From positions 1-38,589 of IMG/VR virus record IMGVR_UViG_3300031841_001733: 38,589 bases of DNA. One strand, written 5' to 3'. Shown here piece after piece: positions 1 to 38,589 of this stretch (position 1 is the first letter of the stretch; each line of letters begins with the position of its first letter). The notes beneath the pieces are model-generated. The model had not been told where the DNA came from and did not search any database. It saw nothing but the letters and a program-made list of their open reading frames with translations. A program made the translations under genes and the position numbers. The DNA is from a virus.

Positions 1-38
1 GGACACTTAACCCTAACTGGGTTGATCCAGATGCCTGA
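1..38 (+). CDS. 3' end of an upstream structural gene (partial)
   Basis: The frame beginning at base 3 encodes a protein-like tail ending NPNWVDPDA and stops with TGA at 36-38. The rest lies outside the window. By T7-type gene order this should be the end of the tail fibre or of a gene just after it. The frame would be compatible with the tail fibre that runs off the right edge if the two ends were joined, but the fibre is only at the start of its beta-helix there, so DNA is probably missing between them. The next gene starts 22 bases later. Confidence 0.45.
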   Translation, partial: TLNPNWVDPDA

Positions 39-59
39 TAACCTTATTTGAGGTAAACT

Positions 60-215
60 ATGATTACTCTTATCCGTCCAATTCTTTTTGCATTTTTGCA
101 ATCTCAACAAGTCAAAAAACTAATTGTTGATCTACTTACTAAGTTGGCTGAGTCTACTGATAATACTGTCGATGACAAAGCTGTTGAATTTATCAAAAAC
201 GGTCTTTTTCCTTGA
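60..215 (+). CDS. small hypothetical protein, 51 aa
   Basis: The ORF starts at ATG 60 with a good ribosome binding site (TTGAGGT) just upstream. The N-terminus is hydrophobic (MITLIRPILFAFLQ), followed by a charged, probably helical half ending KNGLFP. The stop overlaps the TTG start of the next gene. Short proteins of this type occur next to tail genes in cyanophages (recollection, not searched). The function is unknown. Confidence 0.7.
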   Translation: MITLIRPILFAFLQSQQVKKLIVDLLTKLAESTDNTVDDKAVEFIKNGLFP

Positions 216-844
216 CATATTACAAACATCTGCCACAATTTGAAACTCCTGGTAAAGCATACGAAATCACCACAGGAAGTACGTCTGTAAATCAACAATT
301 GAGTCACGATTGCCGCCGTATCAGCATTCACCCGACCGGTCACGATATTTATTTTGGTATTGGTAACGCAGCGCAAATCGCTGAAGGTGTTCCTGCTGAA
401 GCTGTTGCCGTAGCTACTGCCGCTGCTTCAGGTGTTGCAGAAGTTCGTACTGTTACTCTGTCTGGTTTTTATGAAGTCGGTGATCAGTTGACTGTTGTTG
501 TCGATGGCACTTCTCTTACTTATGAAGTTACCGCTGATGATCAAGATAACACTGCAGCTACAACCCTTAGCAACGTTGCAGCGAGCGTTAAAGATGCACT
601 AAATGCTGATGCTACTATTGGTGCAGCTTTTACCGTAACTAGCAGCGGTGCTGTTATTACTATTACACATGACACTGTCAACACTGCATTCACGTTGACC
701 GCTGAAGTGACAGCTAACGACGATGACAATCACTTTGTCAAAACCGACGAGCGTGTGTATATCAGTGTTCCTCCTGGTAGCTATATTGCTGTCAAAGCCA
801 CTACTAGCAACAACGGTAAATGTTACATTTCTGAGTATAACTAA
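212..844 (+). CDS. virion-type beta-rich hypothetical protein, 210 aa
   Basis: The only usable start is TTG 212, which overlaps the preceding TGA (TTGA), so translation is probably coupled. The product is rich in Thr, Val and Ala. Its middle part, from about residue 75 to 170, looks like a repeated beta module of phage tail proteins: a VTLSG strand, a VDGTSLTYEV strand, a helix around VAASVKDALNAD, then strands ending VITITH. A similar module appears in the tail tube B protein of this phage. By position and composition it is likely a virion decoration or tail accessory protein; the exact role is unknown. Confidence 0.65.
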   Translation: MTYYKHLPQFETPGKAYEITTGSTSVNQQLSHDCRRISIHPTGHDIYFGIGNAAQIAEGVPAEAVAVATAAASGVAEVRTVTLSGFYEVGDQLTVVVDGTSLTYEVTADDQDNTAATTLSNVAASVKDALNADATIGAAFTVTSSGAVITITHDTVNTAFTLTAEVTANDDDNHFVKTDERVYISVPPGSYIAVKATTSNNGKCYISEYN

Positions 845-1320
845 TGGAATGGGCAGAACCACCTACACTGCCTCCTATACTACTTCCAGAAGCGCCTGAG
901 TTGCCTTTAGCGGTGTTAGAGGTGCCAAGGGCTGAGTTACCTAGTTACACACCCATTGTGGTGCCTCCTAACACCCTTAGACCACCTCCTGGTGTGCAGG
1001 GTATCAACGTTGAAGAATCTCCACCCGAAAAAGAAAAAGATTCTGAAAAGGCAGATAAAGGTAAATCACAAACAAATAAAAGCAAAGACATTAACATTCC
1101 ACCCGAAGCACAGATAGTAGAAATACCTTTTACGGATATAGAAGTGCCTATGCCTTCTACTACTATCATGACAACTGCAGCAACGACAGCATTTATTAGT
1201 GTTGCCGCCACCCTTACTGCAACATCCTTGTTCAAATACCTAGTAATGGTATTCAAACCAGTTTTTAAACAGACATGGAACAAGATAACCAAAAAGAAGA
1301 ACAAAAAAAAGGATTCTTAG
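844..1320 (+). CDS. proline-rich protein with C-terminal membrane segment, 158 aa
   Basis: ATG 844 overlaps the previous TAA (TAATG). The first 60 residues are very proline-rich and acidic (PPTLPPILLPEAPELPLAVL). Residues about 60-85 are charged. A hydrophobic stretch follows (TTAATTAFISVAATLTATSL), then a lysine-rich tail. This looks like a single-pass membrane protein with a basic C-terminus. It lies between tail fibre and small terminase, where T7 has its holin, so a lysis role is possible but unproven. Confidence 0.65.
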   Translation: MEWAEPPTLPPILLPEAPELPLAVLEVPRAELPSYTPIVVPPNTLRPPPGVQGINVEESPPEKEKDSEKADKGKSQTNKSKDINIPPEAQIVEIPFTDIEVPMPSTTIMTTAATTAFISVAATLTATSLFKYLVMVFKPVFKQTWNKITKKKNKKKDS

Positions 1321-1577
1321 CTAAAGTTAAGGAAAATACTGAGGATGAAATTCAAATCCTTGGAACTTTTGTACGTTTAGGTGTTGTGGTTTGGAGTGGT
1401 TTTATCATTACTCTAAACTATGTTGACTTACCTATGATCAAAAAAGGTCAAAGCGGTGGTGACATAACATTTGTTGCCTCAGTTTTTACAGGTGCGTTGG
1501 CTACTTTTGGTTTGACAACATCTAATAGCAAAGTTGGAAACACTAAACCATCTGACCCTAAAAAGAAAGAGCAATGA
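1275..1577 (+). CDS. holin-like small membrane protein, 100 aa
   Basis: ATG 1275 lies inside the 3' end of the preceding gene (46-base overlap). The protein has a charged N-terminus (MEQDNQKEEQKKGF), two predicted membrane segments (around LGVVVWSGFIITLNYV and ITFVASVFTGALATFGL) and a lysine-rich C-terminus ending PKKKEQ. This size, topology and position between tail fibre and terminase match phage holins such as T7 gp17.5, although no sequence similarity to gp17.5 is evident. The stop overlaps the next start (ATGA). Confidence 0.6.
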   Translation: MEQDNQKEEQKKGFLAKVKENTEDEIQILGTFVRLGVVVWSGFIITLNYVDLPMIKKGQSGGDITFVASVFTGALATFGLTTSNSKVGNTKPSDPKKKEQ

Positions 1578-1924
1578 AACGTTTTATTCTGCTGCTATTG
1601 TTAGCTAGCCCTGTATCTGCAAATCAAGTGACCCCTAACTTCACACAGGGGTCCATGCAATCAACCACCACTACCACTATTGACATTGACCGTACTATTG
1701 AGTCTAATGTTTACGGTGGAAAATATCAATCATGGTCAGGAACAAACGTAACAGCGAGCGGAGACATCGCAGATTCTGCTACAACTTATTCAATCACCAC
1801 TGCTGGGGAACAATTTCAACTAGAGATCGTAGACAGAGCAGCAGGAGTGATCGAAGACAGCCTAGTAACCGAAACTATCGAACAGGTTTCTACTACTACT
1901 TCCTTGTCAGTCTTCTCTCAATAA
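1574..1924 (+). CDS. secreted hypothetical protein, 116 aa
   Basis: ATG 1574 overlaps the previous stop. Residues 1-16 form a clear signal peptide (MKRFILLLLLASPVSA, then NQ). The mature part is Thr/Ser-rich with a TTTTTIDIDRTIE motif and ends SVFSQ. Similar secreted proteins occur beside terminase genes in cyanophages (recollection). The function is unknown, but export to the periplasm suggests a role in lysis, envelope change or exclusion. Its last 190 bases are also open in another frame that belongs to the next gene. Confidence 0.65.
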   Translation: MKRFILLLLLASPVSANQVTPNFTQGSMQSTTTTTIDIDRTIESNVYGGKYQSWSGTNVTASGDIADSATTYSITTAGEQFQLEIVDRAAGVIEDSLVTETIEQVSTTTSLSVFSQ

Positions 1925-2382
1925 TAAATCCAGCCTTTGCAAACGAAGAACCAACTGTTAAAAATACTTCTAACCCCGTGGCCGCGGCAACTGGCAATGT
2001 GACCAATCAGGCCGTGATGTTTCAAAACAACGGAGCACCATCAAGACAGTATTTTGGCCCTAATATCAGCTGCAACGGTGCAACTATGCAGCTAAGCCCT
2101 TTTTACATGGGCAACGATACCATTCCTAGAGACTCAGAAAGTTATGTGCGTTCTGGTAACTGGGGAATGCAAATAAACTTTGCTATACCTCTTGATGGAG
2201 GCATGACAGAGCTGTGCAAAAGCATTGCACGTAAACACGAACAAAAAATACGTCTTGATTACGAACTTGTTCGTGCTCTGAAATGTACGGAAATCATGAA
2301 AACTGGCTTTATGTTTAGGCCTGGTAGTCGTGTAGAGGTTCTTTGTCATGACGTAGTACCTATTGTGTCAATTCAAAAATGA
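1732..2382 (+). CDS. secreted or anchored hypothetical protein with unclear start
   Basis: The C-terminal 150 residues look like a real conserved protein (SISCNGATMQ-type region, FYMGND, LDYELVRALKC, four cysteines). Just before it comes a typical signal peptide core ending INPAFA, then NEEP. However, no ATG, GTG or TTG lies close upstream in this frame. The only start is ATG 1732, giving an Arg-rich leader of about 50 residues that overlaps the previous gene out of frame. Later candidates such as GTG 1978 would remove the signal. Either the long form is made, an unusual start is used, a -1 shift from the previous frame occurs, or there is a sequence error. Confidence 0.55.
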   Translation: MVRNKRNSERRHRRFCYNLFNHHCWGTISTRDRRQSSRSDRRQPSNRNYRTGFYYYFLVSLLSIINPAFANEEPTVKNTSNPVAAATGNVTNQAVMFQNNGAPSRQYFGPNISCNGATMQLSPFYMGNDTIPRDSESYVRSGNWGMQINFAIPLDGGMTELCKSIARKHEQKIRLDYELVRALKCTEIMKTGFMFRPGSRVEVLCHDVVPIVSIQK

Positions 2383-2615
2383 TTGAAGCCATAGTTTCAG
2401 CATCTATCGCAGCTATAGCAGCTGGTGCTGCACTACAAACACGAACACATAACAGACTTTCTGAATTAGACCGTCGTATTGATACCTTTGAACTACGTGT
2501 AGCTACATCGTATGTACCGAAGGATGAGTTTGTAGCGTCCGTAAAAAAAATTGAAGATCACATGATTCGTATCGAAAATAAAATCGATCAAATTGTTCTC
2601 AAACAAAGTCTATAA
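2379..2615 (+). CDS. small membrane-anchored coiled-coil protein, 78 aa
   Basis: ATG 2379 overlaps the previous TGA (ATGA). The N-terminus is a short membrane segment (MIEAIVSASIAAIAAGAAL). It is followed by a heptad-like helix (LSELDRRIDTFELRV) and a second one (VKKIEDHMIRIENKIDQIV). An anchored coiled coil at this place, just before the small terminase, could be a spanin-like or holin-associated protein. Similar small proteins are common in cyanophages (recollection). The function is not established. Confidence 0.65.
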   Translation: MIEAIVSASIAAIAAGAALQTRTHNRLSELDRRIDTFELRVATSYVPKDEFVASVKKIEDHMIRIENKIDQIVLKQSL

Positions 2616-2857
2616 TGGCAACAGGAAAAGCGACTGAAGATCAGTTCAACGAACTGCATAGTCTTGTAACAAAGGAGTTTCTTGCGCGAATCAAATCTGG
2701 CGAGGCCACCACCCAAGACCTGAAAGCAGCTTGTGATTGGCTAAAAACTAATGATATTAGTGGTGTAGCTCTTGAAAGCAATCCACTGTCAAAACTTGCA
2801 AGTCTGATGCCAGAAGTTGATCCAGAACTTGTACAAACAAGGCTACATGGCCGATGA
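2615..2857 (+). CDS. terS: terminase small subunit (DNA maturase A-like), 80 aa
   Basis: A short helical acidic protein with the layout of T7-type gp18: an N-terminal helix (FNELHSLVTKEFLARIKSGE), then DLKAACDWLKTNDISG. It should recognise concatemeric phage DNA and load the large subunit for packaging. The call rests on the helix pattern, the size and the position upstream of the large terminase, as in T7-like phages. The start overlaps the previous stop (TAATG) and the end overlaps the next gene (ATGA). Confidence 0.7.
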   Translation: MATGKATEDQFNELHSLVTKEFLARIKSGEATTQDLKAACDWLKTNDISGVALESNPLSKLASLMPEVDPELVQTRLHGR

Positions 2858-3102
2858 ATACATCTACGTACTACAAACAGAACTCTGCTGCACGCAAAAG
2901 GCGTCTAAAACAGCAGGGTGCCTACAACAAAACCAAAAAGGGACTCATGATCCGTACAGCAGCTAACAAGCTTAACCGAAAGCTTGGCACATATGGAAAC
3001 GGAGATGGCAAAGATGCTTCTCATACTGGACCTGGCAAAGGTAAGACAGAGAAAGCCTCTACTAACCGTCGTCGTCCACGAATGAAGCAACGCTACGCAT
3101 AA
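2854..3102 (+). CDS. small very basic protein, 82 aa
   Basis: Lys/Arg-rich throughout, with a recognisable central motif NKLNRKLGTYGNGDGKDASH and a C-terminus RRRPRMKQRYA. Such proteins with the LGTYGNGDGKDASH motif recur in cyanophage genomes (recollection). The charge suggests nucleic-acid binding or packaging in the head. It sits between the terminase subunits, overlapping terS by ATGA. The function is unknown. Confidence 0.65.
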   Translation: MNTSTYYKQNSAARKRRLKQQGAYNKTKKGLMIRTAANKLNRKLGTYGNGDGKDASHTGPGKGKTEKASTNRRRPRMKQRYA

Positions 3103-3105
3103 CGC

Positions 3106-3435
3106 ATGACCCCTTTACTTCCAACGCCTGACCACTACTTACAAAATCTAATAACCATGACGTCCTCTGAAGCCAAGCGCCTTTGGAGGCGCAGCATCAA
3201 AGAACACTTTGGATGCACATGTGTTTACTGTGGAGAAACTTATGACTTACACGAACTTACTTTGGATCATGTTCACCCTAGAACCTTTGGTGGTGAAGAT
3301 ATTACAAGCAACCTCGTACCTTGCTGCAAACAGTGTAATCAGGCAAAAGGAAGTAGTAATTGGTTGTCTTGGATGAGACAAACATTTGGAATCAATCGAC
3401 TTAGAGAAACTCTTATTTATTCACACATTAACTGA
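3106..3435 (+). CDS. HNH endonuclease, 109 aa
   Basis: A classic zinc-bound HNH fold: CVYCGE near residue 43, LDHVHPRTFGGEDITSNLVP around residue 60, then CKQCNQAKGS. The His of LDHVHP, the Asn of TSNLVP and the last His/Asn position define the ββα-metal site, and the two CxxC pairs hold zinc. It nicks or cleaves double-stranded DNA. ATG 3106 is 3 bases after the previous stop; ATG 3157 would also give a full domain. It lies between the two terminase genes. HNH nucleases beside terminases take part in packaging in some phages, but a free-standing homing role is also possible. Confidence 0.8.
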   Translation: MTPLLPTPDHYLQNLITMTSSEAKRLWRRSIKEHFGCTCVYCGETYDLHELTLDHVHPRTFGGEDITSNLVPCCKQCNQAKGSSNWLSWMRQTFGINRLRETLIYSHIN

Positions 3436-4049
3436 TGGCAAAACGTACTTACAATCGCCGCGCCCGTCAAACCGCTAAGACCCCTGTCCGTGACGATGGA
3501 CGTGGTCGTACACAACGTCAAAAAGCTGCACAAGTTGCACGTGACACTGGTTCTAAAGACCGCGTGACTCGTGGTCGTGGTGTAACTCGCACTGCTACTG
3601 GCGCACCTCGTGGTGCACAAGGACCTGCATCTGCTCCTCAACAAGGACCTAGCCGCCGTGTAACTGGCATGATCGGTTCAAGAACTACACCACTAACTAC
3701 TACTGGACCTCGTACTCCAGGACCTGGTAAGGCTGGCAACATTGGACGCCAACTCCGTACTGCTGCAAAAGTAGGTACTATCGTCAATCCTAGAACTGAC
3801 CTGCCTGCAAAACTTGGTGCAACTGCATCGCTGATTGCTGATCTTGCTACCCGTACTAAAGGTAAACCTGCAAAACCTGCACGTCGTGGTATGTCTAGCA
3901 TGGGCGAAGGCTACAAGAAAAAAGAAAAAGAAGCCAGCCGTAAGGCAGTTGCCTCTAACTTTGACCGTGCTTTTGCCGCTGCACGTAAAGCTGGTAAAAA
4001 GACATTTACTTGGCGGGGTAAAACCTACACCACCAAAATGAAAGGCTAA
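3435..4049 (+). CDS. basic, Ala/Gly/Thr-rich protein, 204 aa
   Basis: Extremely basic, low-complexity N-terminal two thirds (many R, K, T, G, P) and a defined C-terminal element with FDRAFAAARKAGKKTFTWRG followed by KTYTTKMKG. I recall this ending in other marine phage proteins, but its role is not known to me. It starts at a TGATG overlap with the HNH gene and ends 4 bases before the large terminase. A DNA-condensing or head protein fits its charge; this is inference. Confidence 0.6.
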   Translation: MAKRTYNRRARQTAKTPVRDDGRGRTQRQKAAQVARDTGSKDRVTRGRGVTRTATGAPRGAQGPASAPQQGPSRRVTGMIGSRTTPLTTTGPRTPGPGKAGNIGRQLRTAAKVGTIVNPRTDLPAKLGATASLIADLATRTKGKPAKPARRGMSSMGEGYKKKEKEASRKAVASNFDRAFAAARKAGKKTFTWRGKTYTTKMKG

Positions 4050-4053
4050 AGTC

Positions 4054-5775
4054 ATGACCAACGTCGTTTTGGCGTTGCAGAACGATTTCAAGCTGTTTCT
4101 ACAAGCACTGTGGCAGCAGCTTGATCTTCCATCCCCGACACGTGCTCAATATGCAATCGCAGACTATCTTCAACATGGACCTAAACGTCTACAGATACAA
4201 GCTTTCCGTGGTGTGGGAAAATCATGGATTACTGGAGCCTTTGTTCTGTGGACGCTTTTCAATAACCCTGAAAAAAAGATAATGATTATCAGTGCGTCTA
4301 AAGAACGTGCTGACAACATGTCTATCTTCCTACAAAAACTAATTATTGAGACACCTTGGCTATCTCATTTGCGTCCTAAATCAGATGACTCCCGATGGTC
4401 CAGAATCTCCTTTGACGTTAATTGTAGCCCTCACCAAGCTCCTTCAGTTAAGTCTGTTGGCATTACTGGTCAACTTACTGGTAGTCGTGCTGATCTCATG
4501 ATTCTTGATGATATTGAGGTCCCTGGCAACAGCATGACAGAACTCATGCGTGAAAAGCTACTACAACTGTGTACTGAAGCTGAATCTATCCTTACTCCAA
4601 AAGAAGATTCTCGTATTTGTTACCTTGGTACACCTCAGACATCCTTTACTGTCTATTCTAAGCTGGCTGAGAGGTCCTACAAGCCCTTCATTTGGCCTGC
4701 TAGGTACCCTAGGAAGGTAAGCCAATACGAAGGCCTCTTAGCGCCGCAGCTAGTGGCCGATATAGACAACGGTGCTGAACCTTGGAACGTAACTGATCCT
4801 TGTCGCTTCGCTGATGATGACCTCATTGAACGTGAAGCAGCTATGGGTCGGTCTAATTTTCTTCTCCAGTTCATGCTGGATACCTCCCTTAGTGACAGTG
4901 AAAAATTCCCACTTAAGATGGCTGACCTTGTCGTTACTGCCGTCAACCCTACTACTGCTCCTGACTCCGTTATCTGGTGCTCAGACCCAAGAAACGTTAT
5001 CAAAGAACTCCCAACGGTTGGCCTACCTGGAGATTATTTCTACAGTCCAATGCAGCTCCAAGGTGAGTGGCATCCTTACCAAGAAACAATCTGCAGCGTT
5101 GATCCGTCGGGTCGTGGAACGGATGAAACGGCAGCAGCTTTTATATCCCAACGAAACGGTTTCCTGTACTTGCACCGAATGTGTGCTTACAAAGATGGGT
5201 ACTCAGACAATACACTTCTAGATATCCTTAGACACTGTAAGAAATACAACGTATCCAAACTTGTCATTGAGACTAACTTTGGTGACGGTATAGTCGCAGA
5301 ACTGTTTAAAAAACATCTTCAACAAACTAAACAGTTGATAGACGTTGAAGAGGTTCGTGCAAACGTACGCAAAGAAGACCGCATCATTGATGCCCTTGAA
5401 CCGGTGATGAACCAACACAGATTGGTGGTTGACAAAGACGTCGTTGATTGGGACTACAAGTCTAACAAAGACGAAGCACCCGAAAAACGTCTTCTTTACA
5501 TGCTGTTCTACCAGATGTCGAGGATGTGTCGTGAGAAGGGTGCTGTTAAACATGATGACCGCTTAGATGCGTTAGCTCAGGGCGTTAAATACTTCACTGA
5601 CTGTATGTCTATCTCAGCTCAAGAAGCTGTCAACCAAAGAAAACGTGAAGAATGGAATGACCTGCTCCGTGCATCTATCGAAGACCCACAAGGTTCTGCT
5701 AATCACCTTGTTCTTGGTATGACAAAAGACCAAAGACAACAAGCTAGACAAAATGGTGTCCATCGCTGGGTGTAA
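4054..5775 (+). CDS. terL: terminase large subunit (DNA maturase B), 573 aa
   Basis: The ATPase-nuclease motor that packages DNA into the prohead and cuts concatemers, equivalent to T7 gp19. The Walker A loop is FRGVGKSW (residues 51-58) and Walker B is LMILDDIE (148-155). The C-terminal nuclease part begins near VDPSGRGTDETAAAF, whose Asp is the usual first metal ligand, and continues with IETNFGDG and HDDRLDALAQG. Its length is close to T7 gp19. It is the last gene before a 400-base non-coding stretch, which is where the genome ends are expected in this family. Confidence 0.95.
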   Translation: MTNVVLALQNDFKLFLQALWQQLDLPSPTRAQYAIADYLQHGPKRLQIQAFRGVGKSWITGAFVLWTLFNNPEKKIMIISASKERADNMSIFLQKLIIETPWLSHLRPKSDDSRWSRISFDVNCSPHQAPSVKSVGITGQLTGSRADLMILDDIEVPGNSMTELMREKLLQLCTEAESILTPKEDSRICYLGTPQTSFTVYSKLAERSYKPFIWPARYPRKVSQYEGLLAPQLVADIDNGAEPWNVTDPCRFADDDLIEREAAMGRSNFLLQFMLDTSLSDSEKFPLKMADLVVTAVNPTTAPDSVIWCSDPRNVIKELPTVGLPGDYFYSPMQLQGEWHPYQETICSVDPSGRGTDETAAAFISQRNGFLYLHRMCAYKDGYSDNTLLDILRHCKKYNVSKLVIETNFGDGIVAELFKKHLQQTKQLIDVEEVRANVRKEDRIIDALEPVMNQHRLVVDKDVVDWDYKSNKDEAPEKRLLYMLFYQMSRMCREKGAVKHDDRLDALAQGVKYFTDCMSISAQEAVNQRKREEWNDLLRASIEDPQGSANHLVLGMTKDQRQQARQNGVHRWV

Positions 5776-5798
5776 ACCCAGACATACACTGGGTGTAA
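5766..5798 (+). repeat. overlapping inverted and direct repeats at the end of terL
   Basis: CTGGGTGTAA occurs at 5766-5775 and again at 5789-5798, and ACCCAG lies between them at 5776-5781. The RNA can therefore fold as CTGGGT/ACCCAG with a GTAA loop, or as ACCCAG/CTGGGT with a 7-base loop, and these are mutually exclusive. No T-run follows, so this is not a standard terminator. Confidence 0.5.
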
Positions 5799-5924
5799 GA
5801 CAAGGCCTACACTTGGTTTCTCAAGAATCTCACCCAAGTCTCAAAATAACACCACATGTATAAGGGGGAGGGGAAAGGAAGGGTGGACCGGACTCGTCCC
5901 CCCCAACGGGACTAGACCGTCTAC

Positions 5925-5939
5925 CGCACCTTCGGTGCT
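5925..5939 (+). repeat. hairpin CGCACCTTCGGTGCT, copy 1
   Basis: A 5-bp stem GCACC/GGTGC with a TTC loop. An identical 15-base sequence is found at 7825-7839. There is no adjacent T-run here. Confidence 0.5.
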
Positions 5940-5968
5940 AAGTAGACAATCCAGTCCCTTTATTTATA

Positions 5969-5998
5969 CAGTAATGTCCCCGGGAATGGACATTCTGT
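5969..5998. repeat. long imperfect hairpin in the non-coding region
   Basis: ACAG-T-AATGTCC pairs with GGACATT-CTGT, giving 11 base pairs with one bulged T and the loop CCGGGAAT. It is the strongest inverted repeat in the non-coding region. It could be a packaging, termination or replication signal; no T-run follows. Confidence 0.55.
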
Positions 5999-6016
5999 GA
6001 ATACTGTAAGTACTGG

Positions 6017-6064
6017 GTTTAATAACAAGTTTAACTACCAGTTTAATTGTGAATTTAAGGGAGC
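6017..6064. repeat. four tandem 12-bp repeats, (G/A)TTTAA plus 6 bases
   Basis: GTTTAA occurs at 6017, 6029 and 6041, and ATTTAA at 6053, exactly 12 bases apart each time. The six bases between the cores vary. A constant spacing near one helical turn places the cores on roughly the same DNA face. The arrangement recalls the series of short repeats next to the terminal repeats in T7 and iteron-like protein binding sites. The function here is unknown. Confidence 0.65.
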
Positions 6065-6142
6065 TTGAATTCTCATTATCGGTATCATCTCTAAATGATG
6101 ATCTGGATAATATGATTCATACAGTAGGGGTACTATCAACAA

Positions 6143-6148
6143 TATAAT
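6143..6148 (+). promoter_or_regulatory. candidate host-type -10 box ahead of the first early gene
   Basis: A perfect TATAAT lies 30 bases before ATG 6178. No good TTGACA is found 16-18 bases upstream (TACAGT at 6120-6125 is a poor match). The surroundings are AT-rich, so this is only a candidate early promoter read by host RNA polymerase. Confidence 0.35.
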
Positions 6149-6177
6149 ACATTCAATATATTCAATACTATTAATAC

Positions 6178-6315
6178 ATGGACTTTAAATTAGACGAAGT
6201 AAAGATCATGAAGTGTAAAGAATGTGGTGTAGATGTACCGGTAAACGTTAATTATCCGATTGACAGTGTTACTTGTCTTAGGTGTTGGGCTAAGAAGAAG
6301 TCCGATGAAAAATGA
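6178..6315 (+). CDS. small zinc-ribbon-like protein, 45 aa
   Basis: ATG 6178 encodes a short protein with two CxxC pairs, KCKECG and TCLRCW, spaced as in a zinc ribbon, and a basic end (KKKSDEK). It is the first gene after the presumed genome end, so it should be expressed very early. Tiny zinc-ribbon proteins of phages often bind nucleic acid or host polymerase, but nothing here fixes the role. There is no Shine-Dalgarno sequence, as is common in cyanobacteria. Confidence 0.7.
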   Translation: MDFKLDEVKIMKCKECGVDVPVNVNYPIDSVTCLRCWAKKKSDEK

Positions 6316-6443
6316 CAAAAATTTCTGAAGCCTATTCACGCGGCAGCGAGGACCCAGCACCCCCCATGGCCCCCCTGGTTTCGCGAGGTGTAGGGGGTGG
6401 GTACGTCCAAAACACGTCCAGTCCATCTTTTTTCTGCTGGTAG
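6312..6443 (+). CDS. possible 43-aa protein
   Basis: ATG 6312 overlaps the preceding TGA (ATGA), which is the typical coupling in this genome. The product is Pro/Gly-rich (EDPAPPMAPLV, then GVGGGYVQ) with no recognisable domain. The DNA here is unusually GC-rich with G and C runs, so the open frame may be incidental. Confidence 0.3.
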   Translation: MTKISEAYSRGSEDPAPPMAPLVSRGVGGGYVQNTSSPSFFCW

Positions 6444-6612
6444 CCCAGTCATAGCAAGGGTTCTCAGCCGTTGCGTAACTGTGTGAGATGCAGGTACGCA
6501 AGGTTGGACGGTATCAATGGCTACAAAGGATGTCTACGCATATATAGATCGCGTGTTTCCATTTCCTGACATTCCGTAACTCAAACTCACTCAATCTGTC
6601 GCGCCAACTATA

Positions 6613-6653
6613 AGTACAACTTATCAAGACTGATAAACAAAACTTATCGTACT
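6613..6653. promoter_or_regulatory. nested palindrome, candidate operator
   Basis: The inner inverted repeat is TTATCA-AGAC-TGATAA at 6621-6636. The outer arms AGTAC (6613-6617) and GTACT (6649-6653) are also complementary, and a further CTTATC lies inside at 6643-6648. It sits directly upstream of a TTGACA box, where an activator or repressor would bind. Confidence 0.45.
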
Positions 6654-6658
6654 GGGGC

Positions 6659-6687
6659 TTGACACTGATCAGGGTCAGGGCAATGAT
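6659..6687 (+). promoter_or_regulatory. candidate sigma70-type early promoter
   Basis: TTGACA at 6659-6664, a 17-base spacer, then AATGAT at 6682-6687 (4 of 6 matches to TATAAT). The transcript would start about 40 bases before ATG 6738. This is the best host-type promoter in the early region. Confidence 0.5.
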
Positions 6688-6737
6688 GGCTGCAAGCAAC
6701 CGGATCACACCAACTACCCCGGATTGCTCACCACACC

Positions 6738-6896
6738 ATGACAACCCTCGAAGCCGCTGCTGAGTACGGTCAACTGACCCGCAAGAATGCCGAGCGTGTA
6801 CTTGCTGAGCACGGTCTGACCTGGTCAGAGGCATACGCTGACCTAGGCGACAGTGCCCTTGATGCTGTCGAACTTTGTAAATGGATTGGCTACTGA
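6738..6896 (+). CDS. small early hypothetical protein, 52 aa
   Basis: The protein begins MTTLEAAAEYGQLTRKNAER and ends CKWIGY. It is helical and acidic. The N-terminal part resembles a helix-turn-helix-like arrangement (LEAAAEYGQLTRKNAERVL), but it is too short to assign. It is the first gene after the TTGACA promoter candidate and its stop overlaps the next start (TGATG). Confidence 0.6.
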   Translation: MTTLEAAAEYGQLTRKNAERVLAEHGLTWSEAYADLGDSALDAVELCKWIGY

Positions 6897-7027
6897 TGCG
6901 AGCACTAACCTTCTATATGCTTCTCATCTTTGTCACGACCTTGAGCTTAGGTGCCTGGGTCAATGACTTCACAGCGCGGCAGTGTGTCGCTACAACAGGC
7001 AAAACCTATCAGGAGTGCAACCGATGA
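6896..7027 (+). CDS. small membrane protein, 43 aa
   Basis: An N-terminal hydrophobic helix (LTFYMLLIFVTTLSLGAWV) is followed by a short soluble tail with two cysteines (RQCVATTGKTYQECNR). It overlaps its neighbours by TGATG and ATGA, consistent with one early operon. The function is unknown. Confidence 0.6.
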   Translation: MRALTFYMLLIFVTTLSLGAWVNDFTARQCVATTGKTYQECNR

Positions 7028-7512
7028 CTACCACCAACACCCACCAGATCAACTGGTTTGTGACTGCTGGAACACTCCGTGCAGCCTTCACACAGGACAA
7101 GCGACAAGACGGGAGCACCTTCTGGTGTCTCACTGAACAAGCCCGCCAGACTGTTGATGACCTGACAGAGTGGCTACGTGGTCTACATGATGACGAGCTA
7201 CCCAATGACTGGCGCTACGAGACCATTGTGAGCATCCTTGATGCACTGATGGAGATTGAAGGTCGTATAGATGATGAGTACCAAGACGATTTAGTTAGTG
7301 GTATTAGTGACAACATCACTGACATATATAACGCTGACTTATTGCAATGGTATGCGGACATTCCTAGTCGTGTCGCTTACATCGACAATGCAATGTCTGA
7401 AGGTTTGATTGATACCAACTCCGACACAATCGCTCGCCTAACTGTTGGTCAGAACGAATGTATCCGGTCTATGTGTTATCGAATCATCGACAGATTGATC
7501 ACCCAAAAGTAA
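7024..7512 (+). CDS. early hypothetical protein, 162 aa
   Basis: The start chosen is ATG 7024 (ATGA overlap with the previous gene), although the frame is open further upstream. The product is acidic and helical with several Trp residues (QINWFVTAGTLRAAF, LTEWLRGLHDDELPNDW). No catalytic motif is visible. It is the last gene before a strong terminator. Confidence 0.7.
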   Translation: MTTTNTHQINWFVTAGTLRAAFTQDKRQDGSTFWCLTEQARQTVDDLTEWLRGLHDDELPNDWRYETIVSILDALMEIEGRIDDEYQDDLVSGISDNITDIYNADLLQWYADIPSRVAYIDNAMSEGLIDTNSDTIARLTVGQNECIRSMCYRIIDRLITQK

Positions 7513-7517
7513 CATCA

Positions 7518-7548
7518 ACCCGGCAACATTTCAGCCGGGTATTTTTTC
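7518..7548 (+). terminator. rho-independent terminator of the first early operon
   Basis: A perfect 7-bp stem ACCCGGC/GCCGGGT with a 9-base loop is followed by ATTTTTTC. It begins 6 bases after the stop of the 162-aa gene. Confidence 0.9.
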
Positions 7549-7582
7549 AAACCTTCACAATCACAACTCGAGGACGCACCCA

Positions 7583-7822
7583 ATGATCGATCAAGTTCAA
7601 CATGCACGTGTTGTCAGTGATGGCACCCGCCTTGCTGTCTACCAAATCAAGGACGTGTACGGCAGATCGCTGGCTTATCCTGTCAACGATCAAGCCGAAA
7701 CAATCCAGGGACTCACAGGCTTCAAAACGTTACGACGTAACGACATTGCAAAGATTGAGGAATTAGGCTTCAACGTAGTCACCATCCACGGTGAGCGAAT
7801 CAAACCCAGCATGATTGGCTAG
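7583..7822 (+). CDS. early hypothetical protein, 79 aa
   Basis: ATG 7583 follows a moderate GAGGAC ribosome binding site. The sequence is a mixed α/β small protein (DGTRLAVYQIKDVYGR, then LRRNDIAKIEELGFNVVTIH). No family is recognised. It begins a second block of early genes after a terminator, and a small hairpin follows its stop. Confidence 0.6.
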   Translation: MIDQVQHARVVSDGTRLAVYQIKDVYGRSLAYPVNDQAETIQGLTGFKTLRRNDIAKIEELGFNVVTIHGERIKPSMIG

Positions 7823-7824
7823 GT

Positions 7825-7849
7825 CGCACCTTCGGTGCTCTACATTTTT
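7825..7849 (+). terminator. possible weak terminator (hairpin copy 2)
   Basis: The hairpin GCACC-TTC-GGTGC is identical to that at 5925-5939. Here a T5 run follows at 7845-7849, 6 bases after the stem, so it may act as a weak terminator or attenuator between two early genes. Confidence 0.45.
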
Positions 7850-7855
7850 CAACTA

Positions 7856-8206
7856 ATGGCTATCATCTTCAAGCAACGAGTCCACAACCCAAAGATCAAG
7901 GACCTACGGTCATTCGTACGCAAGACTGTGACACGAGACCGTAGCCTATATCAGAATGATTCTCAGTTCGACAACGAAACGACGTTCATCAACCGACAAC
8001 GGGACCAACTCAAGGACGAGTACGGTTATATGTGGGATGATGAAGACCAGCCACTTGTCAAGGGTGAGTTTGGTAACATCAAGATCACAGACACAGAGAT
8101 CAGCTTCAGGCCACGCAGGTACGCACCCACAGAGATCTATGTAGCTGCGAGGTGGTATTGCATGTGCAATGAAACCAAGTTCACCAATCGTCCGAGGCTT
8201 GCATGA
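7856..8206 (+). CDS. early hypothetical protein, 116 aa
   Basis: ATG 7856 is preferred over the upstream GTG, which lies inside the hairpin. The protein is charged, with many Arg and Asp residues (LRSFVRKTVTRDRSLYQ, KDEYGYMWDDEDQ) and two cysteines near the end (YCMCNE). No family is recognised. The stop overlaps the next start (ATGA). Confidence 0.6.
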   Translation: MAIIFKQRVHNPKIKDLRSFVRKTVTRDRSLYQNDSQFDNETTFINRQRDQLKDEYGYMWDDEDQPLVKGEFGNIKITDTEISFRPRRYAPTEIYVAARWYCMCNETKFTNRPRLA

Positions 8207-8382
8207 ACTACACAAAATGGTTTGTCAAGTACGCAGGCAAAGCCCGTACAACTGGACGTTCATCAACTGGACACGTCACGGTAAGTGCTATGTCAGCAAA
8301 CCACGCCATAACCTTGGCAATGGTAGAAATACCTAACTCTTTGTCTAGAGTACAGATAACTACTGTACAGAAACTTGAGTAA
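8203..8382 (+). CDS. small early protein, 59 aa
   Basis: ATG 8203 overlaps the previous stop. The product is basic at the N-terminus (NYTKWFVKYAGKARTTGR) with a hydrophobic middle. It is supported mainly by the tight overlap arrangement on both sides. The function is unknown. Confidence 0.5.
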   Translation: MNYTKWFVKYAGKARTTGRSSTGHVTVSAMSANHAITLAMVEIPNSLSRVQITTVQKLE

Positions 8383-8584
8383 CCCTCGCATCCGTGTTGA
8401 CCTGCACTCTAACCCAGGGACGTACATAGCCAAAGCTAAGGAACGAGCACGGCTTGCACTCAAGGACCCATCCATTTCGCTAACCACCTTAGAACGAAGT
8501 TTCTATGATCGCTACAGACAACTTGAAGCACAAGCTAGAACAGTGCAAAGACATGCAAGAGGTTCTACTAACCATTGTAAATGA
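8375..8584 (+). CDS. small early protein, 69 aa
   Basis: Starts at TTG 8375, which overlaps the stop of the previous gene. The product is Arg-rich and helical (YIAKAKERARLALKDPSISL, then LERSFYDRYRQLEAQARTVQ). No family is recognised. Its 3' half overlaps the next gene in another frame. Confidence 0.5.
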   Translation: MSNPRIRVDLHSNPGTYIAKAKERARLALKDPSISLTTLERSFYDRYRQLEAQARTVQRHARGSTNHCK

Positions 8585-8666
8585 TTGTTGGTTTGATTGG
8601 CAGCAGGACGAAGCCCTTGAATGGGTTGATCAGCACATCCAACATATAAGGTGTGTTGACTCGTGA
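8505..8666 (+). CDS. small early protein, 53 aa
   Basis: This frame starts at ATG 8505 inside the previous gene and ends with TGA at 8664-8666, overlapping the next GTG start. The sequence looks like a real helical protein (LKHKLEQCKDMQEVLLTIV, DCWFDWQQDEALEWVDQHI) with three cysteines and three tryptophans. The function is unknown. Confidence 0.5.
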   Translation: MIATDNLKHKLEQCKDMQEVLLTIVNDCWFDWQQDEALEWVDQHIQHIRCVDS

Positions 8667-8923
8667 AGCCTGACTATTTCACCGCAGGTGGCCTGTGGAT
8701 TGAGCGCAGGCGTAACAAAGAGGGACCGCCTGTCACATACACGGTCTGGAAGCCCAACACCTCCCGCATCTTCACGGACTTGAAGAAGGCTATCAAGTTT
8801 GCTGCGTATCCTGCTTCTACACCTACTGGTCAGGCGTTACGTGAGTGGTTCAAGTCGTTTAATGTCGTAATTCCGGAACAAAAGGAGCCAGAACCCAATG
8901 ACCAAACTAAAATGATCACGTAG
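8663..8923 (+). CDS. early hypothetical protein, 86 aa
   Basis: Starts at GTG 8663 (GTGA overlap). The sequence is a small α/β protein (GGLWIERRRNKEGPPVTYTV, DLKKAIKFAAYPASTPTG, LREWFKSFNVVIPEQ). The pattern of a β-hairpin then helices resembles small DNA-binding or inhibitor proteins, but no family is recognised. It is the last gene before the second strong terminator. Confidence 0.6.
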   Translation: MKPDYFTAGGLWIERRRNKEGPPVTYTVWKPNTSRIFTDLKKAIKFAAYPASTPTGQALREWFKSFNVVIPEQKEPEPNDQTKMIT

Positions 8924-8956
8924 GCGGCTGTCTACACTAACACGAGAGGGTGCGGG

Positions 8957-8985
8957 CCTCCACCATCAGGTGGGGGTCTTTTTTT
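8957..8985 (+). terminator. rho-independent terminator of the second early block
   Basis: CCTCCACC pairs with GGTGGGGG (8 bp, one wobble) around the loop ATCA, followed by TC and seven T. It lies 33 bases after the stop of the 86-aa gene. Confidence 0.9.
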
Positions 8986-9201
8986 GTGCAGTGCCGAGTG
9001 TGTCAAGCCCTACATTCTGTAGACAAAAGGAAGAAGCACAAAACCAGACAAATAAGTTATGTGTTGTGCCAGTTATCTGACTGATTTCATTGCGCCACAG
9101 TCAGCAGTCACTATCTTGTAAGTGCGGGGAGAGGGTAAGCCCAAACCACGCAGAACCTGGACAACTGAAGAAACGTTTTTTTCACAATCACGTGTAGCTA
9201 C
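8986..9201. other. 216-base intergenic region before the third early block
   Basis: Only a 20-codon frame is present (9059-9121). The region probably carries a promoter, since a terminator lies upstream and a gene starts at 9202. CAGTCACTATCTTG at 9106-9119 slightly resembles the core of T7 promoters but is a single, weak match. Confidence 0.35.
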
Positions 9202-9205
9202 ATGT
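9190..9205. promoter_or_regulatory. near-perfect 16-bp palindrome over a start codon
   Basis: The core TGTAGCTACA is a perfect 10-bp palindrome, and the flanks extend it to 16 bp with one mismatched pair. It ends inside the ATG of the next gene, so a bound protein or an RNA hairpin would block translation or transcription there. Confidence 0.35.
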
Positions 9206-9444
9206 CCAATTCTAATGGAGGTCATTTGACTAACGATGGGAAAGCGAAAGCGTTGGATGAGGACTATTTCATCCGTAATGCAATCTATTGTTGGTTGTAT
9301 TACTTCGACGAAAAGCACAAATGGCACTCCATTTATAAGGAGTTGGCAGAACGGGAGTCATACATCGGAAAACCTGATGTACCCGCAAACCCAAAACCAC
9401 GACGGGCTAGACGAGCTACTCGGAGCCGAACTAAAGAGTTATGA
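9202..9444 (+). CDS. early hypothetical protein, 80 aa
   Basis: ATG 9202, no Shine-Dalgarno sequence. The product has an acidic, aromatic middle (LDEDYFIRNAIYCWLYYFDE) and a very basic end (KPRRARRATRSRTKEL). The basic tail may bind nucleic acid. No family is recognised. The next gene starts inside it in another frame. Confidence 0.5.
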   Translation: MSNSNGGHLTNDGKAKALDEDYFIRNAIYCWLYYFDEKHKWHSIYKELAERESYIGKPDVPANPKPRRARRATRSRTKEL

Positions 9445-9571
9445 AGTCTGTCTAAGTGACGAGAGTATCTACATTCTCGCCGCCAGTCCTGAGGATGCCG
9501 CTTGGTATGCCTTAGAGCTGTCCAACGACAAAGCTTCAAAACTTTTAGACGTACGGTTAATCGATGAGTAA
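9377..9571 (+). CDS. early hypothetical protein, 64 aa
   Basis: The frame is open from 9236, but the first part is an off-frame copy of the upstream gene. ATG 9377 gives a compact product (SYEVCLSDESIYILAASPED, then AAWYALELSNDKASKLLDVR) with a βαβ-like pattern. I recall similar short proteins in cyanophages. It overlaps both neighbours. The function is unknown. Confidence 0.55.
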   Translation: MYPQTQNHDGLDELLGAELKSYEVCLSDESIYILAASPEDAAWYALELSNDKASKLLDVRLIDE

Positions 9572-9884
9572 GTATTTCCCAAATAAATGGCGTAAGTACA
9601 AGGATACCCCAGCCGACATGTTTCAGTCTATTTCCTATGACGATGTCATGGAGTGGAAGGTTGCTGGCTGGGAACTTCCTACGGACGTTGCCTGTGTCAT
9701 TCGCGCAAGGAATCTTGAAAACAGCAAAGTCACTGAACATGTGTACAAGCGCATGTCATACGCTGAAAGTAAGATTCGCCAATACATGACTTACAAAACG
9801 CACGAGTTAATTGTCTGCGCTGAAGAAGCGTTGTACTACGTGCACCCAGAGCTTTTACAGGAGGATACCAGTGATGATGACTGA
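9564..9884 (+). CDS. early hypothetical protein, 106 aa
   Basis: ATG 9564 overlaps the previous stop by 8 bases. The product is a mixed, moderately charged protein (MFQSISYDDVMEWKVAGWEL, VYKRMSYAESKIRQYMTYK) ending in a strongly acidic tail (EDTSDDD). No family is recognised. The end overlaps the next gene by 11 bases. Confidence 0.6.
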   Translation: MSKYFPNKWRKYKDTPADMFQSISYDDVMEWKVAGWELPTDVACVIRARNLENSKVTEHVYKRMSYAESKIRQYMTYKTHELIVCAEEALYYVHPELLQEDTSDDD

Positions 9885-10017
9885 TTTGCAGTTTGCAAAA
9901 CTCATCATTGAGTTGGATAAACATCCACACAAAGAAGAAATTATTGAGTTGATGCACGAACAAATCGATGACATGAACTCAGTCAAGTATCTGCCTGAAG
10001 ATGCCGACACCATTTGA
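9874..10017 (+). CDS. small acidic helical protein, 47 aa
   Basis: A strong ribosome binding site AGGAGG at 9859-9864 fits ATG 9874 (GTG 9871 or ATG 9877 are also possible). The product is acidic and helical (LQFAKLIIELDKHPHKEEII, ELMHEQIDDMNSV). It overlaps the RNA polymerase start by 17 bases, so the two are probably co-translated. Confidence 0.6.
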   Translation: MMTDLQFAKLIIELDKHPHKEEIIELMHEQIDDMNSVKYLPEDADTI

Positions 10018-12340
10018 AATCGACCAACAGATTGCCCTTGAACGAGAACAAATCCGACAGGGACTTGATCATTTACACTCAAACACAAAAAAACTTGAGG
10101 AGAAAAGTTATGCAAGTTCTTCAGTATACGGGGTGGCTTCTATTAGGGACCTTCTCCCTCATGTGGTGGATCGTATTGAGTCAACTCGTTTACGCATAAG
10201 ACAGGGCAGTGCTGGCATTAACTTCAAAGAAATTCATGAGTACCTTGAGGATCTAGAAGCTAATACAGCAGCAGCCATTGCCTGCAAAATCACGTTTGAC
10301 AAAGTCTTCAGCACTAAACAGAAAGCCAACACCGTATCGAACGTCACAGACGCTATCGGCAAGGCAATCGAAAACGAGTGCATGATGAGGCACTACGAGA
10401 CTAATGTGCCAGGGTTACTTCACAAGTTGAAGGAGAACTACTGGCACAAGTCCATTGGCACCCATCAAAAGGTGGTTGTCATACGGACACTAATGAATCG
10501 ATTTGATGTCGATCATTGGAAAACGTGGGGACGTGCTGTTCGTATCAGGCTGGGAGGTTGGCTGCTTGATTGCATATGTCAATCCTCCAACTGGTTCATG
10601 ACTGCAATGCAGCAAGAAGGAAGGAAGCGACAAAACTATGTCGTTCCTACTCCTGAATTCATAGCAATCAAAGACCAGGTCATGGCAACGGCTGAGTTGT
10701 TCAGCCCGATTGCGTGGCCGATGCTCATTGAACCTAATGATTGGTCAAATGAGACTCAAGGTGGATACATCTTGAACGAGGTCATGAAAGGCTATGACAT
10801 GGTTCGGCGTGGAAACCCCACATGTATACAGGGAGAAACACCAATAGCTTTTCTGAACAAAATTCAGAAGGTTGCCTACACCCTAAACCCATTTGTCGTA
10901 GGTGTCGCTGAGACGCTGATGGCTAAGGGCAGGGCAGTTGGAAAGTTTATTCCTGTAGTGGATATACCACTGCCACCCAAGCCTGTAGACATCGCTGAGA
11001 ACTACGACTCTCGCAAAGATTACAGGCGGCGTGCGGCAGAGGTCATGAACCTCAACGCACAGGCGTTCGAGAAGTCTTGTAGGACTCGGATGACTATGAA
11101 TGCTGTCAAAGTATTCAAGGACAAAGAGAAGTTTTACATTCCGTGGAGCTTCGATTACAGATCCAGGGTCTATCCGATCCCCGCGTTCTTGACCCCACAA
11201 GACACTGACTTCGGCAAGTCTTTACTTAAATTCCATGTGTCAGCCTTTGTCACCCCAGAGTCTGAACGATGGTTAGCCTTTCAGGTTGCCACAACATATG
11301 GTCTCGATAAAGACACAATGCAAGACAGACAGATCTGGGTTGATAACAACCACGATCTAATTAAACGTGTAGCCACTGAACCCATCGACAACTTACCTGA
11401 ATGGGAAGCTGCTAATGAACCGTGGCAATTTCTTGCAGCTTGTGAAGAATACTACGCATGTGTCATTGCTTGCACCCGTCAGTTTACAAATTTGATGGTT
11501 GCAACAGATGCTACATGTAGTGGTCTTCAGATATTGTCAGGTCTTGCACGTGACAAATCAACAGCGAAGTTAGTTAATGTCGTTCCTAGTGATAGACCAC
11601 AGGACGCATACAAAGTTATAGCTGAACAAGCCAAACCAAACGTTCCAGAAAGTATTAGACCTTTCATGGATCGCAAGGTAACCAAACGGACAGTTATGAC
11701 GATTCCTTACAATGCTAAGCCTTATTCAAACAGGTGGTACATACGTGACGCTTTGTTTGAGAAAGGTGTTGTCATTGATAAGAATGATCTGACAGAGACA
11801 GTCAAAGCTGTCAGAGATGCCATGAACGTTGTCGTTCCTGGTCCAATGCAGGTAATGAAATGGATAGAAAAGGAAGTAGCTGCTGCCATTGATCGTGGTG
11901 AGAAACAAATCCAATGGGTAACACCATCTGGTTTTGTAGTAACACAACGTCTTATGAAATCACAAACTCAACGTATTGAACTTCAATTGTTGGGTAGATG
12001 TGTTGTCAAAGCTGCAACGGGTGAAAGCAGCAAAGTTGACAAAGCACATCATAAAAACGCTACTGCTCCTAATCTGATCCACAGTCTCGATGCAAGTCTC
12101 TTGTGTCTATCTGCACTCCGTTTCGACGCACCGATTTCCCTCATACACGACTCGGTACTTTGTCGTGCTACTGACATGGGTGTTCTTTCAGCCATTGTTC
12201 GTGAGACATACATGCACCTTTTTGCGGAGCATGACTACCTCACATCATTTGCAGAACAAATCGGTGCAGAAACAAAACCTCCAATTATCGGTGACCTAGA
12301 ACCGTCAACGGTAATTGATTCCACCTACTTTTTTTGTTAA
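10001..12340 (+). CDS. rnap: T7-type single-subunit RNA polymerase, 779 aa
   Basis: Transcribes the middle and late phage genes from phage promoters. The conserved catalytic positions are visible: Asp503 in VATDATCSGLQ (T7 Asp537), Lys562 and Tyr570 in VTKRTVMTIPYNAK (T7 Lys631 and Tyr639), and His716-Asp717 in LIHDSVLC (T7 His811-Asp812). The C-terminus ends in aromatics (TYFFC), echoing the T7 FAFA foot. The N-terminus keeps the REQ-containing helix (ALEREQIRQG). It is about 100 residues shorter than T7 RNAP, as usual in cyanopodoviruses. It precedes the replication genes and overlaps the ssDNA-binding gene by TAATG. Confidence 0.97.
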   Translation: MPTPFEIDQQIALEREQIRQGLDHLHSNTKKLEEKSYASSSVYGVASIRDLLPHVVDRIESTRLRIRQGSAGINFKEIHEYLEDLEANTAAAIACKITFDKVFSTKQKANTVSNVTDAIGKAIENECMMRHYETNVPGLLHKLKENYWHKSIGTHQKVVVIRTLMNRFDVDHWKTWGRAVRIRLGGWLLDCICQSSNWFMTAMQQEGRKRQNYVVPTPEFIAIKDQVMATAELFSPIAWPMLIEPNDWSNETQGGYILNEVMKGYDMVRRGNPTCIQGETPIAFLNKIQKVAYTLNPFVVGVAETLMAKGRAVGKFIPVVDIPLPPKPVDIAENYDSRKDYRRRAAEVMNLNAQAFEKSCRTRMTMNAVKVFKDKEKFYIPWSFDYRSRVYPIPAFLTPQDTDFGKSLLKFHVSAFVTPESERWLAFQVATTYGLDKDTMQDRQIWVDNNHDLIKRVATEPIDNLPEWEAANEPWQFLAACEEYYACVIACTRQFTNLMVATDATCSGLQILSGLARDKSTAKLVNVVPSDRPQDAYKVIAEQAKPNVPESIRPFMDRKVTKRTVMTIPYNAKPYSNRWYIRDALFEKGVVIDKNDLTETVKAVRDAMNVVVPGPMQVMKWIEKEVAAAIDRGEKQIQWVTPSGFVVTQRLMKSQTQRIELQLLGRCVVKAATGESSKVDKAHHKNATAPNLIHSLDASLLCLSALRFDAPISLIHDSVLCRATDMGVLSAIVRETYMHLFAEHDYLTSFAEQIGAETKPPIIGDLEPSTVIDSTYFFC
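10110..10199 (+). CDS. possible 29-aa membrane peptide nested in the RNA polymerase gene
   Basis: In a different frame from the polymerase, ATG 10110 has a strong GAGGAG ribosome binding site at 10097-10102 with ideal 7-base spacing. The product is almost entirely a membrane helix with Trp residues (YTGWLLLGTFSLMWWIVL) and ends SQLVYA. Either this is a true nested gene, or a fortunate off-frame read. The site's strength inside a coding region is what makes it worth recording. Confidence 0.4.
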   Translation: MQVLQYTGWLLLGTFSLMWWIVLSQLVYA

Positions 12341-12912
12341 TGCCCCGCACCATTTTTAAAACCGAAGAGCCTGTCATTCTTGAAGGCTATCAAGCTGTGC
12401 TCAAAGCAACCAAGTTTGGTTTCACACTTTCTGCAATTGTCAACCAAGACATTGTAGATGAGCTTGAGACTGACCGTCCTAATAGCCTTGCTTGGGCAGA
12501 GTCTAAACTCAAAAACCCTAAGCGCTCAACCCTCAAGCCTGAACCTTGGGAAGAGGTTGCAGAAGGTAAGTACAAAGTCAAGTTCACTTGGAAGGACGAA
12601 ACCAAACCCGTCATTGTAGACACTGAAGGTACTGTCATCACTGATGAAAACATTCCAGTGTATAGCGGAAGTAAAGTTAAACTTGCCTTTTACCAAAAGC
12701 CTTACGTTCTCAAAGACAATGTCACGTATGGAACAACACTTAAGCTTGTTGGTGTACAGATTGTCTCGATTTCGTCCGAAGCTGGCACTGATGTCGGTGA
12801 CATGGAAGAAGCTGATGTCAGTGCGTTGTTTGGTAAGACGAAAGGCTACAAGCAAAGCGATCCTAACATCATTGCTGCAACCCAAGAAGATGCAGTAGAA
12901 GATGACTTCTGA
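12340..12912 (+). CDS. single-stranded DNA-binding protein (gp2.5-like), 190 aa
   Basis: Coats single-stranded DNA at the replication fork and contacts polymerase and helicase. Evidence: position right after RNA polymerase and before endonuclease I, as in T7; a β-rich OB-like body; and an acidic tail with a terminal aromatic (EDAVEDDF), the hallmark of gp2.5. ATG 12340 overlaps the polymerase stop (TAATG) and is chosen over the in-frame TTG 6 bases upstream. Confidence 0.85.
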   Translation: MPRTIFKTEEPVILEGYQAVLKATKFGFTLSAIVNQDIVDELETDRPNSLAWAESKLKNPKRSTLKPEPWEEVAEGKYKVKFTWKDETKPVIVDTEGTVITDENIPVYSGSKVKLAFYQKPYVLKDNVTYGTTLKLVGVQIVSISSEAGTDVGDMEEADVSALFGKTKGYKQSDPNIIAATQEDAVEDDF

Positions 12913-13265
12913 TGGCGTTTAGGTCAAGGCTAGAAGAAAAGGTAGCTGACCTGTTGGTTGACCTTGACGTCAAGTATGAATACGAAACCGTCAAGGTTGA
13001 CTACACCATTGCCCACATCTACAAGCCAGACTTCATCCTTCCTAACGGGGTGTACCTGGAGTGCAAAGGGTACTGGGACAGCAAGGACCGGCGAAAGATC
13101 AAAGCAGTCAAGGAACAAAACCCTGACCTAGACCTTCGCATGGTTTTTCAGGCTCCTTTCAACACAATATCTAAGAAATCTAAAACTACCTATGCCCAAT
13201 ACTGTGAGCGATTAGGCATTTTATGGTGCTCTTTCACGAACATCCCGGTAGCATGGCTTATGTAG
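12912..13265 (+). CDS. endonuclease I (Holliday junction resolvase), 117 aa
   Basis: T7 gp3-type junction-resolving nuclease. It debranches replicating DNA and helps degrade host DNA. The family motifs are clear: FRSRLEEKVADLL at the N-terminus (T7 FRSGLEDKV, with the Glu metal ligand), YKPDFILPNGVYLECKGYW (the Asp, Glu and Lys of the active site) and the RMVF strand. It starts at a TGATG overlap and ends inside the primase start region. It is slightly shorter than T7 gp3 (149 aa) at the C-terminus. Confidence 0.95.
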   Translation: MAFRSRLEEKVADLLVDLDVKYEYETVKVDYTIAHIYKPDFILPNGVYLECKGYWDSKDRRKIKAVKEQNPDLDLRMVFQAPFNTISKKSKTTYAQYCERLGILWCSFTNIPVAWLM

Positions 13266-14845
13266 AGAACGAGTTCATCCGGCACATCTCGTGTCCCAAC
13301 TGCGGTTCCTCTGACGCCAACGCAATCTACACCGATGGTCACACGTTTTGTCACAAGTGTCACCACCGCACGCAAGGTGATGGCACGCCGTCCTTTCACA
13401 ATCACACAATGTCTGCCGTCGAACTTAAAGGTTCTGCTTCAAGGTTGGCTCAACGAAAGATCAGCGAAAAGACAGCCGAGCTTTTCAAAACCTACAAGGA
13501 TGGACAAGTTCTTCGGCATTATTATTTTGATGTGGATGGAAAGCTACTTGGGGCTAAGGTAAGAACAAAGGACAAAGACTTTCGCTGTGAAGGTGAGGTC
13601 AAAACTTTGTTTGGTATGCAGAACTTTCGCCACAAGACTACAAGCAAACAAAAAAAGCTTGTAATCACAGAGGGTGAAATGGATGCAATGGCTTGTTACG
13701 AAGCCCAACCTTGGGATGTGGTCAGCATTCCTAACGGTGCAGCCACGGCCAAGAAAGCAATCCAAAATAACTACGAATGGATTGCACACTACGACAAAGT
13801 AGTTCTTTTTTTCGACAACGATCCTGCCGGTATACAGGCGTCTAAAGATGCTGCAGGTGTCCTACCACCTGGTAAGGTGTTTATCGGCTTTCTAGACGAT
13901 TACAAGGATGCCTCAGAGGCTTTAGCAGCAGGCGATGCAGAAGCTGTCAGAGCTGTCTGTAATTACAACCATCAACAATTCACGCCTGATGGGATTGTTG
14001 ACGCAAAAGACCTGCTAGAAGTTGTCACAACCCCCTCACCCCCAGCCGACCATGACTACCCCTTTCAAGGATTACAAACAAAACTTCACGGGATCAGGTT
14101 TGGCGAGCTTACAACAATTACTGCGGGGAGTGGCATCGGAAAAAGCTCCTTCTGTCGTTCAATCGCAACTGACCTTCTTAATAAAGGAGAACGGGTCGGT
14201 TACTTGGCACTTGAAGAATCTAACCGCCGTACTGCTCTCGGACTCATGTCATCAGCAGTCGGAAAGTCCCTTCACATCGGAGAACACAGCAAACGAGACC
14301 TGACGAATCATTTCGACAAGACCGTAGCTACTTGGAACCTTCATTTGTTTGACGGTTTTGGTAGTTATGATCCTGACCACATCTACAACCGTATTGAGTA
14401 CATGGCAGCGGGTCTTGAGACTCGTGTCGTGTTTCTTGATCACCTCAGTATCCTCCTGTCTGGTCTAGATGGTGACGAGCGCCGGATGCTGGACATCACG
14501 ATGACCCGTCTCCGCAGTCTTGTGGAACGGACTGGCATTGCCATGTTCTTGGTGTCACACCTCCGCCGTACAACACAATCGGATAAAAACCATGAAGAAG
14601 GAGCAAGAGTTACTCTCGGCCAACTACGCGGCTCAGCTGCAATTGCTCAGCTCTCAGATAGCGTTATTGCACTCGAACGAAATCAGCAGAGTGGATCTAA
14701 ACACGATGCTACGACAGTGCGAGTCCTTAAGAATCGATATTCTGGCGAAACTGGCATCGCGTGTTTACTAGATTACGATTTATCCACCTGTAAATTTAAT
14801 GAAACTGAACCAGAAAAGGAGTTCGACCCAACAACAGATTTCTGA
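13253..14845 (+). CDS. primase-helicase (gp4-like), 530 aa
   Basis: Makes RNA primers and unwinds DNA as a ring. An N-terminal zinc-binding domain has Cys14, Cys17, Cys33 and Cys36 (CPNC, CHKC). The toprim motif is LVITEGEMDAMAC, with FFDNDPAG following. The helicase Walker A is GSGIGKSSF, and later motifs are VVFLDHLSILLSG and a final QLRGSAAIAQLSD. The protein ends EFDPTTDF, an acidic tail with terminal Phe like T7 gp4, used to contact DNA polymerase. ATG 13253 fits best; an upstream ATG at 13223 would add 10 residues. Confidence 0.95.
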   Translation: MAYVENEFIRHISCPNCGSSDANAIYTDGHTFCHKCHHRTQGDGTPSFHNHTMSAVELKGSASRLAQRKISEKTAELFKTYKDGQVLRHYYFDVDGKLLGAKVRTKDKDFRCEGEVKTLFGMQNFRHKTTSKQKKLVITEGEMDAMACYEAQPWDVVSIPNGAATAKKAIQNNYEWIAHYDKVVLFFDNDPAGIQASKDAAGVLPPGKVFIGFLDDYKDASEALAAGDAEAVRAVCNYNHQQFTPDGIVDAKDLLEVVTTPSPPADHDYPFQGLQTKLHGIRFGELTTITAGSGIGKSSFCRSIATDLLNKGERVGYLALEESNRRTALGLMSSAVGKSLHIGEHSKRDLTNHFDKTVATWNLHLFDGFGSYDPDHIYNRIEYMAAGLETRVVFLDHLSILLSGLDGDERRMLDITMTRLRSLVERTGIAMFLVSHLRRTTQSDKNHEEGARVTLGQLRGSAAIAQLSDSVIALERNQQSGSKHDATTVRVLKNRYSGETGIACLLDYDLSTCKFNETEPEKEFDPTTDF

Positions 14846-14963
14846 TCTCAAACGTCCTAACCCACCCACGCCAGAGATGGTGAAACGTGCACAATTTGTT
14901 GACAAGACTTATGTCTGGAAACACTCTAGTATTCGATCTAGAAAGCAACGGTCTCCTGAATGA
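14799..14963 (+). CDS. possible 54-aa protein bridging primase and DNA polymerase
   Basis: A third-frame ORF runs from ATG 14799, inside the primase 3' end, through the 65-base gap and into the exonuclease-domain gene. The product is basic and proline-rich (QQQISDLKRPNPPTPEMVKR, then FVDKTYVWKHSSIRSRKQ). It explains the gap, and the sequence looks protein-like, but overlaps on both sides mean it could also be incidental. Confidence 0.4.
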   Translation: MKLNQKRSSTQQQISDLKRPNPPTPEMVKRAQFVDKTYVWKHSSIRSRKQRSPE

Positions 14964-15438
14964 TGTTACCAAGATCCACTGCCTTGTTATCTACGAGCAG
15001 GAAACTGGTGAGACGATTGCTTACAACGACGAAGGTAACGCTGAGCCGATCACCCGTGGTGTCCAAAGGCTCGAAGATGCTGACGTCATTGTGGGTCACA
15101 ACGTCATCGGCTATGACATACCTTGTCTCCGTAAGATTTACTCGTGGTTCTCACCAACCGCCATGGTTGTAGACACGTTGTTGCTGTCACGCCTGTACCA
15201 CACAGACATGCTTGGCATAGACCAAAGTAGAAAGTTCGATCAAATGCCACTACAACTATACGGTAGGCATTCATTAGAGTCTTACGGCTACAGGCTGGGA
15301 GAATACAAAGGGTCTTTTGGTAAAGACACTGACTGGCAAGAGTGGAGTCAAGAGATGCAAGATTATTGCGTACAAGATGTTAACGTCACTCGCAAATTAT
15401 GCGACCACTTCCACAAATACCTGAGTGGGTCAAACTAG
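14911..15438 (+). CDS. DNA polymerase, separate 3'-5' exonuclease domain, 175 aa
   Basis: The proofreading domain of a T7-type family A polymerase, encoded apart from the polymerase domain. All three exonuclease motifs are intact: FDLESNGLL (Asp, Glu), VGHNVIGYDIPCL (Asn, Asp) and YCVQDVNVTRKL (Tyr, Asp). The ORF stops at HKYLSGSN, exactly where the exonuclease domain should pass into the polymerase domain. ATG 14911 is chosen over GTG 14887, giving a start (MSGNTLVFDLES) right before the first motif. The downstream polymerase gene begins 39 bases before this stop in the -1 frame. Confidence 0.9.
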   Translation: MSGNTLVFDLESNGLLNDVTKIHCLVIYEQETGETIAYNDEGNAEPITRGVQRLEDADVIVGHNVIGYDIPCLRKIYSWFSPTAMVVDTLLLSRLYHTDMLGIDQSRKFDQMPLQLYGRHSLESYGYRLGEYKGSFGKDTDWQEWSQEMQDYCVQDVNVTRKLCDHFHKYLSGSN

Positions 15439-16673
15439 AGCACCAGGTTGCACAAATTCTAACCAAACAGGAACTCCATGGATGGTATTTTGATGAACGC
15501 GCTGCATGGGAATTGTCATCATCTCTCAGAGCAGAACTTGAAGAAACTTGTGCATTACTACGCGACGGGAGAGCTTACGCACCGAGATCGGAATTCACTC
15601 CTAAAGCAAATAACAGACGCTACGGGTATATCGCCGGAGCAACATTCACCCGCATCACTGAACTTAACCCCACATCACGGGACCATATTGCATGGTTCTT
15701 GGGAGAACATTACGGATGGAAGCCAAAACTATTAACGGAAACGGGGAAAGCAGTAATCGACGAGAATGTACTGAGGGAAGTTGCTTCGAGTGGGATTACG
15801 ATTGCCGAGGGCTTTCTAAAGTGTTTAACTATTACAAAGAAATTGGGGATGATCTCGCAAGGCGTGAACGCATGGCTGAAGCTATGTACGACTGCTAGTC
15901 GAGTACATCATCATTGCTCAGTGGCAACGAACACACATCGTTGTGCACATCGTAAACCTAACCTAAGTCAAGTACCTTCTGATCATGACTGTAGACAACT
16001 CTTTAAAGCATCGCCTGGCAAAGTTATGGTGGGTGCCGATCTTAGCGGCATCGAGCTTCGGATGCTCGCACATTACCTCGCTAAATATGATGCGGGACGC
16101 TACGCGGACGTACTCCTCAATGGAGACATCCATCAAGTCAACGCAGACCGAATTGGAATCAGCAGGCGCGAAGTTAAAACAGTCACTTACGCCTTCCTTT
16201 ACGGAGCCGGTAACATCAAAATCGGGCATTCCTTTGACTCTACCCTAAAAGACGCAGCCGCAAAAAAGAAAGGAGCAGAGATCAGAAACGCATTTGTTTC
16301 TGCTATTGATGGCCTTGCAGAATTGCTTGAGGCCATAAAACAAGCCAGCAAAAAAGGCTACGTTAAATCTATTGACGGCAGACCTATTAAGGTCGAAAGC
16401 CAACATAAATCGCTTAACTACCTGCTCCAGTCAGGGGCCGGTGTTGTGGCGAAACGCTGGATGGTATTGACAGACCAGTCACTTAAAGACATTGACTGTC
16501 ACCAGCTTGCATTTATCCACGACGAATTGCAGTTTGAAACCCACCCTAAAAATGCAGAGTATCTTTCACAATGTCTTCTCGAATCCGCAAGACGAGCAGG
16601 ACAATACTACAGTCTCAGAATACCGATCGCAGCCGAAGCCAAGTGCGGAAACAGTTGGGCTGACGTTCACTGA
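15399..16673 (+). CDS. DNA polymerase, polymerase domain, 424 aa
   Basis: The family A polymerase body without its exonuclease domain. Motif A is GADLSGIELRMLAHY (catalytic Asp), motif B is KTVTYAFLYGAG with Tyr at the T7 Tyr526 position, and motif C is FIHDELQFE (His-Asp). The C-terminus GNSWADVH corresponds to the T7 ending NWAICH. The domain opens at PEWVKLEHQVAQILTKQ, matching the thumb entry of T7 gp5. ATG 15399 overlaps the exonuclease gene by 40 bases with no clear ribosome binding site, so translation is probably coupled, or a -1 frameshift makes a fused form. Confidence 0.92.
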   Translation: MRPLPQIPEWVKLEHQVAQILTKQELHGWYFDERAAWELSSSLRAELEETCALLRDGRAYAPRSEFTPKANNRRYGYIAGATFTRITELNPTSRDHIAWFLGEHYGWKPKLLTETGKAVIDENVLREVASSGITIAEGFLKCLTITKKLGMISQGVNAWLKLCTTASRVHHHCSVATNTHRCAHRKPNLSQVPSDHDCRQLFKASPGKVMVGADLSGIELRMLAHYLAKYDAGRYADVLLNGDIHQVNADRIGISRREVKTVTYAFLYGAGNIKIGHSFDSTLKDAAAKKKGAEIRNAFVSAIDGLAELLEAIKQASKKGYVKSIDGRPIKVESQHKSLNYLLQSGAGVVAKRWMVLTDQSLKDIDCHQLAFIHDELQFETHPKNAEYLSQCLLESARRAGQYYSLRIPIAAEAKCGNSWADVH

Positions 16674-16995
16674 TCCTTTTGCCTGGGCTATTGGTATTTT
16701 TGAAGGCGAGGGTTGTCTGACTTATAACAAAAGTATCGATAATTGGCAGATGAAAGTAAAGATGACCGACATGGATGTGTTGTGGTCATTTTATGAAGCC
16801 ATTGGTTGTGTCGGGACTATGCAGGCGTTGCGTAAAAGCCCGTCGCAAAAAGAGCACCACAAACCGTATGGCGTGTGGCAGACAAGTAAACGTGAACTGA
16901 TCAAAGGACTTGTAATCCGTTTTTACCCGTACATGCACGAACGTCGCCGTGCTAAGTGCGACGAATTCTTTTCTTGGTATCACCTCAAAAAATGA
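16552..16995 (+). CDS. LAGLIDADG-like homing endonuclease, about 147 aa
   Basis: The recognisable part begins after the polymerase stop: FAWAIGIFEGEGCLTY is a LAGLIDADG-type helix with its acidic metal ligand, followed by a β-rich body (WQMKVKMTDMDVLWSF, IGCVGTMQAL) and a basic end. A single motif implies a homodimer. The start is unclear: ATG 16552 lies inside the polymerase gene in another frame, and no good start is closer to the domain. It overlaps the next gene by ATGA. It probably is, or was, a free-standing homing nuclease. Confidence 0.65.
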   Translation: MQSIFHNVFSNPQDEQDNTTVSEYRSQPKPSAETVGLTFTDPFAWAIGIFEGEGCLTYNKSIDNWQMKVKMTDMDVLWSFYEAIGCVGTMQALRKSPSQKEHHKPYGVWQTSKRELIKGLVIRFYPYMHERRRAKCDEFFSWYHLKK

Positions 16996-17762
16996 AACTG
17001 CTAATTGACGCTGACTTCATTGTCTACAAATGCTGTGCTGGAGCAGAAGATGAAATTGATTGGGGTGACGACGTCATCACTGTCGTAAGTAAGTTTAGTG
17101 AAGCACTTCACAGTGTCGAACGTGAACTTACGAAAATTAAACAGCACTTTATGTGGGACACACCGGAAGTAATCTTGTTTTTCAGTGACTCTAAAAACTT
17201 TAGGAAAACAATTTCTCCAGATTACAAGGGTCACCGTAATAGAAAGAAGCCTTGTGGTTATCGACGAGTTATCACAAACTTGAGTGAGCGTTACACAGTT
17301 ATCAGAATCCCTGAGTTAGAGGCCGACGATGCCATGGGTATCTACGCAACCTTTGAACCTGGCAACATCATTGTTAGCCCTGACAAAGACATGCGACAAA
17401 TCCCTGGCAAACTTTACAACCTTGATGAAACTATCGAGGTCACAGAGGAAGAAGGTATGCGTTGGCATTTGATCCAAACACTTGCCGGTGACCAAACAGA
17501 TGGTTACGGCGGGGTGCCAGGTATCGGCGTTAAACGTGCCATTGCTTTGCTTGACAAAGATGGTTACACTTGGGGCACAGTTGTCAAAGCATTCGAGTCC
17601 AGAGAATTGGATGAAGAAACAGCGTTGATGAATGCACGTCTCGCAAAAATCTTACAACATACTGACTATGACGCAGTCAACAAACGAGTCATACCATGGC
17701 TTCCCACCACCGCCAGTGCTAGAGCTGACGATGGAGCAAGAGTTCAAACTACGCAGGATTGA
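16992..17762 (+). CDS. 5'-3' exonuclease (gp6-like, FEN family), 256 aa
   Basis: Removes RNA primers and degrades host DNA, like T7 gp6. Metal-binding motifs: LLIDADFIVYKC at the start, FFSDSKNFRKTISPDYKGHR, ELEADDAMGIYA, IVSPDKDMRQIPG, and LAGDQTDGYGGVPGIGVKRA, which holds the helix-hairpin-helix. ATG 16992 is chosen (ATGA overlap) although the frame opens upstream. T7 gp6 ends at LWRP, aligned here with PWLP, and 18 further residues follow (from TTASARADDG) where the nblA-like gene overlaps. Confidence 0.92.
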   Translation: MKLLIDADFIVYKCCAGAEDEIDWGDDVITVVSKFSEALHSVERELTKIKQHFMWDTPEVILFFSDSKNFRKTISPDYKGHRNRKKPCGYRRVITNLSERYTVIRIPELEADDAMGIYATFEPGNIIVSPDKDMRQIPGKLYNLDETIEVTEEEGMRWHLIQTLAGDQTDGYGGVPGIGVKRAIALLDKDGYTWGTVVKAFESRELDEETALMNARLAKILQHTDYDAVNKRVIPWLPTTASARADDGARVQTTQD

Positions 17763-17910
17763 AGACTTACTGCCAGAAGCAGATAAAGCAGATTTAATTA
17801 CTGTGTTTATCGCACTCCAACGACAATGTTTCTGTCTATCTAACACTGTCACAAACCTAGTTAAATCATGGCCCACGAATCCCCTTCTCACTACGTCAGA
17901 GGATCAATAG
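17716..17910 (+). CDS. nblA: NblA-like phycobilisome degradation adaptor, 64 aa
   Basis: NblA docks on phycobilisomes and on ClpC so that antenna proteins are degraded. The core here is LELTMEQEFKLRRIEDLL, then ADLITVFIALQRQ, and an Asn 6 residues later. From memory this aligns without gaps to Synechococcus elongatus NblA (SVEQQFDL, then EDLEDLFIEVVRQ, then HEN), and the length is in the usual 55-65 range. GTG 17716 gives the normal short lead before the motif; ATG 17668 and ATG 17731 are alternatives. It overlaps the exonuclease end by 47 bases and the DUF3310 gene by 43. A pre-existing phage nblA has been reported in cyanophages. Confidence 0.7.
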   Translation: MLELTMEQEFKLRRIEDLLPEADKADLITVFIALQRQCFCLSNTVTNLVKSWPTNPLLTTSEDQ

Positions 17911-18158
17911 AAGTCTGGGATTTTATCCGCGACCAACAACTCAACTATCATCTCGGCAATGCTATTAAATATATTTGCAGAGCCGGTTACAAAGGTGATA
18001 ACACAAAGGCTCAAGACCTTAAAAAAGCTATCCACTACCTTGAAAATGAACTCCTACATTCATCGCAGCCTGATGACGATGGCCGAACAGTTCCGCTCGG
18101 CGTATACTTTGATGACTGGGAGGGACCAACGCGGCCTGCAGAAATCTTTGATCGATGA
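17868..18158 (+). CDS. DUF3310 family protein (gp1.7-like), 96 aa
   Basis: The DUF3310 signature is clear: SHYVRGSIEVWDFIRDQQL, then NYHLGNAIKYICRAGYKG and DLKKAIHYLENEL. T7 gp1.7, which carries this domain, is a nucleotide kinase acting on dGMP and dTMP, so a role in nucleotide supply is plausible but not certain for this short version. It lies in the nucleotide-metabolism block beside the MazG-like and reductase genes. Confidence 0.8.
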   Translation: MAHESPSHYVRGSIEVWDFIRDQQLNYHLGNAIKYICRAGYKGDNTKAQDLKKAIHYLENELLHSSQPDDDGRTVPLGVYFDDWEGPTRPAEIFDR

Positions 18159-18414
18159 AGAGTGGTCAGAGTTTCATGAAGCCTACCACATGAAAGATGA
18201 ATGTGAGCAGTTGAAAGAACTAACAGACCTTGTATATGTTTGCTATCAATTTGCTGCATCACAGGAGTGGGACCTTGACGAAGCTTTTCGTCGGGTTCAC
18301 GAGTCCAACATGTCAAAACTCGATGAGTACGGCAAACCTATTTACCGCCCTGATGGAAAAGTCCTGAAGGGACCGAACTATAAAGAACCACATCTTCTTG
18401 ATCTGATTATCTAA
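18046..18414 (+). CDS. mazG: MazG-like nucleotide pyrophosphohydrolase, 122 aa
   Basis: The helical MazG fold is seen in SLIDEEWSEFHEAY (the EExxE metal-binding motif) and LKELTDLVYVCYQFA (the paired Asp), followed by KLDEYGKPIYRPDGKVLKGP, a common tail of phage MazG-like proteins. It should hydrolyse (d)NTPs to monophosphates; cyanophage MazG has been linked to dGTP and dCTP. The start is uncertain: ATG 18046 was chosen, while 18073 and 18079 are also in frame. The stop overlaps the reductase start (TAATG). Confidence 0.8.
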   Translation: MNSYIHRSLMTMAEQFRSAYTLMTGRDQRGLQKSLIDEEWSEFHEAYHMKDECEQLKELTDLVYVCYQFAASQEWDLDEAFRRVHESNMSKLDEYGKPIYRPDGKVLKGPNYKEPHLLDLII

Positions 18415-19781
18415 TGACCACCTCAGTAATTTCTCGCACCGGACGTGTCCAATCTTGGATGGATGATCCAACGTCCCGCTTGCCGGTTTCGTGCACGGTA
18501 TTTGTTGTTCAGGATTCTATGGAGGGACCTGATGGAATTGAAGCAAGCTGGCGATTTGTATCACATGCTCTACGTTTCGGAGCAGGTTGCGCGGTCCACT
18601 TGTCGGAACTGCGACCCAGAGGTCAAGAAAATGGAAAAGGGTTGGTTGCATCTGGACCAGTCTCCTTCGCTAAAATCTATTCAACCCTTAACGAAATCTT
18701 GAGGCGTGGTGGTGTTTATAAGAATGGTGCTGTGGTTTGTCATTTGGACCTTAATCACGTTGATGCACTGGAATTTATTCAAACTCCTAGAACAGAACTT
18801 CCTTGGGTCAAGCGATGCATCAACATCACTGAAGGTTGGTGGAAGGCGTGCACGTTCAAGGAACAACTTCTACAATCCATCAAAGCTGGCGATGTCTGGC
18901 TCAACAAAGTAAAGTATGACAACGAAGGAAACCGAATCCGAGGTAACGTGTGTTTGGAAGTGTACTTGCCCTCACGCGGAACATGCTTGTTGCAGCACGT
19001 CAATCTTGGTGCCTGTAAGTTCGACGAAATCCCAGGAGCTTTTGTTCAAGGCATGTCGGAGTTGTGTTCCCTCCATGCTAAAACTGGCGTTGGCGATTCA
19101 GGAGAGTATCTTCCGCCCGAAACCGATCGACAAGTCGGACTCGGAATGTTGGGATTGGCAAATCTCCTACGGCGGTACGGAGTAACCTATGAGCAATTCG
19201 GCTTTGCTCTGGACCAATACAATGCAGGCGATGTGGTACGCACACCAGCCTATGAATTGGCGTCTAAGTTTTCCATTGGTATTGAGTCTGCCGCAGCAAT
19301 GGCTAGGTCTCATAATATGGTTCGAGCCTTTGCTATCGCACCCACTGCCTCCTGCAGTTATCGAAGCAAGGATTTGGATGGTTATACTTGTACACCAGAA
19401 ATCGCTCCGCCTGTCGGGCGTACAGTAGACAGGGATAGTGGCACCTTTGGTGTCGAGACATATGAATATGGCGATGTAGAAATCGGATCAGAAGTTGGTT
19501 GGGCAAACTACAAACGTGTTGCTGATGGCATCATGACCATGCTCGACCGCACGGGACTTCTTCACGGGTATAGCTTCAACAGTTGGAGTGATGTCGTTAC
19601 ATATGACGAAGCCTTTATCGAAGAGTGGTTGGAATCTCCGCAGACCTCCCTTTACTACAGTCTACAAGTCATGGGAGACACTCAAGATAAGTCAGATGTT
19701 TATGCTGCACTTCAAGATGACGTTGACCAGTACCTTGCAGATATTCTAAATGAAGAACAAACCTGCGATTGTCAAGAATGA
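18414..19781 (+). CDS. nrdA: class I ribonucleotide reductase, alpha subunit, 455 aa
   Basis: Reduces ribonucleotides for DNA synthesis. It is a compact form lacking the N-terminal ATP-cone but with a full active site: Cys27 (SRLPVSC), the triad Asn178-Cys180-Glu182 in GNVCLEV, Cys191 in RGTCLLQHVNLGA, the radical-relay pair Tyr414-Tyr415 in SLYYSLQ, and the C-terminal re-reduction pair Cys451/Cys453 in TCDCQE. The presence of the tyrosine pair and an adjacent beta subunit shows class I. Related P-SSP7 enzymes were first called class II. It is roughly 60% of bacterial NrdA length. The beta gene follows with an ATGA overlap. Confidence 0.92.
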   Translation: MTTSVISRTGRVQSWMDDPTSRLPVSCTVFVVQDSMEGPDGIEASWRFVSHALRFGAGCAVHLSELRPRGQENGKGLVASGPVSFAKIYSTLNEILRRGGVYKNGAVVCHLDLNHVDALEFIQTPRTELPWVKRCINITEGWWKACTFKEQLLQSIKAGDVWLNKVKYDNEGNRIRGNVCLEVYLPSRGTCLLQHVNLGACKFDEIPGAFVQGMSELCSLHAKTGVGDSGEYLPPETDRQVGLGMLGLANLLRRYGVTYEQFGFALDQYNAGDVVRTPAYELASKFSIGIESAAAMARSHNMVRAFAIAPTASCSYRSKDLDGYTCTPEIAPPVGRTVDRDSGTFGVETYEYGDVEIGSEVGWANYKRVADGIMTMLDRTGLLHGYSFNSWSDVVTYDEAFIEEWLESPQTSLYYSLQVMGDTQDKSDVYAALQDDVDQYLADILNEEQTCDCQE

Positions 19782-20494
19782 ACCCGTATCAAAAACTATA
19801 CGAACGAAAAAGAACTTGGACACCAGTACAAACAAATGCTGGTACAATCAAGGAGGGGGCACAAGATGTATTGAAGCGTGCCCTTGCCTTGCGACACATG
19901 GAACTGCCTGTGGGAGAGTTTATTAATGAAGCTCTCTCCACTGAAGTACCAACGTTGGCGCGTGAGCTACTACTGTCCAACGTCAAGGACGAAGAAAAGC
20001 ATGACCTCGCACTTGGTTTCATTGCCACCGCTCACGGGGTTGATCAAAAAGCTGAAGCTGAAGCGTTACGGCTTCGTGATGCTTGGACTTCGCATCCAGA
20101 TCACACAATTACCAAAGCGATGGTGGCCGAACGTGCGATTTTCTTCGTTCTTCTACCACTCTTTCGCAGTCTTGGTGACGCTGGCATGAGAACTGTCAGC
20201 GCAGATATTTCTAGAGACGAACAAATTCATGTGGCTACCAATAGTCTGGTTCATAGCGAGCTGGGGTATAACATCAGTCCTTCTCTTGATAATCTCAGGA
20301 AGGCAACTATGAGTTGGGTGCTCCAGCCTTTGTCTACGAGCAATCCGACAAAACATTTAAACAAAAAATTTTGGATGGATTCCAGTGATCGTCTGATGTA
20401 TGAGGGTAAAGCTCCTGAGCTGTCCTTTACTCGGGCTTCACGTGTTCCAGCCTTTTTTGAACATAGCAACAATGACCTCCCCCAATATGCTTGA
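19778..20494 (+). CDS. nrdB: class I ribonucleotide reductase, beta subunit, 238 aa
   Basis: The radical-generating partner of the alpha subunit, with a ferritin-like dimetal site. The ligands visible are Glu72 and His75 (DEEKHD), Glu118 (VAERAIFF), and Glu148 and His151 (RDEQIH). Four residues after His75, where E. coli has the radical Tyr122, there is Leu79. The radical must therefore be stored differently from the standard tyrosyl enzyme. ATG 19778 overlaps the alpha stop; an in-frame TTG lies 9 bases earlier. It is much shorter than E. coli NrdB (375 aa). Confidence 0.9.
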   Translation: MNPYQKLYERKRTWTPVQTNAGTIKEGAQDVLKRALALRHMELPVGEFINEALSTEVPTLARELLLSNVKDEEKHDLALGFIATAHGVDQKAEAEALRLRDAWTSHPDHTITKAMVAERAIFFVLLPLFRSLGDAGMRTVSADISRDEQIHVATNSLVHSELGYNISPSLDNLRKATMSWVLQPLSTSNPTKHLNKKFWMDSSDRLMYEGKAPELSFTRASRVPAFFEHSNNDLPQYA

Positions 20495-20651
20495 AGTCCT
20501 CGGGATGAACTCTCGGGGACTTGTTCATGCACTAGAAGAAACATTTCCACCTACTAACCCTATACCTGACGATACAATGCAAAAAATTATGTACCGATCT
20601 GGTCAACGTAGTGTCGTTGAGTGGGTCATTAAATACTTGGAGGAAGAATAA
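20472..20651 (+). CDS. small hypothetical protein, 59 aa
   Basis: ATG 20472 is preferred because the upstream part of this frame is only an off-frame read of nrdB. The product ends with a conserved-looking helix (IMYRSGQRSVVEWVIKYLEE) that I recall from other cyanophages. It overlaps nrdB by 23 bases and the next gene by TAATG, at the transition from nucleotide genes to head genes. The function is unknown. Confidence 0.6.
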   Translation: MTSPNMLEVLGMNSRGLVHALEETFPPTNPIPDDTMQKIMYRSGQRSVVEWVIKYLEEE

Positions 20652-21175
20652 TGGCAAGTCAATCAAGCTTTGCAGCTGGTATCCCTAGCATCGAAGAGCA
20701 AAAAAGATTGCGGCAGCAATATCTAGATCGTCTGGCTCAGGAACGACAAGCACGTGAAGCCCAAGCTGATTTTGTATCTAATATCCCTAGCATCGAAGAG
20801 CAAGAAAGATTAAGGCAGCAGATGCGTGATAGACTTGCTGCTGAAGCTGAGCCGGAAGCTCCACTAGGTCAAATTAGTGGTGTCAGCAGGGATGAATTTG
20901 AGGCAAGATTTAACAAAGCTAGGAAAGCTAGGCAAGAAGCTGCAACAGCTAGTGAACTTCGTTTCCAAGAATTGACTAATCAATTTAGGAAAGCTTTCGC
21001 ACAAATGATGGGTCCTGGTTATGGTCGTGATCAAGCTATCCGCGCAGGTAGAGGCATTCGATTTGCCGACCAGGGTTCTGGTACTCAGGCACGACCACAA
21101 CGTATTGGTGGACTTAGTGGAACATTCGGTCGTGCTAGTGACCGTCTAATGCAAATTTCTGGACTTAATGTGTAA
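20651..21175 (+). CDS. coiled-coil head-region protein with internal repeat, 174 aa
   Basis: Mostly helical and charged. The segment IPSIEEQKRLRQQ near residue 11 is repeated as IPSIEEQERLRQQ near residue 45, and the DNA is repeated too. A second helical region (FEARFNKARKARQEAA) follows, then a Gly-rich end (RIGGLSGTFGRASDRL). It is placed directly before the portal gene (TAATG at both ends), so a virion or assembly role is likely. No T7 equivalent is recognised. Confidence 0.6.
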   Translation: MASQSSFAAGIPSIEEQKRLRQQYLDRLAQERQAREAQADFVSNIPSIEEQERLRQQMRDRLAAEAEPEAPLGQISGVSRDEFEARFNKARKARQEAATASELRFQELTNQFRKAFAQMMGPGYGRDQAIRAGRGIRFADQGSGTQARPQRIGGLSGTFGRASDRLMQISGLNV

Positions 21176-22734
21176 TGTCAGCACGTACAAGATATGATAA
21201 TTTAGCCAGCGATCGTTCTCAGTTTCTTGAAGAAGCTCGTCAAGCATCAGAACTGACACTTCCATATTTGATCCGTGGTCACGAAGAGTACACCATGGGT
21301 ATGAAACAACTAAAGACACCTTATCAAAGTGTTGGCGCGAAAGGTTGCGTAACTCTTGCATCTAAATTGATGCTTGCGTTGCTTCCTGTTCAAACCAGTT
21401 TCTTTAAATTGCAGCTTGATGAAAGTCAGCTGGGTCAAGACTTCGGACCAGAAATTAAATCTGAACTTGATTTGTCTTTTGCTAAGATTGAACGTATTAT
21501 TCTGGAATCCATTGCTGCTTCTGATGACCGTGTAGCGGTACACCAGGCTTTGTTGCATTTGGTTTGTGCAGGTAATGCTTTGATCTTTATGAGTAAAAAT
21601 GGATTGAAGGTCTACCCTCTGAATCGCTACGTAGTGGATCGGGACGGAAACGGTCAAGTGGTTGAAATTGTCACCAAAGAACGTATCTCAAAAAAAATCC
21701 TGAAGGATCAACTGCCAAAAGATTTCTTTACTGACACACAAAATGTCAGTGAATCAACATCTTATAACGATGACATTGATGTCTATACTCATGTAAAACG
21801 TGACAACAATCGATTTGTTTGGCATCAAGAAATTTCTGATAAAATTGTAAAAGGATCACAAGGTAAAGCACCTATCAATACCACTCCATGGATCCCACTT
21901 CGATTCAACACTGTCGATGGTGAAAGCTATGGGCGTGGTCGAGTCGGTCAATTTATCGGTGACCTCAAGTCACTTGAAGGTCTTAGCCAAGCATTGGTTG
22001 AGGGCAGTGCAGCAGCCGCAAAGGTTGTGTTCACTGTGAGCCCTTCTAGTACAACTAAACCCAGCACACTTGCTGCAGCAGGTAACGGTGCAATTATCCA
22101 AGGTCGTCCTGATGATGTCGGTGTAGTCCAAGTTGGTAAAACTGCTGACTTCCGTACTGCATTTGAAATGACACAGGTTTTGGAACGTCGTCTTAGTGAA
22201 GCATTCCTTATTCTAAATGTCAGGCAATCAGAACGTACTACTGCAGAAGAAGTACGGATGACTCAAATGGAACTTGAACAACAACTTGGTGGACTATTTA
22301 GTTTGCTGACTGTTGACTTCCTTGTTCCGTACCTGAATCGTAAGCTTAGTGAAGCACAACGCAAAGGCGAGATCCCGCGTATTCCTAAAAACATTGTCAA
22401 ACCTACTATTGTTGCAGGTGTCAATGCACTAGGCCGCGGCCAAGACCGTGAAAGTCTTGGAGCTTTCTTAACAACACTTGCAGGTACTTTGGGACCAGAC
22501 GCTATTGCACAGTTCATCAACACTGATGAAGTGATTAAACGACTGGCAGCATCGCAGGGCATTGACGTACTGAATCTTGTTCGGTCAATGAATGAGGTTC
22601 AAGCTGAACGTCAAGCTGCTATTCAGCAGCAGATGCAAATGCAACAACAGCAAATGGAGATTGATGCTATGAAGACACCAGCAATGGACCCTTCTAAGAA
22701 TCCAGCATTGACTCCAGAACAACTACCTGAATAA
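21175..22734 (+). CDS. portal protein (head-tail connector, gp8-like), 519 aa
   Basis: Forms the dodecameric ring through which DNA enters and leaves the head. It matches the T7 gp8 family by length, order and motifs: YLIRGHEEYTMGMKQLKTPY near the start, LASKLMLALLPVQTSFFKL, FIGDLKSLEGLSQALVEGSA and the helical RTTAEEVRMTQMELEQQLGG region. The C-terminus is Gln- and Met-rich (QQQMQMQQQQMEIDAM), as often in this family. It is followed 17 bases later by the scaffold gene. Confidence 0.95.
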   Translation: MSARTRYDNLASDRSQFLEEARQASELTLPYLIRGHEEYTMGMKQLKTPYQSVGAKGCVTLASKLMLALLPVQTSFFKLQLDESQLGQDFGPEIKSELDLSFAKIERIILESIAASDDRVAVHQALLHLVCAGNALIFMSKNGLKVYPLNRYVVDRDGNGQVVEIVTKERISKKILKDQLPKDFFTDTQNVSESTSYNDDIDVYTHVKRDNNRFVWHQEISDKIVKGSQGKAPINTTPWIPLRFNTVDGESYGRGRVGQFIGDLKSLEGLSQALVEGSAAAAKVVFTVSPSSTTKPSTLAAAGNGAIIQGRPDDVGVVQVGKTADFRTAFEMTQVLERRLSEAFLILNVRQSERTTAEEVRMTQMELEQQLGGLFSLLTVDFLVPYLNRKLSEAQRKGEIPRIPKNIVKPTIVAGVNALGRGQDRESLGAFLTTLAGTLGPDAIAQFINTDEVIKRLAASQGIDVLNLVRSMNEVQAERQAAIQQQMQMQQQQMEIDAMKTPAMDPSKNPALTPEQLPE

Positions 22735-22751
22735 AATCTACCCACTCAAAC

Positions 22752-23510
22752 ATGGCTGAAGTAATGTCTATGATCCCGGATGAAAATGGTCCGGGTGAAC
22801 TGAATGCAGAAGAACAAGACTCTCTGCAAGTAGGTGAACAACTTGAAGCACAGCATGAACAGATGCTGGCTGGCAAATATAAGAATGCACAGGAACTAGA
22901 ATCTGCATATCTTGAATTGCAAAAGAAACTTGGCGCTGATGGTGAAGAACCAGAAGAACAAGTCGAAGAAGAAGAAGAGCAGGCTGAAGAAACTGACAGT
23001 GATTTGTTTGACCGTCTTTGGGAAGGTGAGCTGAACGATCAATTCAGTGATGAACTACTCGACGAACTTAGTAAAGCTGATCCCACTGACCTGGCCCAGA
23101 TGCACTTGGACTACCGTCGTCAGATGGAAAATAATGCAGCAACCACTCTTACCGAAGAGACCGCCACTGAACTAAAAAATATGGTTGGTGGTGATCAAGA
23201 ATATAACAACCTCCTTGGTTGGGCTAAGGATAACTTTACTCAACAAGAGATTGATATTTATGATTCAATCATGGGAAGTGGTAATGCTGAAGCAGCTTTC
23301 TTTGCAATTCAAGCTCTCGCCCTTCGGTATCAAGATTCCGTAGGTACTGAAGGCGAGCTTATTCAAGGTCGTGCTGCTACTGATTCTTCACAAGGTTTCC
23401 GTAGCCAAGCTGAACTTGTTCAAGCTATGAATGATCCACGTTATGAACGTGACATTGCATATCGGAATGACATTATGCGTAAGCTCGAACTATCTGATAT
23501 TGATTTCTAA
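22752..23510 (+). CDS. capsid assembly scaffolding protein (gp9-like), 252 aa
   Basis: Directs prohead assembly and then leaves the shell. It is very acidic with long helical stretches (PEEQVEEEEEQAEETDSD), and ends in a short helix ending MRKLELSDIDF. Order portal-scaffold-capsid is that of T7, although here a cassette of small genes separates scaffold from capsid. The ATG lies 17 bases after the portal stop. Confidence 0.9.
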   Translation: MAEVMSMIPDENGPGELNAEEQDSLQVGEQLEAQHEQMLAGKYKNAQELESAYLELQKKLGADGEEPEEQVEEEEEQAEETDSDLFDRLWEGELNDQFSDELLDELSKADPTDLAQMHLDYRRQMENNAATTLTEETATELKNMVGGDQEYNNLLGWAKDNFTQQEIDIYDSIMGSGNAEAAFFAIQALALRYQDSVGTEGELIQGRAATDSSQGFRSQAELVQAMNDPRYERDIAYRNDIMRKLELSDIDF

Positions 23511-23512
23511 TC

Positions 23513-23677
23513 ATGCCTTACGGACCTGGAACATATGGCTCCAAAGTTGGTCGGCCTAAAAAGAAAAACAAAAAATTGTCACCAAAGCAAAAGATGATTG
23601 CTCGTCAAGCTGGTGACTCTATGAAGATTGAAGCTGCTGACTTTGCAAAGCTTCGTCGTCGTCGGGGTATGAATTGA
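23513..23677 (+). CDS. small basic protein, 54 aa
   Basis: ATG 23513, two bases after the scaffold stop. The product is highly basic (GSKVGRPKKKNKKLSPKQKM, then LRRRRGMN) with a short central helix. It begins a run of five small basic genes. It may bind nucleic acid; the role is unknown. It ends in a TGATG overlap. Confidence 0.65.
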   Translation: MPYGPGTYGSKVGRPKKKNKKLSPKQKMIARQAGDSMKIEAADFAKLRRRRGMN

Positions 23678-23739
23678 TGCCCCATAAAGGTAAAGGCTCT
23701 TGCGGAGGCAAGAAAGGTGGCAAAGGCTACAAAAAGTAG
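23677..23739 (+). CDS. possible 20-aa Gly/Lys peptide
   Basis: ATG 23677 overlaps the previous TGA. The product is MPHKGKGSCGGKKGGKGYKK. The composition and coupling suggest a real micro-gene, and its 3' end overlaps the next gene, but at this length chance cannot be excluded. Confidence 0.4.
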   Translation: MPHKGKGSCGGKKGGKGYKK

Positions 23740-23977
23740 TACACGTTCTGTCAGTCTTAAGATTGGCGAACATAAATCGCGGACTGGTGGCTTGACGGCT
23801 AAGGGTCGGCGTAAATACAACAGAGCTACAGGGTCTAACCTGAAGGCACCACAGCCTGAAGGCGGACCACGCAAGCGGTCCTTCTGCGCTCGCATGTCTG
23901 GTGTCAAAGGGCCAATGAAAGACAGCAAGGGTCGTCCTACACGGAAGGCTCTTGCACTACGTAAATGGAAATGCTAA
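23717..23977 (+). CDS. basic DUF6321-type protein, 86 aa
   Basis: Starts at GTG 23717. Motifs SRTGGLTAKGRRKYNRATGS, KRSFCARMSGVKGPMKD and GRPTRKALALRKWKC match my memory of a family of short phage proteins labelled DUF6321. It is strongly basic, with two cysteines in the second half. The role is unknown; it is found near head genes in several marine phages. The stop overlaps the next start (TAATG). Confidence 0.7.
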   Translation: MAKATKSSTRSVSLKIGEHKSRTGGLTAKGRRKYNRATGSNLKAPQPEGGPRKRSFCARMSGVKGPMKDSKGRPTRKALALRKWKC

Positions 23978-24192
23978 TGAAAAAGCATCGCGTTGATCAA
24001 AAAGCTTTCAGTAGTAACTTTGTTTCACAGTCCTTCGAAATTGGTCCCGGCCATAGAGGTGCACAAAAGAAACAAAAGATCTACAACAAAGGCAAAAGCA
24101 CTACAAACCCCAACGAAAAGGATACTTTCCTTCGTCGGACAGGACCCCAACTTCCTTTAGCAAAAAGAAAATCTAAAAAAAAGTATGGCTAA
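23977..24192 (+). CDS. small basic protein, 71 aa
   Basis: ATG 23977 is preferred (TAATG overlap) over an in-frame ATG at 23965. The product is Lys/Arg-rich (KKQKIYNKGKSTTNPNEKDT, then AKRKSKKKYG) with a less basic start (AFSSNFVSQSFEIGPGHRG). No family is assigned. It overlaps the next gene by 8 bases. Confidence 0.6.
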   Translation: MKKHRVDQKAFSSNFVSQSFEIGPGHRGAQKKQKIYNKGKSTTNPNEKDTFLRRTGPQLPLAKRKSKKKYG

Positions 24193-24334
24193 ACCTGGAC
24201 TCTACGCTAACATCCACGCTAAGCGGCGTCGTATTGCCGCAGGCAGTCCCGAGAAGATGAGGAAGCCAGGCTCCAAAGGAGCACCGACAGCCGCCAACTT
24301 CAAACGTGCTGCCAAAACCGCCAAAAAACGCTAA
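24185..24334 (+). CDS. small basic protein, 49 aa
   Basis: ATG 24185. The sequence MAKPGLYANIHAKRRRIAAG, then EKMRKPGSKGAPTAANFKR and a KTAKKR end, is a pattern I recall from many marine phage genomes as a short conserved protein of unknown function. It is strongly basic, which suggests DNA or RNA binding in the head or during assembly. Confidence 0.75.
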   Translation: MAKPGLYANIHAKRRRIAAGSPEKMRKPGSKGAPTAANFKRAAKTAKKR

Positions 24335-24343
24335 CACACTAAC

Positions 24344-24685
24344 ATGAAAACTCTCGCTCTCCCCCTTGTGGTACTTCTTGGTGCCGCAGCACCCGTTTCT
24401 GCACAGACCTATGCCAACGTGGAGGCTAACTCCGGTTGGTCAGGTTCTGAACATGCAGGCACTGTTATCGACGCACACGTGGGTTACAAGAAGGACAACT
24501 GGTACGTCCAAGCTGGACCTTCCAGAGTTTCCAACAATTCTGATTCTGACATCGAGTTTTCTGGCAAAGCCGGAGCTTCTTTTGTTGTTTCAGAAAAAAT
24601 TACTGGATACGGGGAAGTTTCCTTTATGACTGGTCAAGATGACACCAGTTATGGCACTAAGCTTGGCTTTACTTACGATTTCTGA
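24344..24685 (+). CDS. secreted outer-membrane-like beta protein, 113 aa
   Basis: Residues 1-20 form a signal peptide (MKTLALPLVVLLGAAAPVSA, then QTY). The mature 93 residues alternate polar and hydrophobic residues in strands (WYVQAGPSRVSNN, EFSGKAGASFVVSEK, TGYGEVSFMTGQ) and end LGFTYDF, a C-terminal aromatic like the Bam-recognised signal of outer-membrane barrels. It may alter the host surface or block superinfection; this is inference. It is small for a full barrel, so it may oligomerise. Confidence 0.65.
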   Translation: MKTLALPLVVLLGAAAPVSAQTYANVEANSGWSGSEHAGTVIDAHVGYKKDNWYVQAGPSRVSNNSDSDIEFSGKAGASFVVSEKITGYGEVSFMTGQDDTSYGTKLGFTYDF

Positions 24686-24701
24686 TTAGACTCAGGCCGT
24701 A

Positions 24702-24752
24702 CGTTCATCCTTCGGGACGCAGGCAACCTACTCATGGAACGGGGGGTAGGTT
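24702..24752 (+). ncRNA. probable glutamine riboswitch (downstream-peptide / glnA type)
   Basis: CGTTC (24702-24706) pairs with GAACG (24737-24741). TCC-TTCG-GGA forms an inner hairpin (24708-24717). AACCTAC (24725-24731) pairs with GTAGGTT (24746-24752), making a pseudoknot. The order CGTTCATCC, TTCG, GGACG, GGAACGGGGGGTAGG matches my memory of the glnA and downstream-peptide RNA motifs, which bind glutamine in cyanobacteria and cyanophages and sit ahead of short ORFs. A 37-aa ORF starts 16 bases later. The pseudoknot arm is near its ribosome binding site, so control of translation is likely. Confidence 0.75.
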
Positions 24753-24767
24753 ATTTCTGAACTGATC

Positions 24768-24881
24768 ATGTCTCAAATCGAAGTCCGTCAACGCATCCGT
24801 GAACAGCAAGCCAAGCAAAAAGAGATTGTCTTGAAGTATCGGGGCGTTGCCTACATTGTCAAGCGCACAATTAAAAACTGA
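24768..24881 (+). CDS. riboswitch-controlled short peptide, 37 aa
   Basis: ATG 24768 lies directly after the riboswitch. The product is basic and helical (VRQRIREQQAKQKEIVLKYR) and ends VAYIVKRTIKN. The LKYRGVAY segment resembles the short DUF4278 motif known from cyanobacterial proteins (recollection). Peptides after this RNA class are the expected regulated product, but what this one does is unknown. Confidence 0.65.
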   Translation: MSQIEVRQRIREQQAKQKEIVLKYRGVAYIVKRTIKN

Positions 24882-24930
24882 ATACAAAGAGCTTTCCACA
24901 ATTGTAAAGCCCGAAGGAACGGTTTAAGGA

Positions 24931-24953
24931 GTGGGTGTTCGGAAAGCGCCCAC
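24931..24953 (+). repeat. hairpin between two small genes
   Basis: GTGGGTG pairs with CGCCCAC (7 bp, one wobble) around a 9-base loop. No T-run follows, so it may stabilise RNA rather than stop transcription. Confidence 0.4.
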
Positions 24954-24976
24954 GCCTACACACAACAAAATATATC

Positions 24977-25129
24977 ATGCCACATCAATCAAAACTTGCG
25001 AAGGCTGCTGTTACTAAAATGGCTCCTGAGCCTGAAGATAACGGTCTAGTTTTTAATCGCTGTGGTCACTGTGGTCCAAAGAAACCACAATGTCGCAAAC
25101 AAAAGAAGTGCCTTAAAGGTCTTCTGTAA
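24977..25129 (+). CDS. small cysteine-rich basic protein, 50 aa
   Basis: ATG 24977 is chosen over an upstream in-frame start in the hairpin region. The second half has NRCGHCG and QCRKQKKC, four cysteines that could bind zinc. The N-terminus (MPHQSKLAKAAVTKM) is helical. It is the last small gene before the capsid leader. The function is unknown. Confidence 0.6.
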   Translation: MPHQSKLAKAAVTKMAPEPEDNGLVFNRCGHCGPKKPQCRKQKKCLKGLL

Positions 25130-25284
25130 AAAGCTTGGGAGGCACCTCAGAGTCGGACCTCCCTTGCCTTGGCTTTTGGCCCGTACGCGGACACCCATTA
25201 GCCGTCTAGACGGTGGGATAGACCACAAAAAATTTTCTTGAACGTTCGAGAGTCGTAAATACTTTTTTAATTTTATCCGAACAA
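25130..25284 (+). promoter_or_regulatory. leader of the major capsid gene
   Basis: It contains a GGGAGG/CCTCCC hairpin (25137-25163) followed by a T-containing stretch (possible terminator), the perfect palindrome CCGTCTAGACGG (25202-25213), and CTTGAACGTTCGAG (25237-25250), a palindrome with one wobble pair. No host-type promoter with correct spacing is seen, so a phage RNA polymerase promoter is expected here by analogy with T7 φ10. There is no Shine-Dalgarno sequence before ATG 25285. Confidence 0.45.
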
Positions 25285-26421
25285 ATGGCACATCAATCTA
25301 CTGACTTGACCACGAGCCTTACACGGCCTGGTCAATCTAACTCTGCGGGTGACGCCCGCGCCCTGTTTCTCAAGCTTTTTAGCGGCGAGATGTTCAAGGG
25401 TTTCCAATACAATGCAATCGCTCGTGACCTCGTCATGAAGCGGACCCTGCAGAACGGCAAGTCCATGCAGTTCATCTACACGGGTCGTACAACTGCTGAG
25501 TTCCATACACCTGGAAATGCAATCCTTGGTAACAGCGACGGTGCACCTCCCGTGGCTGAAAAGACCATCACGGTTGACGATCTGCTGATCAGCTCTGCAT
25601 TCGTGTATGATCTGGATGAGACCCTGTCTCACTATGACCTGCGTTCTGAGATCAGCCGCAAGATCGGCTATGCTCTGGCTCAGAAGTATGACCGTCTGAT
25701 TTTCCGTGCTGTCACCCGTGGCGCACGTGCTGCATCCCCGGTCACCAAGACCAACTTTGTGGAGCCCGGTGGCACTCAGATCCGTGTTGGCGCTACTGCT
25801 AACGCTTCTGATGCCTATGATGCTCAGAAACTGACAACCGCCTTCTTCGACGCCGCTGCTGCGATGGACGAAAAGGGTGTGTCTTCTGAGGGTCGTGTCG
25901 GTATCCTGAACCCCCGTCAATACTATGCACTGATTCAAGAAGTTGGCAACAACGGCCTGATCAACCGTGACGAGCAAGGCGATGGCCTGCAGTCCGGTCA
26001 GGGCATTGTGGAGATTGCTGGTATCAAGATCTACAAGTCCATGAACATTCCGTTCTTCAGCCAGTATGGCACCAAGTACGGTACTGGTTCTGCTACCAAC
26101 CCTGGCACCACCTCCCCCGGTAACACTGGCTCCTTCGTCGGTGAAGCTGTTGAGGATGCTGCTAACGATGTCACTGGCATCAACAACGAGTACGGTGAAG
26201 AAACCGAATTCGCTAACTCCTGTGGTTTGATCTTCCAACGCGAAGCCGCTGGCTGCGTGGAAGCAATTGGTCCTCAGGTCCAGGTCACCAGCGGTGACGT
26301 CTCCGTGGTTTACCAGGGTGACGTGATCCTGGGTCGTCTCGCCATGGGCGCTGACTACCTGAACCCTGCTTGTGCAGTGGAACTGTTTGCTGGCACTGCT
26401 ACCGCACCTGCCGCATTCTGA
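25285..26421 (+). CDS. major capsid protein (gp10A-like), 378 aa
   Basis: Builds the icosahedral head (HK97 fold). It matches the T7 gp10 family by order (after scaffold, before tail tube A) and by motifs: ARALFLKLFSGEMFKGF at the start, TITVDDLLISSAFVYDLDE (spine region) and GRVGILNPRQYYALIQ. Codon use differs from its neighbours (more CTG, CGT, GGC and higher GC), typical of a very highly expressed gene. A strong terminator follows. Confidence 0.97.
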   Translation: MAHQSTDLTTSLTRPGQSNSAGDARALFLKLFSGEMFKGFQYNAIARDLVMKRTLQNGKSMQFIYTGRTTAEFHTPGNAILGNSDGAPPVAEKTITVDDLLISSAFVYDLDETLSHYDLRSEISRKIGYALAQKYDRLIFRAVTRGARAASPVTKTNFVEPGGTQIRVGATANASDAYDAQKLTTAFFDAAAAMDEKGVSSEGRVGILNPRQYYALIQEVGNNGLINRDEQGDGLQSGQGIVEIAGIKIYKSMNIPFFSQYGTKYGTGSATNPGTTSPGNTGSFVGEAVEDAANDVTGINNEYGEETEFANSCGLIFQREAAGCVEAIGPQVQVTSGDVSVVYQGDVILGRLAMGADYLNPACAVELFAGTATAPAAF

Positions 26422-26437
26422 TTTATTCAATTATATA

Positions 26438-26463
26438 GGGATCCTTCGGGGTCCCTTTTTTTT
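26438..26463 (+). terminator. rho-independent terminator after the capsid gene
   Basis: GGGATCC pairs with GGGTCCC (7 bp, one wobble) around a TTCG tetraloop, followed by eight T. It corresponds in position to Tφ of T7, downstream of gene 10, and would set the ratio of capsid to tail transcripts. Confidence 0.92.
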
Positions 26464-26469
26464 ATTTAT

Positions 26470-27084
26470 ATGGCTTTTCCTACCACTAATTCGCAGCAAG
26501 AGCTGCCTGCTGTCAATCAAATCTTGCAGTCGTGTGGTCAAGCGCCTGTGACTACCCTAGACCAAACCAACCCGGACGTTGCGATTGCCTATCAGACTTT
26601 GCTTGAAGTCTCAAGGGAAGTACAGGCCGAGGGATGGACATTTAACAAAGAGGGTCATTATAAAATGGCTCGTAATACCGACAACGAAATTGTCATTCCT
26701 AATAATATCCTACAAATTGACGCTACAACTAACGCAGCCAATGTTGAGTTGGACTTGATCCGACGCAACGGAAAACTCTACGATAAAGCTCATCATACTT
26801 ATACATTTACGCAAGATGTTGAGTGTGACATCCTCTGGTTGTTCGACTGGGTTGACTTGCCAAGACCTATTGCAGATTTTATTACTGCACGAGCTGCGTC
26901 TATCACGTCTAGTCGTATTGTAGGTGATACTAATCAATACCAAATTCTACAGCAAAAAGAAGCATTCACTCGCGCTATGGCTATGGAGTATGAGTGCAAT
27001 CAAGGTGATTATACGTACTTCGGTCATTCTGGAGAAACCAATCGTTACCTGAGTTATCAACCTTACCAAGCTCTTTATCGTTAA
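26470..27084 (+). CDS. tail tubular protein A (gp11-like), 204 aa
   Basis: A gatekeeper ring between portal and nozzle. It matches T7 gp11: ELPAVNQILQSCGQAPVTTL at the N-terminus, then LLEVSREVQAEGWTFNKEGH, and later LFDWVDLPRPIADFITARAA. Length is close to gp11 (196 aa). The ATG follows the terminator by 7 bases; the stop is immediately followed by the next ATG. Confidence 0.95.
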   Translation: MAFPTTNSQQELPAVNQILQSCGQAPVTTLDQTNPDVAIAYQTLLEVSREVQAEGWTFNKEGHYKMARNTDNEIVIPNNILQIDATTNAANVELDLIRRNGKLYDKAHHTYTFTQDVECDILWLFDWVDLPRPIADFITARAASITSSRIVGDTNQYQILQQKEAFTRAMAMEYECNQGDYTYFGHSGETNRYLSYQPYQALYR

Positions 27085-29724
27085 ATGCCAGCAGTCACAC
27101 AGCGGATCGGTAGCTACCTTGGTGGCGTATCCAAACAATCAGATGATAAAATGCTCCCAGGTCAGGTCCGTGAGTGTTATAACGGATTTCCTGATGCTAC
27201 ATATGGACTTACTAAGCGACCTGGGTTCGAACACTTAATAAATTTAGGTACTGGATCTACTTACGATGACGGCAAATGGTTCTACATTAAACGTGATAAT
27301 GATGAAGAATACGTTGGCGTAATCAAAGGTACTGATATTGATATCTGGAATGCAGTAACTGGAAATGCTTGTACTGTTACTTTTCCAGATGGAACTGGTT
27401 ACCTAGACGGGACTAAAAACGACTACAAACTAATCACAGTACAAGACACTACTATCGTTATCAACAGCAAAGATAACGTTAGTGCTGATAGTGCAGTGAC
27501 AAATTCAAACTATACGCCTGCCCGTACAGTTTCTATTTTGATGACTGAAGCTGTTGTCTCTGGCAACGTCTATACAGTTGACATTACTATCAACAGCACT
27601 AAGCAGACTGTAACCCATACTGCAACTTCTACCGACACTGCCAGCACTGTTCTTAACGCTATCAAAACTGATATTGAAGCTTTAACAGGTGACCATGCAA
27701 GTATTACAGTTAGAAGGGTTGCTAATGAACTAGAGCTGACGCATTCTATTGACATGGACGTCCATGCAGAAGGTGGTCTCACAAATCTAGGATTACTTGC
27801 TGTAGGCTTTAGTGTCGATAGTCCTGACGATCTCCCTGTACAAGCAAGTCATGGTCGTATATTCAAGATTATCCTGACTGGTGCTAACGAAAGTGATTAC
27901 TGGGTGAAGTTTGTAGCTGATGATGGTGTGTCAGGGGAAGGTTATTGGCAAGAAACACTAGATCCTACAGTGTCTCTTGGTCTTGATAACTCGACCATGC
28001 CACATGAACTTGTCAACACAGCCACTGATACCTTTGTATTTAGGGAAATCAATTATGTTGATAGGGTAGCCGGGGATGATGATACCAACCCACAACCAAG
28101 CTTTGTTGGTAGTAAAATTACTGGCGGGTTCTTTCACAACAACCGTTTAGGGTTTGTTTCTGGTGAGAATGTTGCCATGAGTAGGTCTGGTGATTTCTAC
28201 AACTTTTTCTTCACCACTGCTCAGACTATTCTAGATGATGATCCTGTTGACATCAGCTGCTCATCAATTAGGCCTACAAGCTTGAAGTTTGTGTTGCCTA
28301 CACCACAAGGTGTTGTACTGTTTTCCGAAAACCAGCAGTTTATTTTATTCTCCGATACTGGTGTCCTAACTCCATCTAGTGCTACTATTGTTAGTATCTC
28401 TAATTTTGAGATGGATAAAAATATAGAGCCAGTTGAAGTTGGTACTCAAATTAACTTTATCTCCAAGACACCAGGCTATTCACGTGTGTTTGGCATGGTT
28501 ACACGTGGTCAGCAGGAAAACCCACAGATCTTAGATATTTCTAAAGTTGTTAAGGAATGGATTTCACCAGACATTGATTTGTTGATTTCTAGTCCTCAAA
28601 ACTCTTTGATTGCTATGAGTGGTCAAAGTTTGAATGAGGTGTTCTTGTATCGTTACTACAACGACGGTGAAAAGAATTTGATGCAAGCGTGGGTCAGTTG
28701 GTTGATGCCTGGAACCGTACAGTTCCTTGCAACCAATTCTGACGAGATGTATGCAGTTACAAAGCAAGGCAGTCAATTCACTTTGCTAAAAGCTGAGCTT
28801 AGTCAAAGCCCTGAGCAAGCAATCATTGTCAACAGTGAAGGTGAGAAAGTCAACCCTTCTGTTGATCTCTACAAAAACATCTCATCTAGTGCTGTCGTGT
28901 TTGACTCTACTAACAACAGGACTAAATGCTACATCCCATATAATGATGTCTCAAGCTTGACTCCTGTGTTAGTCATCAAAGGTAATACAAGTAGTGGCAC
29001 TTTTGTTGAGTCTGGTTTTACTATCACACCTGAACGTGGTTCAGATACTAATGGTCCTAACTCTCCTGCGACTGAAACTTTCTTTATTGTTCCCAATAAG
29101 AACTTGACTGGAAGTGGTGAAGATGCACTAGATGTTGCTGGTGATGTAATTGTTGGATTTAAATATAATTTTGATGTAGAGCTACCTCGTACATACTACC
29201 GACCTGACAATAGAATTACAGATTTTACAGCTAATCTAACTATTGCTAGGATGAAGTTCTCCGTTGGTTTGTCTGGTATCATGAGCTTCAAACTTAAGCA
29301 AAAAGGAAGACTTCCATATAGTGTGGAGTTCACTGGCGATGGTTCTACAACAACTTTTACATTCAACAAAGAAGATCTTAACTACAATGAAAGGTCTGAT
29401 GTCAAGGTTTCTGTAAATGGTGTAAATGAAACAGGGTTTAGTTTTACTAATGACACTACTATTGTCTTTACCACTGCACCTGCTAATAACGCTAAAATTC
29501 TTTTCTTAGTAGAAGAATGGTTTGATGCCCAGCCTATTCAGGATGCAGACTTGTATTTAGCCAACGACGTACCCCTAAGCAATCAAACAGTATTTACATT
29601 ACCTATCCATCAACGTACTGAAAACTTTACAGTCAAAATGTTCAACAACTCACCTTTTCCAGTTGCTATCAATTCTATGATGTGGGAAGGAAAGTATACA
29701 CCACGATTCTATAGGAGAGCTTGA
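27085..29724 (+). CDS. tail tubular protein B (gp12-like), 879 aa
   Basis: The nozzle protein. It matches T7 gp12: start AVTQRIGSYLGGVSKQSDDK, LPGQVRECYNGFPDATYGLT, LTKRPGFEHL and, in the middle, NNRLGFVSGENVAMSRSGDF followed by FFTTAQTILDDDPVD. Two extra modules are visible: a β module around residues 147-240, similar to one in the 210-aa protein near the window start, and residues 747-812, similar to the tail fibre N-terminus. It is longer than T7 gp12 (794 aa), mainly because of these. Confidence 0.95.
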   Translation: MPAVTQRIGSYLGGVSKQSDDKMLPGQVRECYNGFPDATYGLTKRPGFEHLINLGTGSTYDDGKWFYIKRDNDEEYVGVIKGTDIDIWNAVTGNACTVTFPDGTGYLDGTKNDYKLITVQDTTIVINSKDNVSADSAVTNSNYTPARTVSILMTEAVVSGNVYTVDITINSTKQTVTHTATSTDTASTVLNAIKTDIEALTGDHASITVRRVANELELTHSIDMDVHAEGGLTNLGLLAVGFSVDSPDDLPVQASHGRIFKIILTGANESDYWVKFVADDGVSGEGYWQETLDPTVSLGLDNSTMPHELVNTATDTFVFREINYVDRVAGDDDTNPQPSFVGSKITGGFFHNNRLGFVSGENVAMSRSGDFYNFFFTTAQTILDDDPVDISCSSIRPTSLKFVLPTPQGVVLFSENQQFILFSDTGVLTPSSATIVSISNFEMDKNIEPVEVGTQINFISKTPGYSRVFGMVTRGQQENPQILDISKVVKEWISPDIDLLISSPQNSLIAMSGQSLNEVFLYRYYNDGEKNLMQAWVSWLMPGTVQFLATNSDEMYAVTKQGSQFTLLKAELSQSPEQAIIVNSEGEKVNPSVDLYKNISSSAVVFDSTNNRTKCYIPYNDVSSLTPVLVIKGNTSSGTFVESGFTITPERGSDTNGPNSPATETFFIVPNKNLTGSGEDALDVAGDVIVGFKYNFDVELPRTYYRPDNRITDFTANLTIARMKFSVGLSGIMSFKLKQKGRLPYSVEFTGDGSTTTFTFNKEDLNYNERSDVKVSVNGVNETGFSFTNDTTIVFTTAPANNAKILFLVEEWFDAQPIQDADLYLANDVPLSNQTVFTLPIHQRTENFTVKMFNNSPFPVAINSMMWEGKYTPRFYRRA

Positions 29725-30830
29725 TGTTTAATCCAAAAGAAAATATACTTGACAAACAACTAACAGAATCTGGTAAAGAGCTTCAAATCCTTGATTTTGT
29801 TGCTGATGTCGTTACTGGTGGTGCACACAGCCGTAATAAGCAAGCCCAAAAGCAAGCAGACGAGCAAAATAGAGCAGCCGATGCTGCTTACAAATTTGAA
29901 GGTGAGGAACTCCAGCGGGGCTACGAATACTCCAAAGAATCTCTTGAAATCCAAAAAAGGAATACTGAAGCCAACATTTCTTTTCAAGAGAAACAGCTTA
30001 AGCAACAGTACGATTATGGAATGGGTATTCGTGCCTATGAATATAATCAAGAGCTTCGTGCTTATGATCAAAGTTTTTCTGAATACACACAGCAAACAAG
30101 CTTCAACACTACAGCTGAAGAGTTTGCCTTACAACAACAAGATCGTTATCTTCTAGAACAGCAAATCGACCTTGCATTAGATGAAGATCAAACGTATCTT
30201 CAATATGCTACAGCTACACGTGGCCTGCAGTTGCAAAAACAAAAAGCTGTCAAAGCTGCAGAAAAAACCATGCGGGATACAGGTCTAGAAGAGCTTAAGG
30301 CTGCTGGTGCTGCTCGTGCACGGGGTCAAGCTGGTCGTAGTCAAGCTAAAGTCCTTCAATCTATTACTGCAGAATACGACCGTAGAGAAAGTGATTTGAT
30401 TGATACTTTGATGTTAGATGTTGGAGGTATTGATCTTGAGCTTATGTCGAAAAAAATGCAGTTAGATATAGATCAATTTGCGATTGAAATGACTTCAAAT
30501 AATCTACTTGCTGCAGATCAATTTAGCCGTAAACAGATTGCAATGCAAAGAAGGCAGGCTGACATGCAAGCTGAAGCTACTTTGATGTTGAAACCTGAAC
30601 AAGTACCCCCACTGCCTAAACCAATCGCACTGCCACGTCCTGAGTATCAAGAGGTTTACGAACCGAGGCAAGGTCCCGAAGGTGCCAAAGTTATTCCTAT
30701 GAAAGAAAATATAGGTGCTGCTATTGCTGGGCAAGCAATTAAAGCTGCTACTTTTGTTGCTGGAGGAATCACCACAACTCCTGGAGGCCCGACAAGTTTC
30801 AGTTTAGGAAAGGCTTTCGGAGTAGGCTAA
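29724..30830 (+). CDS. internal virion protein (gp14-position), 368 aa
   Basis: ATG 29724 has an AGGAG ribosome binding site; an in-frame TTG at 29721 is the alternative. A long helical, Gln/Glu/Tyr-rich region (EYSKESLEIQKRNTEANISF, then QEKQLKQQYDYG) covers most of the protein, and the end is hydrophobic and Gly/Ala-rich (GAAIAGQAIKAATFVAGGI). Position directly after tail tube B equals T7 gp14, the ejected protein that forms a pore in the outer membrane. Sequence similarity to gp14 is not evident, so the call relies on position and composition. Confidence 0.8.
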   Translation: MFNPKENILDKQLTESGKELQILDFVADVVTGGAHSRNKQAQKQADEQNRAADAAYKFEGEELQRGYEYSKESLEIQKRNTEANISFQEKQLKQQYDYGMGIRAYEYNQELRAYDQSFSEYTQQTSFNTTAEEFALQQQDRYLLEQQIDLALDEDQTYLQYATATRGLQLQKQKAVKAAEKTMRDTGLEELKAAGAARARGQAGRSQAKVLQSITAEYDRRESDLIDTLMLDVGGIDLELMSKKMQLDIDQFAIEMTSNNLLAADQFSRKQIAMQRRQADMQAEATLMLKPEQVPPLPKPIALPRPEYQEVYEPRQGPEGAKVIPMKENIGAAIAGQAIKAATFVAGGITTTPGGPTSFSLGKAFGVG

Positions 30831-30848
30831 CTCACTTAAAATAACCTT

Positions 30849-33428
30849 ATGGCTCAATACAAATCATACGCAAAGCAGGGTAGTTTTAGTGATTTTGAAA
30901 TCAACGTCCCTGACGGAACACGCAAAATTAAAGAGGAAACTCAGCGACAACTGAGTGGCATGTCTCGTGCTGAGGACTTTCGTAGACAAAACGAAAGAGT
31001 CTATTTGGAAACACAAAAGTATGTGCAAAACCAAGAAGAACTCAGCCGTGAGACTAATCAAAAATTAGAAAACGAAGAGCGAGCATCTTACAAAAGATTT
31101 CTTGAGCGTGACTATCAGAATCGTATTCAGAATCTTCAAAGAGAAAGTGCTGTACGTCTAAGAGACGTTGCAGCTATTACTTCTCTTTCTAAGACTGCAG
31201 CTAGCCTGATTGGACAGGAACTAGATAGACAAGAAAAGAGTAAGCGTCTTGCAGCCATGGACGTGTTTGCACGGACTGGAGCTACGTATAAAGACATGCT
31301 TGCTTTTCAAAAACTTGACGATAACCTTACTAAAGAAGAGCTTGCAGCTCAAGCAATCTTTCAAAAAATTATTGGTCCTGACGCTAGCGATGACCTGAAG
31401 GATGGTTTTTACAAGATTTATCAAAACCGCAACACTAAAAGGTGGTTTGAACATAAACAGCTCCTTCAAAACACTGCGAATGGTTACCCTGACTTCCTTG
31501 AACAAAAACTGCTTGAATTGCAAGGAGAGCCTATTGAAGACGTTGATGCGTTTTTAACTAATGCTCGACGTCAGTTTTTAGAAGCTACCTATCTTGATAG
31601 TCTAGTACGTCCTGAAGTATTACAAGGTGCTGGTGTCTATACTGCACTCAACACTGTTAATAATCAGTATAAAGGTCAGCTTCTTAAAATCAATAGGACT
31701 CGTCAACAGGCAGAACTCAAAAACGATAGATTCCGTAGTTTTTCTGTTAAGTTTGCTACTGATGGTCTTCCTGGTCTGAGGGATGTCTTAGGACTAAATC
31801 CTTCAAGAGTACAACGAGTGCATTTTGCTGAATGGATAAATCAAGAAGCAAGCAGACCTGGCGGTATTTTTGGCATGGATCCAGAACTTATAGATGAGTA
31901 TCTTGACATGCCAGGTACAGGTTCCAATGGTCAAACTTATAGACAAGCCTTTTTTGGAACTGAAGACTTTGCTATCATTGATAAAGCTCTCGATGCTGCT
32001 AGAAAAAACCGTGTAAACCAAGTTGCTCTTGAAGACAAAGAAAGACAGAATCAACTAGATGATTTTGTTCGACAGAAGTTTGAAGAACTGTCTACCGATG
32101 AGAACGGCTTTACACAGCTAGAATACCAACAACTTGAAGATGAAGTCATGCTTAATCCCGAATATGCTGGGATGACAAGCCCATTACTGGCTTCATACAA
32201 ACGTCTCACTAACCACGCACAAAGTGCAAGAGCTACAAGCAATTACAACGATTATCTCTTCCGTTCAGGTCAACTTACTGTAGAAAGAGTAAACGAAGGT
32301 GTGTATGCAACACCAACAGATTACACTGATGCAGTCAGCAAGGCACAACGTGTTGAAGGTTTGATGCAAGACCCCCTTGTTTCGCAACATATAGAAAGGA
32401 TTAAATCTCTTGTAAAAGAACCAATGTTAGTTCAACAAGGATTAAAATTTGGTCGAAATGCCTTCAATGTCCAACGGATGCAAGAGAATTTTGTTTCTCA
32501 ATATAAAAAACTTTTGCTTGAATACGAAGCAGCAAATCCAGATGCAGATCCTACAGCTCTTAGAAAGCAAGCGTTTAGCGAAACAATGACTGAACTGCAG
32601 AAAGAGCAAGGTCCTGGAAAAATTGACGAGATGGGCATGTATACAAGCTTGTCAGATCTTGAAGGGGAGTTTGGTTACGATGAAAGTGTTCGTAGAGAAA
32701 CAGACAAACAACTTGTACCAATCAACAGAGTCCTTGTCAAGCGTATTAGTAGAGGTGAAAAACTAAAGGAAATTGCACCCATGTTAGATGCTGATCTTAT
32801 TTCTAAGTCAATTGATAATGCTTTAACTCCTAATTATCAAACACCAGCAATCATCCGCTACATTGCTACTAAAGAAGGAGTTCTTCCTTTTGCAGTTTTG
32901 CAAGGACTTGCACCTCATTTAGGTGACGAATCTCTTACAAAAAAAATCGATGCTCTTTCTAAAGGCATGTTAGATGTCTTTGCACCTGCAGGTTTTCAAC
33001 CAGAACGTAGTCGTTATAGGACATACGAACGAGTTGGACGAGCAAACGTTGCACTGACACGTTCTGCTGATAAAGCTCCAGTTCGTCTTCCTATCGTGCA
33101 ATACGTAAGTGGTGATCCTGCTATTGCAGGTAAGTCTAATGGTAGGATTGTATATGACCCCAGTGATGGCCCTCGTGGTCACGGCGGAGCGAACTATCAT
33201 AACCACTACGAGTTCGAAACTGTAGCTGATGCACTGAAAGCAAAGCAGATATTTGACAAGGATGAAAGGTGTCGTGTTACTGATTACCTGCGTCGAAAGG
33301 ATACAGGCAGTGCACATGCCTATGGAGTGGCATTAGATGTTGCTCCTGACCCTAACCTTCCAAAAGACAAAGAAGCTGAATGGTCAGCTTATTGTAACTC
33401 TCTAATTGGATTCAAGCCTAATGAATGA
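30849..33428 (+). CDS. internal virion protein (gp15-position) with C-terminal peptidase-like domain, 859 aa
   Basis: A large, mostly helical protein in the position of T7 gp15, part of the ejection machine. The last 90 residues differ: GHGGANYHNHYEF (from residue 777) and SAHAYGVALD (821-830). The second fits the SxHxxGxAxD zinc signature of M15 peptidases (D-Ala-D-Ala type), and several His residues are available as ligands. This domain would open peptidoglycan during DNA entry. T7 uses a transglycosylase in gp16 for that. A third M15 ligand (WxH) is not obvious. Confidence 0.82.
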   Translation: MAQYKSYAKQGSFSDFEINVPDGTRKIKEETQRQLSGMSRAEDFRRQNERVYLETQKYVQNQEELSRETNQKLENEERASYKRFLERDYQNRIQNLQRESAVRLRDVAAITSLSKTAASLIGQELDRQEKSKRLAAMDVFARTGATYKDMLAFQKLDDNLTKEELAAQAIFQKIIGPDASDDLKDGFYKIYQNRNTKRWFEHKQLLQNTANGYPDFLEQKLLELQGEPIEDVDAFLTNARRQFLEATYLDSLVRPEVLQGAGVYTALNTVNNQYKGQLLKINRTRQQAELKNDRFRSFSVKFATDGLPGLRDVLGLNPSRVQRVHFAEWINQEASRPGGIFGMDPELIDEYLDMPGTGSNGQTYRQAFFGTEDFAIIDKALDAARKNRVNQVALEDKERQNQLDDFVRQKFEELSTDENGFTQLEYQQLEDEVMLNPEYAGMTSPLLASYKRLTNHAQSARATSNYNDYLFRSGQLTVERVNEGVYATPTDYTDAVSKAQRVEGLMQDPLVSQHIERIKSLVKEPMLVQQGLKFGRNAFNVQRMQENFVSQYKKLLLEYEAANPDADPTALRKQAFSETMTELQKEQGPGKIDEMGMYTSLSDLEGEFGYDESVRRETDKQLVPINRVLVKRISRGEKLKEIAPMLDADLISKSIDNALTPNYQTPAIIRYIATKEGVLPFAVLQGLAPHLGDESLTKKIDALSKGMLDVFAPAGFQPERSRYRTYERVGRANVALTRSADKAPVRLPIVQYVSGDPAIAGKSNGRIVYDPSDGPRGHGGANYHNHYEFETVADALKAKQIFDKDERCRVTDYLRRKDTGSAHAYGVALDVAPDPNLPKDKEAEWSAYCNSLIGFKPNE

Positions 33429-36400
33429 TTTGTTCTCAGGTGCGCCTGAAATGAGTGAAGAGAGTCGCTTGCAACTTGAAAAAGAACTTCAAGAACAAGA
33501 AGAACGACTCAGACAAACTCAACAAGAGCAACCAACACAGAGGGCTCCCAAACCGCAAGCTACGGCTCCTGCGGCGGTGGAGCCTTCACCACAACCGGTA
33601 GAACCGGTAGAACCCGTACAGCCTGAACCACCCGTACAACCTGAAGAAACAGAGGAAGAAGACAATAGTTTTTACGGACTTACTCCTAATTTTCAAGAAG
33701 ATGAGATTGATCCTGAAGCAGGTCAAATAGCAGCAGAAGCGTTGCTTGCACTGCCAACTGGTGCTGTTGACTTTGTAGTTGACACCTTCAACTTGGTTCC
33801 AGGTGTTGATCTGCCTAAGATTCCTGAGTTTGAAAATGAAGTAGCACAAACGGTCCGTGAAATGGGATCAGTTGTACTACCAACAGTTGGTCTAGCTGCT
33901 TCTGGTGTCGGCATTGCCGGTGCTGGTGCCAAGCTGTCTAAACTTAAATTTCTAGCGGACCCTATGGTTGCTAGATTAGGAAATATCGGTCTTTCAGCAG
34001 GTGCTGGTGCATTTGTTGACTACACTGTAGAAATCAACCAAAAAGACGACAACATTGCTGGTGTATTGAAAAAGAACTGGCCTCGTTTTTATGGCTGGAT
34101 TCCAGAAGACCTAGCAACACTTGATAGCGATACCCCTGATCTAAAACGTACTAAGAATGTTGTTGAAGGTACTTACCTAGGTATCGGTACTGATGTCCTT
34201 TTAGGTGGCATCAAACTTGCTGGTAAATACTTTGGACTTGGGTCTAAGTACATCCCTGAAAGTGAAAAGGGTGGTGCTGTTCTTAAAAAGTATCAAACAC
34301 CTAGTGATCCAGAAGATGCTGTAAACTTTGCTACTGCAGCCCGTCTCGATGCTATGGACGAGACTGGTAAGTACAACTTTGACAAGAGTGTCGAAATAAA
34401 AGGCTCTGCTGAAGAAGCTCTCAAAGATCCTATTCCCTTTGTTCATGACCTCTATGGTCCAGAAGAAATGGGAATTCGCCCTGTTGACGGTGACATCAAC
34501 CTTGCTGCCATGGACTCTTACCGTGTACGTAATAACGTAGACAGTATCAATGGACGTGTAGGAAGTATTGCTACTGATCCGTTTATTAAAAAGGGACTTG
34601 ACCTAACACAGGATCAAACGAAACAGTTTGTTGAACTTAAGAATCAACTAAAGGATGTCAAGATTGGCATGAAAGATTCTGCTGGTACTTACCACAGTGC
34701 AAAGCAAATTGCTGAAGATGGTGAGTTGCAAGCAGAACAAGTGCACATGATGCCGATTCGTGAGATGAAGGCAATGCTTGAAAAAGAGTTGACTGAAAAA
34801 TCAGGAGAATTGGGTGTTACTACACTAAGTTCAACTGGAATGGAAGCAGCTCGCAAGCTGATGAAAAAGTATATGGATGATCTTGTAGACATGGATCAGA
34901 TGAAAGCAGAAGCATATCTTGCTACTTCAATGGCAGGACAAGTTTCTGACATGTCTCAAGGTTTGCGTCTTGTAGAAGGTTCTGCTGCTGTTGAACGTGT
35001 CGAAGAGCAGATCATTGATCGCCTTGAATACTTGATGGCGATGCGTGGTCGTTCCGCATATGTTCGTGGTCGTGCACTGAACATGACTAATATGTGGAAC
35101 CGTCTCACGGCAGATCCTACAAAACTAAATGCAAAGCAATATAGTCAACGTGTACAACGATTGCTCAAAGAAGAGACCAATGAAACTCTTCGTGCTATTG
35201 AAGCCATTCGTTATGACGCAAGTCTGACCGCAGCTACTTTGCGTGAACTCAAAGAAGAAAATCCAGAGATGATTGCGCCGCTGCTCATGGCGTATGAGTT
35301 TACTGACGGTAACGTAGATACTGTTGCCAAACTGAATAGATTCCTTAAAGCATCAACTGGAACTATTCGCAAAGCGTTTATTGACCGAACTCCAGAAATA
35401 CCTTCTGTTATTATGCAAGGGTTTTGGTCCAATGTTTATAACGCAACTTTGAGTGCATTTTCAACTCCATTAAAGGCAGGTTTCAGTAACGTTGCAGGTC
35501 TCATTGAAAAGCCTATCGGTGCGTTTATTGGCGGTGTTAGGTATGGTGAAGGTCAATTGCTGCGCCGTGCTTGGTATCAGTACAGCTTGAACTTAGAAGT
35601 TCTGCAAGATTCTTTTACATACATGAATCAAGTCTTCAAGCGAAGTGCTACTGAAGCAGACGTTGGCGGCTTGGCTCGTGAAAACTATTTTACGAAGAAC
35701 GAAAAGCAAATTGAAATCCTAGAAGCTGTAGCAAATGCACGAGCAGAACAGGGTCTCGACGGCCCGATGGTTGCTGTGCAACAGATCAAAGCTATGAACG
35801 ATCTAGCGCAACATCCTTGGTTACGTTTTGGTAACCGTGCTATGCAAGCTATGGATGGCTTTACACAAGCTATGATTGCTCATGCAGAAGCTCGTGGTCG
35901 TGCTTTTGATAAACTCACTAATAATGGTGCAAAAGCCTTTGATGCTGAGGCGGCTGAAGCCTTGTATAAAAAGGTCTACAAAGACATGTTCGATGAAACA
36001 GATCTTATTAAGGATGAAGCAGTCAGGTACACAGCAGGTGAAATTGCTCTTAACTTAGACAATGCTGCAAATGATGCACTGTCTAACTTAATTAAAAGAG
36101 CGCCAATCATGAAACCGTTCATGTTGTTCACTAAAACACCATTGAACGACCTAAAGTTGATGACTACTTATAGTCCACACGCTTTGTTTTACAGAGAATT
36201 AAAGGCGTTTGATCTGAAACCAGGTGTAATTCCAGACGAAGATATTGAGCGTTTGCTGCTTGCACGTAAAATTGACATGAAGGATATGACTCCTGAAGCG
36301 ATGTACCATAAGTACAACGAAATTCGTGGAGATTTCCTTGGTCGTAGTGCTTTAGGAACCTTAGCAGTTTCAGGTGCCATTGGTCTTATTATGACTGATC

Positions 36401-37395
36401 GTATTACTGGTAATGGTCACTACAACAAGCAAGTTCAAGCAACACGACGTGATACTGGTTGGAAACCACGTTCTATTCGACTTCCTGGTGGTGAATGGGT
36501 TAGCTATGACAACCTTGGTCCTATCACCAACTGGTTAGCATTGGTTGCAGATATTGGTGACAATTTTGATGTTCTGTCTCCTAATGATATTGGTGAACAG
36601 TTCCGAAAAATGGGCTTTATCTTTGCAGCTTCGTTTACTGATAAAACCTATCTTGCAGGTGTAGAGCCTTTCCTGGATGTCATCAGAGGCGATGTTGGTG
36701 CTATCAACCGTTGGAGTGGTAGTTTTATAACGAGTGCAACTTTGCCTGGTTCTAGTTTGATGGCTGAAATTGGTCGTTATATGGATCCTGGTCTAAGAGA
36801 AGTTGAAACAACTATGCTTGACATTGCACGCAATCGTTTGCCAGTACTTAAAACACAGCTACCTAAAAAGTACGATTGGATTGACGGCGGTGAAGTAGGT
36901 ATGCCTGATACATTCTTAGCACGTGTTTGGAATACTTATATGCCTTGGAAAGTGAACGGCAAAATTAGTGACGAGAAAAAATTCTTGCAAGAAATTGAGT
37001 ATGATGCTCGACCCATCCTCAGCACTGATGGTAGGGGTGTTAAATACACACCTGCTGAACGTTCAGAAATCATGAGAATTATGGGTGAAAAAGGTTACTT
37101 CCTTGACGGCATTAAGGAAGTTATGAATACCTATACAGCTAAAGAATTTAGAAAAGAATATATGGAAGCTGTTAATAATGGGTTGCAAGTAAAACCAGGT
37201 AAGTTTGGTCTTTTACATGGTGCTTTGGATAAAAAGTTGCGTTATGCAATTACAATGTCTGCAGCTCAAGTCAGTAATTCTGATCAACTCCTTAGAAAAG
37301 CCAACGTTCAAAACGCAGTTCAACGATTGACTCAAGCTGGTCAACATAAACGGGCTTTGCAACTTCTCGAAGACATGAAACAATTTTCCAAGTAA
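33421..37395 (+). CDS. internal virion protein (gp16-position), 1324 aa
   Basis: The largest gene, in the place and size range of T7 gp16 (1318 aa), the ejected channel protein. ATG 33421 overlaps the previous stop (the frame's TTG 33406 would add 5 residues). After a Pro/Gln/Glu-rich start come a hydrophobic Gly/Ala segment (LPTVGLAASGVGIAGAGAKL) and long helical regions. No transglycosylase motif like that at the gp16 N-terminus is seen, which fits with the M15-like domain in the preceding protein. The C-terminus is basic and helical (QHKRALQLLEDMKQFSK). Confidence 0.9.
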   Translation: MNDLFSGAPEMSEESRLQLEKELQEQEERLRQTQQEQPTQRAPKPQATAPAAVEPSPQPVEPVEPVQPEPPVQPEETEEEDNSFYGLTPNFQEDEIDPEAGQIAAEALLALPTGAVDFVVDTFNLVPGVDLPKIPEFENEVAQTVREMGSVVLPTVGLAASGVGIAGAGAKLSKLKFLADPMVARLGNIGLSAGAGAFVDYTVEINQKDDNIAGVLKKNWPRFYGWIPEDLATLDSDTPDLKRTKNVVEGTYLGIGTDVLLGGIKLAGKYFGLGSKYIPESEKGGAVLKKYQTPSDPEDAVNFATAARLDAMDETGKYNFDKSVEIKGSAEEALKDPIPFVHDLYGPEEMGIRPVDGDINLAAMDSYRVRNNVDSINGRVGSIATDPFIKKGLDLTQDQTKQFVELKNQLKDVKIGMKDSAGTYHSAKQIAEDGELQAEQVHMMPIREMKAMLEKELTEKSGELGVTTLSSTGMEAARKLMKKYMDDLVDMDQMKAEAYLATSMAGQVSDMSQGLRLVEGSAAVERVEEQIIDRLEYLMAMRGRSAYVRGRALNMTNMWNRLTADPTKLNAKQYSQRVQRLLKEETNETLRAIEAIRYDASLTAATLRELKEENPEMIAPLLMAYEFTDGNVDTVAKLNRFLKASTGTIRKAFIDRTPEIPSVIMQGFWSNVYNATLSAFSTPLKAGFSNVAGLIEKPIGAFIGGVRYGEGQLLRRAWYQYSLNLEVLQDSFTYMNQVFKRSATEADVGGLARENYFTKNEKQIEILEAVANARAEQGLDGPMVAVQQIKAMNDLAQHPWLRFGNRAMQAMDGFTQAMIAHAEARGRAFDKLTNNGAKAFDAEAAEALYKKVYKDMFDETDLIKDEAVRYTAGEIALNLDNAANDALSNLIKRAPIMKPFMLFTKTPLNDLKLMTTYSPHALFYRELKAFDLKPGVIPDEDIERLLLARKIDMKDMTPEAMYHKYNEIRGDFLGRSALGTLAVSGAIGLIMTDRITGNGHYNKQVQATRRDTGWKPRSIRLPGGEWVSYDNLGPITNWLALVADIGDNFDVLSPNDIGEQFRKMGFIFAASFTDKTYLAGVEPFLDVIRGDVGAINRWSGSFITSATLPGSSLMAEIGRYMDPGLREVETTMLDIARNRLPVLKTQLPKKYDWIDGGEVGMPDTFLARVWNTYMPWKVNGKISDEKKFLQEIEYDARPILSTDGRGVKYTPAERSEIMRIMGEKGYFLDGIKEVMNTYTAKEFRKEYMEAVNNGLQVKPGKFGLLHGALDKKLRYAITMSAAQVSNSDQLLRKANVQNAVQRLTQAGQHKRALQLLEDMKQFSK

Positions 37396-37412
37396 ACACA
37401 TACTAAAGCGTA

Positions 37413-38589
37413 ATGGCTAACACTTCTGTCTCATACACAGGTAATGGTTCGACAACGAACTATTCTTTTACATTTGAATATCTTAAAGAAGCTGAAGTCA
37501 AAGTCACCCTTGATGGAACAGCTACAACTGCATTTACTTTCGCCAACGCAACTACTCTTAGCTTTACCACAGCACCAGGAAGCGGTGTAGCTATCCGTAT
37601 TTACCGTGATACTGATGTAGCGTCTGCAAAAGCTACATTCTTTGCTGGATCTGCTATCAAAGCAGAAGATTTGAACGATAACTTTACGCAAACACGCTTT
37701 GCTGTAGAGGAAATCAAAGAAAATACTTGGGATGTTGATACTGAAACTATTAAGTCAAACGAGACTTGGGTCAGTGCTGACACTCAAATCGCTACTACTG
37801 CTGCAATGGACGCACGCTTCCAAGATGAAGCAACCGAAACCATTACAAGCAGTGAAACATGGCCGAATAATGATGACACCATCGCAACGACTGCTGCGAT
37901 TGATGATCGTATTGATACTGCGATCACAAACGACATTGCTGGTTCTGATGGTGTTTCCATTACTGATGATGGTGACGGCACAATTACAGTTGGACTAAGC
38001 TCTAATTCTGTTGATTTTGATCGCATTAAAAACGATGACATCATTACCTATGCAGAGCAGAATGCCGGATCTCCTTCACCTGCAGATACAAACATCTTCA
38101 CTGCATCAGCTGCTGCACGTCGATTTGACACATTAGTCCAGACTGGCACGCCTAGTGGTTCTGACTGGGCAACTGGTAAAACCTGGTTGCAAAATGATGC
38201 AGATAAGACTCTGTCAATTTGGGATGGGGATAGCTGGGAAGGCATTACGTCTGGTGGTACTTTCACAAGTCTCGACAAAGTTGTCTATGTTGATGCCAAC
38301 AATGGCAATGACAGCAACGAAGGCCATCGTATTAGCAGTCCTAAACAAACTATCAAAGCTGCTATCACGCAAATCAACGCTGATGCAACACATGGTGATG
38401 GTAGTGTCGTTATTGTTGCACCTGGTGTATATCAGGAAGCATGTCCGATTCAAATTCAGAAACGTGACGTTGCTATTATTGGTCAATCATTACGTCAGTG
38501 TGTAGTCCATCCAACAGTTGCTACTCAAACTGCAACAATGTTCGAGGTTAATAGTGGCACATACCTTGCTAACCTCACATTTACTGGTA
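37413..38589 (+). CDS. tail fibre (gp17-like), N-terminal 392 aa, cut by the window end
   Basis: Residues 1-100 match the tail-attachment domain of T7 gp17: SYTGNGSTTNYSFTFEYLK, FTTAPGSGVAIRIYRDTD and NDNFTQTRFAVEE. Then comes a duplicated segment, ETIKSNETWVSADTQIATTA (residues 111-130) and ETITSSETWPNNDDTIATTA (142-161), probably a coiled stalk. From about residue 285 a right-handed β-helix begins (YVDANNGNDSNEGHRISSPK, VVIVAPGVYQE), a fold used by many cyanophage fibres for receptor or polysaccharide binding. The rest lies outside the window. Confidence 0.92.
   Translation, partial: MANTSVSYTGNGSTTNYSFTFEYLKEAEVKVTLDGTATTAFTFANATTLSFTTAPGSGVAIRIYRDTDVASAKATFFAGSAIKAEDLNDNFTQTRFAVEEIKENTWDVDTETIKSNETWVSADTQIATTAAMDARFQDEATETITSSETWPNNDDTIATTAAIDDRIDTAITNDIAGSDGVSITDDGDGTITVGLSSNSVDFDRIKNDDIITYAEQNAGSPSPADTNIFTASAAARRFDTLVQTGTPSGSDWATGKTWLQNDADKTLSIWDGDSWEGITSGGTFTSLDKVVYVDANNGNDSNEGHRISSPKQTIKAAITQINADATHGDGSVVIVAPGVYQEACPIQIQKRDVAIIGQSLRQCVVHPTVATQTATMFEVNSGTYLANLTFTG

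Follow-up and report, generated by a model that had tools for sequence, protein, structure and literature searches.

The Glutamine-II riboswitch (Rfam RF01704; older name Downstream-peptide, also called the type 2 glutamine riboswitch) is a known RNA class, described as binding glutamine and as linked to host DUF4278 genes (PMC2864571, PMC6316151). In marine picocyanobacteria, DUF4278 genes follow this riboswitch and their expression is activated by glutamine (PMC6316151). Regulation of glutamine synthetase has been suggested for one host protein of the DUF4278 kind, while the DUF4278 part of Synechocystis IF17 was reported to be dispensable for IF17 function (PMC6316151). Glutamine riboswitches are also known from other phages: the type 1 (glnA) class, RF01739, was reported for the T4-like cyanophage S-CREM1, and a glnA-like riboswitch at the tmRNA gene for the methylophage Melnitz (PMC9964418, PMC9004378).

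Here we describe a Glutamine-II riboswitch and its downstream peptide in a viral DNA of 38,589 nt (hereafter, the window), and in T7-like marine cyanophages related to it. The sequence and structure conserved in the host Glutamine-II of Prochlorococcus and marine Synechococcus are all present in the phage element, which also shares the 5′ leader position and a short open reading frame (ORF) downstream (PMC2864571, PMC6316151). By contrast, the phage copy lies in the head-gene block and the host copy at a host gene, the phage ORF encodes one YRG unit instead of three, and a further helix, termed P0, was detected in phage copies but not in the host copies examined. The window copy has its ligand class in common with the glnA-type elements of S-CREM1 and Melnitz, from which it differs in RNA class and downstream genes. 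Our literature search, which covered few subscription papers, turned up no description of P0 or of YRG micro-proteins with a single unit, and none of the module as a part of T7-like cyanophages. A phage copy of the Downstream-peptide motif has reportedly been noted since 2010.

Using cmscan, we compared the whole window with all 4227 Rfam families. RF01704 aligned over its full model (1–60 of 60) with 49.8 bits (E = 2.7e-9 over the window and all families), far over its gathering cut-off of 33 bits, and no second gathering-level match was obtained in the 38.6 kb. The original prediction had placed a hairpin plus pseudoknot at 24702–24752, with the right coordinates, and had assigned it to a "glnA / downstream-peptide" class. 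The second of these names stands, whereas the glnA model (RF01739) reached only 14.7 bits, under its cut-off of 35, and this class is ruled out. A riboswitch model built here, R1, scores the window aptamer at 70.8 bits. Coordinates of all features are collected in Table 1.

Table 1. Features of the riboswitch–peptide locus and its surroundings in the window.
Feature	Position	Strand	Basis or remark
Phage_OMP gene	24344–24685		immediate upstream neighbour of the riboswitch
P0, 5′ strand	24683–24696 (pairs 24683–24689, 24692–24696)	+	duplex with 24756–24768, swap test
Glutamine-II (Downstream-peptide, type 2) riboswitch aptamer	24699–24751	+	RF01704, R1 model, covariation
Pseudoknot of aptamer	CGUUC 24702–24706 with GAACG 24737–24741	+	sequence
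P1 of aptamer	24708–24710 with 24715–24717	+	sequence
P3 of aptamer	24726–24733 with 24744–24751	+	sequence
P0, 3′ strand	24756–24768	+	covers the ribosome-binding region and the start-codon A
37-aa ORF (P0001), MSQIEVRQRIREQQAKQKEIVLKYRGVAYIVKRTIKN	24768–24881	+	predicted N-terminal helix and one DUF4278-like LxYRGxxY unit
AACGGTTTAAGGA and hairpin	24909–24957		stem covaries
Capsid-leader RNA	25169–25228	+	models A6/R2
Capsid gene	25285–26421		preceded by a CxxC-type ORF

An alignment of 26 diverse phage copies shows that 94.3% of the aptamer pair cells are formed, and that 49 cells are changed on both sides, compared with 16.7 ± 3.0 in shuffles; sliding the pairing partner by one column abolishes this signal. 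Compensatory changes occur in seven of the eight P3 pairs and in two of the four P1 pairs, and the CGUUC/GAACG pseudoknot is invariant in all 26 copies. The helices therefore covary in related phages, and the original prediction withstands this check as it does the Rfam search, two outcomes that could have refuted it. Computation thus identifies the aptamer, and we infer with very high confidence that the window RNA binds glutamine. A group of variant riboswitches (L288, L289, L310, L318, L326 and similar loci) keeps P3 and the GAACG loop, while the 5′ half is changed or missing and overlaps the end of the upstream gene; the YRG ORF is still present on their 3′ side.

A pattern scan of IMG/VR yielded at least 120 stretches and, with phage records added, at least 127 aptamers were examined, a sample biased by the search pattern and by the scope of the matches listed. 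Within this set, a YRG ORF of 13–51 aa lies behind every one of the 123 aptamers with intact downstream sequence; it starts with ATG in 119 cases, mostly 23–27 nt past GAACG. Among the same matches, aptamer and ORF are located in a T7-like head-gene block in every case, on the strand of the capsid gene, which lies downstream. The usual upstream neighbour is psbA or a Phage_OMP gene, psbA and hli are the usual neighbours of the pair overall, and aptamer and capsid gene are separated by anything between about 230 and more than 1400 nt, with genes such as Phage_OMP inserted. The site between scaffold and capsid is a variable cassette, where psbA, hli, Phage_OMP and further genes come and go. The T7-like scaffold–capsid context that had been proposed for the window is thus general across the phages sampled. 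In the window itself, scaffold and capsid are the wider neighbours only, with Phage_OMP immediately upstream and the CxxC-type ORF before the capsid gene.

Owing to the bias of the pattern scan, we also selected contigs by capsid protein alone, obtaining 79 contigs whose phages are closely related to that of the window, with capsid identities of at least 80%. A riboswitch model built here detected the element in 61 of the 79; 66 of the contigs have 450 nt or more on the 5′ side of the capsid gene, and all 61 are among these. All 61 riboswitch-bearing contigs contain the YRG ORF, whereas 17 of the 18 riboswitch-less contigs do not, and the one exception is truncated by the contig end. Whole phage genomes gave a similar linkage: 13 of 21 passed the Rfam cut-off, two more (S-SBP1 and S-CBP3) matched weakly, and all 15 have the YRG ORF, while neither aptamer nor ORF was found in the other six (S-B28, Syn5, P60, S-CBP42, S-CBP2 and S-SRP01). 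Genomes that carry the aptamer have a single copy, whose place is fixed in many genera. In P-SSP7, for instance, the riboswitch spans 20522–20575 and a 17-aa ORF spans 20592–20642, at which the record used here has no annotated gene. Most sampled T7-like marine cyanophages carry a predicted glutamine-sensing RNA and a tiny, mostly unannotated peptide 5′ of the capsid gene.

The window ORF begins 16 bases past position 24752, as originally predicted. We are nearly certain that it encodes a peptide: pN/pS is about 0.28 among its relatives (0.37 and 0.28 for phage YRG peptides, values that pool non-independent sequence pairs), and third-position variability also supports coding. A Pfam scan of the peptide returned DUF4278 (PF14105) alone, with 18.3 bits (E = 0.003), which is below the gathering cut-off of 25.3 and covers only profile positions 37–57, the last 21 of 57. 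DUF4278 also matched 25 of 29 phage peptides of the same type (best E = 5e-7) and all 13 host proteins behind Glutamine-II (best E = 1e-11). The window peptide contains the LxYRGxxY core, whose L, Y, R, G and Y are invariant in the 29 phage peptides; this core, like the riboswitch class, is shared with the small DUF4278 proteins of picocyanobacteria and with the N-terminal part of IF17 (GifB).

The Prochlorococcus proteins behind Glutamine-II are 55–58 aa long and contain three units (LTYRGKNY, ELTYRRNVY and LNYRGVNYTK), whereas the phage peptides, at 13–51 aa, contain a single one. Bare phage peptides comprise 13–23 aa, such as that of P-SSP7, MKVTFVYRGVAYTRVIG. In peptides of 29–51 aa, the helix type to which the window peptide belongs, the unit is joined to an N-terminal helix with many charged residues. 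In profile comparison, the bare peptides fall on the third host unit, with a probability of 93% and E = 3e-7, and hhalign also placed the helix-type peptides there. AlphaFold models are modest, with a helix at residues 3–25 and an uncertain tail for the phage peptide (mean pLDDT 81.8), and a pLDDT of 66.8 for a host DUF4278 protein. The peptide's role had been called undescribed, but a family is on record, since PHROG 5049 (function unknown, with no riboswitch link in its entry) matches 24 of the 29 helix-type peptides.

P0 connects the aptamer to the start of this peptide. The 20 nt on the 5′ side of the aptamer show complementarity to the stretch from P3 to the start codon, as compared over 92 distinct phage loci. 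The native duplexes have a mean energy of −7.03 kcal/mol, compared with −5.80 ± 0.18 kcal/mol for swapped partners, and 0 of 300 swaps were as strong; relatedness among the loci inflates this test, although several unrelated sequence solutions are present nonetheless. A control flank 21–45 nt upstream gave z = −1.7 in the same test. This coevolution was computed at the population level, P0 being individually significant in only 18 of the 92 loci. In host copies the swap test detected no P0, at loci that are few and similar and with low power. The window duplex reaches −11.5 kcal/mol; its 5′ strand overlaps the Phage_OMP stop codon, and its ribosome-binding region has no Shine–Dalgarno GGAG. 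Further examples include L271 (GUAGACUCCA/UGGAGUCUAC) and a compensatory change between two relatives, GACUCCA/UGGAGUU in L001 and GACUUCA/UGAAGUU in L272, by which CUCCA/UGGAG becomes CUUCA/UGAAG; the pairing is kept while the Shine–Dalgarno sequence is altered.

In S-TIP37 (UUCGUACG/UGUACGAA), P0 extends into the pseudoknot strand. In the window, P0 and pseudoknot do not overlap, and their mutual exclusion there is therefore a steric argument. With ViennaRNA, the accessibility of the ribosome-binding region was alike in the free (0.454) and forced-aptamer (0.467) states, in a run that took in only 15 nt of 5′ flank and allowed P0 in the bound state, and a shuffled control shifted more; since both states are equal in this respect, thermodynamics alone does not demonstrate switching. 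P0, which is new here, is likely an anti-RBS helix belonging to a switch that turns translation ON, and we lean slightly towards regarding it as the expression platform through which the riboswitch switches.

Other RNA elements were observed near the capsid gene. One, a conserved structured RNA that separates the YRG ORF from the capsid gene and is also present at 20682–20743 in P-SSP7, has the pattern TTGGC..hairpin..GCC-GTCTAGACGGTGGGATAGACCACAA, shows compensatory changes in two helices and was matched in 79 of 79 capsid-selected contigs. No Rfam family matches it, and Syn5, P60 and three host genomes gave no hit. This capsid-leader RNA is possibly a leader of the capsid gene, a processing site or a promoter; a repeated phage promoter is disfavoured by its single copy per genome. 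Its end, GGGATAGACCACAA, resembles the start of the T7 phi10 leader, GGGAGACCACAA. Directly 5′ of it, several loci (L034, L047, L101, L243 and others) show a hairpin like a tRNA T-arm (GGGAGGTTCGAGTCCTCCC or AGGGGTTCGATTCCCCT), where ARAGORN found no tRNA; NATL1A-7 has an annotated tRNA-Gly at this position. The AACGGTTTAAGGA element with its hairpin is found also in L001, L085, L272, L333, Syn5 (L258) and S-TIP28 (L263), and its stem covaries (GTGGGTG/CGCCCAC, GTGGATG/CGTCCAC, GTGGCTG/CAGCCAC and GTAGATG/CATCTAC). PhotoRC-I matched it on the minus strand with 25.2 bits, below the cut-off of 45, and was rejected. The U–G wobbles of the stem fit the plus strand better, which may make the strand assigned to PhotoRC-I worth checking.

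Taken as a whole, we favour, by a modest degree, a model in which the phage type 2 glutamine riboswitch controls translation of a minimal DUF4278-like YRG peptide, made from the T7-like late transcript and acting in trans. Translational control is natural given the short distance from GAACG to most start codons. When glutamine is scarce, the 5′ flank of the aptamer would pair with the ribosome-binding region and start codon as P0, and no peptide would be made. Ample glutamine would let the CGUUC/GAACG pseudoknot form and disfavour P0, opening the ribosome-binding region, so that the YRG peptide would be produced just before the capsid gene. By analogy to the type 2 switch of Prochlorococcus, the direction is probably ON (PMC6316151). 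Of the three YRGxxY units found in the host's DUF4278 protein under riboswitch control, the peptide retains one; it would most likely act on the host target of that protein in nitrogen assimilation, as a mimic or as a one-unit competitor. We consider the chances of such an action in trans on host nitrogen control to be even, the target being one that we infer. The original prediction had linked the peptide to glutamine synthetase or host nitrogen control. The nitrogen link gains support because the peptide is a one-unit relative of DUF4278 and because Glutamine-II also precedes host DUF4278 genes (PMC6316151), whereas direct inhibition of glutamine synthetase is not implied, as the DUF4278 part is dispensable in IF17 (PMC6316151).

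The position of the pair, always on the strand of the capsid gene and just 5′ of it in the contigs sampled, could instead indicate a role in cis, with glutamine-dependent YRG translation serving as a device, of the leader-peptide or coupling kind, by which capsid synthesis follows the nitrogen supply. The shortest YRG ORFs, of only 13–17 aa, and the conserved structured RNA between mini-ORF and capsid start would suit such a device. We nevertheless regard it as unlikely: the varying spacing and the intervening genes make a role in capsid expression less probable, the amino acid sequence of the peptide is conserved and related to host proteins unconnected with capsids, and the capsid-leader RNA is kept in nearly all capsid-selected phages, including five riboswitch-less ones with full upstream sequence. 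A true glutamine riboswitch might also serve a peptide with another purpose, for example binding to the photosynthetic apparatus, the membrane or the ribosome, glutamine then only signalling the timing of infection or the state of the host. Its usual neighbours psbA and hli, the charged helix of the helix-type peptides and the lack of any known target for one-unit YRG peptides are compatible with this reading, but the host relatives, which stand under a Glutamine-II class riboswitch, are tied to nitrogen regulation (PMC6316151), and we give this reading roughly half the weight of an even bet.

Because genes come and go at this site, aptamer and peptide might even be leftover host DNA in the cassette, neutral or of slight use. 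This is very improbable in view of the purifying selection on the peptide, the compensatory changes in both P3 and P0, the fixed single-copy location in many genera and the strict co-occurrence of aptamer and ORF. Returning to the switch acting in trans, its broadest form is a near-universal module of T7-like cyanophages, in which an ON riboswitch and its coevolving P0 would release a one-unit YRG micro-protein to hijack or block the three-unit DUF4278 nitrogen regulator of the host, nitrogen assimilation being set by cellular glutamine through the phage late transcript; we put this form forward tentatively, at somewhat less than even chances.

The model proposes a concrete expression platform for type 2 glutamine riboswitches, and the natural one-unit peptides, down to 13–17 aa, offer a means to seek what DUF4278 proteins act on in the host. 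It is above all for photosynthesis genes that cyanophages are known. If the model is true, these viruses would also sense and adjust the nitrogen metabolism of their hosts, by means of a sensor and a micro-protein at the capsid locus.
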